Assembly (NCBI GenBank): GCA_021819245.1
Contig: JAKARI010000004.1
Location: 1-64,000, forward strand
Direction of reading: 5' to 3'
DNA: 64,000 bases
Origin: Pseudomonadota bacterium
GTDB taxonomy: Bacteria; Pseudomonadota; Gammaproteobacteria; Acidiferrobacterales; Acidiferrobacteraceae
Numbering within the stretch: position 1 is the first letter of the stretch; every line of letters begins with the position of its first letter. The position numbers were made by a program, and so were the translations under genes. A model generated the notes under the pieces. The model made no database searches, was not told where the DNA came from, and worked only from the letters and a program-made list of their open reading frames with translations. Shown here piece by piece: positions 1-64,000 of the stretch.

Positions 1-184
1 CCCGGGCGCAAAAGCGAGGGATAGGGACGACCGGGTCGTCGATCGGCCTGGTCGGGGCGCACCAGCGGGTGGGCGGACCGATGCGATGGACGCGGCGGCC
101 ACGATGCCCCGATCTTTGAGGGGGCCCCGGGAAACGGGCTCTCCCCTGATCCCGTGATGTAAGCCCCCCCCAAGCCCCCGACAA

Positions 185-202
185 CCCCCGGGGCCCCGGG
201 GG
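185..202. repeat. 18-bp all-G/C perfect palindrome in non-coding DNA
   Basis: CCCCCGGGGCCCCGGGGG read directly. Confidence 0.6.
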
Positions 203-691
203 CTCGCCATCAGGAGGCACCAAAGAAGGCGGGCGGCCCTCCTTGCCCCGATCAGGGCCGGGAAGATCCCGTCACCCCCGCGCGAGGCCAGACGGCCCTC
301 TATCGGAGGATGAATCGCTGGGGCGTTGCGTACGCGCGCCTTGATCCCGCAACCTGGGGCAGGCGTTCAGCGTGCGGGATACCGAGGCCTGGGGACTCCG
401 ACCGCGGGACGCGGGCTTCGCTCGTGCGGATTAGAGCGCCTACCCGGGATCGGCCGCCCGGGGGCGGGAAACGCGGTCCTCTGCCCACCGGCCCGACATA
501 GGCCCGGCAAGCGACTTAAGCGCTCGAGGCCGTACGCACCGCGCGGTCTTTGGCCTTCGGGTCCGGGGAGTGCCGACGGACAGGGGGAATCAGAGGGTAA
601 TGACCGGGTTGCGGGTCTCGAGCCGGACCTTGCAACCCCGCCAATGACTCGGACGTGGCGGCGGATCCAAGCCGCCACGCCGAGCCTGCCT

Positions 692-1456
692 CTAGGTCTT
701 CGTGACCGCCTTCGCGGATTTTCCTTGGGCCGCCTTGTCGCCGGCGGCGTCGTCGCTGTGCTTGCTATGGATATCGCGCCAGTAGTCCTTCTTCAGGGCG
801 TACGCGAGGATCGACAGGACGATGAACGCGCCAATCACATAGCGGCCCAGCTCGCGGCGCTCGAAGACCGACGGGTCGGAGGCGTAGCGCAGGAATGCCA
901 CCACCTCGGCCACCTGATGGTCATAGGCCTTCGGCGACTCACGTCCCGGCACCAGGACCTTGCCGCTCTTGGTGACGATCCCGCCCCAGGGGGCGAGGAT
1001 ATTGGGCATCGCGACGTTCGGGAACACATGATTGTTCCAGCCCGAGGGGCGCTTCGGATCCCAGTAGAAGGACGTGAGGTACGTATACAGAAAGCGCGAC
1101 CCCAGGGCGCGGCCCATGTGACTCAAGTTGGGCGGCGGCAGTCCCAGCCACTTCTTGGCCTGGGCCTGCGTCATCGCCGGCTTCATGCCCTTTAGGTAGG
1201 CCGCCCCCCCTGGGAGCATGAAGTCCTTCTCGACCACGGCCTTCGGGATACCAAGGTCGCTCGTCAGGCGGTTATAGCGCAGGTTGCGCACCGCATGGCA
1301 CGCGCTGCAATGGTCGGCGAAGAACCGCGCGCCGGCGATCACGTTCGCCTTCGTAAACGGCAGGTTCGGTGGCGGGGCCGGGGTCCATGCCGCCTGAGCG
1401 GTCGCCGACAGGGCGAACAGGGGGCCAAGGAGGGCCATCGGCAGGGTCTTTCTCAT
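692..1456 (-). CDS. petC: ubiquinol-cytochrome c reductase, cytochrome c1 subunit
   Basis: N-terminal signal peptide, heme motif CSACH, C-terminal TM anchor; directly downstream of cytochrome b and Rieske genes. Confidence 0.95.
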   Translation of the reverse strand: MRKTLPMALLGPLFALSATAQAAWTPAPPPNLPFTKANVIAGARFFADHCSACHAVRNLRYNRLTSDLGIPKAVVEKDFMLPGGAAYLKGMKPAMTQAQAKKWLGLPPPNLSHMGRALGSRFLYTYLTSFYWDPKRPSGWNNHVFPNVAMPNILAPWGGIVTKSGKVLVPGRESPKAYDHQVAEVVAFLRYASDPSVFERRELGRYVIGAFIVLSILAYALKKDYWRDIHSKHSDDAAGDKAAQGKSAKAVTKT

Positions 1457-2694
1457 GAGCGCACCCTTTCCGGCACCGGCCGGGTCGGTTCAAAACGGCT
1501 GATTATAGGCAGCAGGACATAAAATCCGATGTAGATGATCGCGCCCAGGCGCTCGATCAAGAAGTACTTGGGCAGCGGCGGCTGTTCGCCCACCCAGGCG
1601 AGCGTGAAGAAGGTCACGGCCATGACGATGATCATGATCCGGTAGACCGGCCGATAGCGGCTCGAACGCACGGGCGAACGATCGAGCCACGGCAAGAAAA
1701 ACGGCAGGACAATGGCCGCCACCATGAGCCCGATACCCTCGTACTTATTCGGCACCGCCCGCAGCATGGCGTAATAGGGCGCGAGATACCAAGGCGGGGT
1801 CACATCCGGCAGGCTCACCATGGGGCTTGCGCGGAAGAACGTGGTGCGCTCCAGGAATACGCCATGCATGGTCGGCGCGTAGAAGATGATGGCCGCGAAG
1901 ATCGTGAGGAACACCCCGACCCCGAAGATATCCTTCACCGTATAGTACGGATGGAAGGGAATCCCATCGAGCGGTATGCCGTCGGGTCCCTTATGATCCT
2001 TGATCTCGATACCATCGGGATTGTTCGAGCCCACCTGATGGAGTGCCAGGATATGCAGCACGATGAACGCCGCGATGATGAGAAACCACAGCACGGCATG
2101 CAGTGCGAGGAATCGCTCGAGCGTCGCCGTCCCCACCCCCGGGCCGCCGCGCGCAAGCGTGGTAAGCCCCGGCCCTATGATCGGCACCGCATGGATGATC
2201 GAGGTAATGACCTCGCCCGCCCAGTACGAGAGGTTGCCAAACGGCAGGATGTAGCCAAAGAACGCCTCACCCATCATGAGGATGTAGATGATGTAGCCCA
2301 GGATCCACAGAAGCTCGCGGGGCTTGCGATAGGAACCGTAGAGGAGGCCGCGGCCCATGTGCAGGTAGAGCAGGATGAAAATCAGGGACACCCCGTCGAC
2401 GTGCATGTAACGAACGAGCCAGCCCCACTTCGTGTCATACATGATGCCCTGTACAGAGTTGAAGGCATCCTGGCTGGTAGGCACATAGTGGGCCATGAGG
2501 AAGAAGCCCGACACCAGCTGCAGGGCGATCATGAGGAGCAATAATGAGCCCGTGTAATACAGAATATTGAAATTCTTCGGGGCGTAATACTCCGTCATGT
2601 GTTCGCGCATCATCTCGCGCGCCGGGAAGCGCGCGTTGAACCAATCGCCCAATTTGCTCATAACCCTCTCCTTGCGAAAAATCCCAGTCGGCAC
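1453..2694 (-). CDS. petB: ubiquinol-cytochrome c reductase, cytochrome b subunit
   Basis: 413 aa polytopic protein with cytochrome b signatures (GWLVRYMHVDGVSLIF, PEEW-like region, His pairs); overlaps petC by 4 bp. Confidence 0.96.
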   Translation of the reverse strand: MPTGIFRKERVMSKLGDWFNARFPAREMMREHMTEYYAPKNFNILYYTGSLLLLMIALQLVSGFFLMAHYVPTSQDAFNSVQGIMYDTKWGWLVRYMHVDGVSLIFILLYLHMGRGLLYGSYRKPRELLWILGYIIYILMMGEAFFGYILPFGNLSYWAGEVITSIIHAVPIIGPGLTTLARGGPGVGTATLERFLALHAVLWFLIIAAFIVLHILALHQVGSNNPDGIEIKDHKGPDGIPLDGIPFHPYYTVKDIFGVGVFLTIFAAIIFYAPTMHGVFLERTTFFRASPMVSLPDVTPPWYLAPYYAMLRAVPNKYEGIGLMVAAIVLPFFLPWLDRSPVRSSRYRPVYRIMIIVMAVTFFTLAWVGEQPPLPKYFLIERLGAIIYIGFYVLLPIISRFEPTRPVPERVRS

Positions 2695-2698
2695 GCCC

Positions 2699-3328
2699 CT
2701 AGCATAGGTGCGCCTTCGGATACATCTTGGTGATGGTCACGGACTTGCCATCCGGCGCGTAGTGGTACTCGGGGACCGCCATGTTGTGCGGGGCCGGCGA
2801 GCCCTTGATGACCCGGCCGGAGAGGTCATACATCGACCCGTGGCAGGGGCAGTGGAAGCCCCCGAGCCATGACGGCGACACCGAGGCCTTCTTCGGGCGG
2901 TAATGCGGAATACAGCACAGGTGATTGCAGATGCGGATCATCACCAGCCACTCGGGCTTGCGCGCGCGGTACATGTTCTGGCAGTACGGGGGCTGTTGCG
3001 GGACCTTGCAGTCCGGATCCTTCAGAATCCCCTTCTTCTGGGCCTCGATGAGGGTCGCGAGCATCTCAGGCGTGCGGTTTACGATGATCACGGGCTTTTT
3101 CTGCCACGGGACCGTCAGCTGCATGCCCGGCTCGATCGGCGCCAGATTGACGGTCGTCGAGGCGGCGGCGGCCGCCGCCGCGGTCGGCTCGAGGCTTTCC
3201 ACCAAGGCCACCGCCACCGGTACCACCACCCCCACGCCGGCCACAGAAGTGGCCGCGATCAGAAAGCGGCGCCTTCCCGGGTTGGGACTCTTCTGTTGAT
3301 CCTGCGGATCCCCATGTGTCTTCGCCAT
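2699..3328 (-). CDS. petA: ubiquinol-cytochrome c reductase, Rieske iron-sulfur subunit
   Basis: Tat-like N-terminus (RRRFLIAATSVAGVG), Rieske boxes CNHLCC and CPCHGS. Confidence 0.95.
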   Translation of the reverse strand: MAKTHGDPQDQQKSPNPGRRRFLIAATSVAGVGVVVPVAVALVESLEPTAAAAAAASTTVNLAPIEPGMQLTVPWQKKPVIIVNRTPEMLATLIEAQKKGILKDPDCKVPQQPPYCQNMYRARKPEWLVMIRICNHLCCIPHYRPKKASVSPSWLGGFHCPCHGSMYDLSGRVIKGSPAPHNMAVPEYHYAPDGKSVTITKMYPKAHLC

Positions 3329-3419
3329 GCCATCACCTCAACTTTCACTATCATCGGTTTGCCTGACCCCAGCGGTCTTTAAGGTCGGCTCGTCAGCGCG
3401 TGCCTTGCGCCGTCCTGGT

Positions 3420-4205
3420 CTATCCGGTGGCCACTCCCGGCATGCCTGCCCCCTGCTGCGCCATCCACTCCCCGGCATGCACGCGCTGGCCGCGGTAGGG
3501 ACGCCCGGTGGCGGCCATGAGGCCGACATAGGCGGGCATCAGGTCCTCGGGGGTCGGCCACGAGCCCGTCGGCGCCCCCGGATGGGTGCGCAGCCGCATC
3601 TCGGTGCGTGCCGGGCCCGGATCGAGGACATGCACGCGCACGTCGGTATTGCTCAACTCCGCCGCCCACATGAGTGCGAGATTGTCCGCCCCGGCCTTGG
3701 CGGCGCCATAGGCCCCCCAATAGCCCTTGGCCTGTACCGCGCAGGCGTCGCTCGTAAAGATCACCGCGGCGTCCCCCGCCTCGGTCAAAAGCGGCAGGCA
3801 GGCCTGCGTCAGCAGAAAGGGGGCGGTCAGATTGACCTGCAGGGTCTGCGTCCAGACGTCGTAGGGATGAAACGCAAGCGGCGTCAGGAGATCGAGAACG
3901 GCGGCATTGTGCAAAATCCCGTCGAGGTGGCCGATCTCGGCGCGCACTGCCGCCGCGAGCGTCGCATAATCCGCAGGCGTGGCCAAGGCGAGGTCGAGCG
4001 GATGCGCGATAGGTGTCGGGCCGCCCTCCGCCACGATGGCGTCATAGGTCGCCTCGATCGCCTTGACCTGGCAGTCGAGCAGAATGACCTCGGCGCCATG
4101 ACGGGCGTAGGCCTGCGCCGCCGCCCGGCCAAGCCCTTGGCCCGCGCCCGTCACGAGCACGGCGCGACCCTTCAGGCAGTCGGCCGGCGGCAGGGGGTAA
4201 GCCAT
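3420..4205 (-). CDS. SDR-family oxidoreductase (SdrA-like, in petI-type operon)
   Basis: TGAGQGLGRA Rossmann motif, YGAAKAG active-site motif; position between cyt c4 and petA. Confidence 0.85.
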   Translation of the reverse strand: MAYPLPPADCLKGRAVLVTGAGQGLGRAAAQAYARHGAEVILLDCQVKAIEATYDAIVAEGGPTPIAHPLDLALATPADYATLAAAVRAEIGHLDGILHNAAVLDLLTPLAFHPYDVWTQTLQVNLTAPFLLTQACLPLLTEAGDAAVIFTSDACAVQAKGYWGAYGAAKAGADNLALMWAAELSNTDVRVHVLDPGPARTEMRLRTHPGAPTGSWPTPEDLMPAYVGLMAATGRPYRGQRVHAGEWMAQQGAGMPGVATG

Positions 4206-4219
4206 GAGTGGACTCCTTA

Positions 4220-4939
4220 CTACAGGCTGTGGACGTAGGCGGCCAGCGCGGTCATCTGCGCAGTCGACAGCTTGCCGGCTATGGTGCGCATGATGGCGTG
4301 CGGGTCATTGGCCCGGGTATGGTTCTTGAAGGCCTGCAACTGGGCGATCACATAGGCCTGATGCTGGCCGGCCAGGCGCGGGAACCACGGCTCGAGGCCG
4401 AGGCCGGTGGCCCCATGACAGGCCATGCAGGCCGGCAGGTGGCTCGCGATCACCCCGCCCATGTAAAGCTTCTTGCCGGCGGCCACGAGCTTCGGGCTGC
4501 CGGGTTGGCCCGGGGCGCCCTTCTGGCTCGCGAAATACAGCGCAATCTCACGGATCTTGTTCCGTGGAATCATAGCCGCCATGCCCCACATGATGGACTG
4601 CGCCAGGGGATCGGCGCGGGTATGATTGCGGAAGTCCTCGATCTGCTTGACGAGGTAGGGCTCGCCCTGGCCGGCGAGGTTCGGAAACTCGCCCAGGGGC
4701 GAGACGCCGGTCAGCCCATGGCAGGCCGAGCAGGTGCTGGTGACCAGCGCAGGGGCCTTGGGATTGGTGGCTACGAGCGGCGGTGTGCGCCCGGTCAAAA
4801 GCCGCGCCTTGACCGGAGCGGCCTTGGGCTTATGGGCTACGGCCTTCGCCGCTGGCGCCGAGGATGGGTTTGCGGCATAGGCAGCGGCCATGACCGCCAG
4901 TCCCAGTCCCAATGCGAAGCCCCTGTATATGACTTTCAT
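4220..4939 (-). CDS. diheme cytochrome c4 (CycA-like)
   Basis: Signal peptide MKVIYRGFALGLGLAVMAAAYA and two CxxCH motifs (CSACH, CMACH); start trimmed to internal ATG from ORF 4220..5080. Confidence 0.9.
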   Translation of the reverse strand: MKVIYRGFALGLGLAVMAAAYAANPSSAPAAKAVAHKPKAAPVKARLLTGRTPPLVATNPKAPALVTSTCSACHGLTGVSPLGEFPNLAGQGEPYLVKQIEDFRNHTRADPLAQSIMWGMAAMIPRNKIREIALYFASQKGAPGQPGSPKLVAAGKKLYMGGVIASHLPACMACHGATGLGLEPWFPRLAGQHQAYVIAQLQAFKNHTRANDPHAIMRTIAGKLSTAQMTALAAYVHSL

Positions 4940-5277
4940 GTTTCGGAAACCCCCTTCTGCGCCCGAAAGCGTGCGGCCCCTTGCGGCGACCCATCCCTTC
5001 CCGCGGCTCGTTGAGTCAAACACCCCGAATCCTGACACATGCCCCCATCGTGGCTCAAGACAAGGCGTGACATTTATCAATTAAATACTAATGCGCGACC
5101 TCCCGACAGGGTGCGCGCGCTCACCAGGGCGCACGACACAGACGGTACACGGACATGATGATGGCCAGGAGACATCCTCCGCGGCCTCCTCTGTGCCATG
5201 GCCCAGGCGCCGTGGGCCGCGAGCCGGCACGGCCCGATCGCGCGCCGCCTGCAGGCCTCGCAAAATCACGAATAATG

Positions 5278-6102
5278 TTATGGGCGTCTCATGGCCAGGG
5301 CGCGCGCATACAAGGCCTTTTTCGGGACGCCCGTGATCGATACCGCCAGATCCACGGCCTGGCGCAGCGGCAATGTGTCGATCAGAAGGGCAAGTACCCG
5401 CTCGCCCTCGTCGGTCTCGGCCGGAGGGGGTGCACCCCGCACGACAAGGACATATTCCCCGCGCGGGGCCTGCGCGTTGGCGCGCGCGGCCAGCTCGGCC
5501 AGCGTGCTGAAAACCCCCTCCTCAAAGCGCTTGGTCAGTTCGCGTACGAGGGTTGCCTCGCGCTGCCCCCCGAAGGCCACACTGAGGTCCGCAAGGCTTG
5601 CCGCCAGGCGGTGGGGCGACTCGTAAAACACGAGCGTCCGCGACTCCGACGCGAGGCTGTTGAAGTAGGCCCGGCGCGCCGCCGCCTGAGCCGGCGGGAA
5701 CCCCTCGAAGGCGAAACGGTCACACGGGATGCCGGCCACCGAAAGGGCCGCCAGGGCGGCACTCGGCCCGGCCACGGCGTACACCGGCAGGCCCGCCAGA
5801 CGCGTGGCACGCACCAGCCGATAACCGGGATCGCTGATCAAGGGCGTGCCGGCGTCGCTTATGAGGGCGACGGCCTCACCGGCGCGCAACCGCGCTAGGA
5901 GGCCGTCTACGCGGTCTTGTTCGTTGTGGTCATGGACGGAGACGAGAGGGGTCCGGATATCCCACTGCCGGCACAGGATCTGCGAGTGGCGGGTGTCTTC
6001 GGCGGCGATCACGGCCACCGATTGCAGTACCTCGCGCGCGCGCGGCGACAGATCCTGAAGATTGCCAAGCGGGGTGGCAACGACGTAGAGGCCCGGCGTC
6101 AT
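5278..6102 (-). CDS. rsmI: 16S rRNA (cytidine(1402)-2'-O)-methyltransferase
   Basis: MTPGLYVVATPLGNLQDLSPRA..., AEDTRHSQ, SDAGTPLISDPGYRLV, GFPP motifs; start trimmed from longer ORF. Confidence 0.95.
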   Translation of the reverse strand: MTPGLYVVATPLGNLQDLSPRAREVLQSVAVIAAEDTRHSQILCRQWDIRTPLVSVHDHNEQDRVDGLLARLRAGEAVALISDAGTPLISDPGYRLVRATRLAGLPVYAVAGPSAALAALSVAGIPCDRFAFEGFPPAQAAARRAYFNSLASESRTLVFYESPHRLAASLADLSVAFGGQREATLVRELTKRFEEGVFSTLAELAARANAQAPRGEYVLVVRGAPPPAETDEGERVLALLIDTLPLRQAVDLAVSITGVPKKALYARALAMRRP

Positions 6103-6156
6103 GCGCACCGACCCCCGGAGATAGACATTTTGCGCGCCGTTTTGGATACTTGACCC

Positions 6157-8106
6157 ATGAATCGTTTCTCGCCGCCGCGCGCTCCGCGCCCCGTTAGTAC
6201 CCTTGTCGCCACCATTCTCATCAGTCTCGGTCTCGCAGGCTGCGTGCCGACGCTGCGCCCAAGCACTCGGGCCATGACCGCAACGACCGCCGCGCGCGCG
6301 GTCCGGCATCACCATTACATAGAGGGCTCTCAAGCCTATCAGCATCTGGCGCGCCACTCCACGGGCGGGGCGCGGGCCCGCTATACCCTAAAGGCCGCCG
6401 AGGCCCTGGTGCGGGCCGGCGCGCTGCAGGCCGCCGATCAGGAATTGCGCCGGGTCAAGCCGCCGCTCTCGGCGCGCCTCGCGGCCCGCAAAGAGGCGCT
6501 GCTGGCCGAAATCGACGCCGCGCGCAGCCATCCGGCAAGGGCCTATGGCGAGGCCCGCAAGGCCCTGCGCCATCCGAATCTGCGCCCGCGATTGCAGGCC
6601 GAGATCCGCCGCATCGAGGCCCAGGTCTCCCTGAGCTTGGGACACCCCGTACGGGCCGCGCGTGACATGATCGCGCGCGAGCGCCTGCTGGTCTCGCGTC
6701 GAAGGCTCACCAACAATGAGACCGCGCTCTGGCACGATCTGGCGGCCGTGCCGCGCATGCGGCTCCGGCGCCTCTACGCGCAAGCGCCCAGCAGGGCGGT
6801 GCGCGCCTGGGCCCGGCTGCAGATCATCGCGCGCCGTTATCCGCCACAGTCGCAGCGCCTGCGCGCGGCCGTCGCGCAATGGCGGCATCGCTATCGGAAA
6901 TTCGTCCCGACGGCGGCATTCTTGAGGATGATCCTGGGGGCGAAAGGGCACCCGCGCCCCGCACCGCGGACCGTTGCCCTGCTGTTACCGCTGTCGTCGC
7001 CATTCGCCAAGGCCGCAAAGGCCGTCGAGCGCGGCTTCGTGGCCATGGCCAAGGTCCATCCGCTTCCCGGAAACCCGGCCATCGATATCTATGACATCGG
7101 CAGCAATCCCGCGGCCGCCACGCACTATTATCGGCGGGCCGTCCGGCATGGCGCGCAGTTCATCGTGGGCCCCCTGGGCGCCGAGGCGGTGGCCAACATC
7201 GCCGATCATGCGCACTTCACGGTCCCGACCCTGCTGCTTGGCCTGGCCAAGGGTGGTCCCCGCCACGACCCGGGGCGCACCCCTGTCTACCAGTTCAGCC
7301 TGGCGCGCACCCTCGAGGCCCGCCAAGCCGCCGATCGCGCCTCCCTCGATGGCCATACTCGCGCGGCCATCCTGTATCCGGATTCGCCCTTCGGGCACCG
7401 CATGCGCCGCGCATTCGCCCGGCGCTGGCGCCACCTGGGCGGACTGGTGGTAGCACAGACCTCCTATGTCCCGGGCTCTACAGGGTATGTGCGGCCGGTG
7501 GAAGACCTGCTCGACATCGCCCAAAGCCGCGCGCGCTATGACCGCCTGCGACGGATCCTCGGCATGCCGATCGCCTTTACTGCCCGTAGGCGGCAAGACG
7601 TCGGCTTCATATTTCTCGTGGCCGACGCCCCGGACGCGCGCCTCATAAAGCCACTGCTCGACTACGACCACGCCGACACCCTGCCGGTCTATTCCACCTC
7701 GACCGTGTTCACCGGACGGCGGGACCCGGTCTATGACCGCGACCTCGACGGCATCACATTTGGCGACATGCCGTGGATGCTCGTAGGCAACGGCCGCATG
7801 GGGCGTTTACGCCGCACGCTGCCCGATGCCGGCCGCTATGACTTTACGCCGTTTGCCCGCCTGTTCGCCTACGGCGCCGACGCCGAGGGTCTCGTTGCGC
7901 GGCTCGACCGCCTGAGTCTGGGCGGTGGCGAGCGCTACAATGGACTGACGGGGGCACTGAGCGTGCGCCGCAACGACGTCATCAGGCGCACCCTCGTGTG
8001 GGCTGAGTTCCGAAAGGGCATTCCGCGACTCCTGGACCACTTCCAGCATGACCGCGGGCTTTTTTCCCCACGCCCGCACGCTGAAGGCCTGCCCGGCCGG
8101 TCATGA
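6157..8106 (+). CDS. lpoA: penicillin-binding protein activator, LppC/LpoA-type lipoprotein
   Basis: Lipobox LAGC, periplasmic binding-like C-terminal domain (IVGPLGAEAVANIADHA); divergent from rsmI as in many proteobacteria. Confidence 0.85.
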   Translation: MNRFSPPRAPRPVSTLVATILISLGLAGCVPTLRPSTRAMTATTAARAVRHHHYIEGSQAYQHLARHSTGGARARYTLKAAEALVRAGALQAADQELRRVKPPLSARLAARKEALLAEIDAARSHPARAYGEARKALRHPNLRPRLQAEIRRIEAQVSLSLGHPVRAARDMIARERLLVSRRRLTNNETALWHDLAAVPRMRLRRLYAQAPSRAVRAWARLQIIARRYPPQSQRLRAAVAQWRHRYRKFVPTAAFLRMILGAKGHPRPAPRTVALLLPLSSPFAKAAKAVERGFVAMAKVHPLPGNPAIDIYDIGSNPAAATHYYRRAVRHGAQFIVGPLGAEAVANIADHAHFTVPTLLLGLAKGGPRHDPGRTPVYQFSLARTLEARQAADRASLDGHTRAAILYPDSPFGHRMRRAFARRWRHLGGLVVAQTSYVPGSTGYVRPVEDLLDIAQSRARYDRLRRILGMPIAFTARRRQDVGFIFLVADAPDARLIKPLLDYDHADTLPVYSTSTVFTGRRDPVYDRDLDGITFGDMPWMLVGNGRMGRLRRTLPDAGRYDFTPFARLFAYGADAEGLVARLDRLSLGGGERYNGLTGALSVRRNDVIRRTLVWAEFRKGIPRLLDHFQHDRGLFSPRPHAEGLPGRS

Positions 8107-8141
8107 CCACGCCGCGAAAGCGGACTATATTTGGTTTTTAG

Positions 8142-8765
<624 letters not shown>

Positions 8766-8766
8766 G

Positions 8767-9372
8767 ATGCGATCGCGGGCGGCTCGCAGCGTAGCGGCCA
8801 TGGTCCTCGCAGCCGCGCTCGCGTCCGCCCTTACCGGGTGCACCCCGCTTTTGGTGGGAGGAGCGGCGACCGGGGCCAGTGTCGCAAGCGGCGGACCCGG
8901 GGCGGGCACGATGGTCGACGACACGTTCATAAAGTTTCGTGCCGAGGCCATCATTGCCGCGCACAAGAACCTGCATCGCGCGACCCATGTCGACGTCACC
9001 TGCGTGAACGGCCGCCTTCTGCTCACGGGCGAGGCGAACAATGTTCAGGACCGCGCGCGCATCCTGGACCTGGTGCGAGGTATACGCGGCATCCGCCAGA
9101 TCATCGATCAGTTGCGGCTTGCGCCGCCGAGTTCCTTTGCCTCACGGCTGGCCAACTCGTGGATCACCCTGCGCGTCAAATCGGCGCTTGCTGCCAAAGG
9201 TCTGGATGTCGGGCGCATAACGGTCGTCACCGCGCATCGTGTCGTCTACCTTCTCGGAATCGTGCCCCGCTCGGTGGGCAACCGGGCGGCACTCGCGGCA
9301 AGCGTCATTCCTCATGTGCGCAGTATCATCGAACTGTTCCAGTACCCGGTCCATGCCCATGATCGCAGATAA
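8767..9372 (+). CDS. dolP: BON-domain outer-membrane lipoprotein (DolP/YraP-like)
   Basis: Lipobox LTGC, two BON-like repeats; conserved position after DiaA; start chosen at ATG immediately after the previous stop. Confidence 0.8.
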
Positions 9373-9373
9373 A

Positions 9374-9832
9374 ATGATGATCTCCCGGCGACAGGGTCTT
9401 GAACGGGTACGGACCCTCCCGCGGCCTCTGGTATTTACCAACGGCTGCTTCGATATCCTGCATCGCGGGCACACCACCTATCTCGAAGAGGCGCGCGCGC
9501 TGGGGGCCGCGCTCGTGGTGGGCGTGAACACCGATGCGTCGGTGCGCCGGCTCAACAAGGGGCCACAACGCCCGATCAACGGCCTGGAAGACCGCATGGC
9601 GGTTCTGGCGGCCCTGGAGAGCGTCTCGCTGGTGCTCGCCTTCGAGGAGGACACCCCGCGCGAGCTGATCCAGGCGATTCGCCCCGATGTCCTGGTCAAG
9701 GGCGGCGACTGGCCGGTGGAGGCGATCGTCGGCGCCGATATCGTGGCCGCAGGCGGCGGTCGGGTGCTGTCCATCCCGTTCCGGTTTGACCGCTCCACAA
9801 CCGCGCTCATTCGCGCAATTCGCCATGAATAA
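9374..9832 (+). CDS. rfaE2: D-glycero-beta-D-manno-heptose 1-phosphate adenylyltransferase (HldE C-terminal domain as a stand-alone protein)
   Basis: [20 protein letters not shown] nucleotidyltransferase motif, VKGGDW, single-domain length. Confidence 0.9.
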
Positions 9833-11213
9833 CCCCCTAGCCCCCTTGCACCGGGCCCTGGCCGATGTGGTGGGGGCCGACCGCGTGCTCACTGACCCCA
9901 CCGAACGCCATGTCTACGGCTATGACAACTCTCGCAAACACCACCTGCCGGACGCCGTCGTGTTTGCGCTTGCCGAAGAGGAGGTGCGCGGCATCGTAGA
10001 CACATGCCGCGCCCACCGAGTGCCGCTCATCGCGCGCGGCCGTGGGACCGGCACCACGGGCGCCGCCGTGCCCGTGCGTGGGGGCGTCGTGCTGTCACTT
10101 GAGCGCATGCGCCGCATCCTTGCCGTCGACCCCGACAATCGCCTCCTGCGCGCGGAACCCGGGGCCACCAATCAGGACGTGCAGCAGGCGGCGGCGGCGC
10201 ATGGGTTTTTTTGGGCCCCCGACCCCACCAGCGCGAGCTACTGCAGCATAGGCGGCAACATCGCCGTCAACGCGGCGGGGCCGCGCGCGGTCAAATACGG
10301 GACGGTGCGCGAAAACACCCTGGGCCTGCGCGCCGTCACCGGCCGGGGAGACGCGATACGCACCGGGACCGACACCACCAAGGGCGCGGTGGGGTATGAC
10401 CTGACGCGCCTCCTGATCGGTTCCGAAGGGACGCTTGCCATCATCACCCAGGCGACCCTGAAGCTTACCCCGCAAGGCACGGCGCGCCGGACGCTGCGCG
10501 CCATCTACCGTGACATGCACGGCGCCGCCGCGGCGGTCTCGCGCATCATGGCGCAGCCGCAGACACCCTGCGCCCTGGAGTTTCTAGACGGGGCCGCCAT
10601 CGCGATGGTGCCCGACTTCCATAAATCCCTGCCGGCACAGGCCGGCGGCCTGCTTTTGATCGAGGTCGACGGGCCGGAGGCGGCGATGAATGACGCCGTG
10701 GCGGCGATTGCCGCGGCCGCGCGCGGCCCGGGGCTCGTGGAGTGCGTCGCAGCCGGCAGCGAAGGCGAGGCACGAGCGCTCTGGGCGGTACGCAAGGCCC
10801 TGTCGCCAGCGCTGCGCACCCTGGCGCCGAACAAGCTCAACGAGGATGTCGTGGTGCCGGTATCACGGATACCGGAGTTGATTGCGGGACTCGAGGCCTT
10901 AAGCCGCCGCTTCGACATCCCCATCGTGAACTTCGGCCATGCGGGTAACGGCAACATTCACGTCAACATGCTCTATGATTCCCGGAATCCCGAACAGGAA
11001 CAGCGCGCTCGCCCCTGCCTGAGCGAGATCTTCGACCTCGTGCTGCGGCTCGATGGCACCCTGTCCGGGGAGCACGGCGTGGGCATGGAGAAACGCGACT
11101 ATGTCGCGCGCGCGATAGACCCGCCGACACTGGCGCTCATGCGCGCCATCAAGGCGCAGTTCGACCCGGACGGCATTCTCAATCCGGACAAGCTTTTTCC
11201 GCAGAACCCCTGA
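9825..11213 (+). CDS. FAD-binding oxidoreductase, GlcD/D-lactate dehydrogenase family
   Basis: [15 protein letters not shown]-binding motif, [18 protein letters not shown]-terminal [10 protein letters not shown] and [10 protein letters not shown] motifs. Confidence 0.9.
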
Positions 11214-11238
11214 TCACCATCGCACCTATGGAGGCCCC

Positions 11239-11955
11239 ATGCACAGTCGCCGTTTCCTAGTCTTGCTCCTGACGGCCTCGCTTGCCGGCACCACCGCGTA
11301 CGCGAGCCCCATCGATAGTCTGAGCGCCATAAGCCAGGCGCAGTTCCAGAATTTGACCAGCGACCTCGGCGCGGCGCTCAGTTACAAAGACATGATGCCC
11401 GCCGCGCCCCTTGGCCTCACCGGCTTTGACGTCGGGGTGACCGCCATGGATACCCATGTCGATTATGCCGGTGCCCTGCAGGGGGCGACCGGCTCGAGCG
11501 CCAGCAATCTCTTCGTGCCAAGCCTGCAGGCGCAAAAGGGACTGCCGCTTGGTTTCGATGTCGGACTCACCTATGGCGGCATCCCCGGCAGCAATGTCCG
11601 TGTCGTCGGGGGAGATATCAGCTATGCCGTGATCGGCGGGGGGCTGCTTGCGCCGGCGCTCACCGTGCGCGGGACCTATACGAGGATGCTGGGGGTGAGC
11701 CAGATGGGGCTCAATACCCGCTCGGTCGAGCTCTGTCTGTCCAAGGGTTTCGTATTCATCACCCCCTACATCGGGGTCGGGCGAGTTCGCACCGCCGGCA
11801 TCCCGCGCGTCGGCACCCTGTCTGACGTGACCGTCGACGACACCAAGGAATATGTCGGCGCCGACTTCAATCTGGGGCTCCTCAATCTCGACCTCGAGGT
11901 CGACCGCATGGCGGGCTCCACGTCGTACGGGGCGAACATCGGCTGGCGCCTCTAA
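11239..11955 (+). CDS. putative outer-membrane beta-barrel protein (YfaZ-like)
   Basis: Signal peptide, alternating beta-strand pattern, terminal NIGWRL aromatic/hydrophobic end. Confidence 0.55.
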   Translation: MHSRRFLVLLLTASLAGTTAYASPIDSLSAISQAQFQNLTSDLGAALSYKDMMPAAPLGLTGFDVGVTAMDTHVDYAGALQGATGSSASNLFVPSLQAQKGLPLGFDVGLTYGGIPGSNVRVVGGDISYAVIGGGLLAPALTVRGTYTRMLGVSQMGLNTRSVELCLSKGFVFITPYIGVGRVRTAGIPRVGTLSDVTVDDTKEYVGADFNLGLLNLDLEVDRMAGSTSYGANIGWRL

Positions 11956-12006
11956 AGCGGCTTGAAGACGCGCGCCTGACGGGCCGGCCGAAGGGCGCAG
12001 GCCGGG

Positions 12007-12282
12007 TCACTGGCTGTCGGACTGCAACACCGACATCTGGCGGGCATTGATGAGCGCGGGCTTTGTCCCCGTGAAGGGCTCGAGGTTGTGGCCCAGGAGA
12101 TCGACCGCATACCAGCCGTGACCCTTGCGCGCCACGACCCGGAAATGCAGCATCGCCATAGACACCGCCGCCGTATAGGTCTTGCCGACCGAAAGCACAC
12201 CGGGAGGTGGCGTGCGGGTACACCCATCAAGCGCGGCCGCCATCATGACCGCCGCCACAACTCTCCGGTACGACCTATGCAT
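12007..12282 (-). CDS. small putative lipoprotein
   Basis: Signal peptide with Cys at lipobox-like ALDGC; 91 aa. Confidence 0.5.
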   Translation of the reverse strand: MHRSYRRVVAAVMMAAALDGCTRTPPPGVLSVGKTYTAAVSMAMLHFRVVARKGHGWYAVDLLGHNLEPFTGTKPALINARQMSVLQSDSQ

Positions 12283-12419
12283 AATCGACCTCGGGAAGAC
12301 CTCATGTCACGGGCACCTCGTAGGTCCCAGTATAGGGTCAAGCGGGGCGGCCCGGCAAAGCCCGGACCGGGCACTGCCGGCCCCAGGGCGCGCGCATCCC
12401 CGCTGACAGGGCTTGGAGA

Positions 12420-12812
12420 CTATTTGACGCGCCGCAGCGCCGGCGTCTTGCGGCCTGCCGGGCCCTCCGCGGAAGGTGCGGCCGGCGCCGGCGGCGGCTC
12501 CTCATCCTCACCCTCGAACGACAGACCGCGACCATTCTCGCGCGCGTAGATGGCCAGTACCGCCAGGATAGGCAGCGTCACAAGAAACGGCTGGCCGCCG
12601 AAACGCGCCTGGAAACTCAATGTCTCATCGTGAATCATGAAGTTGCGCACCGCGCGCGGATCGACGTTGAGCGTGATACGCCCGTCCTCGGCACGTCCCG
12701 GCGGGACCTGTACGCCGGGACGCGCGACATCGATCAGAATGAACGGGCTGAAACCGGATTCGACGGCCCACTGGTAGACGGCGCCCACGAGGTGCGTCCG
12801 CAATCCCGCCAT
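12420..12812 (-). CDS. sspB: ClpXP protease specificity-enhancing factor
   Basis: SspB core (FNVDPRAV-like region, FQARFGG, ILAVLAIYARENG) and C-terminal ClpX-binding-like tail LRRVK; start overlaps sspA stop. Confidence 0.9.
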   Translation of the reverse strand: MAGLRTHLVGAVYQWAVESGFSPFILIDVARPGVQVPPGRAEDGRITLNVDPRAVRNFMIHDETLSFQARFGGQPFLVTLPILAVLAIYARENGRGLSFEGEDEEPPPAPAAPSAEGPAGRKTPALRRVK

Positions 12813-13450
12813 CAGCGCCGCATGTCCTGTTCGGCATCGGTCAGGCTCGCGCGAAACGGCTTGCGCGCGAACAGGCGCTCGGCGTAATCGAGAATCGGTT
12901 TGGCCTGGCGCGGCAATTCGATGTCGTAATGGGGCAGCCGCCACAGGAGCGGGGCCAGCGCACAATCCGCGAGCGTGAACTCGTCGCCCAGGAGATGGGC
13001 CTGTTCCTTGAAGATCGGCGAGATCACCGTAAGGCCGTCGCGGATGATGGTGCGCGCGCGCTGCGCGAGCCGCTTGTCATCCCCCTCAAGATCCGGAAAC
13101 AGGTCGTACCAATCGCGATTGAACCGCCACAGCATGAGACGCGCCCGGCCGCGGGTGACCGGGTCCACGGGCATGAGCGGGGGGTGTGGCAGACGCTCAT
13201 CCAGGTACTCTATGATGATATGCGACTCGTAGAGCACGAGATCGCGATCCACCATCGTCGGCACCTGGTTGTACGGATTGAGCTCGGCGAGTTCGCGGGG
13301 CTTTTTCTTGAGGTCAACGTGAATGATCTGGCACTCTACGTCCTTTTCCAGAAGGACAATGCGCGCCTTATGGCTGAACGGGCAAGTGACTCCAGAATAC
13401 AGTGTCATGATGGGTTTGCGGACGGCGGGAATAGCCATGCTTATCTCCAT
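12812..13450 (-). CDS. sspA: stringent starvation protein A (GST-fold)
   Basis: MTLYSGVTCPFSHKARIVLLEKDVE, LDERLPHPPLMPVDP; adjacent to sspB. Confidence 0.93.
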   Translation of the reverse strand: MEISMAIPAVRKPIMTLYSGVTCPFSHKARIVLLEKDVECQIIHVDLKKKPRELAELNPYNQVPTMVDRDLVLYESHIIIEYLDERLPHPPLMPVDPVTRGRARLMLWRFNRDWYDLFPDLEGDDKRLAQRARTIIRDGLTVISPIFKEQAHLLGDEFTLADCALAPLLWRLPHYDIELPRQAKPILDYAERLFARKPFRASLTDAEQDMRR

Positions 13451-13624
13451 GCCCCAACATGCGTCGGATCTACGGCCACAACCATTGCGACAAGCCTCCG
13501 GGTGCCTGGAAAGGCGATGTTTGCGTCCTTATACCGAAGACGGGCTTAGCTTCTGGGCCGCAAATCGCGTAATTTTACTCTATTACGACAAGCCCGCCTA
13601 GGGCACAACCGGCCTGGAGGCCCC

Positions 13625-14806
13625 ATGTCCCTTTCCCACCGCCTTGTCTTCCTTGCGCGCGTCCTGATTGGCGGCCTGGCGCTCGCCTTTGTCATCCTGC
13701 TCGTGCGGCCGCAGCTCATCGCCCATGGCCCCACGGTCGTCATACGCGAGTCGGCGCCCAGCAAGGCGCAGACGCAGGGGCCGGTCTCTTACGCCTATGC
13801 CGTCAAGAAGGCCGCCAACGCTGTCGTGAATATTAACACGGCCAAGGTCGTGGTGATGCACCCGAGCCAGGGTCCGGGATTTCCATTCTTTGCGCCATTT
13901 CCCCGGCAACAGCCGCCGCAGGGCCAAAAACGCGTGGAGACGAGCCTGGGGTCCGGGGTGATCATCAGCACAAGCGGCTACATCCTGACCAACTACCACG
14001 TCATTCGTGGGGCCGATGCCATCCGTGTCTTTCTCAAAGACGGGCGCAGCGCCAAGGCGCGCGTCGTAGGCGTAGACCCCGCCACCGACCTCGCGGTCCT
14101 CAAGATCCATCTGCGCGGATTGACGGCCATAACCCTCGGGCACACCTCCGATACGGTCGTAGGCGAGGTGGTGCTCGCCATCGGCGACCCCTTTGGTATC
14201 GGTCAGACGGTCACGATGGGCATCGTGAGCGCAACCGGCCGCGATGAGCTGGGCCTAAACCCGATCGAAAACTTCATTCAAACAGATGCCGCCATCAATC
14301 CCGGAAACTCGGGCGGGGCACTCATCAACACCGAAGGCCACCTGATCGGCATCGACAGCGCGATCTACACGCACAGTGGTGGGTTTCAGGGGATCGGCTT
14401 TGCCATTCCCGTCAATCTGGCGCGCCATGTCTTTCGCCAAATCGTCAAATATGGGCATGTGATCGAAGGCTGGGTGGGGGTTGCCGGTCAGACGCTTACG
14501 CCGGCGCTGGCCCGCGCCTTGAAACTGCCCACGGGCACACGGGGCGTGGTGGTGGCGGCGGTCTACAATAACGGCCCGGCGGCACAGGCCGGGATACGCC
14601 CGGGAGACGTCATCTATGCGATCAACGGCCGGCCGCTGCGCTCGGCCAATCGCGCCCTGCTCACGATTGCGGATACAAAACCGGGGACGCCCGTCACCTT
14701 GGGTATCTTGCGCACCGGCCGGCGCCTCGCCATTCGCCTGATTGTCGGGACACGGCCGCCCCTGAAGAACATGGCATCGGTGGCCCAAGCGCCCCCCGCG
14801 CCCTGA
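13625..14806 (+). CDS. membrane-anchored HtrA-family serine protease (DegS/AlgW-like), one PDZ domain
   Basis: N-terminal TM, triad motifs TNYHVI, ATDLAVLKI, GNSGGAL, single PDZ. Confidence 0.92.
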   Translation: MSLSHRLVFLARVLIGGLALAFVILLVRPQLIAHGPTVVIRESAPSKAQTQGPVSYAYAVKKAANAVVNINTAKVVVMHPSQGPGFPFFAPFPRQQPPQGQKRVETSLGSGVIISTSGYILTNYHVIRGADAIRVFLKDGRSAKARVVGVDPATDLAVLKIHLRGLTAITLGHTSDTVVGEVVLAIGDPFGIGQTVTMGIVSATGRDELGLNPIENFIQTDAAINPGNSGGALINTEGHLIGIDSAIYTHSGGFQGIGFAIPVNLARHVFRQIVKYGHVIEGWVGVAGQTLTPALARALKLPTGTRGVVVAAVYNNGPAAQAGIRPGDVIYAINGRPLRSANRALLTIADTKPGTPVTLGILRTGRRLAIRLIVGTRPPLKNMASVAQAPPAP

Positions 14807-15514
14807 AGGGCCGGCCCTCCTTGAGGCGCCGGCCTGTCAAGGGGCGCCTGGGCGGCCCTCCCCTCGAGGGCCTCGGCCAAGCCATGCGGCATCACGGCGC
14901 GAATCGGCTGAATCGCCGAGGGGGGCCGGTGCGTGCCGCGTGCGGGCGCTGGCGCCGCCGCTCGGGTTATAACACCCCACGATACGGGGCACGAGCGCCC
15001 AAGGCAGGGCTTGCAGGCTGAGGGCGGTTATGCGCTTTCTGCGCGCCGTGTCGGCCTTCGGCTGCGCGATCCATCCGCATCTGTACCCGGCGGGCGCAGG
15101 GCACCCCCTGTCAGGTCTCCGGGTCATGGCTGACCCCGCGGGGGGCCTATGCGGAGCGATGGAGGGGCTCGCGCGGGCGCCGACGATCACCCCAGACGGG
15201 GGCATGGCCTGGTTGGGCGCCCGTGCGGCGGGGGCCACGCCGTCCGGTCCCTCGCACCGCGGGCCCGCCAGGGCCCCGCCCGGGGCGCCACGGGGCAAGC
15301 GGGACAGGGGACCAAACCCCCGTGATGACCCACCCGCGCCCGAGCGGGTCCGGCGCCAAAGCCCCCTGGGGGGCCATGATGGAAGGCGGTTCGTGCCCCG
15401 GATCGTGCGCACGCCCGCGCCTGGACCACCCCCATGCGATCCGTAGCCGCGGGCCCTGTGGCCAACCCCGATCTCACCCCAGAACCGGCACACGCCCATG
15501 ATCAGGGCGAGCCC

Positions 15515-16381
15515 TTATTCGCCCGACGGCGGCCTCGGGGGGCGCCGCCGGCGCCGCGGACGACGCCGTGGCGGCGATGGGGGCGTCGCTACCCTCGGCG
15601 GCGAGGCGGGAGGCGGCGGCTCGTCTGGCTCGGCGGGTTCGTTTGGCGTCGGCCGTGGCCGAACGCGATAGGCGACCAGCAGGCCCAGCTCGAATAGCCC
15701 CCACATGGCAAGCGCCAGCATGGTCTGCGAAAACGCGTCGGGTGGCGTGATGATGGCCGCGAGAATAAAGGACCCCAGAATGACGTAACGGCGCTTGCCC
15801 GATAAGGTCTCCGGGCGCAGGACCCCCATGAGCACCAGAAGCACGATCGCGACCGGCACCTCGAAGGCGAGCCCGAATGCGAAAAACAACGTCAGGACGA
15901 AGTTGAGGTAGTGATTGATATCGGTCATCACCCGCACGCCCGCCGGCGCGGCATGGGCAAAGAACCCGAAGGCCAGGGGAAAGATCAGAAAATACGCGAA
16001 GGCCATCCCCAGGTAAAAAAGCAATGTGCTTGACACCAGGAGCGGCGTGACCAGGCGGCGCTCGCGCTGGTAGAGCCCTGGGGCCACGAACGCCCACACC
16101 TGGTACAGGATATAGGGGACGGCGATGGCCACCGCAGTCGCAAGCGCGAGCTTGAGCGGCGCAACGAAGGTCGACGGGAGATTGGTGGCGATCAGGGCCC
16201 CGTTACGCGGCAGCACGGCGGTCAAGGGGCGCGCCAGATAGCGGTAGAGGATATTGCGGAATGGAAACAAGCCGACGAATAACACCAGCACCGCGATCGC
16301 CGAGCGCATGATGCGGGCCCGCAGTTCGAGGAGGTGTTCGATGAAGCTTGCCTCGGCGCCCTCGGACGCCTTCGCTGCCAT
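15515..16381 (-). CDS. tatC: Sec-independent translocase TatC with extended Pro/Arg-rich C-terminal tail
   Basis: FIEHLLELRARIMRS, polytopic TatC core (FAYFLIFPLAFGFF), downstream of tatB. Confidence 0.95.
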   Translation of the reverse strand: MAAKASEGAEASFIEHLLELRARIMRSAIAVLVLFVGLFPFRNILYRYLARPLTAVLPRNGALIATNLPSTFVAPLKLALATAVAIAVPYILYQVWAFVAPGLYQRERRLVTPLLVSSTLLFYLGMAFAYFLIFPLAFGFFAHAAPAGVRVMTDINHYLNFVLTLFFAFGLAFEVPVAIVLLVLMGVLRPETLSGKRRYVILGSFILAAIITPPDAFSQTMLALAMWGLFELGLLVAYRVRPRPTPNEPAEPDEPPPPASPPRVATPPSPPRRRPRRRRRPPRPPSGE

Positions 16382-16806
16382 CAGTCTTTCCTAGGGCTTG
16401 AGCCCCCTCCGGCAGAGGCGTGGCGTGCCGGCGGCCGCCGCGGCCGGCGACGGCGCCGCCGGGATGGGGCCGGGCGCGGGCGGCGCGGGGTGTCGGCCGA
16501 GTCCTCGAGCGCCGGCGGCACGCGATCCGGGGATTCGTCGCCCAGCGACTCCTGCCACTCGCTGGGCAACGAATCCCCGAGCAGGGCCTTGGTGCGTTGC
16601 CACTCCTGATTGAGCTCGCGCAACGGCGCAAGATGCTCGGTGCCGACCTGACCGTCCAGATCCTCTTTCATCTTCGCCATGAAACGCCGCGCGCGCGCCA
16701 CCCACCGCCCCGCGCTGCGCGCGGCATCCGGCAGATGACGGGGATCAAAAACGATGACCGCGACGACCCCTATGATCAGGAGTTCCGCGAAGCTGAAATC
16801 AAACAT
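16381..16806 (-). CDS. tatB: Sec-independent translocase TatB
   Basis: MFDFSFAELLIIGVVAVIVFDPRHLPDAAR; Arg-rich C-terminal tail. Confidence 0.93.
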   Translation of the reverse strand: MFDFSFAELLIIGVVAVIVFDPRHLPDAARSAGRWVARARRFMAKMKEDLDGQVGTEHLAPLRELNQEWQRTKALLGDSLPSEWQESLGDESPDRVPPALEDSADTPRRPRPAPSRRRRRRPRRPPARHASAGGGSSPRKD

Positions 16807-16818
16807 CCGCCCCCAGGC

Positions 16819-17082
16819 CTAGCCCTTGCGTGTATGCGCCGCGCTTTTGGCCTTGGGCCCATCGGCGGCGCGGGCCTGCCCTTCGATGACACGGCCCGTA
16901 TTGGCAGCAGGCTGAGCGGCGTCCTCTTCCTCGCCTTTCGCGGACTCTTCCTTCATGGCGTTTCGAAAGTTCTTGATGGCGCCGCCAAGGTCGCTACCGA
17001 TATTGCGTACCTTGCTTGTGCCAAACAGCAAGATCACGACCGCCAGTATGACCAAAAGGTGCCAGATACTAAATAAATCCAT
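16819..17082 (-). CDS. tatA: Sec-independent translocase TatA
   Basis: [39 protein letters not shown]. Confidence 0.95.
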
Positions 17083-17091
17083 AGCCGCCTC

Positions 17092-17427
17092 CTAAAAACC
17101 GGGCAACCGGCCACCGCCCAGCACATGAATATGCAAATGGGGGATCTCCTGGCCGCCGCCAGGCCCCGTATTGATGATGGTCCGAAAGCCGTCGTCGAGG
17201 CCGGCCCGGCGCGCCACCTCCGGCACAACCGCAAGCGCATGCGCCATGATCTCCGCATGCTCCGGCCCCACCTCATTCAAGCTCTGAATATGCTCACGCG
17301 TTATGACAAGCATATGCACCGGGGCCTTGGGATACTTGTCGGCAATCACGATGAGCCGCTCATCCTCATAGAGTCGCGGGACCGGGATTTGGTTTCCGAC
17401 GATCTGGCAGAAAATACATGACGCCAT
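17092..17427 (-). CDS. hinT: HIT-family nucleotide-binding protein (HinT-like)
   Basis: CIFCQIV start and HLHIHVLGG histidine triad. Confidence 0.93.
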   Translation of the reverse strand: MASCIFCQIVGNQIPVPRLYEDERLIVIADKYPKAPVHMLVITREHIQSLNEVGPEHAEIMAHALAVVPEVARRAGLDDGFRTIINTGPGGGQEIPHLHIHVLGGGRLPGF

Positions 17428-17429
17428 GG

Positions 17430-17753
17430 CTATCCCTCGTGGCGGCTTGCCTTTTCCTCGATGCCCGACCGCCCCATGCGGGCCTTGAGTTCCGCCAGGA
17501 TCTGCTCGGGCGCGATATCCCGATAGGCGAGCATCACCAGGCAGTGAAACCACAGATCGGCGGTCTCATGAACCAAGGCCGCGGGGTCATCCCCCTTGGC
17601 CGCAATGACGGTCTCGATGGCCTCTTCGCCGACCTTCTTTAAGATACCGTCCAGGCCCTTTCGGTAGAGGGAGGCCACATAAGAGGCCTTCGGGTCGGCC
17701 CCCGCCCGGGCCTTCAGGATCGCATAGAGCTCGGAGAGCACCTCGTCTGCCAT
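17430..17753 (-). CDS. hisE: phosphoribosyl-ATP pyrophosphatase
   Basis: EEAIETVIAAKGDD and DLWFHCLVMLAY motifs; his cluster. Confidence 0.95.
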   Translation of the reverse strand: MADEVLSELYAILKARAGADPKASYVASLYRKGLDGILKKVGEEAIETVIAAKGDDPAALVHETADLWFHCLVMLAYRDIAPEQILAELKARMGRSGIEEKASRHEG

Positions 17754-17754
17754 T

Positions 17755-18171
17755 CTACTCCCGATCCGGGGTTTGCGCTGCCCGCCCATAAATATCGCTC
17801 GCCGGCTTCAAGACCGGATCCTCGGGCACGAAGCCATCGCCGCGCAACGGCGAGAAAAAACAGCTCTCGCGCCCGGTATGACAGGCAATGCCCCCGACCT
17901 GCTCTACGATAAGCAGCAGCGCATCCCCGTCACAATCCAGCCGTACCTCGAGGAGACGCTGAATGTGGCCCGATTCTTCCCCTTTGCGCCACAGGCGGCC
18001 GCGCGACCGCGACCAATAGACCGCCCGGCCCTCCGCCAACGTCGTGGCCAGGGCCTCGGCGTTCATCCACGCCAGCATCAACACCCGCCCGCTCTTTGCA
18101 TCCTGAGCAATGGCCGGCACCAGCCCATCAGCCCCCCACTTGACCTGGACCCTCCACGGCGGGGGGTTCAC
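17755..18171 (-). CDS. hisI: phosphoribosyl-AMP cyclohydrolase
   Basis: [40 protein letters not shown] motifs. Confidence 0.96.
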
Positions 18172-18923
18172 GGGCGCACCTCGATGCCGCGGCTTGCCAT
18201 GTAGCGCTTGGCATCGCCTACCGAAAACTCTCCGAAATGAAAGATGCTCGCCGCCAGCACGGCATCGGCATGCCCCTGAAGGACCCCGTCGGCCAAATGC
18301 GCGAGCGTCCCCACCCCACCCGAGGCGATCACCGGCACCGACACCGCATCGGCCACCGCGCGGGTCAGGGACAGGTCGAATCCATCGCGCGTGCCATCAC
18401 GATCCATGCTCGTCAGCAGGATCTCGCCGGCACCGAAATCGGCCATGCGCACCGCCCACTCGATCGCATCGAGGCCCGTGGCGCGCCGGCCGCCATGCGT
18501 GAACACCTGCCAGTGGCCGTCCACCGCCTTGGCATCGACCGCGACCACCAGGCATTGCGCCCCGAAATGATCGGCCGCCTCCTTGATGAAATCGGGGCGC
18601 TCGACGGCCGCTGAGTTGATGCTCACCTTGTCGGCGCCGGCATTGAGCATGCGGCGGACATCGGCCACCGACCGCACCCCGCCGCCCACGGTGAGCGGGA
18701 TGAAGACCTGCGCGGCGATCGCCTCGACTACGGACACCATGGTTGCGCGCCCCTCATGGCTTGCGCTGATGTCGAGAAAGGTCAGTTCGTCGGCGCCCTG
18801 CTCATCATAATGGCGGGCGGCCGCGACCGGATCGCCGGCATCCCGAATCTCCTGAAACCGCACGCCCTTGACCACCCGCCCGGAATCGACGTCGAGACAG
18901 GGGATGACGCGCCGGGCCAGCAT
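18168..18923 (-). CDS. hisF: imidazole glycerol phosphate synthase cyclase subunit
   Basis: [36 protein letters not shown] motifs. Confidence 0.97.
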
Positions 18924-19681
18924 CAGGCGGTCGCACTGCTGCCAGACCGATCGAGATCGTCGGCCAGGCGCTGCGCCTCGCGCAGATTGAGCTTGCCCTC
19001 ATAAAGGGCGCGGCCGGTAATGGCGCCCTGCACCCCGGCGTCGGCTATGGCACACAGCCTGCGGATGTCCTCGAGGCTTGCAATCCCGCCCGAGGCGATG
19101 ACCGGGATCGAGATCGACGCCGCAAGCCTGCGCGTATCCTCGATATTGACCCCATGCATCATGCCGTCGCGGCCGATATCCGTGTAGATCACCGCCTCGA
19201 CCCCGTCGTCCTGATAGCGATGCACCAAGTCCACGACATCATGCCCCGACAGCTTCGACCAGCCATCGGTCGCGACCTTGCCTTCCTTGGCATCGAGACC
19301 GACGAGGATGTGTCCCGGAAACTCCGCGCACATGTCGCCCACGAAATGGGGCATGTTCACCGCCTTGGTGCCAAGAATGACATAGCGGACCCCGGCGTCG
19401 AGGTAAGTCTGAATGGTCTCCTCGGTGCGAATGCCCCCGCCGACCTGAATGACGATATCGGGGTAGTTGCGGGCGATCTCGTGAATGACGCGGGCATTGA
19501 CCGGCTCGCCGGCGAACGCCCCGTTGAGGTCAACCACATGGATACGCCGGGCGCCCTCTTCGGCCCAGCGGCCGGCCACCTCCACCGGATCGCTCGAAAA
19601 CACCGTCTCGTCATCCATCCGGCCCTGCCGCAGCCGCACGCAGCGGCCGTCCTTCAGGTCAATCGCTGGAATGATTAGCAT
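18923..19681 (-). CDS. hisA: phosphoribosylformimino-AICAR ribotide isomerase
   Basis: [41 protein letters not shown]. Confidence 0.97.
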
Positions 19682-20325
19682 TTCTCGGTCTGCCCGTCCC
19701 AAGCCATGAAGTTTTGAAGCAGGCGCAAGCCGGTGCGCTGGCTCTTCTCTGGATGGAATTGTACCGCAAAGATGTTTCCATAGGCCGCAGCCGATGTAAA
19801 GCGCACCCCATAGTCGGTGACGCCGGCCGTCTCCGGTGCCGTGGCGGTATCGGCGTAATAGCTATGCACGAAGTAAAACCGCGCGCCATCGGCTATGCCC
19901 TCCCACAGCGGGTGCGCGCGCTGCTGCCAGACCTGGTTCCAGCCCATGTGCGGCACCTTGAGCGGCACACCCTCGCTATCGACAGTCCTTGGGAACAGGC
20001 GCACATCCCCCGGAAAGAGCGCGAGCCCTGGGGTGCTGCCCCCTTCCTCGCTACGCTCGTAGAGGGCCTGCAGGCCCAGGCAGATCCCCAGAAACGGGCG
20101 CGTACGCGCGGCCTGCAAGACCGCATCACGCAGGTCGTCGCGCACCAAGGCCTGCATGCACCCCTTGATGGCGCCCTGCCCCGGAAACACCACGCGATCG
20201 GCCGCGCTCACCGCGCGCGCGTCCGCCGCGAGGGTCACGCGCGCCTCGGGGGCGACATGCTCGAGGGCCTTGGCCACTGAACGCAGATTCCCCATGCCGT
20301 AATCCAACACCGCGACTTTCGACAT
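19675..20325 (-). CDS. hisH: imidazole glycerol phosphate synthase glutaminase subunit
   Basis: [27 protein letters not shown]. Confidence 0.97.
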
Positions 20326-20331
20326 GGCCGA

Positions 20332-20919
20332 CTAAAGGCTACCCTTGGTGGACGGGACCTGCAGGGTGGCGCGCGCATCGCTTGTAAGCGCCATGCGCAA
20401 CGCGCGCCCCAAGGCCTTGAACAAGGTTTCGGCGACGTGATGCGCATTGTGCCCGGCGAGCACATCGACATGCACGGTGATGCGCGCATGGTTGACGAAA
20501 CCGCGCAGGAACTCCTCTATGAGGTCGACATCGAAGTCGTGAATGCGGGCGCGCGCGAACGTGGCCCGGTAAAAGAGCCCGGGGCGCCCCGACAAATCGA
20601 CAACCACGCGCGACAGGGCCTCATCGAGCGGCACATAGGCGTGCCCATAGCGGGTCAATCCGGCCTTGTCACCCATCGCCTGGGCCAGCGCCTGGCCGAG
20701 CGTGATACCGATGTCCTCGACCGTATGATGGGCGTCGATCGCAAGGTCGCCTGCCGCCTCGACGGTCAAATCCATGAGCCCATGACGCGCCACCTGATCG
20801 AGCATGTGTTCGAAAAACGGCAGGCCCGTCTTGAGGCGCGATACACCGCCGCCATCGATCGTCAAGGTTACCGCGACCTCGGTCTCCAGGGTCTTTCTCA
20901 CGACATTTGCCGTTCGCAC
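20332..20919 (-). CDS. hisB: imidazoleglycerol-phosphate dehydratase (monofunctional)
   Basis: [38 protein letters not shown] start inferred ([14 protein letters not shown]). Confidence 0.95.
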
Positions 20920-20954
20920 AACCGCTCCTCTCAAATGGCCGCTGCCGAAACAGC

Positions 20955-22022
20955 CTACAAGGCCTGAGCCAGGGCCGCAAGAAATGCGTCGTTTTCCGCG
21001 GGTGTGCCCACCGTCACGCGCAGGCAGCCCGTGAGCGCCCCGCCGGCTGCCGCCAGGTTCTTGATCAGGATGCCGGCCTCCATAAGCCTCGCATGGATAC
21101 GCGCGGCGTCGCCCGGGACCGGTGGCCGAAAAAGCAGAAAATTGGCCTCGCTCGGCCACACGGTGACGAGGGCGGAAAGCGCCTCGTACAGCCGGGTGCG
21201 CTCGGCGCGTATGCGCAATGCCTGATCGGCGAACACATCGGCGTAATCGAGCGCGAAATCGACGCTCGCGGCGGTCACGACGCTGACGTTGTAGGGCAGG
21301 CGCACCTTATCCAGCTCGTCGGTCCAGGCGCGATCGGCCGCCAGCCACCCGAAGCGCAGCCCCGCGAACCCCTGCTTCGACAAGGTCCGCACGACCAAAA
21401 GCTGCGGCCTGTCCTCCACCGCCGTGATGAGGCTCGCCTGCGCGAAGGGGTAGTAGGCCTCGTCGACCACGATGGCGGCCCCGTCGATATCCAGGAGCGC
21501 GCGCATGGCCTCGGCCGGATACAAAGTGCCGGTCGGATTATTGGGATAGGCCAGAAACAAGATCGCCGGGGCATGCCGGGTCAGCGCATCGGCAACCGCC
21601 GGGACATCGAGCGCAAAATCCTCCAGAAGCGGCACGCCCACGAATCGCCGCCCGAGGATCGCCGCGATCTGCTCATACATGACGAAGGTCGGGGTCGGCG
21701 CCACCACCGTGACATGGGCATCGAGCGCAAGCAGGATGTTTTGCAGGATCTCGTCTGAGCCATTGCCGAGAATGACCCCGGTATGCGGCGCAAGTCCGGC
21801 ATCGCGCGCAAGCCGCGCCTTCACGCGCTCGTACTGCTCGGGCGACGGATAGCGGTTCAAGGCGAGATCGCGCAAGGCATAAAGCCAGCGATCGCGCAGC
21901 TCCATGGGCAGGCGATAGGGGTTCTCCATGGCATCGAGCTTGATGGCAGGCTCGCCGGCGGCCACGTGGTAGACCGTGCGTGCCTGCACCCCCGGGGCGA
22001 TGAAGCGCCGGATATCAGCCAT
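20955..22022 (-). CDS. hisC: histidinol-phosphate aminotransferase
   Basis: [39 protein letters not shown] motifs. Confidence 0.95.
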
Positions 22023-23319
22023 GCATGCGGCACTCGGCGGAACGCGCGTGCGCGGTGAGACCCTCGCCGCGGGCCAGAATGGAAGCGGTCTTGCCAAGCA
22101 CCGCCGCGCCACGAGACGTGCATTGCACGATGCTCGTCCGCTTCTGGAAATCATAGACCCCGAGCGGCGAACTAAAGCGCGCCGTCCCCGATGTCGGCAG
22201 GACGTGATTGGGGCCCGCGCAATAATCCCCGAGCGACTCCGCGGTATAGCGCCCCACGAAGATCGCGCCGGCGTGGCGCACGCGATCGAGCATCGCCTCC
22301 GCCCCATCGAAGGAGAGTTCGAGGTGCTCGGGGGCCACTTCGTTTACGAGATCCAGGGCCTCGCCGAGGTCTTGCACCGCGATCAGCGCGCCATGACCGG
22401 CGAGCGCCTTTTCTATGATGGCGCGCCGCTCCATGTCCGGCAGCAGCCGGTCGATCGCCTGCGCCACCGCATTCAGAAAGGCCTCGTCCGGGGCGAACAG
22501 CAGGGCCTGCGCGCCCTCATCATGCTCGGCCTGAGCGAACAGATCGTAGGCGATCCACGAGGGGTCGGTACGGCCATCGCAGACGATGGCGACCTCCGAG
22601 GGTCCGGCGATCATGTCGATGGCCACGCGCCCAAACACCAGGCGCTTGGCGGCGGCCACATAGGCGTTCCCGGGGCCCACGATCTTATCCACCCGCGGCA
22701 CGGTCGCCGTGCCATAGGCCAGTGCGGCGATCGCCTGCGCCCCGCCGGCCAGGAATACCCGGTCGACCTGGGCGATGTGGGCCGAGGCCAGCACGAGCGG
22801 CGGCGGCGCGCCGGTCCCCGGAGACGGGACCATCATGACGAGCTCGCCGACACCGGCGATGCGGGCCGGAATCGCATTCATCAGCACCGATGACGGATAC
22901 GCGGCCTTGCCGCCCGGCACATAAAGGCCGACACGATCGAGCGCCGTCACCTTCTGGCCCAGACGCGTACCCAGGGCGTCTTCCTGCATGTGCGGCGCAA
23001 GGACCTGATGCTCATGGAACGCCTGGATACGCCCCGCGGCGTCATGCAAGGCATCCTGCTCGGGGCGCGTAAGGCCCTCGAAGGCCGCGCGCAATGTCGT
23101 CGCCGGGACCTCGAGCTCCGCAACCGAGCGCGCCGTACGCTTATCGAGGCGCTCGGTCCATGCAAGCAGCGCCGCGTCGCCACGGGCACGGACGTCGTCT
23201 ATGATCTCGCGCGCGACCACCTCGGCCTTGTGCGCATCGGTCTCGCTGCGCACAAGGAGCGCCCTGAACGATGCGCCAAATGTCCCGTCTCGCGTACGCA
23301 ATCGCGCTATGCCGCTCAT
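22015..23319 (-). CDS. hisD: histidinol dehydrogenase
   Basis: [52 protein letters not shown]. Confidence 0.97.
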
Positions 23320-23954
23320 GGTTCCCGCTCCCCCGCCAAACAGGCGATCACCGGTTTCAAGGCCTCATATTTCATCTTCATGGCCGCGCGATTGGCGACA
23401 AGCCAGGCACTGACATCGAGGACGTGTTCGACGGGCTTTAGCCCATTGGCGGCCAGCGTGCGCCCGCTGCTCACCAGATCGACGATTCGATCCGCAAGCC
23501 CCACGAGCGGCGCGAGCTCCATGGATCCGTAGAGGTGGATGATATCGGCCTGAATGCCCTGGGCCGCCAGGTGACGCTCGGTAATCCGGACATATTTGGT
23601 CGCCACGCGCAGACGTGTCCAGGGACGCGCATGCGCGCGATCCGCGTCCTCGACGGGCGAGGCCACCATGAGGCGGCAGGTGGCGATGCCGAGGTCGGCG
23701 AGTTCATAAAGCCCTTCGCCACCATCCTCCAGGAGCACGTCCTTGCCGGCAATGCCCAGATCGGCGGCCCCATAGCGCACATAGGTCGGGACATCGGCGG
23801 CGCGTATCACGACCAGACGGACATCCGGGACATTGGTGCCGATGATGAGGCGCCGGGTCGTGGCGAGGTCCTCCTCGGGGACGATGCCGGCACGTTCCAG
23901 CAAGGGGACGCTTTCTTCCAGAATGCGCCCCTTCGATAAGGCCAGGGTCACCAT
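23316..23954 (-). CDS. hisG: ATP phosphoribosyltransferase, short form
   Basis: [14 protein letters not shown], 212 aa short-form length lacking the C-terminal regulatory domain. Confidence 0.95.
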
Positions 23955-23955
23955 T

Positions 23956-25305
<1,350 letters not shown>

Positions 25306-25330
25306 TTATTCCCGCCCCATTCTGAACCGC

Positions 25331-25645
25331 TCAACTCCCGGTGCCCGATACGAGCTTCTGGAGTTCGCCCTTCTCGTAGAGCTCGGACATGATGTCGCAG
25401 CCGCCTATGAACTCGCCGCGAATGTAGAGCTGGGGGATGGTCGGCCAGTTGGAGTAGCGCTTGATGCCATCGCGGATCTCAGGGTCGGCGAGCACATCTA
25501 TTCCCTTGAACGGCGCGCCGCAGGCCTTCAGGATCTGTACGGACTTGCCGGAGAAGCCACATTGCGGAAATTGCGGCGTGCCCTTCATATACAACACAAT
25601 CGCGTTCCCCGTGACCTGCTCACGAATACGGTCTTCAACACTCAT
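25331..25645 (-). CDS. grxD: monothiol glutaredoxin Grx4 family
   Basis: MKGTPQFPQCGFSGKSVQIL, CGFS active site, WPTIPQLYI, GGCDI. Confidence 0.95.
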   Translation of the reverse strand: MSVEDRIREQVTGNAIVLYMKGTPQFPQCGFSGKSVQILKACGAPFKGIDVLADPEIRDGIKRYSNWPTIPQLYIRGEFIGGCDIMSELYEKGELQKLVSGTGS

Positions 25646-25680
25646 CATCCCTCTCCCATAAAACGTGCCCGCCCCCGTCC

Positions 25681-25899
25681 TCACGACAGGTCGGTCTTGA
25701 GCGACAAGGCATGTATCTGCTCGCGCATCCGGTCGCCCAAGGTTGCGTACACCATTTGGTGCTGCTGAATCTTGGTCTTGCCCTGAAAGGCCGGCGAGAC
25801 CACGGTGGCCTCGAAGTGGTGGCCATCGCCACTCACCCGCACCCGCGCGTCCGGCAGCCCGGCCTCTATGAGGTCCTTGATCTCTTGCGGCGTAATCAT
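25681..25899 (-). CDS. ibaG: BolA-family protein (IbaG/YrbA-like)
   Basis: 72 aa BolA fold motif (DARVRVSGDGHHFEATVVSPAFQGKTKIQQHQMVY); adjacent to grxD and murA. Confidence 0.9.
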   Translation of the reverse strand: MITPQEIKDLIEAGLPDARVRVSGDGHHFEATVVSPAFQGKTKIQQHQMVYATLGDRMREQIHALSLKTDLS

Positions 25900-25960
25900 G
25901 TCGGGATACCGATCCTATCTAACCTTTAAGCATACCCGTCTCGGGGATCGCGGGGAAGGG

Positions 25961-26716
25961 CTAATTCCGCAGGCGGTAGCCTCGCCCGACCAACGCCATG
26001 GCCAGCCCCGACACGAGCGCGCAGAAGGCGGCCACGATGGCAAGGCTCAGCGGAGGCGATACGTCCGATTGCCCGAAGAAGCCGTAGCGGAAACCGTCGA
26101 TCATATACAGCAGTGGGTTAAAGCGCGACATCATCCGCCAAAAAGGCGGCAGGTCGCGCAGCGAGTAAAAGACGCCGCTGAGGAACGACAGCGGCACCAC
26201 CACGAAATTCTGAAAACCCGCCAGCTGATCGAAGCGCTCCGCCCACACCCCGGCAATGACCCCCAGCGCGCCTAAGGCCGCGCTCCCGAGGATAGCAAAC
26301 AGGGCGAGGTACAGGGGGTGATGGACCGGCAACGCCACAAAAAACACCGCCGCGACATAGATGCCGACGGCCACACACAGGGCACGCACCACCGAGGCCG
26401 CGACGAACGCCAGAAAGAACTCGCCCGCAGACAGGGGCGACAAGAGGATAAAGATGAGGTTGCCCGCGATCTTGGACTGGATCAAGCTCGATGAGCTGTT
26501 GGCAAAGGCGTTCTGAATCATGGACATCATCATGAGGCCGGGGACCAGGAACGCCACGAAGGGCACGCCCGGTAGGATATCGGGGCGCGCCTTGAAGGCG
26601 CTCGCAAACACCAGGAGGTAGAGGAGCGCCGTCACCACCGGCGCGAATATCGTCTGAAAAAAGACTTTAGAAAAACGCAGCAACTCCTTGTATAGCAAGG
26701 TGAAAAAACCTGTCAT
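25961..26716 (-). CDS. ABC-2 type transporter permease (YadH-like)
   Basis: Polytopic, ABC-2 membrane signatures (FLVPGLMMMSMIQNAFANSSSSLIQSKI; LSFLSGVFYSL); partner ATPase upstream. Confidence 0.9.
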   Translation of the reverse strand: MTGFFTLLYKELLRFSKVFFQTIFAPVVTALLYLLVFASAFKARPDILPGVPFVAFLVPGLMMMSMIQNAFANSSSSLIQSKIAGNLIFILLSPLSAGEFFLAFVAASVVRALCVAVGIYVAAVFFVALPVHHPLYLALFAILGSAALGALGVIAGVWAERFDQLAGFQNFVVVPLSFLSGVFYSLRDLPPFWRMMSRFNPLLYMIDGFRYGFFGQSDVSPPLSLAIVAAFCALVSGLAMALVGRGYRLRN

Positions 26717-26874
26717 CTCGGTCTGTCCCTGATGGCGATCGACCATTGTACCCGCGTGCGGCGATCTCGGCGCGATCCCCGCGACGGCCCCACCCACACC
26801 CCCGCCGCGGGGATCGTCCCCGGCGCCTCAAAGAAACGATCGAACCGGGCGCACCGCCGCGCAGGGGTGGCGAC

Positions 26875-27852
26875 TTATGCCGCCGGGAGCGCCGGGTCCG
26901 GGCTGAGCCCGTCAGGGGGACTGATGCGCCTGTGCGTCAGCTCCAGGAATACCTCTTCGAGATTCGCCTGCTCGGTCGTGATGTCGGTCACGACATGGCC
27001 CGCGGCGCGCAGCGCGTCGAGGACCTCGGGGATGGAGTCAGACCCCTGCTGCAGGGCGAACTCCAGGGTGGTGTCGGTGCGCTTGCGCAACTTGAGCGCA
27101 AGCTGCGGCGGGATGACAGCCGCGGGCCCCGCGATCGTCACCCGCAGGGTCTTCGAGCGCGCCCGGCGCAGCATGGCCTCTTTCGTGTCGAGCGCGGCGA
27201 TGCCGCCGCCCTGCATGATCGCGATCCGTTCACACAGGGCCTCGGCCTCCTCCAGATAATGGGTGGTCAACACAATGGTATGGCCCTCGGCATGGAGGCG
27301 CCGTATAAAGACCCACAGGGAGGCCCGCAGCTCGACGTCCACGCCGGCGGTGGGCTCATCGAGTATGACCACGCGCGGCCGATGGACCAGGGCCTGGGCA
27401 ATCAACACCCGGCGCTTCATGCCCCCGGACAGGGTGCGCATATTGGCGTCCCCCTTGTCGGTGAGCATCAGCGCCGCCAAAAGCTCCTCGCGCCAGGCCT
27501 TGTTGTCGGGCCCCTTCAGCCCGAAATAACCGGCCTGAATCGCCAGCACCTCGCGCACGGTGAAGAAGGGGTCGAACACGACCTCCTGAGGCACGACACC
27601 GAGCGCCCGGCGGGCCTTTCGGTAATTCGCGATGACATCGTACCCGCAGATCGCGGCCCGCCCCTGATCGGGATGCGTCAGGCCCGCCAGGATATTGATG
27701 AGGGTGGATTTTCCGGCGCCGTTGGGCCCCAAAAGCCCAAAGAACTCACCCTGACGCACGGCAAGATCGACCCCGCGCACGGCGTGGACGCGGCCAAAGT
27801 GCTTGTGAACGCCCGCCACTTCGATAGCAGGCCCCTTGTCGGGATCACTCAT
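26875..27852 (-). CDS. ABC transporter ATP-binding protein (YadG-like)
   Basis: GPNGAGKST Walker A, LSGGMKRR signature, VVILDEPTAGVD Walker B. Confidence 0.93.
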   Translation of the reverse strand: MSDPDKGPAIEVAGVHKHFGRVHAVRGVDLAVRQGEFFGLLGPNGAGKSTLINILAGLTHPDQGRAAICGYDVIANYRKARRALGVVPQEVVFDPFFTVREVLAIQAGYFGLKGPDNKAWREELLAALMLTDKGDANMRTLSGGMKRRVLIAQALVHRPRVVILDEPTAGVDVELRASLWVFIRRLHAEGHTIVLTTHYLEEAEALCERIAIMQGGGIAALDTKEAMLRRARSKTLRVTIAGPAAVIPPQLALKLRKRTDTTLEFALQQGSDSIPEVLDALRAAGHVVTDITTEQANLEEVFLELTHRRISPPDGLSPDPALPAA

Positions 27853-28148
27853 GATCCGGGCGCAAACAGGGAACCCAGCCCGGTGACGCGAATGAGCGCC
27901 GCCAGACGGTCCGAGACCCCGTTGAGCACAAGCCTGAAACCTTGGGCGCGGGCCTGCCGCTGCCAATCCAGGAGCAGGGCCAGGGCCACGGAATCCGCCT
28001 GCTCGAGCCCGTCCAGGTCAATCGTGGCCGATCCGGCTACCGGCACGATGCCAGGCGACAAGAGGTCGCGTGTCGGCGGCGCCCCGAAGTTGACCGCGCC
28101 CTCCAGACGGTAGTGGCCGGCCTCGCCCATCACCAGGCGCGCCGTCAA
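27849..28148 (-). CDS. mlaB: STAS-domain phospholipid transport protein
   Basis: STAS-like (IDLDGLEQADSVALALLLDW) in mla operon position. Confidence 0.85.
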   Translation of the reverse strand: MTARLVMGEAGHYRLEGAVNFGAPPTRDLLSPGIVPVAGSATIDLDGLEQADSVALALLLDWQRQARAQGFRLVLNGVSDRLAALIRVTGLGSLFAPGS

Positions 28149-28795
28149 AAATGCGTCCCGTTGGCGCGCTTGAGACTGGCGATGAGCGCGTTGAGGCCGC
28201 GGTGCCGGATCTTGCTGCCATAGACCGAGCGATAGTTCGTCACGAGACTTACCCCGTCTATGGTGACGTCATAGACCTTCCATCCCGTCTTCTTGTGCAC
28301 GAACATATAGTCGAGCGGGATATTGGCGCTGCCGTCGTTCTGAACGATCAGGGTCTTTACGACCGTGTGCCGGCTGCTTTCGAGACTCCGATAAGGCAAA
28401 TAGGAGATACGCTGCCCCGAGTAGCTGAGCAGGGCCGTCGCGTAGGTGCGCACGAGAAGGTCACGAAACTCGGTCACGAACTCACTGCGTTGGGCCGGGG
28501 ACGCAGTCCGCCAATAGCGTGCCAGGACCCAGCGTGACATGCGCCGGAAATCGAAATAGGGGACCACCTCTTTGTCGACCATGGCATAGAGCGCCGCCTT
28601 GTCATGGTCGTAGATCGCGCGCTTATGGGCGATCAGGTGCAGTATCAGGGTCGTCTTGTCGCGCACGATCACATCGGGCGGCGTCGATGGGGTAATCGCG
28701 GCCTGCGCCCATACCGGCACAAGGCAGGCAAGCAGAACCCCCATACAGGCGTAACGTCTGGTCACCGTCATTGCCATTCTCATCGTATTCGGCAT
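28145..28795 (-). CDS. mlaC: phospholipid-binding protein MlaC
   Basis: Signal peptide, MlaC/Ttg2D family (YFDFRRMSRWVLARYWRTASPAQRSEFVTEFRDLLVRTYA). Confidence 0.93.
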   Translation of the reverse strand: MPNTMRMAMTVTRRYACMGVLLACLVPVWAQAAITPSTPPDVIVRDKTTLILHLIAHKRAIYDHDKAALYAMVDKEVVPYFDFRRMSRWVLARYWRTASPAQRSEFVTEFRDLLVRTYATALLSYSGQRISYLPYRSLESSRHTVVKTLIVQNDGSANIPLDYMFVHKKTGWKVYDVTIDGVSLVTNYRSVYGSKIRHRGLNALIASLKRANGTHF

Positions 28796-28798
28796 CCC

Positions 28799-29275
28799 TT
28801 AGCTGTGGCCGGAAGAGTGGCCGGCCTTGCTGTAGAGCAGCTGGCTTATGATCTTTTCGAGGATAATCGCCGATTGCGTTATGCGGATCTTACCACCGTT
28901 CTTGAGATAGCGCCGACTCCCGCCGGGACTCAAGCTCACATACTGCTCGCCTAGCAGCCCGGCGGTCTCTATGGATGCGCTCGAGTCGCGCGGAAAGCGG
29001 TATTTCTTCATGAGATCGAGGGTCACCACGGCCTGATAGGTGACGGGATCGATCGTAATGTGCGCCACGCGCCCGACCCGCACGCCCGCGACCGTCACCG
29101 GGGCCTTGGGCTTTAAGCTGCCGATGTCGTTGAAATCGGCGGTGACCGCATAGGTCCCCCCCAGATTCAGCGCGTGGATATTGCCGACCTTGAGCGCCAA
29201 CATGGCCAGGGCCAGAACGCCCGCCATGACGAACAGGCCGACCGTAAACTCCACACCTCTCGCCTGCATAGTCAA
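28799..29275 (-). CDS. mlaD: outer membrane lipid asymmetry protein MlaD
   Basis: N-terminal TM plus MCE domain (DIGSLKPKAPVTVAGVRVGRV, TAGLLGEQYVSLSPGG). Confidence 0.95.
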   Translation of the reverse strand: MTMQARGVEFTVGLFVMAGVLALAMLALKVGNIHALNLGGTYAVTADFNDIGSLKPKAPVTVAGVRVGRVAHITIDPVTYQAVVTLDLMKKYRFPRDSSASIETAGLLGEQYVSLSPGGSRRYLKNGGKIRITQSAIILEKIISQLLYSKAGHSSGHS

Positions 29276-30066
29276 AGCCCTCGCAACATGAATGCCGTCA
29301 TGATGAAATCAAGGCCCAGGATCGCCAGCGATGAACTCACCACCGTGCGCGTCGTGGCGAGACTCACCCCTTCGGAGGTGGGCTTGGCATCATAGCCCTC
29401 GAATACCGCGATCCAGCTCACGACAAAACCGAACACCACGCTTTTGACAAGGCCGCCCATGATGTCGTTTGTCACGCTCACACCGCTTTGCATCTGCGAC
29501 CAGAACACGCCCCCATCCAACCCCAGGTCGCTCACCGCCACGATATAGGCGGCGATGATCCCGATCGCGCTAAAGGTCATCGCAAGCAGAGGCACCGCGA
29601 TCCATCCTGCCCAAAACCGCGGCGCCACGACCCGCGGCAGCGGATCGACCGCCATCATCTCCATGCCGTCGAGCTGCTCGGTCGCCTTCATGAGCCCGAT
29701 CTCGGCGGTCAGCGCCGAGCCCGCGCGGCCGGCAAAAAGCAGTGCCGTCAATACCGGCCCAAGCTCGCGCACAAGCGACAACGCGACCAGCAGTCCGAGC
29801 GATGACTGGGCATCATAACGCACCAGGGTATTGTAGCCCTGAAGCGCGAGGATCATACCGACGAAGGCCCCCGACACCACCACGATGACGAATGTCAGCA
29901 CGCCGGTCATGTAGAGCTGTTGAACGATGAGCCGCCCGCGCCTCAAGGCCACGCCCAGGGCCGGCATGAGCCGGGCCATAAACAGCGTGGCGTGGCCCAG
30001 GCGGCGTACGCCCTCGATGACGCGGCGCCCAAGCCCGCCGATCATGTCCGCCGCGCCCGCGGTCAT
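29272..30066 (-). CDS. mlaE: lipid asymmetry ABC permease MlaE
   Basis: MlaE core (LVRELGPVLTALLFAGRAGSALTAEIGLMKATEQLDGMEMMAVDP). Confidence 0.96.
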   Translation of the reverse strand: MTAGAADMIGGLGRRVIEGVRRLGHATLFMARLMPALGVALRRGRLIVQQLYMTGVLTFVIVVVSGAFVGMILALQGYNTLVRYDAQSSLGLLVALSLVRELGPVLTALLFAGRAGSALTAEIGLMKATEQLDGMEMMAVDPLPRVVAPRFWAGWIAVPLLAMTFSAIGIIAAYIVAVSDLGLDGGVFWSQMQSGVSVTNDIMGGLVKSVVFGFVVSWIAVFEGYDAKPTSEGVSLATTRTVVSSSLAILGLDFIMTAFMLRGL

Positions 30067-30884
30067 GACGGCTCCCTCGCCAGGAGGTCGTCGAGATATC
30101 GCGGTGCCGGGTAATGAAAGGCCACCGGGCCATCCGGCAGGCCGCCTATGAACTGGCGCACCTCAGGGGCATCGGTGTTGTGCATGTCGGCGGGCGTCCC
30201 CTCGGCGATCACGTGTCCGTCTCCCAGAAGATAGATGTAGTCGGCGATCGAGCTGGCCTCGGCCACGTCGTGGGTCACGATGATCGAGGTCATGCCGAGC
30301 GCGTCGTTGAGCTCGCGTATCAACTTGACGATGACCCCCATGGAGATCGGATCGAGCCCGGCAAACGGCTCGTCATACATGACCATCATCGGATCGAGCA
30401 CGATCGCCCGTGCAAGCCCCACGCGCCGCGACATGCCGCCCGAAAGCTCGGATGGAAACAGCCGGCGCGCGCCGCGCAGGCCGACAAGCTCAAGCTTCAT
30501 CAACACAAGATCACGGATCAAGGCCTCCGGAAGGCGCGTATGCTCGCGTATCGGAAAGGCCACATTCTCATAGACATCGAGATCGGTGAGCAGGGCGCTC
30601 GACTGAAACAGCATGCCCATGCGCCGGCGCAGGGCAAACAGCGCCTTGCGCGGCAAGGAGCTGACCACCGCGCCTTCCACCGTCACCGCCCCGCGCGCGG
30701 GCACGAGCCGGCCGCCGATGAGGCTCAAAAGCGTCGTCTTGCCGGTACCGCTGCCGCCCATGATGGCCGTCACACTGCCCTTGGCGACCGTCAGATTCAG
30801 GCCCTGAAAGATCGGGCGCTCATCACGGTAAAACGCCAGGTCGCGCACCGTCACCAGGGGCTCGGTACTCTTCGGTCGATCCAC
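30063..30884 (-). CDS. mlaF: lipid asymmetry ABC ATPase MlaF
   Basis: GGSGTGKTTLL, LSGGMSRRVGLARAI, MYDEPFAGLDPI. Confidence 0.96.
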   Translation of the reverse strand: MDRPKSTEPLVTVRDLAFYRDERPIFQGLNLTVAKGSVTAIMGGSGTGKTTLLSLIGGRLVPARGAVTVEGAVVSSLPRKALFALRRRMGMLFQSSALLTDLDVYENVAFPIREHTRLPEALIRDLVLMKLELVGLRGARRLFPSELSGGMSRRVGLARAIVLDPMMVMYDEPFAGLDPISMGVIVKLIRELNDALGMTSIIVTHDVAEASSIADYIYLLGDGHVIAEGTPADMHNTDAPEVRQFIGGLPDGPVAFHYPAPRYLDDLLAREPS

Positions 30885-31173
30885 GGCCCATCCTTAAAAT
30901 GTTGTTGTCATGTCTGGCGCTGACCGCTTAGGCGCGCGGTCTGGCATTTCTCTTACCGCAAGGGCCTTCGCCGTATGCCCACCCGGGTCTTGGTGCCTGT
31001 CGGGGCGCGCGCGACATGTCCCACAAGCATGCCACATCACGACCCCGACAACAAAACCGCCGCTCGACACGAAAGCGGTCCCCGTCAATCGTCTGCGACA
31101 GGCGGCAGGGGCATGGGCAAAACCCCACGCCTCGCCTATAATCCCGGCGGCCCCATCGGGCCCGGGGGGAGTC

Positions 31174-31743
31174 GTGAATCGCCTATATCGTCGTCTTGCG
31201 CTACTTGCTGTCCTTGCGCTGGCCGCCCCGGCGGCATTCGCCGAGGATGCCCTGATCCTCACAGTCGGCGCCATGCATCTGGCCCACACCCACCAGAGCG
31301 TGGCCGGCAATGAGAGCGGATTGAACACGTTTGGCAGCAACGTCTTTGGCATCGCCTGGGAGAAACGCCACTATAACGGCATCGCCTACGGGGGCGAACT
31401 GCTGCTTTCTACCAACACCGTCGCCAATGCAGGCGGCAACGGTCAGGTCGCCTCACGGGCCTTGCTCGTGACCCTCAAGAAATACCACCGCCCCTGGGCG
31501 CACGTGTATCCCTACATAGGCGCAGGGGTGGGCCTCATGGACACCCAGGTGAGCGGGGTGGCCGGCGGGGCCGGCGTGGGGCCGGCCGTCGAGGTCGACG
31601 GCGGCGTGGAGCTCGAATGGGCGCATAGCCTGGGCTTTTACACCGAACTGCGCGGCCTCTATGCCCCAAGCGGCGTCATCTACGGGACGCGCGTCAATAT
31701 GTCCGGGGTGGGCCTGTACGCGGGGATCAGCCTACTCTTTTAG
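31174..31743 (+). CDS. putative outer-membrane beta-barrel protein
   Basis: GTG start inferred, signal peptide (LALLAVLALAAPAAFA), beta-rich, ends in aromatic F; start trimmed from ORF 30910..31743. Confidence 0.55.
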   Translation: MNRLYRRLALLAVLALAAPAAFAEDALILTVGAMHLAHTHQSVAGNESGLNTFGSNVFGIAWEKRHYNGIAYGGELLLSTNTVANAGGNGQVASRALLVTLKKYHRPWAHVYPYIGAGVGLMDTQVSGVAGGAGVGPAVEVDGGVELEWAHSLGFYTELRGLYAPSGVIYGTRVNMSGVGLYAGISLLF

Positions 31744-32378
31744 GCCAGCAGATCGGCCAGCAGCAGGGCCTCCTCGACCCCGGAAAGGGCGGTCGCAGGA
31801 TCACAGAAAAAGAGCGCCGATCCCGCCTTGGCCTCCACGGCGGCAAGCCCCTGCAAGGCCGCGCCCAGCGTGCGCCGGTCGATGCGATCGACAAGACTCA
31901 CAGCAAACGGCCCGGCGGGCGGGCGCCCCTGCCCCGGACGGCCGCATACCCCGACTCCTAAGGCGGCAAGCGCGGCGCGGCACCCGGCCGGACACGTGCG
32001 GATATCGGCAGCCACGGGCAGCACCTGCGCCAAGGCGGCAAGCGGCCCTTTATGAACCGCCTCCAGCCGTCGCAGCCGCACGAGGCAGCCGGCGACCACG
32101 GGATGGGGCCAGGCCGCGACCTGCGCCACGCGCGCCAGATGGGCCTCCGAGACCTCCAGCACCATACGAAAATCCCCCGGCGCGTCCTCACTGAAGGCCG
32201 CAAGCCGCGCAGGATCCGGGCCCCAGGCCCGCGCCGGCATGAGCAGCGCCGGATAGCGGTGACTGTAAAAAAGAAAGCGCCATTCGGAAGGCAGATCCTC
32301 GGGGTAGAAAGCGCCTCGCCAGGTGGCATGGGTGTAGCCGCGCGCGCCAACGAGCAGGGGGGTCAGGCCATTCGTCAT
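31740..32378 (-). CDS. DUF72-like protein
   Basis: N-terminal LLVGARGYTHATWRGAFYPEDLPSEWRFLFYSHRYPALLMP resembles DUF72 (GTSGWSY...W.G.FYP...Y). Confidence 0.6.
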   Translation of the reverse strand: MTNGLTPLLVGARGYTHATWRGAFYPEDLPSEWRFLFYSHRYPALLMPARAWGPDPARLAAFSEDAPGDFRMVLEVSEAHLARVAQVAAWPHPVVAGCLVRLRRLEAVHKGPLAALAQVLPVAADIRTCPAGCRAALAALGVGVCGRPGQGRPPAGPFAVSLVDRIDRRTLGAALQGLAAVEAKAGSALFFCDPATALSGVEEALLLADLLA

Positions 32379-32639
32379 GGGCGCCCATGATAGCGGCCCC
32401 ATCCTCACCGCACCATCAACCCACCCGTCGAATGGAAACCCCCTGTGCGCCCCCACGACCCCGGGGGCGGCAACCCCAAAGCCACACATCCCCGCACATG
32501 CCTCGAGCGACACACCCTATTCGGCAGGCCTTGCCCTGTGGTTGAGCCCTGAAGGGCCCCCTCCCCGTCCCTGCGACCACCCCCGCTCACGACGCGCCGT
32601 AAAGGGCATCCGCTCCAGTCGACTCATGGGCCGAACCAT

Positions 32640-32873
32640 GACGCAACGGGGGTTCGCAATGAGTCCGCTGCGGTGCTGCGCGAAGCGCAGGCAGGGCACA
32701 CCCTCATCGTGACCCGCAACGGGCTGCCGGTGGCCGGGCTCCGGCCGGTTCAGCCGCGCCGGTTCGTGCCACGGGTCGTCGTCGCCGAGACCGCCGCACG
32801 CGCGCCCCGCATTGACGGCGCCCGCTTCCATACCGATATGGATGCCGCAATCGACCAATCCGTCGATGGCTGA
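32640..32873 (+). pseudogene. VapB/Phd-type antitoxin remnant
   Basis: In-frame NESAAVLREAQAGHTLIVTRNGLPVAGLRPVQPRRFV...DGARFHTDMDAAIDQSVDG is antitoxin-like; no clear ATG start with a full N-terminus. Confidence 0.55.
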
Positions 32874-33246
32874 GCAAAGCCGGGGCTGCTCGGCACATCG
32901 GTCGTGATTGACCACGACATCCTTAAGGATGCGATCCGGCGTCCTGACGAGTCTGCCATCGCCGCTGTGACCCTTGCCGAACGGGCCGCCGGGCCGCATG
33001 CCCCACGCAACGAGGAGGGGCGCGCCCGACGCCAGGACCGGCTGCAATGGACCGCGGCGACAGGGGAAGCGCCGCCTTTATGATGGCGAGGCCGCCCGTC
33101 AGTACGGCCGGATGTTCGCAGCCGCCAAGGCCGCCGGGCCATCCCGTCGCGTACGCCCGGCGGCCCTGCTCATGGCCCCTACCGCGGCGGCCAATGGCCG
33201 GCCGCTGTCCACCCGTCACCCTTCCGGCTTCGCTGCCCGCACATAA
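32866..33246 (+). pseudogene. VapC PIN-domain toxin remnant, multiply frameshifted
   Basis: Three reading-frame pieces: MAEQSRG | LLGTSVVIDHDILKDAIRRPDESAIAAVTLAERAAGPHAPRNEEGRARRQDRLQW | YDGEAARQYGRMFAAAKAAG...ALLMAPTAAANGRPLSTRHPSGFAA; ATG overlaps the antitoxin stop (ATGGCTGA). Confidence 0.7.
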
Positions 33247-33483
33247 CTCGTGAGGATCATGATTCTCAGGCCTCCCCATGCCCCGCGAGAGATTCGCCGC
33301 GCACGACGAGGCCGTATCCGTCCTGAGGGGGCCAATAATGGGGGCGCGGGCCAGGATACGCCTAGCCGCTGCCTAACATTCGCCTCGCGCCCGGGCGTGG
33401 CGGCTCAATGTCCCGGCGCGGCGCCATCGACGGCCTGCCGCGCCAACCACTACAATGGCCGTGCGTGGGGGACGGGGCCAATC

Positions 33484-34566
33484 ATGAAGTTCGATCTTTT
33501 CTATGAGCTGGCGGTGCCGGATTTCGCGGGGCGCAGCGAGCACCGGGTGTATGAGGAGACCCTAGAAGAGATCGCGCTCGCCGATACCCTTGGGTTTGGC
33601 ACGGCTTGGCTTACCGAGCACCACTTCATGCCGCAGTATGGGCACAGCTCGGCGCCCGACCTCTTTCTCGCAGCGGCCGCCCAGCGGACCCGGCGGATCC
33701 GTCTGGGCCAGGGCATCGTGCCCCTGCCCTATCATCACCCGCTGCATGTGGCCGAGCGCGCCGCGACCCTGGACATCCTCTCGGGGGGGCGGCTCGAGCT
33801 GGGCATCGGCCGGGGGTTCTCCCCGCAGGAATACGAGGCCTTCGGGGTCCGTACCGAGGACGGCCGAGCCCTCGTCGACGAGGGCCTCGAGATCCTGCTC
33901 AAGGCCTTCACCGAACCCGGGCCCATTCATTTCCAGGGCCGCCACTTCCGGTTCGCCGATGTCGCGGTGCGCCCGCGCCCGCTCCAGCAGCCCCACCCGC
34001 CCTTGTGGATGGCGGCGGTAAGCCCCGAGAGCTTCGAACTCGCCGCGCGCCTGGGGCTCGGGGTGCTGGCCGGCCCCTTTAAGCCGTGGTTCATGATCAA
34101 GGAAGACATCCGCCGGTATCGTGCGGCCTATGCCCGGCACCACGGCGCGCACCCCGCGCGAGCGCCGCGCGTGGGGATGACGCTCGGAATCTTTTGCCTG
34201 GCCGACGGGAAGGCGGCGCGCGCCATCGCACGCACCAACATCACGTGGTTTTACCGGGAACTGCTGCGCCTGACCGCGCCGGTCCTGTCGCGCCTGCAAA
34301 ACGGTTATGAGTATTACCGTAGGTTCGGGGCGCTGGCGCCGCTTTTGAAGGGGGGGGTCAACCTCCCCCTCCTCGAGCGCCTGGGCATGGTGGTGGCCGG
34401 CGACCCGGACCACTGCCGCACGCGTCTTAAGGCCTACGCCGAGGCGGGCGTCGATCATCTGCTGTGCGCCGTCGGCGCCGGGGCAAGCCCCACGGACCAG
34501 AACCGTGAGGCCCTCACGCTCCTGAGCAAGCAGGTCCTGCCGGCGTTTTCCCCGTGCGCGTCCTGA
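33484..34566 (+). CDS. LLM-class flavin-dependent oxidoreductase (luciferase-like monooxygenase)
   Basis: MKFDLFYELAVPDF, AWLTEHHF, RIRLGQGIVPLPYHHPLHVAERAATLDILSGGRLELGIGRG. Confidence 0.9.
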   Translation: MKFDLFYELAVPDFAGRSEHRVYEETLEEIALADTLGFGTAWLTEHHFMPQYGHSSAPDLFLAAAAQRTRRIRLGQGIVPLPYHHPLHVAERAATLDILSGGRLELGIGRGFSPQEYEAFGVRTEDGRALVDEGLEILLKAFTEPGPIHFQGRHFRFADVAVRPRPLQQPHPPLWMAAVSPESFELAARLGLGVLAGPFKPWFMIKEDIRRYRAAYARHHGAHPARAPRVGMTLGIFCLADGKAARAIARTNITWFYRELLRLTAPVLSRLQNGYEYYRRFGALAPLLKGGVNLPLLERLGMVVAGDPDHCRTRLKAYAEAGVDHLLCAVGAGASPTDQNREALTLLSKQVLPAFSPCAS

Positions 34567-35513
34567 TCACGGGGGCCGCGGGCCGCCTGGGGCAGGTCCT
34601 GGTCCCGATGCTGCAAGACGACCCGCGCATCACGGAGCTGATCGTGCATGACTGGCGGCCGATCGCGCCCCGCCAAGGAAAGATCCGGGTGGTATGCGGC
34701 GATATCCGCGATCCCGCCCTGGGCCGGGCGGCACAAGAGGCCGATGCCGTGGTGCACATGGCGTTCGTGGTCATCGAAGGCGACCTCGGCCGCGAGCGGG
34801 GTAACCGGGCCTTGGCGCGCGCCATCAATATCGACGGGACCCAGGCCCTGGTCGAGGCCCTAAGGCCCGAGGCCCGCCTCGTCCAGCTCTCGAGCGCCTC
34901 GGTGTATGGCACAAGCGGCGTGCCCGTGACCGAATCCGCCCCGCTGCGGCCCCTGGAAGGTTTTCGTTATGCCGAAGATAAAGTACGCGCCGAGGAGATC
35001 GTGATCGCGGCCGAACGTGACGGGCTCTGCGCCCTGCGGCTGCGCCCCCATATCATCCTGGGCCCCCACGCCCAGCCGTTTTTGCGTGCGGTACTGCGTC
35101 TGCCCTTCTATCCGCGCCTGCCGCCCCCGGCCCCGCCCCTGCAGGTCGTGCACGAATGGGATGTCGCGGTGGCCATCCAGGCGGCACTTTTTGCGCAGGC
35201 GACCGGGGCGGTCAATCTCGCCTGCAAGGACACACTGTCATTCGAGGCCATGCAAAGGTCCCTGCATCGCTTCGTGCTGGGCGTAGATCCCACATGGGCG
35301 CAGCGCGCGGCGCGCCTTGCCTTCCGTTACCTGGGCATCGGCCCCGACCCGGCGTGGAGCGCGGGCCTTAACCGCCCACTCGTCTTAGACAGCACCCGCG
35401 CGCGCGAGGTCCTTGGCTGGGAGCCGCGCTTTGCGCGCGCAGCCGATGTGCTCGCCGATACCTTCCGGCGGCCCGTTTCGAGCAGGTCCGGGGCCGCGAC
35501 GCGATTCCGCTAG
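34554..35513 (+). CDS. NAD-dependent epimerase/dehydratase (extended SDR)
   Basis: VLITGAAGRLGQ Rossmann motif, VQLSSASVYG, YAEDK (YxxxK-like) motif; GTG start overlapping the previous gene. Confidence 0.85.
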   Translation: MRVLITGAAGRLGQVLVPMLQDDPRITELIVHDWRPIAPRQGKIRVVCGDIRDPALGRAAQEADAVVHMAFVVIEGDLGRERGNRALARAINIDGTQALVEALRPEARLVQLSSASVYGTSGVPVTESAPLRPLEGFRYAEDKVRAEEIVIAAERDGLCALRLRPHIILGPHAQPFLRAVLRLPFYPRLPPPAPPLQVVHEWDVAVAIQAALFAQATGAVNLACKDTLSFEAMQRSLHRFVLGVDPTWAQRAARLAFRYLGIGPDPAWSAGLNRPLVLDSTRAREVLGWEPRFARAADVLADTFRRPVSSRSGAATRFR

Positions 35514-35521
35514 GGCCTCAC

Positions 35522-36331
35522 CTATTCGCCAAGGTTCAAGAGGCGTCCATGCACGCGGGCGTCACGGAAGGTGCGCAGAAAGACCAAAAGACCAAGCCCC
35601 AGATAGGCAAGGTTGATCGCGGCCGCCTTCCACAGCGACTGGTATAAAATGACATGGTGAAACATGAGCGCGCGCATGGCCGTAAACACATAGGCCGCGG
35701 GCAGGGCGTGGGCTACGACCTGCAGCGCCGGCGGCAGGATCGAGATCGGGTAATAGATGCCGCTCAAGGGCGCAATCGCAAAGATCGCCGCCCAGGCCAG
35801 ATTCTCCGCCCCCAGTCCATAGCGCAGCACGAGCCCCGCGACCACAAGCCCGATCGACCAGCCCATGACGATCAGATTCATGAAGAGCGCGGCCAGCATC
35901 ACGCCCATCTCCCAGATCGGGAAATGATAGAACCAGTAGGCGCACAGCGCCGCCATGCCGCTCCCTACAAGCGTGCGCAAGAGGCTTATGGTAAAGAGCG
36001 CGCCCGCAAGCTCATAGGCGCGCAAGGGGCTCGCGAAGAGATGTCCCAGATTGCGCGAGTAGAGCTCCTCGAAAAACACCACCGACACCCCGAGCTGCCC
36101 GCGGAACATGACATCCCACAGCAAGGCCGCGGCCAAAAGCACGCCCGAGGCCTGCGCCAGATAGCTGCTGTGGTGGACGAGGTATTCACTGAGAAAGCCC
36201 CACAGCACGATCTGCATGGTCGGCCAGTAGGCGAGCTCGATGACGCGCGGCCACGAGCCCTTCAGGAGATAGAAGTAGCGCTCGATCATGGCGCCGATAC
36301 GCCGCAGGCTGGCCGCCGCCCCCGCGCTCAT
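35522..36331 (-). CDS. ABC-2 type transporter permease
   Basis: Polytopic with ABC-2 features; overlaps ATPase gene by 4 bp. Confidence 0.85.
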   Translation of the reverse strand: MSAGAAASLRRIGAMIERYFYLLKGSWPRVIELAYWPTMQIVLWGFLSEYLVHHSSYLAQASGVLLAAALLWDVMFRGQLGVSVVFFEELYSRNLGHLFASPLRAYELAGALFTISLLRTLVGSGMAALCAYWFYHFPIWEMGVMLAALFMNLIVMGWSIGLVVAGLVLRYGLGAENLAWAAIFAIAPLSGIYYPISILPPALQVVAHALPAAYVFTAMRALMFHHVILYQSLWKAAAINLAYLGLGLLVFLRTFRDARVHGRLLNLGE

Positions 36332-37068
36332 AACTGCGACCGCCCGCGAGCCATGTCCAGAAACACCTCCTCGAGGGTCTCGCGCCCATACTTGTCTACC
36401 AGATCAGCCGGCGCCCCGCGGTCGAATATCCGTCCATGGCGCAGCATGATCACCTCATGGCACAGGCGCTCGACCTCCAGCATGTTGTGCGAGGCCAGCA
36501 CCACCCCGGCGCCGCTTGCCTTCTGATAGTCGCGCAGATAGGTGCGCAGGCGGTCGGCGGTATCCGGATCCAGGGATGCGGTGGGCTCATCGAGCAGCAG
36601 GAGCTGGGGGCGATTGATGAGGGCCTTGGCAAGCGAGGCGCGGGTCTTCTGGCCGGCCGACAGCCGCCCATAGGGGCGATCGAGGAGCCCTGCAAGATCC
36701 AGGTCATGGGCGAGCTCGGCGATCCGCGCGCGCGCGTCGCGCACCCCATAGAGCCCGGCATAGACACGCAGATTCTGATAGACCGTCAGGCGATGCGGGA
36801 GATCCACATACGGCGACGAGAAATTGATGCGCGGCAGCACCCGGTAACGATGGCGCAGCAGGTCCTCGCCCAACACCCGGATCGATCCCGTGGTGGGCAA
36901 AAGCAGGCCCATGAGCATGGCCAATGTGGTGGTCTTGCCGGCGCCGTTGCCCCCCAAGAGGCCCAGCACTCGGCCGCTTGCGAGCTCGAAACTCAAAGAC
37001 GCGACCGCGGTGACCGTCCCGTAGCGCTTGCCAAGATCCGTCACCGCAATGGCGGCAGGCTCGGTCAC
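36328..37068 (-). CDS. ABC transporter ATP-binding protein
   Basis: GGNGAGKTT, LSAGQKTRASLAKAL, LLLLDEPTASLDPDTA. Confidence 0.92.
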   Translation of the reverse strand: MTEPAAIAVTDLGKRYGTVTAVASLSFELASGRVLGLLGGNGAGKTTTLAMLMGLLLPTTGSIRVLGEDLLRHRYRVLPRINFSSPYVDLPHRLTVYQNLRVYAGLYGVRDARARIAELAHDLDLAGLLDRPYGRLSAGQKTRASLAKALINRPQLLLLDEPTASLDPDTADRLRTYLRDYQKASGAGVVLASHNMLEVERLCHEVIMLRHGRIFDRGAPADLVDKYGRETLEEVFLDMARGRSQL

Positions 37069-37502
37069 CTCCCGGAATCCAGGGCCTGGGCGAGGGTCAG
37101 GAGTCGCTGGCCGGCGGCGGTATCGGCCTTGGCCGCGGCCGCCACCGCCTCATAATAGCCCGCCAGAAACTCCGGCAGGGCGCGCGCCACGAGCGGCCGG
37201 CGCAGCCGCGAGACCGCGGCCAGGTCCCAATGGGCCGCGAGATGGCGGTGCGGGGCCGCGCTGCACACGCGCGCCGCCCACACCTGCGTGTCCGGACCCT
37301 CCTCGTGGGCACGGACCGCCAGGCAGAAGGCCTCGCGTCCCGCGCCGATCCCGACAAACGGCCCGCGATACTCGACCCGCAGGGCGGCTGCGATCTGCGA
37401 CAGGATACGGCCCATGCGCGCCAAGGCCTCATCCAGGGCCCGGTCGGGACGCCGCTTGGGGTCCCGGGCGCAGTCGCTCAACACCATGAGAAAAGGTTCC
37501 AC
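37065..37502 (-). CDS. conserved hypothetical protein co-encoded with ABC-2 exporter
   Basis: GTG start preceded by GGAGG; overlaps ATPase start by 4 bp; no recognised domain. Confidence 0.6.
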   Translation of the reverse strand: MEPFLMVLSDCARDPKRRPDRALDEALARMGRILSQIAAALRVEYRGPFVGIGAGREAFCLAVRAHEEGPDTQVWAARVCSAAPHRHLAAHWDLAAVSRLRRPLVARALPEFLAGYYEAVAAAAKADTAAGQRLLTLAQALDSGR

Positions 37503-37527
37503 GATACCTCCCCCGGATACAGCGGGC

Positions 37528-37533
37528 ATTATA
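37528..37533 (-). promoter_or_regulatory. candidate -10 box (TATAAT) for the ABC-2 exporter operon
   Basis: Exact TATAAT on the minus strand 26-31 nt upstream of the GTG at 37502; -35 not convincing. Confidence 0.35.
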
Positions 37534-37590
37534 GAGACTTTTCGGGGTGGATTGGGGATCGGTGTGCAGTTTTTCGCTATACTGCTCCCA

Positions 37591-38592
37591 ATGGCACGCC
37601 ATAACCCCTTACGACTCGATCCGGACCAGGATTCCCTGATCGCCCTCGGCCGGCGGGTACTCGCGCTTGAGGCCGAGACCCTGTCGATCCTGGCCGGCAC
37701 CCTCGATGCCTCGTTCGCCGAGGCCTGCCGGTTGCTGTTTGCCTGCCGCGGGCGGGTCGTAGTCGTCGGCATGGGCAAATCGGGGCATATCGGCAGCAAG
37801 ATCGCCGCAACGCTTGCCAGCACCGGCACGCCGGCGTTCTTCGTGCACCCGGGAGAGGCGAGCCACGGCGATCTGGGCATGATCACCCCCGAGGATGTGG
37901 TTTTGGCCATCTCGCATTCCGGGGAGACCGCCGAGATCCTCACCATACTGCCCATCATCAAGCGCATGGGTGTGCGGCTTCTGGCACTGACCGGGGCCCC
38001 GGGATCGAGCCTCGCCCATCAGGCCGACGTGCACCTCCCGGTGCGGGTCACCAAGGAGGCATGCCCGCTGGATCTTGCGCCCACCGCCAGCACCACCGCG
38101 GCGCTCGCCATGGGCGATGCCCTCGCCATCGCCCTCTACGAGAGCCGGGGCTTTACCCCCGAGGACTTTGCGCGCTCGCATCCCGGCGGACGTCTCGGGC
38201 GCCGCCTGCTGGTCTACATAGCCGACATCATGCATACCGGCGAACGGATACCGAAGGTACCGGTGCATGCCTCCCTGCCCGATGCCTTGATCGAGATGAC
38301 CAGCAAGGGGCTCGGTATGACGGCCGTGGTCGATGCCGGCGAGCGGCTCTGCGGCATCTTCACCGATGGCGACCTGCGCCGTGCGCTCAATCGCGGTGTC
38401 GACGTCTACACGGCGCGGATCGAGGACGTCATGACCCGCAACCCGAAGACCGCCGCCGCCGACCACCTGGCCGCGGAACTCGTCCCCTTGTTGCGCACTC
38501 ATAATATCAGCGGCCTGTTCGTCGTCGACCGCGACCACAGGATCGTCGGGGCGCTCAACATGCACGATCTCCTGCGGGCGGGGGTCGTATGA
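37591..38592 (+). CDS. kdsD: D-arabinose 5-phosphate isomerase (SIS + CBS)
   Basis: VVGMGKSGHIGSKIAATLASTGTPAFFVHPGEASHGDLGM, two CBS domains. Confidence 0.95.
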   Translation: MARHNPLRLDPDQDSLIALGRRVLALEAETLSILAGTLDASFAEACRLLFACRGRVVVVGMGKSGHIGSKIAATLASTGTPAFFVHPGEASHGDLGMITPEDVVLAISHSGETAEILTILPIIKRMGVRLLALTGAPGSSLAHQADVHLPVRVTKEACPLDLAPTASTTAALAMGDALAIALYESRGFTPEDFARSHPGGRLGRRLLVYIADIMHTGERIPKVPVHASLPDALIEMTSKGLGMTAVVDAGERLCGIFTDGDLRRALNRGVDVYTARIEDVMTRNPKTAAADHLAAELVPLLRTHNISGLFVVDRDHRIVGALNMHDLLRAGVV

Positions 38593-39161
38593 CCGAACCC
38601 CGCGTACTGGATGCCACGGAGGCCTTGGCGGCGGCCAAGGGCGTGCGGCTGGTGCTTTTGGATGTCGACGGCGTGCTGACCGATGGACGGCTCTTTCTGA
38701 GCGACTCCGGCGAGGAGCTCAAGGTCTTCCATAGCCGCGACGGGCACGGCATCAAGATGCTGCTCGCGACCGGCGTGGGTGTGGGGCTCGTCACCGGCCG
38801 CCACTCGCAGGCGGTGCAACACCGCGCGCGCGATCTGGGCATCACCATCGTCGTCCAGGGCTGCCGTGACAAGCGCGCGGCCGTCGAGCGCCTGCTCGAG
38901 GAACATAACGTGATGGCGCATGAGGTGGCGTTCATGGGCGACGACGTCATCGACCTGCCGGCCATGGAGTCCGTGGGGCTCGCCGTGGCGGTGGCCGACG
39001 CCCACCCGCTCGTGCGCGCCCGCGCCCAGTGGGTCACGGAACAGAAAGGGGGCCATGGGGCGGTACGCGCGTTCTGTGAACTTGTGATGCACGCTCAGGG
39101 CACGCTCGAACACCAACTGGGGTGCGCCTATCGCGGAGAGTGCCCATGGGCCGGTGGCTGA
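38589..39161 (+). CDS. kdsC: 3-deoxy-D-manno-octulosonate 8-phosphate phosphatase
   Basis: LLDVDGVLTDG HAD motif, MGDDVIDLPAM; follows kdsD. Confidence 0.95.
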   Translation: MTEPRVLDATEALAAAKGVRLVLLDVDGVLTDGRLFLSDSGEELKVFHSRDGHGIKMLLATGVGVGLVTGRHSQAVQHRARDLGITIVVQGCRDKRAAVERLLEEHNVMAHEVAFMGDDVIDLPAMESVGLAVAVADAHPLVRARAQWVTEQKGGHGAVRAFCELVMHAQGTLEHQLGCAYRGECPWAGG

Positions 39162-39580
39162 GTCGCTTCCTGTTGCTTACGGGCTTTCTGCTGTTTTCCG
39201 GGCTCTTCTGGTGGCTCCCGGAGGCGCTCGTGCGCCCCGCCCTGACGCTCGCCCAGGCGGCCCCAAAACGCCCTGACTATTACATCGACCAGGCCACACT
39301 GACTGCCATGGACCGCCGGGGACGGCCGCGCTTCATACTGACCGCACAGCGGCTGGTCCATTTCTCGCGCGGTCGGCGCACACTGCTCATCCGGCCGCGG
39401 CTCACCCAATTCGGGCGGCATGCGATCACCACCACCATCGCGCGCAAGGGATACGTATCCCCGCATGGGCATGTACTCACCATGCGCGGGCATGTGCGGG
39501 TGTTTCGCGGAAAGACGGCGCAACTTGGCCCGACCGAGGTCCACACGCACACGCTGACCGTTCATCTCACCCGGTCATGA
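39146..39580 (+). CDS. lptC: LPS export ABC transporter periplasmic protein LptC
   Basis: N-terminal TM, position between kdsC and lptA, beta-jellyroll-like composition. Confidence 0.8.
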   Translation: MGRWLSRFLLLTGFLLFSGLFWWLPEALVRPALTLAQAAPKRPDYYIDQATLTAMDRRGRPRFILTAQRLVHFSRGRRTLLIRPRLTQFGRHAITTTIARKGYVSPHGHVLTMRGHVRVFRGKTAQLGPTEVHTHTLTVHLTRS

Positions 39581-40086
39581 CAAAAAAATGGCTCGTGGCA
39601 GTGTGCGCACTCTGTCTCGCAAGCACCGGGGCCCGGGCGCGCAACCACGAGCTCGCGCAGCCGCTTTCCGTGCGCGCCAACAGCATTCAGGTGGACGAAC
39701 GGACCGGCATGAGCCTTTATCAGGGTCATGTGCGTATCGTCCAAGACGGGCTGACGGTGCGCGCCGATTGGGTACGCGTGCATTCCCTGCACGGGCATGT
39801 GCTCTCGATTCACGCGCAGGGCGCGCCCTTGCACATGGAGGACCAAAAAACCCGTGGGTTGCCGCTCTTCGGGACCGCCCGCTCTTTGGACTTCGCGGCA
39901 GCGCCCGATGAAGTGACGCTCACCGGGCATGTCATCTTCCGGCAGGGCGGCAATGTCCTGCATGGGCATATCGTGCATTACTACGTCCGATCACAACGCA
40001 TAACCGCGCTGCGCGGCCCGCACAAGCGGGTGCGGGCGCGGGTCGTGCCGGATCATCACGCGCCACGGGCAAAGGGCAGCCATTGA
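39577..40086 (+). CDS. lptA: LPS transport periplasmic protein LptA
   Basis: Signal peptide, OstA-like repeats ([27 protein letters not shown]...[21 protein letters not shown]). Confidence 0.88.
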
Positions 40087-40808
40087 GTACGCTCTCCGCC
40101 ATGCACCTGTCCAAGGCCTACAAAAAGCGTCGGGTCGTAAAGGACGTGAGCGTCGCCGTGACGGCCGGCGAGGTCGTAGGCCTTCTCGGGCCCAACGGTG
40201 CGGGCAAAACGACCTGCTTTTACATGATCATCGGGCTGATCCGCAAGGATCAGGGGCAGATCCTGCTCGATGATGCCGATATCGGGGATGCGCCCATGCA
40301 CAAGCGCGCGCGGCTTGGGGTCGGCTACCTCCCGCAGGAGGCCTCGGTGTTTAGGAAATTGAGCGTCGAGGACAACATCCTCGCGATCCTGGAGACCATC
40401 GAAGGGCTCGATGCCGCAGGCCGCAAGGCGCGGCTCGAGGAGCTGCTCACGGACCTGCATATCGCCGACCGGCGCGAGACCCTGGGTATGAGCCTGTCGG
40501 GCGGCGAGCGCCGCCGCGTCGAGATCGCCCGCGCGCTCGCCACCAAGCCCCGCTTCATGCTGCTAGACGAGCCGTTTGCCGGCGTCGATCCGATCTCGGT
40601 CATCGATATTCAGAAACATATCTCCCATTTGCGCGGCCTGGGGATAGGCGTCCTGATCACCGACCACAACGTGCGCGAGACCCTCAAGATCTGCGACCGG
40701 GCCTATATCATCAACGACGGGCATGTCCTGGCCCAGGGGGACCCGGCGTCGGTCCTCGCCGACGCCGACGTCCGGCGCGTCTATCTGGGCGAGAATTTCG
40801 TACTCTAG
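40083..40808 (+). CDS. lptB: LPS export ABC ATPase LptB
   Basis: [46 protein letters not shown]. Confidence 0.97.
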
Positions 40809-40845
40809 CGACGGTTTCTGGAAATTGCGGGAATAGACTAAAATA

Positions 40846-40858
40846 GGTCCCAGGGACC
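40846..40858 (+). promoter_or_regulatory. inverted repeat GGTCCC-A-GGGACC overlapping the probable RBS of rpoN
   Basis: Perfect dyad directly upstream of rpoN ATG at 40861. Confidence 0.4.
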
Positions 40859-40860
40859 TT

Positions 40861-42291
40861 ATGAAACAAACACTCGACCTCAGAATCGGGCAACACCTCA
40901 CGATCACGCCCCAGCTGCAGCAGGCGATCCGCCTGCTGCAGCTGTCGTCGATCGAGCTCGAGCAGGAAATACGCGAGGTCCTGGAGAAAAACCCGCTCCT
41001 CGAAGAGTCCGATCATGCCGAAGGCGAGGAGCCGGGGGCCCAGGAAGAGCCCGCGGAGGCCGTAACCGCAGATGAGGTCCGGGACGACGGCGAGGGCGAC
41101 GCGGACCCGGCCGAGCTCGACTGGGAGGGCGATTACGAGGCAGCGCCATCGAGTACCGTAAGCGACGATGACGAGACCAATTTCGAGGCGCGCAACAGCC
41201 GCCCGACGAGTCTCAAGGATCACCTCCTCTGGCAGCTGCAGATGACGGCGTTCTCGGACCGCGACCGGCTCATTGCCATCGCGATCATCGATGCCATCGA
41301 TGAAGACGGGTATTTCGTGGGGGATGTCGACGATATCCTGCTCACGCTCCCGGACATGGAGCTTGCCGTAGACGAGGTCTGCGCCGTCTTGCATCACATT
41401 CAGAACTTCGATCCCGTCGGGGTCGCGGCGCGCAACCTCGGGGAGTGCCTCGATCTGCAGCTGCGCCGCCTGGACCCCGCGACCCCCTACCGGGACGCCG
41501 CGCGCACATTGGCCCAACCCGAGATCCTCAAGCTTCTGGGCCAGCGCGATTTCAAGGAGATCAAGCGTCTGACCCACCTCGACGCCGACATCCTGGCGCC
41601 CGCCATGGCCTTGCTCAAGGGGCTCAACCCCCGGCCGGGGTCGCATGTCTCGGCGGCGCCCGATGCCTATGTCGTGCCGGAGATCCTGGTCAAGAAGCGG
41701 CGCGGGAGCTGGCGCGCCGACTTGAACGTGGCGGCCATGCCCAAGCTGCGGATCAACCGCCACTACGAACGCCTGATACAGCGCGGGCGGGGATCCGCGC
41801 AGGACCGGTTTCTGCACGATCACCTGCAGGAGGCACGCTGGTTCCTGAAAAGCCTGCAAAGCCGCAACGAGACCCTGCTCAAGGTGGCGCGCGTCATCGT
41901 CGATCGCCAGCGCGGGTTCTTCGATCACGGGCCGGAGGCCATGCGCCCCCTGGTCTTGCATGACGTCGCGGGCGAGGTGGGCATGCATGAATCCACGGTC
42001 TCGCGCGTCACCACAAATAAGTACATGATGACACCGCGCGGCATATTCGAGCTCAAGTACTTCTTTTCGAGCCATGTCGGCACGGCCGACGGCGGCACCT
42101 GCTCGGCCACCGCGATCCGCTCCCTGATTCGCAAAATCATAGAGGCAGAACCACCCGACAGGCCCATCAGCGACAGCAAAATCGCCGACCTGCTCCTGGA
42201 GCAGGGTATCAATATTGCGAGAAGGACCATCGCGAAATACCGGGAGTCACTCAGTATCCCGCCATCGAGTCAACGCAAGTCTCTTGTTTGA
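40861..42291 (+). CDS. rpoN: RNA polymerase sigma-54 factor
   Basis: LRIGQHLTITPQLQQAIRLLQLSSIELEQEI and RpoN box ARRTIAKYRESL. Confidence 0.97.
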   Translation: MKQTLDLRIGQHLTITPQLQQAIRLLQLSSIELEQEIREVLEKNPLLEESDHAEGEEPGAQEEPAEAVTADEVRDDGEGDADPAELDWEGDYEAAPSSTVSDDDETNFEARNSRPTSLKDHLLWQLQMTAFSDRDRLIAIAIIDAIDEDGYFVGDVDDILLTLPDMELAVDEVCAVLHHIQNFDPVGVAARNLGECLDLQLRRLDPATPYRDAARTLAQPEILKLLGQRDFKEIKRLTHLDADILAPAMALLKGLNPRPGSHVSAAPDAYVVPEILVKKRRGSWRADLNVAAMPKLRINRHYERLIQRGRGSAQDRFLHDHLQEARWFLKSLQSRNETLLKVARVIVDRQRGFFDHGPEAMRPLVLHDVAGEVGMHESTVSRVTTNKYMMTPRGIFELKYFFSSHVGTADGGTCSATAIRSLIRKIIEAEPPDRPISDSKIADLLLEQGINIARRTIAKYRESLSIPPSSQRKSLV

Positions 42292-42310
42292 TACAACATA
42301 AGGGGAATTC

Positions 42311-42610
42311 ATGGATATCACGGTCAGTGGGCAGCAAGTAGAGATCACCCCGCCGTTACGCGACTATGCCGTCGAGAAGGTCGGGCGCATCCAGCGCCAT
42401 TTCGATCACGCGATTACCGCAGATGTCGTCTTGCACGTCGAAAAGAAGCGCTATACCGCTGAGGCCAATGTACGCGCCAAAGGCACCGTCGTTCATGCCG
42501 ATGCCGCGGCCGAAGACATGTACGCCGCCATTGACCTGCTCACAGACAAGCTGGACCGCCAGATCCTCCGCCACAAGGAGAAGGTCACGAACCAGCACCG
42601 GTCGGGGTGA
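42311..42610 (+). CDS. hpf: ribosome hibernation promoting factor
   Basis: MDITVSGQQVEITPPLRDYAVEKVGRIQRHFDH; follows rpoN. Confidence 0.95.
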   Translation: MDITVSGQQVEITPPLRDYAVEKVGRIQRHFDHAITADVVLHVEKKRYTAEANVRAKGTVVHADAAAEDMYAAIDLLTDKLDRQILRHKEKVTNQHRSG

Positions 42611-42758
42611 GTACGCGTACCGCGCCGTCTTTAGGACCGGTCATGAAGATCTCGCCCGCCGGCGCCCGGGGTTATATACTGGCACACCAACGCAACGAGG
42701 CGCGCCGCAGGCGGCATGAATCCCGGGCGGCGGCGCGGCGGACGGACGGTCGGGGGCC

Positions 42759-43706
42759 ATGAGTACCATATTGACGGCGCAGAATGTGTACGAGGCCCAG
42801 CGCGAGACCTTGAAGCTCACCTGGCAGGCCGGCAAGGCCGGGGCCAACCGCCTGCTGGAACTTGCCACGGCGCGGTTCCCCGGAATGGCGCTCGTAGGCC
42901 ACCTGAATTTCGTTCATCCCAACCGCGTGCAGGTCATAGGCACCAACGAGACCGCCTATCTTTATGAACACATTACCCCGCAGGCGCGCAAGATTGCGCT
43001 GAGCGAACTCTTTGGTTCCCCCTCGTCTGCGATCGTGATCATAGCCAACGACCAGAAGATCCCGGATGAGATGCGCGAGGCGGCGGACGCCGCATCCATG
43101 CCCCTTTTTGGGTCGTCGCTGCCGAGCCCGCGCGTCATTCATGACCTGCAGTACTACCTGGCGCGCGCGCTGGCCGAGCGCGAGATCCTGCACGGGGTAT
43201 TCATGGAGGTCATGGGGCTTGGGGTGTTTTTGACCGGCGAGAGCGGGATCGGCAAGAGCGAGCTCGCGCTCGAGCTCTTAAGCCGCGGCCACCGCCTGAT
43301 CGCCGATGATGCCTGCGAATTCTTCCGGGTCGGACCGGATGCCCTTCAGGGGCGCTGCCCCGACATGCTGTGCGATTTCCTGGAGGTCCGCGGGCTTGGC
43401 ATTCTGAACATCCGCGCCATGTTTGGCGAGACTGCGGTGCGCCATGAAAAGACCCTGCATCTGATCGTGCGCCTGAAGGATTATGCCTCCCACCCGCAAT
43501 GCGAGATAGACCGGCTTCAGGCCGAACAGAAGACCCGATCCATCCTGGGCATCGAGGTGGCCGAGGTGGCGCTATTCGTGGCCCCCGGCCGCAACCTGGC
43601 GGTTTTAGTCGAGGTCGCGACCCGCGGCCATATCCTCAGGCGCCGAGGCATCAATGCCCTCGAGGATTTCGCGCGCCGGCAGACGCTGGCCATGAAGGTC
43701 CCATGA
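42759..43706 (+). CDS. hprK: HPr(Ser) kinase/phosphorylase
   Basis: TGESGIGKSELALELLSRGHRLIADD, LEVRGLGILNIRAMFG signature. Confidence 0.97.
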   Translation: MSTILTAQNVYEAQRETLKLTWQAGKAGANRLLELATARFPGMALVGHLNFVHPNRVQVIGTNETAYLYEHITPQARKIALSELFGSPSSAIVIIANDQKIPDEMREAADAASMPLFGSSLPSPRVIHDLQYYLARALAEREILHGVFMEVMGLGVFLTGESGIGKSELALELLSRGHRLIADDACEFFRVGPDALQGRCPDMLCDFLEVRGLGILNIRAMFGETAVRHEKTLHLIVRLKDYASHPQCEIDRLQAEQKTRSILGIEVAEVALFVAPGRNLAVLVEVATRGHILRRRGINALEDFARRQTLAMKVP

Positions 43707-44578
43707 GCTTTATCATCGTAAGCGGCCTGTCGGGGTCCGGAAAGAGTATCGCCCTGCAGGCGCTCGAGGATGCCGGGTTTTACTGCATCGACAACCTCCC
43801 GGCGGCGCTGCTTCCGCATTTTGCCCATCAGCTAGACGACATGCGCTCGGAGTTTTCCGATATCGCAGTCGGCATCGACGCCCGCAACCGCCTGTTTCTG
43901 GACACGGCGCCGATGAATCTCGAGAAGCTGCGCGCGCTCGGGGTCGATTACCGGATCATCTTCCTCGAGGCCGATGAGGCGGTACTCATGAAGCGGTTCA
44001 AGGAGACGCGCCGCAGGCATCCCTTGACCGACCAAAAGACCCCGCTGCTCGAAAGCATACGCCTCGAGAAGGCGCGACTCGAGCCGCTGTCTCTGTCATC
44101 CACGCGGCGCATCGATACCACCCACACCACCGCCCAGCAACTGAGGCAACTCATCTACGAATTCGCGCGCGGCGCAAGCACGCGCGGCATAACGCTGCTG
44201 TTTGAATCCTTCGGGTTCAAGCACGGCACGCCGCTCGATGCCGACTATGTCTTCGATGTCCGCTGCCTGCCCAACCCCTACTGGGAGCAGAATCTGCGGG
44301 CGCTGACCGGGCGGGACCCGGCGGTCGCGGCGTTTCTCGAGCGCCATCCGGAGGTGGCGGCCATGCAGGAGCATATCGCGGATTTTCTGGCACGGTGGCT
44401 ACCGGGTTTCGAACAGGAAAATCGCAGCTACCTCACGGTGGCGGTCGGCTGCACCGGCGGGCAGCACCGGTCCGTGTATCTTGCCGAAAAACTGGCGGCG
44501 CATTTTCGCAAACAGGGCATCAACACCCAGATTCGCCACCGGGAGCTCACCGAGGGGATAGCCCCAACGGGGCCCTGA
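43703..44578 (+). CDS. rapZ: RNase adapter / nucleotide-binding protein RapZ
   Basis: VSGLSGSGKSIALQALEDAGFYCIDNLP, GCTGGQHRSVYLAE. Confidence 0.97.
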   Translation: MSFIIVSGLSGSGKSIALQALEDAGFYCIDNLPAALLPHFAHQLDDMRSEFSDIAVGIDARNRLFLDTAPMNLEKLRALGVDYRIIFLEADEAVLMKRFKETRRRHPLTDQKTPLLESIRLEKARLEPLSLSSTRRIDTTHTTAQQLRQLIYEFARGASTRGITLLFESFGFKHGTPLDADYVFDVRCLPNPYWEQNLRALTGRDPAVAAFLERHPEVAAMQEHIADFLARWLPGFEQENRSYLTVAVGCTGGQHRSVYLAEKLAAHFRKQGINTQIRHRELTEGIAPTGP

Positions 44579-44668
44579 ATCGCACGCGGCGGGAAGGATG
44601 TGACTACGGAGCGCCGGGTGCGTCGGCGCCATGAGTTGCCCACGGGGTAACGGAGGACAGTCAGTTCC

Positions 44669-45091
44669 ATGATAGGGCTTCTGATTTTGGCGCAAAAAGA
44701 TGTCGCCTTCGGCCTGCTCGAGGCCGTCGATCATGTCCTCGGCCAGCGGCCACCGGCGCTGATGGCGTTTCCCGTGCACTATGAAACCCCGCCGGATGAG
44801 CTTGCGACGGCGCTTGCCAAGGCCATCCATGCCATCGACCAGGGCGACGGGGTCTTGATCCTCGCCGACATTTATGGGGCCACTCATATCAACGTCGCCT
44901 GCCGCCTGCTGGCGCGCCATCGCGTGGAGCTTGTAACCGGCCTTAACCTGCCTATGCTCATTCGCGTCCTGAACTATCGTGACGCCCCGCTCGACGATCT
45001 CATCGGCAAGGCCTTGAGCGGTGGCATGGAAGGGATCGTGTGCGCCACGGAATTTTGCCTTTTGGACGACGCCCAACATGAAATGCACTGA
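44669..45091 (+). CDS. PTS mannose-type EIIA homologue, apparently lacking the phospho-acceptor His
   Basis: MIGLLILAQKDVAFGLLEAVDHVLG...GVLILADIYGATHINVACRLL; fits EIIA(Man) family, Gln at the expected active His position. Confidence 0.85.
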   Translation: MIGLLILAQKDVAFGLLEAVDHVLGQRPPALMAFPVHYETPPDELATALAKAIHAIDQGDGVLILADIYGATHINVACRLLARHRVELVTGLNLPMLIRVLNYRDAPLDDLIGKALSGGMEGIVCATEFCLLDDAQHEMH

Positions 45092-45347
45092 GGTGGTGGT
45101 CATCAATAAACTGGGCATGCATGCCCGGGCATCGGCGAAGCTCGTAAGCCTTGCCTCGTCGTTTGCATCCACCATCACCGTGACTCGTGACGGACGCAGC
45201 GTCAACGGCAAGAGCATCATGGGCATCATGATGCTGGCCGCGGGCCCCGGGTCGACCCTCAGGATCTGCGCTGATGGGGCCGACGAGGCCGAGGCGAGCG
45301 GCGCCTTGTGCCGCTTGATCGAGCAGAGATTCGGAGAAGACGCCTGA
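45078..45347 (+). CDS. ptsH: phosphocarrier protein HPr
   Basis: NKLGMHARASAKLV (His15) and GKSIMGIMMLAAGPG (Ser46). Confidence 0.96.
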   Translation: MKCTEVVVINKLGMHARASAKLVSLASSFASTITVTRDGRSVNGKSIMGIMMLAAGPGSTLRICADGADEAEASGALCRLIEQRFGEDA

Positions 45348-47095
45348 TGCTTGCGCTCCACGGAAAGGGTGTAAGCAACGGTATCGCCATAGGGCGCGCC
45401 TATGTCTTGAAGCACGAGCGCCTGAAGATCCCGGAATACGCCATTCCCGAGGCACTCGTAGAAGACGAGGTCCGGCGCTTCCTCAGGGCCGTCGAGACCA
45501 CCCGCCGGGAGCTGAGCGGCATTCGCGATCATATCCCGCCGGATGCGCCCGTCGAGGTGGCGAGTTTCATCGATACCCATCTGCTCATTTTAAACGACAC
45601 CATGGTCTCCGAGGCCCCCATAAAAGACATCCGGGAGCACCAATGGAACGCGGAGTTTGCTCTGAAAACTCAGAGTGACCGACTGGTTGCGGTATTCGAG
45701 GGCATGGAGGACCCGTACCTGCGTAACAAAAAGATCGACGTCGCGCAGGTGGTCGAGCGGGTGCTGCGCAACCTCCTGAACCCGGATACGCCCGAGACCG
45801 AACGGATACCCGGCGAACTGGCGGGGCGCGTGGTCGTCGCCAATGACCTCGCTCCGGCCGATGCCGTGGCCCTGAAAAACAAGGGCATCATGGCGTTTGT
45901 CACCAATCTTGGCGGGCCGATATCGCACACCGCCATTCTGTCGCGCAGCCTCGGGATACCGGCCATCGTCGCCGTCCACGGGGCGACCCGCTATATCGAC
46001 GATGGTGAAACGCTCATAGTCGACGGCAAGCGCGGGATCCTGTTCGTAGGGCCGGATGCGATCGTCATCGCCGAATATGAAAAACGCGCGCGCAAGATTG
46101 AGCGCGTGCAGCGCGAGCTCAAGGCGCTGCGCACGAGCGAGGCGATAAGCCGCGACGGGGTGAGCGTCCAGCTGCTCGCCAACATCGAGCTTCCCGAGGA
46201 CATGGCCGGCGTCCATCAGGCCCTGGCCAACGGCATCGGGCTCTACCGCACCGAGTTTCTGTTCATGAACCGCCCGTCGCCGCCCGACGAGGAGGAGCAG
46301 TTCGCGGCCTACGTCAAGGTCATACGCGAACTCCCGGGGCAGCCTGTCACCATTCGCACGCTCGACCTGGGGGCCGACAAGCGGGCCGATATCGACATGC
46401 CCAATACATCGGTCAACCCGGCGCTCGGGCTGCGCGCGGTGCGTCTATGCCTGCAGGATGTGGGGCTCTTCAAGACCCAGTTGCGCGCCATCCTGCGCGC
46501 GTCGGCCTTCGGCATGGTGCGCCTCATGATCCCCATGCTCTCCAACATAGACGAGATCGCACGGGTCGTGGAGATCGTGCGCGAGGTTCAAGAAGAACTG
46601 CTGCGCACCGGCATCGACTTCGACACCAACATCCCCATAGGGGGAATGATCGAGGTGCCGGCAGCGGCCGTGTCTGCGGACCTGTTCGCCGCCCATCTCG
46701 ACTTCCTATCGATCGGGACCAATGACCTCATTCAGTACACGCTTGCCATAGACCGCGTCGACGACACCGTAAACTACCTCTACGACCCGCTCCATCCATC
46801 GGTCCTGCGGCTTATCGCCATGACCATAGATGCGGCCGATAAGCAGGGTATCCCGGTCGCCATGTGCGGCGAGATGGCCGGCGACACGCGCTATACGCGC
46901 CTGCTTCTGGGTCTGGGCCTGCGCGAATTCAGCATGCATCCATCCGCGCTCCTCGAAATCAAGAAGATCGTGCGTGAGAGCTCGATTGCAGACCTCAAGC
47001 GCCAATCCGCGCAGGTCATGGCGGCGCGCGACCCCCGCACGCTCCAGCTTCAGGTCGAGCGCATGAATGGCGACGGGGAGGCGGCCGGGGAATAG
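45347..47095 (+). CDS. ptsI: PTS enzyme I (phosphoenolpyruvate-protein phosphotransferase)
   Basis: GGPISHTAILSRSLGIPAIV active site, GIGLYRTEFLFMNR, FSIGTNDLIQY-like LSIGTNDLIQYTLAIDR. Confidence 0.97.
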   Translation: MLALHGKGVSNGIAIGRAYVLKHERLKIPEYAIPEALVEDEVRRFLRAVETTRRELSGIRDHIPPDAPVEVASFIDTHLLILNDTMVSEAPIKDIREHQWNAEFALKTQSDRLVAVFEGMEDPYLRNKKIDVAQVVERVLRNLLNPDTPETERIPGELAGRVVVANDLAPADAVALKNKGIMAFVTNLGGPISHTAILSRSLGIPAIVAVHGATRYIDDGETLIVDGKRGILFVGPDAIVIAEYEKRARKIERVQRELKALRTSEAISRDGVSVQLLANIELPEDMAGVHQALANGIGLYRTEFLFMNRPSPPDEEEQFAAYVKVIRELPGQPVTIRTLDLGADKRADIDMPNTSVNPALGLRAVRLCLQDVGLFKTQLRAILRASAFGMVRLMIPMLSNIDEIARVVEIVREVQEELLRTGIDFDTNIPIGGMIEVPAAAVSADLFAAHLDFLSIGTNDLIQYTLAIDRVDDTVNYLYDPLHPSVLRLIAMTIDAADKQGIPVAMCGEMAGDTRYTRLLLGLGLREFSMHPSALLEIKKIVRESSIADLKRQSAQVMAARDPRTLQLQVERMNGDGEAAGE

Positions 47096-47239
47096 CCGGA
47101 TGTCGCGCCTTGAGGCCTCGGGATACGCCGGCGCGGGGTCTGTATGCGGCAGGGCCCCGCCTAAGGTGTGGCGAGCGGCAGGCCACACTGATCATCGCGA
47201 GTCGGCGTCACCGATGCCCGCGCCCCTCACCATGAGGCG

Positions 47240-47644
47240 TCAGCGGCGCAAGGTCTTCGCGGGCAGGGACGGCCCCATCGGCGCCGACGATAAGACCGGT
47301 TGCACCGGCGGGCCCTCGCCGTCTGCCACGGCGCAGATCAGCCCCTTGCGGTAGCGCGACCGGGTGGGGCTATAGCCCTCCGAGCGCCGCGGGACAAACG
47401 TCTGCTTCAGCAAGACCGCCGCGCTTACCTTGCGCATGCGAAACGGGCGCCAGAACGGGAAGGCGCGACCGGACTCCGAGTAGCCGCTGACCTGATAGCA
47501 ATCGACGATGACCTCGCCGCTTGCGTCCTCATACACGGCGTGCGGCTCGACGACCCGGACCTGCACCTGGTCGCGATAGCGGATCGCGCAACAGCGCCGG
47601 GACCGCACCGCCTCCTTGAAAATACCCAATGTATCGTCCGCCAC
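47240..47644 (-). CDS. stand-alone WYL-like domain protein
   Basis: IRYRDQVQVRVVEPHAVYEDASGEVIVDCYQVSGYSESGRAFPFWRPFRMRKVSAAVLL resembles WYL domain core; GTG start inferred. Confidence 0.55.
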   Translation of the reverse strand: MADDTLGIFKEAVRSRRCCAIRYRDQVQVRVVEPHAVYEDASGEVIVDCYQVSGYSESGRAFPFWRPFRMRKVSAAVLLKQTFVPRRSEGYSPTRSRYRKGLICAVADGEGPPVQPVLSSAPMGPSLPAKTLRR

Positions 47645-47784
47645 ACCAGCCTCCCACAGTCTCCCAGGGCCGCTCTTGCTATCGTCGGACCCCTTTGATA
47701 CCACTATGGTCCAAAACCGGGGAATGTGCAACGGCCTGAGATTGACGGCCATCGTCACGCGGCAGGGCCCCACGACCTACGGGT

Positions 47785-49194
47785 TTATGCCCCCCTTGGC
47801 CCGTCGCCGGCACCGCCAAAGACATACTGTCCGAGATTCCATTTGGCGGCCAGGGTCTCCACGGCATTCTGAAACTCCTCGCAGCGCGACGGGTGATTGA
47901 AGGCCGCGCCGGCGATGCGCCGCAGCGCGCCTACCGAGGGGCTTGCCGTGAGCATGTGAATCAATTCCCCGGCCTCGGCCCCCAGGACCTCACCCCCCAA
48001 GAGGGCGCCGCTCTCCTGATCGGCGATAAGCCGCACATAGCCTTCGGGCGCGTCCTGGCCAAGCGCCCGCGGCGAGCTTTCGAAGGCCGCGAACCCAACC
48101 CCCGGCTCGTGCCCCTGGTCCTCGGCCTGATCCTCGGTAAGCCCAACGCGCGCGAGCTCGATGGCGCTATAGAGGGCCTCGGGCACGCGCGCCAGATCCC
48201 GCTTATGGCTGCCCGGCGCCACGATATTGTCGACCGCCACCCCGGCCTCGTAGAGGGCGCGATTGGCGGTCATGGGGCCCGCCACACAATCGCCGATGGC
48301 ATAGACCCCTGCGGCCGCGCGCATCTCATCGTCGACTGCGATGTGGCCGCCGGCATCGAGGTTAAGCCCCGCGCGCGCAGGATCGAGCCCCGCAGTCACC
48401 GGCCGCCGGCCGGTGGCGAGCAACACCCAGTCCGCCACCATCACCTCGTTGCCGGTCGTGGTCACCGACACACCGGCCGCGGTCGCGGCCACCGCCCGCA
48501 CTCCCGCGCGCACGGGTACGAGCCCGGCATCGCTCATGGCCGATCGCAAAAGCTTCATGGCCGGCGCACTGAAGTCGGCGCGGGCAAAGGGGTCCTGGCG
48601 CGCAAGCCACACCACTTCACGGCCGAACGCCCGCAGGATATAGGCAAACTCGAGCGCCACCACGCCGCCGCCGACGATGACGACCCGCGCCCCTTCCGGG
48701 ACCGGTTCGTCGAACAGGAGGTCGCTATGCAGGATGCGCCCCGGGATCACCGCGCAGCCGTCCGGGACATGGGGCGTGGAGCCTGTGGCGATGATCACCG
48801 CGCGTGGCGAGATGCGCGTCCCGTCGGGCTCCACCACCACGGTGTGTGGGTCCTCGAACCGCGCCTGCCCGCTCAGGGCGGTCACGCCCAGGCGCTTTAG
48901 GTACGACTGATAGCTATCCCGGACTGCCGCGACCACCTGCCGCTGATGGCGCCACGCCTGCGCGAGGTCGCCGTGCAGGGCGCCTGCGATGCCGCGTTTC
49001 GAAAAACGGCGCGCCGCATTCAGAATGCGCGCGCTATGATACCAGTCCTTTTTGGGCACACACCCGCGGTTGAGGCAGCACCCGCCCCAGGTCGCCTTTT
49101 CCACGATGACCGCGCTCAGCCCGCGCAGGGCCGCCAACACCGCCGCCCGGTAACCCCCGGGCCCCGATCCTATCACCAGGAGATCACACTTCAT
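47785..49194 (-). CDS. dihydrolipoyl dehydrogenase-family FAD disulfide oxidoreductase
   Basis: VIGSGPGGYRAAVLAALRG, redox motif GGCCLNRGCVPKK, YAIGDCVAGPMTANRAL, C-terminal FNHPSRCEE. Confidence 0.88.
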   Translation of the reverse strand: MKCDLLVIGSGPGGYRAAVLAALRGLSAVIVEKATWGGCCLNRGCVPKKDWYHSARILNAARRFSKRGIAGALHGDLAQAWRHQRQVVAAVRDSYQSYLKRLGVTALSGQARFEDPHTVVVEPDGTRISPRAVIIATGSTPHVPDGCAVIPGRILHSDLLFDEPVPEGARVVIVGGGVVALEFAYILRAFGREVVWLARQDPFARADFSAPAMKLLRSAMSDAGLVPVRAGVRAVAATAAGVSVTTTGNEVMVADWVLLATGRRPVTAGLDPARAGLNLDAGGHIAVDDEMRAAAGVYAIGDCVAGPMTANRALYEAGVAVDNIVAPGSHKRDLARVPEALYSAIELARVGLTEDQAEDQGHEPGVGFAAFESSPRALGQDAPEGYVRLIADQESGALLGGEVLGAEAGELIHMLTASPSVGALRRIAGAAFNHPSRCEEFQNAVETLAAKWNLGQYVFGGAGDGPRGA

Positions 49195-49249
49195 CAGCCC
49201 CTTCCTTTTCTTGGCTCTTTGGCAGAATCATCCGCGTCATGGCGCCCCT

Positions 49250-50161
49250 TCATCGCCGCCCCGATGCCGTCTTACGTGGCGCGCGGGGCCTGGCAGCCCC
49301 CTCCTTCGCGCCTTTCTTTACAGTGGATTTTCGTGCGGGTTTCGCCGCCCGATAGGGCCCGGTTCTTGCCGCCGGTTTGGCCACCCTTGTCTTGGGCGAG
49401 GATGGCCTGGCGGCGGTTTTCCGGTGCGCAGGCCTCTTCGTTGGCGCAGGCGCCGCAAGCTCGATGCCGAAGACATCCGCCAGCCTGTCGCCGGAAAGCC
49501 GCTTGCCGGCCTCGATGGTCGGCGCGGGGGCCTCCATCCCGGCCGCGGCCGCGTCGATCAGCTCGCTCGCATCGACGTCGCGCAGTATGAAGAGCATTTC
49601 CGGTTGCAGATCCAGCCGCGTACCCACACCGTAGAGCGTAGCGGCGACGTGCTTGCACATGCCGGCCCAGTCCGGGCAACTGCACGCCAATCGGATTTCA
49701 TGCGGCGACGGGAAGAGACCGTCGTTGGGCCGCGCGACACGCTCCATGACGGCCTTCGAGAGCTTGCCGCGCAGCAGGTCGACGAGCGAACCCAGGGAAC
49801 CCGCGCAATCGGCGAGGATCGTCTTCCATGTCGCCTGCGGCAAGGTTTTTATGGCGACCTCGACGCGATAAAGCCTGGAGCCCATCACCTGCGCCGTCAC
49901 GCGGCCGGGCATGATCCGCAGGTCGATGATCGAGCCATTGCGCACGTAGGTGCGCCCGCGCGGCAGGCGGTTGGCGTAATCGCTGTAACGCTCCAGATTC
50001 TCGCACCAGGCCTGACCCCAGAAGTTTTTTGCGAGGGCCCCCCGAAAGGGGGGGATCGGGGCGATGGCCTCGCCTGTCGTCATCGCCTTGGCGATTTTCT
50101 TTTTCGCCCGGTCGCGCCGCTTGGCCACAGGGACATAGGGTTTCCATTCGTGATAGCCCAC
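49250..50161 (-). CDS. SWIM zinc-finger protein with Lys/Arg/Ala/Pro-rich C-terminal tail
   Basis: SWIM motif CSCPDWAGMCKHVAA; N-terminus VGYHEWKPYVPVAKRR; GTG start with GAGGAA upstream, just after SNF2 stop. Confidence 0.88.
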   Translation of the reverse strand: MGYHEWKPYVPVAKRRDRAKKKIAKAMTTGEAIAPIPPFRGALAKNFWGQAWCENLERYSDYANRLPRGRTYVRNGSIIDLRIMPGRVTAQVMGSRLYRVEVAIKTLPQATWKTILADCAGSLGSLVDLLRGKLSKAVMERVARPNDGLFPSPHEIRLACSCPDWAGMCKHVAATLYGVGTRLDLQPEMLFILRDVDASELIDAAAAGMEAPAPTIEAGKRLSGDRLADVFGIELAAPAPTKRPAHRKTAARPSSPKTRVAKPAARTGPYRAAKPARKSTVKKGAKEGAARPRAPRKTASGRR

Positions 50162-50162
50162 T

Positions 50163-52895
50163 TCAGTGTTCCTCGGCAGCATGAATGTCGAGCCGGACCA
50201 GATCGAGCAGCGCGGTATCATCAAGCTCTGTGAGATTGATTTCCTGTCCCGGCTCGAGCACCCCGCGCACCAGCTCCCGTTTGTCGCGGATCAGCGCGTC
50301 GATGCGCTCCTCGATGGTGCCACGACATAGGAACTTGTGCACCAGCACATTGTACTTCTGGCCGATACGAAAGGCGCGGTCCGTGGCCTGATCTTCCACC
50401 GCCGGATTCCACCAGCGATCGAAGTGGATCACATGACGGGCAGCGGTGAGGTTGAGTCCGGCGCCCCCGGCCTTCAGCGACAGGATAAAAAAGGGCGTCT
50501 GCTCGTCTTCCTGGAAACGCCTGACGAGCTCGCGGCGCTGCTTGACCGGCGTGCCGCCATGCAGCACCAGCCCCTGCCGGCCGAAGATGCCGCCGAGAAA
50601 GGCGCGGAGCGGCTCAGCGGTCTCGCGGAACTGGGTGAACAGGAGCATCTTCTCCTGCCGGATGGCGATCACCTCCGCGAGCTCCTTGAGCCGCGCGAAC
50701 TTGCCGCTGTCCGCAGGCCTCCAGAGCCCGTCACCGAGCCACTGCGAGGGGTGGTTGCAGATCTGTTTAAAACGCATCAAGAAGGCCAGCACCAGGCCGC
50801 GCCGATCGATGCCTTCCGCCCGTTCCAGACGTTGAGCGAGTTCCTTGACGGCGCGCTGGTACAGGACCGCCTGAACGGGCGTCAGCGCGCACCAAGCCGC
50901 CATTTCGGTCTTGTCCGGGAGGTCCGCGATCACCGCCTTGTCGGTCTTGAGCCGCCGCAGGATATAAGGCTGCACAAGCTTCTTAAGGGGTGCGAAATGA
51001 CCGCTTTCGCCAAGCCGCCTGCTCAAGGCGGCGAAGGCCTTTTCGCTGCCGAGAAGGCCCGGATGGGTAAAGTCGAAGATCGACCACAGGTCGGAAAGGC
51101 GGTTTTCCACAGGCGTCCCGGTGAGCGCGATGCGCGCCTGCGCCGTGAGGCCTTTTACCGCTCGAGTCTGCTTGGCGCCGGGGTTTTTGATCGCCTGGGC
51201 CTCATCTATCGCGAGGATACGCCAGTCCTGCCCGGCCAGAACCGGCTGCTTGAGCAGCATGCCGTAGGTCGTCACGACGAGGTCCGCGCCGGCGAGATCG
51301 CGCCCATCCACTGAACGCACCTCCTCTGGGGGCATGGCAGAAGGGTGGACGACCAACACGCGCAGCGTCGGTGCGAACCGCTCGGCTTGCGCCTGCCAGT
51401 TCGCAAGGAGCGAGGCCGGCGCTACGAGCAGGCTCGGATGACCGGGCGATTCGCGTTGCAGGATCAGCAGCAGGGCAAGCAGCTGAATGGTCTTGCCAAG
51501 CCCCATGTCGTCGGCCAGGCAGCCGCCCAGGCCGAGCCGGGTGAGCAGATACAGCCAGCGCACCCCGGCCTGCTGATAGGGGCGCAAGGTTGCGTGAAGC
51601 GCCGGGCCGGGATCAACCCGGGCGAGCCCCTCGGGCGAACGCAAATGGCGCAAGGTCTCCGCAAGCCACGGCCCGGCGGCCACGTCGGCCCAGTCGCGCT
51701 CCAGGATGCCCCCCTCGGCCCCCGCCTCCATGCCGGCCGTCAGCCGCATCGCCTCGGCAAAGCTCAAGCCACCGGCGCGGGCGCGCCGCTCGATCTCGGC
51801 GAAACGGTCGAGCATCTTGGTGAGCCGCTTGCGATCCACCTCCACCCAACGGCCACGCAATAGTTGCAGACCGTCGGTGCGCGACAGCAGTCTCTCGATC
51901 TCCTCGCGGTGTAGTTTTTCGCCATCGAGGGTGATCGCCGCCTCGAAATCGAGCAGCGCCTCGAGCCCAACGCGCGATGCCGGCTCGCAACCGACCGACG
52001 CGCTCACCTTCGGCCGCGCCGGGCGACCACCCGCCCAGGAAGGGGGCATGCGCACCACAATGCCGGCGGCCTCGAGCCGGGGCACATCCTGCAAGAAGCG
52101 CCAGGCATCCTGCGGCTGCCAGCGCAGCGGATGGTACATTTCCCCCGATTGCACCATCTCGTCTAGCCATGGGCAGCCCTCGGCGGCCCGCTGCACCGGC
52201 TCAAGCAGGGACAATAGCTGCGCGCGCCTCCTCACGCCGGCAAACTCAGCCAGCGCCTGCGAGAGCGGCAGATGCTGAGGCCTGCCGTAGGCGGAAAGCC
52301 CGGAGACATAGGTGGCGAGAAAGGCAAACGGCGCGGCCGGGTCCTTGCGGTTTTCAGCGAGGTTAAAATGGACGCGCCCCACCACATGCCAGGCGCTGTG
52401 GCGCGCGGCAAGAAAACCCGCCAGCGTCTCGCCCTTCGCCAGGGCGGCGCGCAAGGCGGCATGGATTTCGTTCCAGAGCGCCTCGAGCCGTTCAACTGAC
52501 AGATTCTCCGCGCCCGCAAAGGGCGGCGCATCGGTGATGCAAGCGGCGAGCTCAGGCGCGCCCGGTGCGGCAAGGGACGCCGGCAGCTCGTCCCCGGCCG
52601 TACACGCAGACGCGAGATAGCGGCCCGCGAAATCCCGCCACCACGCCCAGGTCGGCGGCAAGGCCTTGCCCATGAAACAGGCCGCCAGATGCAGGAGGCC
52701 CGCGCCGGACGAATCCGCTAACGCCTCGATGAGCGGTAATGCGACCTCGGCGGTCAGGGCGGGCGCCCCGTCGTGCGCCTCGATCACAAGGCGGCCGCGA
52801 GGCGTAAGGCGTGGCGCGAACGTTTCAATAAGGTTCCCCCCGGAAGGGGCCGTTGCCGCGCGCGAGGGCGATGGCGCGTCGTCTCTATGGATCAC
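50163..52895 (-). CDS. SNF2-family DEAD/DEAH-like helicase with N-terminal SNF2-associated region
   Basis: DDMGLGKTIQLLALLL, AIDEAQAIKNP, TGTPVENRL, SLKAGGAGLNLTAARHVIHFDRWWNPAVEDQATDRAFRIGQ. Confidence 0.95.
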   Translation of the reverse strand: MIHRDDAPSPSRAATAPSGGNLIETFAPRLTPRGRLVIEAHDGAPALTAEVALPLIEALADSSGAGLLHLAACFMGKALPPTWAWWRDFAGRYLASACTAGDELPASLAAPGAPELAACITDAPPFAGAENLSVERLEALWNEIHAALRAALAKGETLAGFLAARHSAWHVVGRVHFNLAENRKDPAAPFAFLATYVSGLSAYGRPQHLPLSQALAEFAGVRRRAQLLSLLEPVQRAAEGCPWLDEMVQSGEMYHPLRWQPQDAWRFLQDVPRLEAAGIVVRMPPSWAGGRPARPKVSASVGCEPASRVGLEALLDFEAAITLDGEKLHREEIERLLSRTDGLQLLRGRWVEVDRKRLTKMLDRFAEIERRARAGGLSFAEAMRLTAGMEAGAEGGILERDWADVAAGPWLAETLRHLRSPEGLARVDPGPALHATLRPYQQAGVRWLYLLTRLGLGGCLADDMGLGKTIQLLALLLILQRESPGHPSLLVAPASLLANWQAQAERFAPTLRVLVVHPSAMPPEEVRSVDGRDLAGADLVVTTYGMLLKQPVLAGQDWRILAIDEAQAIKNPGAKQTRAVKGLTAQARIALTGTPVENRLSDLWSIFDFTHPGLLGSEKAFAALSRRLGESGHFAPLKKLVQPYILRRLKTDKAVIADLPDKTEMAAWCALTPVQAVLYQRAVKELAQRLERAEGIDRRGLVLAFLMRFKQICNHPSQWLGDGLWRPADSGKFARLKELAEVIAIRQEKMLLFTQFRETAEPLRAFLGGIFGRQGLVLHGGTPVKQRRELVRRFQEDEQTPFFILSLKAGGAGLNLTAARHVIHFDRWWNPAVEDQATDRAFRIGQKYNVLVHKFLCRGTIEERIDALIRDKRELVRGVLEPGQEINLTELDDTALLDLVRLDIHAAEEH

Positions 52896-53309
52896 CGGCC
52901 TTAAAGCCCCCCTTGGCGTAACAAACCTCGGTCTGACGGCCGGTCGCCCCCGTTAAAGCGGGCGGACGTGCCCGCGGCAGGGCGCCGGGGCAGATTTCGG
53001 GCCGCGCGAACCGCGAGGACCGTGCGCCTCTCACCACAAGGAATATGCCCCCGAAAGACACGGGATCGCGGCCATCACGGCGGGCGCCCCGTGCGGATCG
53101 GTCCACATTGTAATGCCCGAAGCCTTACCCCACAAACGGCATTGGGGGGCCGAAATGGCAGGAAAGCGCCGAAGAAACCGGCCTCACACACAGCCGCCGG
53201 GACCCGATGTCCCTGCTGGGCATTCGCGCGGCAGGCGGGCGGCAGAGTCCGTCAACCCCCTTTCGTGTCCGCGCTTGTGCCCTCGCCGCGACCTTGGCAT
53301 GATGCCGCG

Positions 53310-53771
53310 ATGAAGGCCTTGATGCGGATGTACGCCCGCCGCCGTGATGGCCGCCTGCTCGACCGTTTCTTTACCCGCTATCAGGGTCGCACCCTGATCG
53401 TCCATCAGGGCCTGACCCTCGACTGGCTGGAGGAGCTCTTAAAACTCGGCGGGGGCGGCGGGCACTTTCGCATCGATGCGCGCCAGGGGCTTGATCGGCG
53501 CAGCCCCGTGTCGTGGATTGCGCACCGCTTCATCCTGCCGCTCCCTCTCCCCTTGCCCGTCCTGTGCGACGTCGGGCCGGCCATCATCACGATCCGCCAT
53601 CTGCAGTCGGCCGGCCGGCTGTGCCATCCCGCCGATATCGGGTGGATCCTGAACGATATGCGCACGCGCGACCGGGTCCACGCGACCTTGTCCCGCCGGT
53701 CGCATGAACTGTGCGCGCAGATGGGCCTGGCCCTCTCCGACAACGCCTACGACACGGACCTCGGCGGCTGA
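53310..53771 (+). CDS. hypothetical protein
   Basis: 153 aa ORF, plausible ATG, convergent with pmbA; no recognised domain. Confidence 0.5.
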   Translation: MKALMRMYARRRDGRLLDRFFTRYQGRTLIVHQGLTLDWLEELLKLGGGGGHFRIDARQGLDRRSPVSWIAHRFILPLPLPLPVLCDVGPAIITIRHLQSAGRLCHPADIGWILNDMRTRDRVHATLSRRSHELCAQMGLALSDNAYDTDLGG

Positions 53772-53781
53772 TCAGCCGCCG
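53762..53781. terminator. 20-bp perfect palindrome at convergent gene ends, candidate bidirectional hairpin
   Basis: CGGCGGCTGATCAGCCGCCG; both stop codons (TGA on +, TCA on -) lie in the centre. Confidence 0.5.
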
Positions 53782-55121
53782 GCGACCGTCATGCGCTCCA
53801 GAAGCCACGAGCCCGTACAGACATTGTGGCGGGTGTCGACGTCGCGTCCCACCGCGACCAGGCCCTTGTACATGTCCCGGAGATTGGAGGCGATCGTGAT
53901 CTCCTCCACGGGATGGACGATCTCGCCACCCTCGACCCAGAAGCCGGCCGCGCCCCGCGAATAATCGCCCGTCACGTTATTGATGCCAAAGCCTATGAGC
54001 TCGGTCACAAACAGGCCGCGCCCCATCGTACGCAAAAGGCCCGCCAGATCCTCCGCGCCGGGCGCCACCGTAAGATTATGCACCCCGCCGGCATTGGCGG
54101 TGGTGACAAGGCCCAACTTGCGCGCCGCATAGCTGTCGAGGCAATAGCGGCGCAGGATACCGTCGGTGACGAGGTCGCGATAGCGGGTCTCGACCCCTTC
54201 GCCGTCGAAGGGCGCGCTGCCCATGGCCTTCTTGCGGTGCGGCTCTTCATACAGATGCACCCACTCCGGGAACAAGGCGGTGTCGACGCTATCGACGAGA
54301 AACGATGAGCGCCGGTACAGGCTCGGCCCGCTGATGGCCGAGACCAGGTGCGATACCAGGCTGCGCGCCACCTGGGCCTCATAGAGGACCGGGACCTGGC
54401 AGGTCTTGATCTGGCGGGCCCCGAGCCTGCGCACGGTGCGATGCGCGGCCCTGCGTCCTATCTCCTCGGCCGCCGGCAGATCACGCGGATCGCGCACCGC
54501 GGCATACTCGTAATCGCGCTGCATCGCGCCATGGCCGTCATCGCCCAGCACCGCGCAGCTTAGCCCATGGCGGCTTGCGCGCACGGTCCCGAGGAAACCA
54601 TGGCTCGTGGCATAGACATCGGTCCCGTCGTGGGTGGTGATGGTCGCCCCCTCGGAATTGCGGATGCGTGGGTCAGCGGCAAACGCCGCCGCCTCGCAGC
54701 GCGTGGCGAGATCGATCGCCTCTTCCATCGACAACGGCCAGGGATGGTGGAGGTCGAGGTCAGGGATGTCGCGCGCCAGATGGGCGGGGTCGGCAAGCCC
54801 GTTAAAGGGATCGGCCGCGGTATGGCGGGCGATGGCGCACGCCGCCATGACCGCCTCCGACAGGGCCTGCCCCCGGAAATCCGCGGTGCTGGCCGATCCG
54901 CTGCGCTCCCCGAAGAAGACGGTTATGGACAGGCTCTTGTCGCGATGATGCTCGACGGTCTCGACATCGCCCTTGCGGACCGTGACCGACAGGCCATTGC
55001 CGAACCCGGCATTCACCTCCGCGGCGCTTGCCCCCTGGCGCCGGGCCAGATCCAGGGCCTGGGCCGCCAGATCCTCGAGTGATGGCGCGCGCTTGTGCGT
55101 CGTGATCGTGGCGTCCATCAT
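53772..55121 (-). CDS. pmbA: metalloprotease PmbA/TldE
   Basis: TldE family signatures ([52 protein letters not shown]); overlaps tldD. Confidence 0.96.
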
Positions 55122-56581
55122 TCCTCCGTCCCGCCTACTGTCAAACCGTCTATACGCAAGGTCGGCTGGCCGACGCCCACCGGCACGCTCTGACCGTCCT
55201 TGCCGCAGGTCCCGACGCCGGTATCGAGGGCGAGATCGTTGCCGACCATGGCCACCCGGGTGAGGACATCGGGGCCATTGCCGATGATCGTCGCCCCACG
55301 CACCGGCCGACCGATGCGACCCTGTTCTATGAGATAGGCCTCGGAGGCCGAGAACACGAACTTGCCGGAGGTGATGTCCACCTGGCCGCCGCCGAAATTG
55401 ACCGCGTACAGGCCCTTTTTGACCGACGCGATGATCTCCTCGGGCGGCGTCTGTCCGGCAAGCATATAGGTATTGGTCATGCGCGGCATCGGCAGATGCG
55501 CATAGGACTCGCGACGCCCATTGCCGGTGGGGCTCATACCCATGAGCCGCGCATTCATGCGATCCTGAATATAGCCGCGCAATACGCCGCGCTCGATCAA
55601 AATGGTGCTCTGAGTCGGGGTCCCCTCGTCATCGACGTTGAGCGAGCCGCGGCGCCCCGGCAGGGTGCCATCATCGACCACGGTACAGGTATCGGCCGCG
55701 ATCTTGTCCCCCAGCCGGCCGGCAAAGGCCGATGTGCCCTTGCGGTTGAAGTCGCCTTCGAGCCCATGGCCTATGGCCTCATGCAGCAGGATGCCCGGCC
55801 ACCCGGGACCCAGCACCACCTGCATGGTCCCGGCCGGGGCGCTCGCGGCCTCGAGGTTTACGAGCGCCTGGCGCACGGCCTCGCGCGCGTAGGACAACGC
55901 CCGCTCCTCGGTGAGGAAGTATCCGTAATCGGTGCGCCCGCCGCCCCCTGCGGTGCCGTGTTCGCGGCGGCCGTCCTGCTCCACTATGACCGTCACGTTC
56001 AGGCGCACAAGGGGCCTGACATCGGCCGCCATGACGCCGTCGCTACGCACGACCAGTATGGTCTCCTGAGATCCGCCCAGGCTCGCCATCACCTGCTTTA
56101 CGCGCGGGTCGATGCGGCGCGCCTCTTGCTCGACGCGCTCGAGCAGCGCCACCTTGGCGGTGTCCTCGAGGCTGTGAAGGGGATCGAGGGGCTGATACAA
56201 CGAGAGCGCCCCGCCATCGCGCTTCGCCAGCGCCACGGTCTGCTCCCGCCCCCCGCGGGCTATGGCGCGCGCCGCGGTCGCGGCATCGATGAGCGCCGGC
56301 AACATGATCTCGTCGGAATAGGCAAATCCGGTCTTCTCGCCGGCGATCGCGCGCACCCCGACGCCCTGCTCTATGTGCCGATTCCCCGACTTGACCTGGC
56401 CCTCCTCCAGAGACCAGGACTCCTGACGGCTATACTGGAAATACAGGTCGGCGTAGTCGATGTGGTGCCCGAGCATACGCCCCATCACCTGATCGATCTC
56501 GCCTGCGCCTATCCCCGCGGGGACGAGCAGCGATTCACGGGCGCGCTCCAGATTGCGACTATGGGAATTGTCTGTCGTCAT
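55118..56581 (-). CDS. tldD: metalloprotease TldD
   Basis: [24 protein letters not shown] (HExxxH-type motif), MPRMTNTYM. Confidence 0.97.
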
Positions 56582-57390
56582 AACAATCTCCGATGCATGA
56601 CACTGGGTAGGCGGCGGCGAACCGCGGCCAGGGTCGCCTGGTCGATGCGCGCCATGGCGATCCCGGGCCCCTCGGGCCGCTCTGCCAGGATCGCGCCCCA
56701 GGGGTCTACGATCAGGCTATGGCCGTAGGTGGTGCGGCCGTTGTCGTGCCGCCCGCTTTGCGCCGCAGCGATGATATAGGAACTGTTTTCGATAGCCCTG
56801 GCGCGCACCAGGACCTCCCAATGCGCCTGACCCGTCGGGACCGTAAACGCCGCGGGAAGGGCCACCATCTCGGCACCCCCGTCGAGCAGCGCGCGAAACA
56901 GCTCCGGAAAACGCAGATCGTAACAGATGGCCAATCCCAGGCGGCCCCAAGGCGTAGGCACCGTCACCGCCGCCGGGCCTGCCTCGAAGCCATCGGACTC
57001 GGCGTAACGCTCGCCGGGCCCGAGATCCACGTCGAACAGATGGATCTTATCATAACGCGCGACCCGCTCCCCGTGATCGTTGAACACGAGACACGCGGCG
57101 CGCAGCCGCGCGGGATCGCGCGAGCGCATGGGGATGGTGCCGGCCACGACCCACATGCCAAGCGTCCGGCAGGCACCGGAGATGGCCTCTTGCATGGGTC
57201 CGCCCTCATCGGTCTCGGCGTGGCGCAGGCGCAACTCTTGCGAATCGGCCATGAGCGCGAAGTTCTCCGGCAGCACCGCAAGCTTGGCGCCTTGCCCATG
57301 GGCCTCGCGCAGGGCCGCCTGCGCGAGGGCCAGATTGGCTGCGACATCGCGCCCCGAGCCCATCTGGACCGCGGCCGCTATGGCCGTCAC
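56578..57390 (-). CDS. carbon-nitrogen hydrolase family protein (Nit1-like)
   Basis: [34 protein letters not shown] catalytic motifs; GTG start overlapping yhdP stop (GTGA). Confidence 0.93.
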
Positions 57391-60300
57391 TCCTTGTCGG
57401 GCTTCCTGTGAATGCTGGGTTTGCTCCATGGCCCCTCGACGTAATAGGTTGTTTGTGTGCCCTGATCGATCTCGTGGGCGAATATCTTCTGCATGAGCAG
57501 GACCGCCGCGCCCGCGATCGGACCACCGAGCAGGCCGGTGGCGAGCGTGACGTTGTTCTGTATGCGCGGCTGTACCCGAATCCGCAGATTGAAGGTGCGG
57601 GCGGCCAGATCGGCCTCGCCGGCCACGATCATATCGGCCGACGGCCCGGCAATATGAATGCCCGGGGTCTTGGCATGGCCATTGAAGGCCGTCAGCGTGC
57701 CATCGATGCTATTAAAGGCAAATCCCCGCCCGAAGATGCCGTCAAAATCCAGGGTCAGATAGCGGGTCAGAGAGTCCACATTGAAGATCCCGAGCAGTTT
57801 GCCTGCCCCCTCCTTGACCCTGATGAATCGGCCATCATGCGATGCGAACCGCATGTGGCCCGTGAGGTGGCGCAAGGCGAAGGCCTCGGGGCCTCCGGGC
57901 CAGCTTATGGTCCCGCTCGCCGTCGTGCGTCCGCCCGCGACCTGATGGGGCAGACCCCAGGCCGACAGGCTACGCCCCAGGTCCGTACTGGCGAAGGCGA
58001 GCGTAAACTGCGACTCGGATTGGCCACCCCGCCTCGTCCATTGCCCGGACCCGCTCAGGCGCGCCGGCGGCTGGACGACGGTGATCCGCCGAAAACGAAA
58101 CCCGTCGGCATTCGGGGCGCCATCGATCACGACATGACCAAGGGCGTCGCCATCGACGGTCAGGCTATTGGCGGTAAACCGGACCGCCGGCAAGCGGCGC
58201 GGATCACGCACCGATGGCGTGGACTTGGGCGCATGCGGTGCGCGGGATGACGCCGGTATCACGAGGCGGGTCAAGTGCAAGGCGAGCGCCGGGTGCGGTC
58301 TTTCGCGCCAGGTCACGCTCCCGGCCACATCCGGCCCCTCGAGCACCCCGGCCCATGTGGCCGCCTGACGCTCAAATCGCGCGTGCACAACGCCAAACGA
58401 GCGGCCCGCCCACACCAGGGATCCGACATAGCCGGCCAACGCCCGGGGCGTGGCGAGCGAGGGCACCTGCGCCGCGGGATAGGTGCGCGAGAGACCCTGA
58501 ACGAAGGTGATCCAGGGTGCGATTGCGAGATAGCCGCTGCGTACGCCGACCGCAAGGCCAGGGGACACGACCTTGGGGGGCAGCGCCGATCCTACGCCGA
58601 CCCATAGCCCCTGGCGGCCACCACGCGCGCGCGCATAGGCAAGCCCCAGATGGCGGGCCACGACGCCGTGCGCGAATACCCCCCGGGCGTCGCTCACCAT
58701 CGTAAGCCGCAAGGTCGCCGGGACCCCTGCGGCCTTGCCCGCCGGATAGGGGAGGTCGAGCGCCAGGGCGCGCAGATCGGCCCGCACCCGGGCGACCAGG
58801 CGCCGCCGCCTGATCACATGCAGGCGCCAGTTCACGGGGCCGTGCACATAGCGCCGGGCAGGACCCGCCAGGGCCGCAAGGTGCGCGGCGTCGATCATAC
58901 CCGTAGCGCCCCCGCCCACGCCGCCGTGAGGCAAAGGCGCAAGCGTCAGCGCAAACGGCCCGCCGAGCAGGCGCCCCGACAGCCGGGCGCGCTCGGGGCC
59001 GGCGCCGTTGAATGCCACCGTACCGGTCAGGGCCCGCCAGCGTAGGGCCCTCGGCCCCAAGGGATAGCGCAGGGTGGCATGGGCAAGGCTCACCTGTCCA
59101 TGCAGCGCCAGGGGCCCCTGGCGGCGCGAGAACGGGATGTCGAGCACCAGTGAAAGCTGCGCCGCCCCGGCCCCGGAGATCGTCGTCGGCAACACCGCCT
59201 GCAGCGGGCGCCGGACATGGGGCAAGACCACCGTGAGGACCTTCCCCAGGCCGCCTTGCGCATGCACGCGCACGGTCACCGTGCCCGAGGGCGTCCCCAG
59301 CGGGCCCGCATGCACCGATACCTTCGGGACCGGCAGGCCCCCCAACACCCCTGAGCCGCGCACGGACAGCGCGGCGCCGGTTTCGCTTGCCGTCACCATC
59401 AGGTGACGCGCGCTCGGCCAGTCGGGCAGAAACCGATAGCGGCCGCGCCTTATGTGCAGCCTGACATGGAATACGCCGTTCCCATCACGAAACGGGAAAT
59501 CGGCGAGCGGCCCCTCCAAAGTGACGTGGCCGCGGGTCACGAGTCCTGCGCGTATGGTGCGCGTCAGCCACTGCCGCAGAGGGCGATGCAGGGTGCGCGG
59601 ATACAGATTCTTGAGCGCAGACAGATGCACATCATGCAAGACGGCCTTGAGAAACAGGACCGGACCCTGTCTTATCGTGCGTGACCCGCTGGCCACGGCA
59701 TCGATGGTCCCGGCGCTCGATAGGAGATGCAGGGCCGAAAGCCTCCACGACAGGCCTTGGGCATCCGTGTGCCACGACACGTGCGCGGCCAGGGCCTGAA
59801 CATGCAGCGGGCCTGGCAACGCCGCCGGTCCGCGCACGAGCCCATGGATGCCGCTTAGGGTAAGCGCTCCGGAATGGGTGCTTGCCACCACCGTACCCGA
59901 GGCATGGGCAAAAAACGGCCCGGAACCCGGGTGCCCAAGGCCCAGACCCGTAAAGTGGGCGCGCACTTCATAGTGCCGCCGGCCGGCGCGCAGATCGAGG
60001 CGCGTGAGCGTACCCCGGGGGCCGAGCCCCAGCCAGGCGGCGATGGGTCTGTTGCGCGGGTGCAGGTGCAGGTGGGAGGCCAAATAGACGACCTGAGTGA
60101 GGTGCAGGCGGGTTGCGTCCACGGACCACTGCCGCCCCCGGCGCGCGACATAAAGGCTTTTCGTGCGCGAATCGACGCCGGCCAGAGAGGAGACCACGTC
60201 CGCCGCATACAGGCGGAAGCCCTGGGGGGTCATCTTTAAGCTAAAGCGCCCGGCGAGGCCGCCAATGGCCATCGCCCGGCTCACGCTATTGGCGGGGACG

Positions 60301-61151
60301 AAGACCCGCGCCAACGCCACCTTGCCGCCGACAAACCCGAGCCGACCCTGGTCCCAATCGCTCCAGAGCCGTCCATTGACCGTGCCGGCAAGCGGCCGGA
60401 GGCCGCGACGGCCTGTCAGTGCCGCCGCGGCCTGAAGGTCGAGGGCGGCGGCATGGATGCCCACCGCGCCGTCAAAATGCGCGCGCGAGATCCTGCGGCC
60501 GGCGAACTCGACGGTCACCTGGCAGCGCCCGCACACCCCCGGTATCGAGGCCGAGGCGGTCAGGGTATGATCCTTGATGCCGGTCGCCCAGCTGGCATCG
60601 AGCGCCTCAAGCGAGACGGTATGCGGTCCCGGCAGCGCGACCGTGATCTGTCCGGCCTCAAGCCGCAGGGCGGATATCATTCCCAGAAACCGCCGCCAAT
60701 CGAAAACGGGTCCCGCATGGCGCGCTAGCCCCACGATATGGACGCCGTGCGCGGTCTCGCGCAGACTCAGATGCATGCCATTGATGCCGATAAACGCCGG
60801 CCACAGGCGGCCGCGCGCCAAGGCAAGCCATGACAGATCGACGCGCACCGCGCCTGCCGCCACCGCCGGGCCCGCGCGGCCCATGACCACAACATCCCGA
60901 AGCACGATCCCGGGACGCCAGCCGGCCCGCGCCGCAAGCGCCCCGACACGCACCTGAGCCCCGGCTGCGCGCGTCAGGGCCGCCTCGAGCGCCGGCCGGT
61001 CGGCCTGCAGAAGCGGCGTAAGCCACACAGGGCTCGTCGCAAGCGCTGCGGCCACGAGCGCCGCGCACGCACCCATTGCGGCGACCAGATACCGCACACC
61101 GCGGCTTCGGCGGCGCCAGAAGCCTTGTACACGCGCCCTGAGCCCTACCAT
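57387..61151 (-). CDS. yhdP: YhdP-family AsmA-like envelope protein
   Basis: 1254 aa, N-terminal TM, C-terminal DFDGIFGRGFAFNSIDGTL and QNNVTLATGLLGGPIAGAAVLLMQKIF; between rng and tldD. Confidence 0.92.
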   Translation of the reverse strand: MVGLRARVQGFWRRRSRGVRYLVAAMGACAALVAAALATSPVWLTPLLQADRPALEAALTRAAGAQVRVGALAARAGWRPGIVLRDVVVMGRAGPAVAAGAVRVDLSWLALARGRLWPAFIGINGMHLSLRETAHGVHIVGLARHAGPVFDWRRFLGMISALRLEAGQITVALPGPHTVSLEALDASWATGIKDHTLTASASIPGVCGRCQVTVEFAGRRISRAHFDGAVGIHAAALDLQAAAALTGRRGLRPLAGTVNGRLWSDWDQGRLGFVGGKVALARVFVPANSVSRAMAIGGLAGRFSLKMTPQGFRLYAADVVSSLAGVDSRTKSLYVARRGRQWSVDATRLHLTQVVYLASHLHLHPRNRPIAAWLGLGPRGTLTRLDLRAGRRHYEVRAHFTGLGLGHPGSGPFFAHASGTVVASTHSGALTLSGIHGLVRGPAALPGPLHVQALAAHVSWHTDAQGLSWRLSALHLLSSAGTIDAVASGSRTIRQGPVLFLKAVLHDVHLSALKNLYPRTLHRPLRQWLTRTIRAGLVTRGHVTLEGPLADFPFRDGNGVFHVRLHIRRGRYRFLPDWPSARHLMVTASETGAALSVRGSGVLGGLPVPKVSVHAGPLGTPSGTVTVRVHAQGGLGKVLTVVLPHVRRPLQAVLPTTISGAGAAQLSLVLDIPFSRRQGPLALHGQVSLAHATLRYPLGPRALRWRALTGTVAFNGAGPERARLSGRLLGGPFALTLAPLPHGGVGGGATGMIDAAHLAALAGPARRYVHGPVNWRLHVIRRRRLVARVRADLRALALDLPYPAGKAAGVPATLRLTMVSDARGVFAHGVVARHLGLAYARARGGRQGLWVGVGSALPPKVVSPGLAVGVRSGYLAIAPWITFVQGLSRTYPAAQVPSLATPRALAGYVGSLVWAGRSFGVVHARFERQAATWAGVLEGPDVAGSVTWRERPHPALALHLTRLVIPASSRAPHAPKSTPSVRDPRRLPAVRFTANSLTVDGDALGHVVIDGAPNADGFRFRRITVVQPPARLSGSGQWTRRGGQSESQFTLAFASTDLGRSLSAWGLPHQVAGGRTTASGTISWPGGPEAFALRHLTGHMRFASHDGRFIRVKEGAGKLLGIFNVDSLTRYLTLDFDGIFGRGFAFNSIDGTLTAFNGHAKTPGIHIAGPSADMIVAGEADLAARTFNLRIRVQPRIQNNVTLATGLLGGPIAGAAVLLMQKIFAHEIDQGTQTTYYVEGPWSKPSIHRKPDKE

Positions 61152-61207
61152 CGAATCATCGACTCAGATTCCCCCGAGGGATCCGGTCACGCATCGCCCT
61201 AGGCGCT

Positions 61208-62635
61208 TCACGTGAGGACCACCTCGTATTCTTCCTGATTGTAGAGCGGCTCGACCTGAAGGAGAATGGGCTTTCCGATAAACTCCTGCAGGCGCGCCAG
61301 GCCCTGCGCCTGATCATCGTTAAGCCTATCGACCACGACCTGGGAGGCAACCACCAGGTATTGGTCCGTGTCGAACTGCCGGGCCTCCCGCAGGATCTCG
61401 CGGAAGATCTCGTAGGTTACGGTCTCGGGGGTCTTCAATACCCCGCGGCCCTTGCATGCCGGACAGGTCTCGCACAGCAGGTGCTCCAGGCTCTCGCGCG
61501 TGCGCTTGCGCGTGATCTCCACGAGACCCAGGACCGACATATCGGCGATCGAGGCCTTGACGCGATCACGGGCGAGCGCCCGCTCGAGCGCCCGCAGGAC
61601 CTGGCGCTTGTGTTCGGGATCGCCCATGTCGATGAAATCCACGATGATCATGCCACCGAGATTGCGCAGGCGCAGCTGGCGGGCGATGGCATGCGCGGCC
61701 TCGAGGTTGGTCTTAAAAATGGTCTCGGCGAGGTTGCGGTGTCCGACATATGTGCCGGTATTCACGTCGACCGTGGTCATGGCCTCGGTCTGGTCAATGA
61801 CGAGATAGCCGCCGGACTTGAGCGCCACCCGGCGGTCCAGGGCCCGCTTGATCTCGTCTTCCACGGAATAGAGGTCAAATATCGGCCGCTCCCCCGGGTA
61901 ATATTCGATGCGCGGGGCCACATCGGGGACGAATTCCAGGGCAAACTCCTGGGCCTTGGCATACATCTCGCGCGAATCGATGCGCACCTTCTCGACATTG
62001 TCGCGCACCAGATCACGCATGGCGCGCAGCACGAGCGACAGGTCTTCGTGAACCAGCCCGCGCTGTCCTGGCTCGCTCATGCGCTCGCCCACGCGCGCCC
62101 AGAGCTTGCGCAGATAGCGGATGTCGCGCTTGAGCTCCTCCTCGCTTGCCTGCTCGGCCATGGTGCGCAGGATGAAGCCCCCGGGCTCATCACCCATGGC
62201 CGAACGCACGGCGGCGCGCAGCCGCTCGCGCTCTTCCTCGTCGTCGATCTTTTGCGAGATGCCGATATGGTCGCTCGTCGGCATGTAGACGACATAGCGG
62301 GCCGGGAGGCTCACCTGCGTCGTGAGCCGCGCGCCCTTGGTACCAATCGGGTCCTTGACGACCTGCACGGTCACATCCTGGCCCTCGACGAGCGCCACCC
62401 CGCCGTCGCCGGACTTCATCTCCGCGGTCTGCAGAAACGCGGTGCGTTCAAGCCCGATATCGATGAAGGCCGCCTGCATGCCCGGAAGGAAGCGCGATAC
62501 CCGGCCCTTGTAGATATTCCCGACCAGGCCCCGGTGGCTCGCGCGCTCGATATGGACCTCCTGCAGCACCCCGTTTTCGACCACCGCGACACGGGTCTCC
62601 TGGGGCGTCACATTGATCAGAATCTCCTCGCTCAT
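61208..62635 (-). CDS. rng: ribonuclease G
   Basis: MSEEILINVTPQETRVAVVENGVLQEVHIER, S1-like region, GGMIIVDFIDM, CPACKGRG. Confidence 0.96.
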   Translation of the reverse strand: MSEEILINVTPQETRVAVVENGVLQEVHIERASHRGLVGNIYKGRVSRFLPGMQAAFIDIGLERTAFLQTAEMKSGDGGVALVEGQDVTVQVVKDPIGTKGARLTTQVSLPARYVVYMPTSDHIGISQKIDDEEERERLRAAVRSAMGDEPGGFILRTMAEQASEEELKRDIRYLRKLWARVGERMSEPGQRGLVHEDLSLVLRAMRDLVRDNVEKVRIDSREMYAKAQEFALEFVPDVAPRIEYYPGERPIFDLYSVEDEIKRALDRRVALKSGGYLVIDQTEAMTTVDVNTGTYVGHRNLAETIFKTNLEAAHAIARQLRLRNLGGMIIVDFIDMGDPEHKRQVLRALERALARDRVKASIADMSVLGLVEITRKRTRESLEHLLCETCPACKGRGVLKTPETVTYEIFREILREARQFDTDQYLVVASQVVVDRLNDDQAQGLARLQEFIGKPILLQVEPLYNQEEYEVVLT

Positions 62636-63201
62636 AAAAGACCCTCGGCCGCCAGCAGCTGGCCGCATTCATATAATGGCAGGCCGACGACACCGGAATA
62701 GCTCCCCACAAGGCGTGCGACGAACAACGCCGCGCGGCCCTGAATGGCGTAGCCCCCGGCCTTGCCGATCGGCTCGCCGGTCGCGCAATAGGCGTCGATC
62801 TCCGATGCGCTCAGGGCCTTGAAGGTCACGTCGCTGCGCGAGTGCGTCTCATTGTGCCCGCGGCCTATGAGGCACAGCGCGGTATAGACGGTGTGCCGGG
62901 CCCCCGACAGGCGGCTCAGGGCCGCGCGCGCCGCGGGGATATCGGCCGGCTTATGCACGATCACGCCCTCATGCACGACGATGGTATCGGCACCCAGGAC
63001 CGGTGCCGCGACAAGCCCCCGGCGGTCGCGTTCGCGTTGCCCCGCGCAGGCCTTTTCGTGGGCCATGCGCCGCACATACCTCCAGGGCCTCTCGCCTGGT
63101 CGCGGCGTCTCGTCGATATCCGGCGCAAGCGTCATGAACGCCACGGCGATCTGGTGTAAGAGCTCCTGCCGGCGCGGCGAGGCCGAGGCGAGATAGATCA
63201 C
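62632..63201 (-). CDS. maf: Maf-family nucleoside triphosphate pyrophosphatase
   Basis: IYLASASPRRQELLHQI, GADTIVV, GYAIQGRAALFV. Confidence 0.96.
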   Translation of the reverse strand: MIYLASASPRRQELLHQIAVAFMTLAPDIDETPRPGERPWRYVRRMAHEKACAGQRERDRRGLVAAPVLGADTIVVHEGVIVHKPADIPAARAALSRLSGARHTVYTALCLIGRGHNETHSRSDVTFKALSASEIDAYCATGEPIGKAGGYAIQGRAALFVARLVGSYSGVVGLPLYECGQLLAAEGLL

Positions 63202-63674
63202 GATGATCCCCTATGATAAGGCTGCCCGCTCAAGGCGCTGTAGGCGCGATAGATCTGCTCGGCGAGCATGACCCGCACCAGCGCATGCGGAAACACGAGC
63301 GGCGACAAGGACCAGCGGTCCGAGGCCGCGTTCAGGCAGGCGTCGGCAAGCCCTTCCGCCCCCCCGATCAGAAAGACGAGCGGCCGGCCCGTGGCAAGCC
63401 ACGCCTCGAGATCGCACGCAAGCGCCTCGCTGGTGCGCATGCGCCCGGCGACATCGAGCGCCACGATGAGGGCGTGCCGGGGTGCCGCGCCAAGCAGCCG
63501 CTCCCCCTCCTCGCGCCTCCCCTTATCCCGGTCACCGCCACGCGTCCAGCGCGCCGGCGCGATCTCGGACAGCTCCAGACGATAGGGCCCGGGCAGGCGG
63601 CGGGCATAGTCGGCGAACCCGGCCTGCACCCACCCCGGGACCCGTGTGCCGATTGCCAGAAGGCGCATCGCCAC
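63198..63674 (-). CDS. rlmH: 23S rRNA (pseudouridine1915-N3)-methyltransferase
   Basis: FLIGGAEGLADACLNAAS, SLSPLVFPHALVRVMLAEQIYRAYSALSGQPYHR. Confidence 0.96.
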   Translation of the reverse strand: MAMRLLAIGTRVPGWVQAGFADYARRLPGPYRLELSEIAPARWTRGGDRDKGRREEGERLLGAAPRHALIVALDVAGRMRTSEALACDLEAWLATGRPLVFLIGGAEGLADACLNAASDRWSLSPLVFPHALVRVMLAEQIYRAYSALSGQPYHRGSS

Positions 63675-63677
63675 GGA

Positions 63678-64000
63678 TCAGCGCCTGGGGCGGCGCTCGC
63701 GCACGGCGTCCTCATGCGCCCCGAACCCCTCGGACCAGAGCTTCTCCAGGGCGTAGAACGCGCGGGTCTTGGGGTGCATGACATGGACCAGGACATCCCC
63801 GCCATCGATCAGCACCCACTCGCCGTCGCCAAGCCCCTCGACACCCTGGGGCTTATAGCCGGCCTCGCGCAAGGAGTCATCGACCTTGCGGCCGATCGAT
63901 GTCACATGGCGCGTGGACGTCCCGCTGGCGATGATCATGGTGTCGGTCACGTCGGTCAAGGACCGTACGTCAAGGACCGCGATGTCCTCGGCCTTGGCCT
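63678..64000 (-). CDS. rsfS: ribosomal silencing factor, 5' end truncated by window edge
   Basis: AKAEDIAVLDVRSLTDVTDTMIIASGTSTRHVTSI, DWVLIDGGDVLVHVMHPKTRAFYALEKLW-type core; reading frame open to position 64000. Confidence 0.95.
   Translation of the reverse strand, partial: AKAEDIAVLDVRSLTDVTDTMIIASGTSTRHVTSIGRKVDDSLREAGYKPQGVEGLGDGEWVLIDGGDVLVHVMHPKTRAFYALEKLWSEGFGAHEDAVRERRPRR

Follow-up and report, generated by a model that had tools for sequence, protein, structure and literature searches.

Acidithiobacillus ferrooxidans possesses two operons for cytochrome bc1 complexes, petI (cycA1-sdrA1-petA1B1C1) and petII (cycA2-sdrA2-petA2B2C2-hip). Both contain cycA-sdrA-petABC, to which petII adds hip, and petI is induced on iron, petII on sulfur (PMC2754497). 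The petABC operons of ordinary gammaproteobacterial bc1 complexes encode the same core subunits with the same haem and FeS ligands, but no match to the diheme cytochrome c4 or the short-chain dehydrogenase (SDR) encoded by cycA and sdrA was found beside the operons checked. A cycA-sdrA-petA-petB-petC operon has also been published for the genus Acidiferrobacter (PMC10654088), from whose ancestor the iron oxidation proteins of Acidithiobacillus are proposed to have been acquired (PMC8528912). The gene order of the Acidiferrobacter rus operon appears in the same account, with names given by similarity to, and position in, the rus operon of Acidithiobacillus (PMC10654088). The genome analyzed here most likely belongs to Acidiferrobacter, and since the same operon is already described in that account, the operon itself is not new. 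The account's passages on the pet operon do not treat the catalytic site of the SDR, the Qo and Rieske motifs, or the question of whether a second bc1 is lacking (PMC10654088). Our analysis adds a class-wide PPWY Qo motif, altered Rieske loops, and an Asp replacing the catalytic Ser of the SDR.

The analyzed window comprises the first 64 kb of a 101,398-bp contig, which is part of a 2.25-Mb genome in 54 contigs with an estimated completeness of 91%. Five genes on its minus strand, at positions 692-4939, encode in the order of transcription a diheme cytochrome c4, an SDR, a Rieske protein, cytochrome b, and cytochrome c1:

4220..4939, minus strand: cycA-type diheme cytochrome c4, 239 aa, first gene (Pfam Cytochrom_C, 9.5e-17; two CxxCH, at residues 70 and 171)
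3420..4205, minus strand: sdrA-type SDR, 261 aa, YciK-like (Pfam adh_short, 2.8e-37; TGAGQGLG and YxxxK; Asp at the catalytic Ser position)
2699..3328, minus strand: petA, Rieske iron-sulfur protein, 209 aa (TIGR01416, 6.3e-63; TAT signal; loops CNHLCC and CPCHGSMYD)
1453..2661, minus strand: petB, cytochrome b, 402 aa (Pfam Cytochrome_B, 6.9e-57, and C-terminal domain, 1e-31; Qo motif PPWY)
692..1456, minus strand: petC, cytochrome c1, 254 aa (Pfam Cytochrom_C1, 3.6e-15; one CxxCH, CSACH, at residue 50)

The initial annotation had described a tightly spaced five-gene operon homologous to the Acidithiobacillus pet operons. Its span proved exact, all five protein families were matched with scores far above chance level, and the gene order is the same as in petI and petII. 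The genes are separated by 14 nt (c4-sdr), 91 nt (sdr-petA), and 37 nt (petA-petB), petB and petC share a 4-nt ATGA overlap, and the order is identical in the operon of every relative with full coverage. Weak sequence scans revealed neither a promoter-like site on the minus strand nor a minus-strand terminator-like site between the operon genes, and the five genes are presumably co-transcribed. The contig starts 691 bp beyond petC, and the region downstream of the operon is thus absent from the assembly. All three subunits that define a cytochrome bc1 complex, the Rieske protein, cytochrome b, and cytochrome c1, are present with intact haem and FeS ligands, including the four invariant haem-b ligands of PetB (His88/102/189/204 in alignment numbering). 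Identity with the "deranged bc1" of Acetobacteraceae (PMC10715153) was ruled out, because the ligands are intact in this operon.

In a PetB tree and in a tree of concatenated PetABC, the operon proteins form one clade with petI and petII, and the ordinary gammaproteobacterial bc1 sequences lie outside it with support of 100/100. Ordinary PetB is about 50-54% identical to that of this operon. The Qo motif is PPWY in all 37 operon-type cytochrome b sequences covering the site, and PLWY or PVWY in the ordinary ones (n = 16); a literature search found no paper that names the PPWY, PEWY, and PVWY motifs together. The operon-type Rieske loops, C-[N/T]-H-L-C-C and CPCHGSMYD, are common to petI, petII, and this operon, and in ordinary Rieske proteins the first loop reads CTHLGC and the second CHGSx with F (mostly) or Y as the next residue. 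Mutants of Rieske proteins indicate that a Ser plus a Tyr near the cluster raise its potential. The Ser and Tyr of the operon-type protein fit a high-potential electron transport chain in an acidophile, but as both residues are present in petI as well as petII, they do not mark the direction of electron flow. The likeness of the locus to petI extends over gene order, the five families, PPWY, the Rieske loops, and the Asp of the SDR, and that to petII over gene order, the five families, and the residue signatures. Gene order was rejected as a discriminator between the two, for both have cycA-sdrA-petABC; being common to petI (iron, uphill) and petII (sulfur, forward), the order c4-SDR-petABC is no marker of direction either.

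An SDR is encoded in the operon of every examined lineage with this type of bc1. The solved structures closest to it are the YciK-type SDRs 3i1j, 3iah, and 3f1k, and its score against the YciK family (238 bits) lies below the family cut-off of 269. The ungapped alignment to these structures fixes the position of the catalytic Ser, 13 residues before the Tyr, which is Ser in the YciK structures and Asp in the operon SDR. In the literature, SdrA1 and SdrA2 are proposed to act as oxidoreductases, and N125, S147, Y166, and K170 are given as the catalytic residues of SdrA1 (PMC2754497). An active NAD(P)H oxidoreductase that feeds or drains the quinone pool or complex I would be in line with the retained nucleotide-binding motif TGxxxGxG (here TGAGQGLG), the helix Asn, and the Tyr and Lys of YxxxK. 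The Ser of the Asn-Ser-Tyr-Lys tetrad is replaced, however, which leaves the tetrad incomplete, and Asp occupies this site in 34 of the 34 operon SDRs that cover it. Comparison of the published residues in A. ferruginosus numbering also argues against such an activity: N125, Y166, and K170 agree in A. ferruginosus, but the actual Ser position is D153, and the published "S147" lies at -19 instead of -13 from Tyr166, six residues from the true site, where it is unconserved and is Ala in the SDR of this operon. An active oxidoreductase therefore appears doubtful, if conceivable. The uniform change from Ser to Asp takes away one sequence argument for the presumed role. Because the catalytic Ser is always Asp, we think, judging from the sequence, that the SDR retains nucleotide binding without functioning as an ordinary dehydrogenase; some reaction may nevertheless be possible with the conserved Asp. 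It is rather improbable that the SDR has lost or changed its catalytic function and acts as an NAD(P)-binding partner of the complex, defining an "SDR-type" class of bc1 complexes in which it would monitor the pyridine nucleotide pool or assist assembly and thereby contribute to setting the direction of flow. An Asp after strand beta-2 of SDRs usually favors NAD. In the operon SDRs this residue is Asp in the iron-oxidizing crown of the genus, and in most others it is Gly, with Arg or Lys as the next residue. No close SDR paralog was found in the source genome, where the next best match has 33% identity.

The production of NADH with electrons from Fe(II) requires a bc1 complex that works backwards, which may or may not have to be a dedicated enzyme. 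We consider it reasonably probable that the operon encodes an acidophile-type bc1 complex with a diheme c4 partner and an SDR, which an Acidiferrobacter-like iron and sulfur oxidizer uses in both directions. High-potential electrons would enter either from Fe(II) via Cyc2, a rusticyanin-like protein, and c4, or from thiosulfate via Sox, and the membrane potential would drive them back through c1, the Rieske protein, and cytochrome b to quinone and NAD. With the quinone pool reduced by sulfur compounds, the same complex would run forward to c4. We infer these directions of flow from gene content, homology, the single cytochrome b, the conserved residues, and the finding of soxB, a rusticyanin-like gene, and the start of a cyc2 gene. 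Operation in both directions is probably to be favored because the operon holds the sole cytochrome b found in the 91%-complete draft. A. ferrooxidans, in contrast, has two bc1 operons. An iron and sulfur oxidizer with one such operon would offer a clean test case for a single bidirectional complex.

The iron oxidation genes that the initial annotation had suggested looking for were recovered in part. The source genome encodes an AfCyc2-type N-terminus with CATCH (80% identity over query residues 5-90), located 233 bp from the far end of the operon's own contig, where the gene is cut, and a rusticyanin-like protein that scores 141.6 bits, just below the cut-off of 146.7. A rus-type CoxA was not found in the 91%-complete draft, and the iron genes are incomplete in the assembly. 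The cyc2 start is syntenic with the second cyc2 copy of the close relative G009, which precedes a cyc1-like stretch, and not with the copy in the rus operon of G009. SoxB was identified with 817.7 bits. Two COX1 proteins were found, both long, and the one tested is of the CyoB type, though under the CyoB family cut-off. An oxidase of this type would let forward electron flow bypass bc1, which counts against use of the complex both ways.

The initial annotation had equated the locus with petI and assigned it to uphill electron transfer. In its strict form, a module that only pushes electrons from Fe(II) to quinone and NAD, this appears unlikely to us. The bc1 complex of iron-grown A. ferrooxidans was reportedly described in 2002 as working only in reverse, and the cyc2 start and rusticyanin-like gene would be consistent with such a role. 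PetB is 77-79% identical to the petI-type copies of Acidithiobacillus and 66-68% to the petII-type ones, but these raw identities are not decisive for petI, since the petII branch is longer and concatenation gives a different tree. With PetB alone, petI groups with the Acidiferrobacterales clade (88/88), whereas concatenated PetABC places it with petII instead (84/63); petI and petII both form solid clades, and the Acidiferrobacterales clade is moderately supported (80/86 and 94/92). Forcing petI and this operon together costs 4 log-likelihood units (AU test, p = 0.354), and phylogeny does not decisively put the two together. In Acidithiobacillus petI adjoins resBC, which follows the petI copies in four loci of the group, and petII carries hip after petC, but the ORFs inspected 3' of the syntenic operon in G009 code for a cyclopropane synthase and an enolase and include neither resBC nor hip. 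Moreover, the operon also occurs in nine relatives of at least 90% completeness (G001, G011, G014, G015, G016, G021, G026, G030, and G040) in which Cyc2 matches did not exceed 40% identity, rusticyanin matches did not exceed 83 bits, and no rus-type CoxA was found, and it provides the only cytochrome b found in the source genome, which also has soxB. The petII operon shares the c4-SDR layout as well, and sequence by itself cannot establish uphill-only operation.

An ordinary, petII-like forward bc1 for sulfur oxidation without a role in iron oxidation is very unlikely: the sulfur-induced petII of A. ferrooxidans has the same gene order (PMC2754497), soxB is present, relatives without a rus operon carry the operon, and petII occurs without petI in four Acidithiobacillus-group genomes, but the lack of hip among the ORFs inspected downstream in G009, the AU test, in which petII plus this operon was the least favored grouping (-10 log-likelihood units, p = 0.097), and the cyc2 start and rusticyanin-like gene in a genome with no other bc1 found for making NADH from Fe(II) speak against it.

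The copy number of the operon varies among relatives. Among 57 genomes of the order, the cytochrome b type of the operon was found in all three sampled genera of the home family and in four of the five genomes of genus g7 (family f5), and was not found elsewhere. These four g7 genomes also carry a second cytochrome b of the ordinary type, and three relatives from the same genus as the source genome (G005, G007, and G009) have two copies of the operon type. Given this variation, the 91%-complete draft, and the contig end 691 bp past petC, a second bc1 operon could be missing from the assembly. PetB of the Acidithiobacillus group falls into two bands, with petI-like copies (77-79% identity) in six genomes and petII-like copies (65-68%) in ten, four of the latter being those without petI. 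Several of the nine relatives without rus-type genes encode a distant Cyc2 (35-38%) and may oxidize iron by another route.

The contig that carries the pet operon of this Acidiferrobacter-like genome (window 692-4939, minus strand) also holds the start of a Cyc2 gene, recognizable by its CATCH haem motif and truncated by the contig end. This gene lies at the far end, so that the pet operon and cyc2 occupy opposite ends of a single contig. Upstream of the operon, synteny is shared with copy b of the same-genus relative G009. The features concerned are:

Window 5278-9372: cluster of rsmI, lpoA-like (LppC), phosphoheptose isomerase/diaA-like and BON lipoprotein genes, upstream of the pet operon
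Contig C9 of this genome (G000), 101166-101398 (= locus L212, 3167-3399), outside the window: start of Cyc2 gene

In the short-chain dehydrogenase (SDR) of the operon (window 3420-4205) and its relatives, beta-2 is followed by Asp in the iron-oxidizing crown of the genus and in f5_G021 and by Gly in other lineages, a substitution which suggests that the nucleotide preference has switched. G021 encodes a second SDR outside its pet operon, with 49% identity to that of the window; it retains the catalytic Ser and has lost the Lys of YxxxK:

Contig C9 of G021, 89157-89864 (locus L241): second SDR

Acidophile-type and ordinary-type bc1 cytochrome b occur together in G021, G026, G030 and G040, members of genus g7 in another family, possibly as a result of gene transfer. 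According to published work, pet-I and pet-II are confined to the iron/sulfur-oxidizing clade (PMC8528912). Within the Acidithiobacillus group, G072-G075 have petII-type operons without a petI copy; a search for rusticyanin in G074 gave no match.

Three same-genus relatives (G005, G007 and G009) carry two copies. In the single-contig genome G005 (loci L134, L135, L220, L221), both petB copies contain a repeated stretch of 12 residues, and c4, sdr and the cyc2 region carry exact duplications of 58-119 bp that disrupt genes; these repeats may be either real or assembly artefacts. Between the two pet operons of G009 (L132 and L133), petB-petC and sdr-c4 are 99.9% identical, as against 92% for petA, a pattern that looks like gene conversion from which petA alone escaped.
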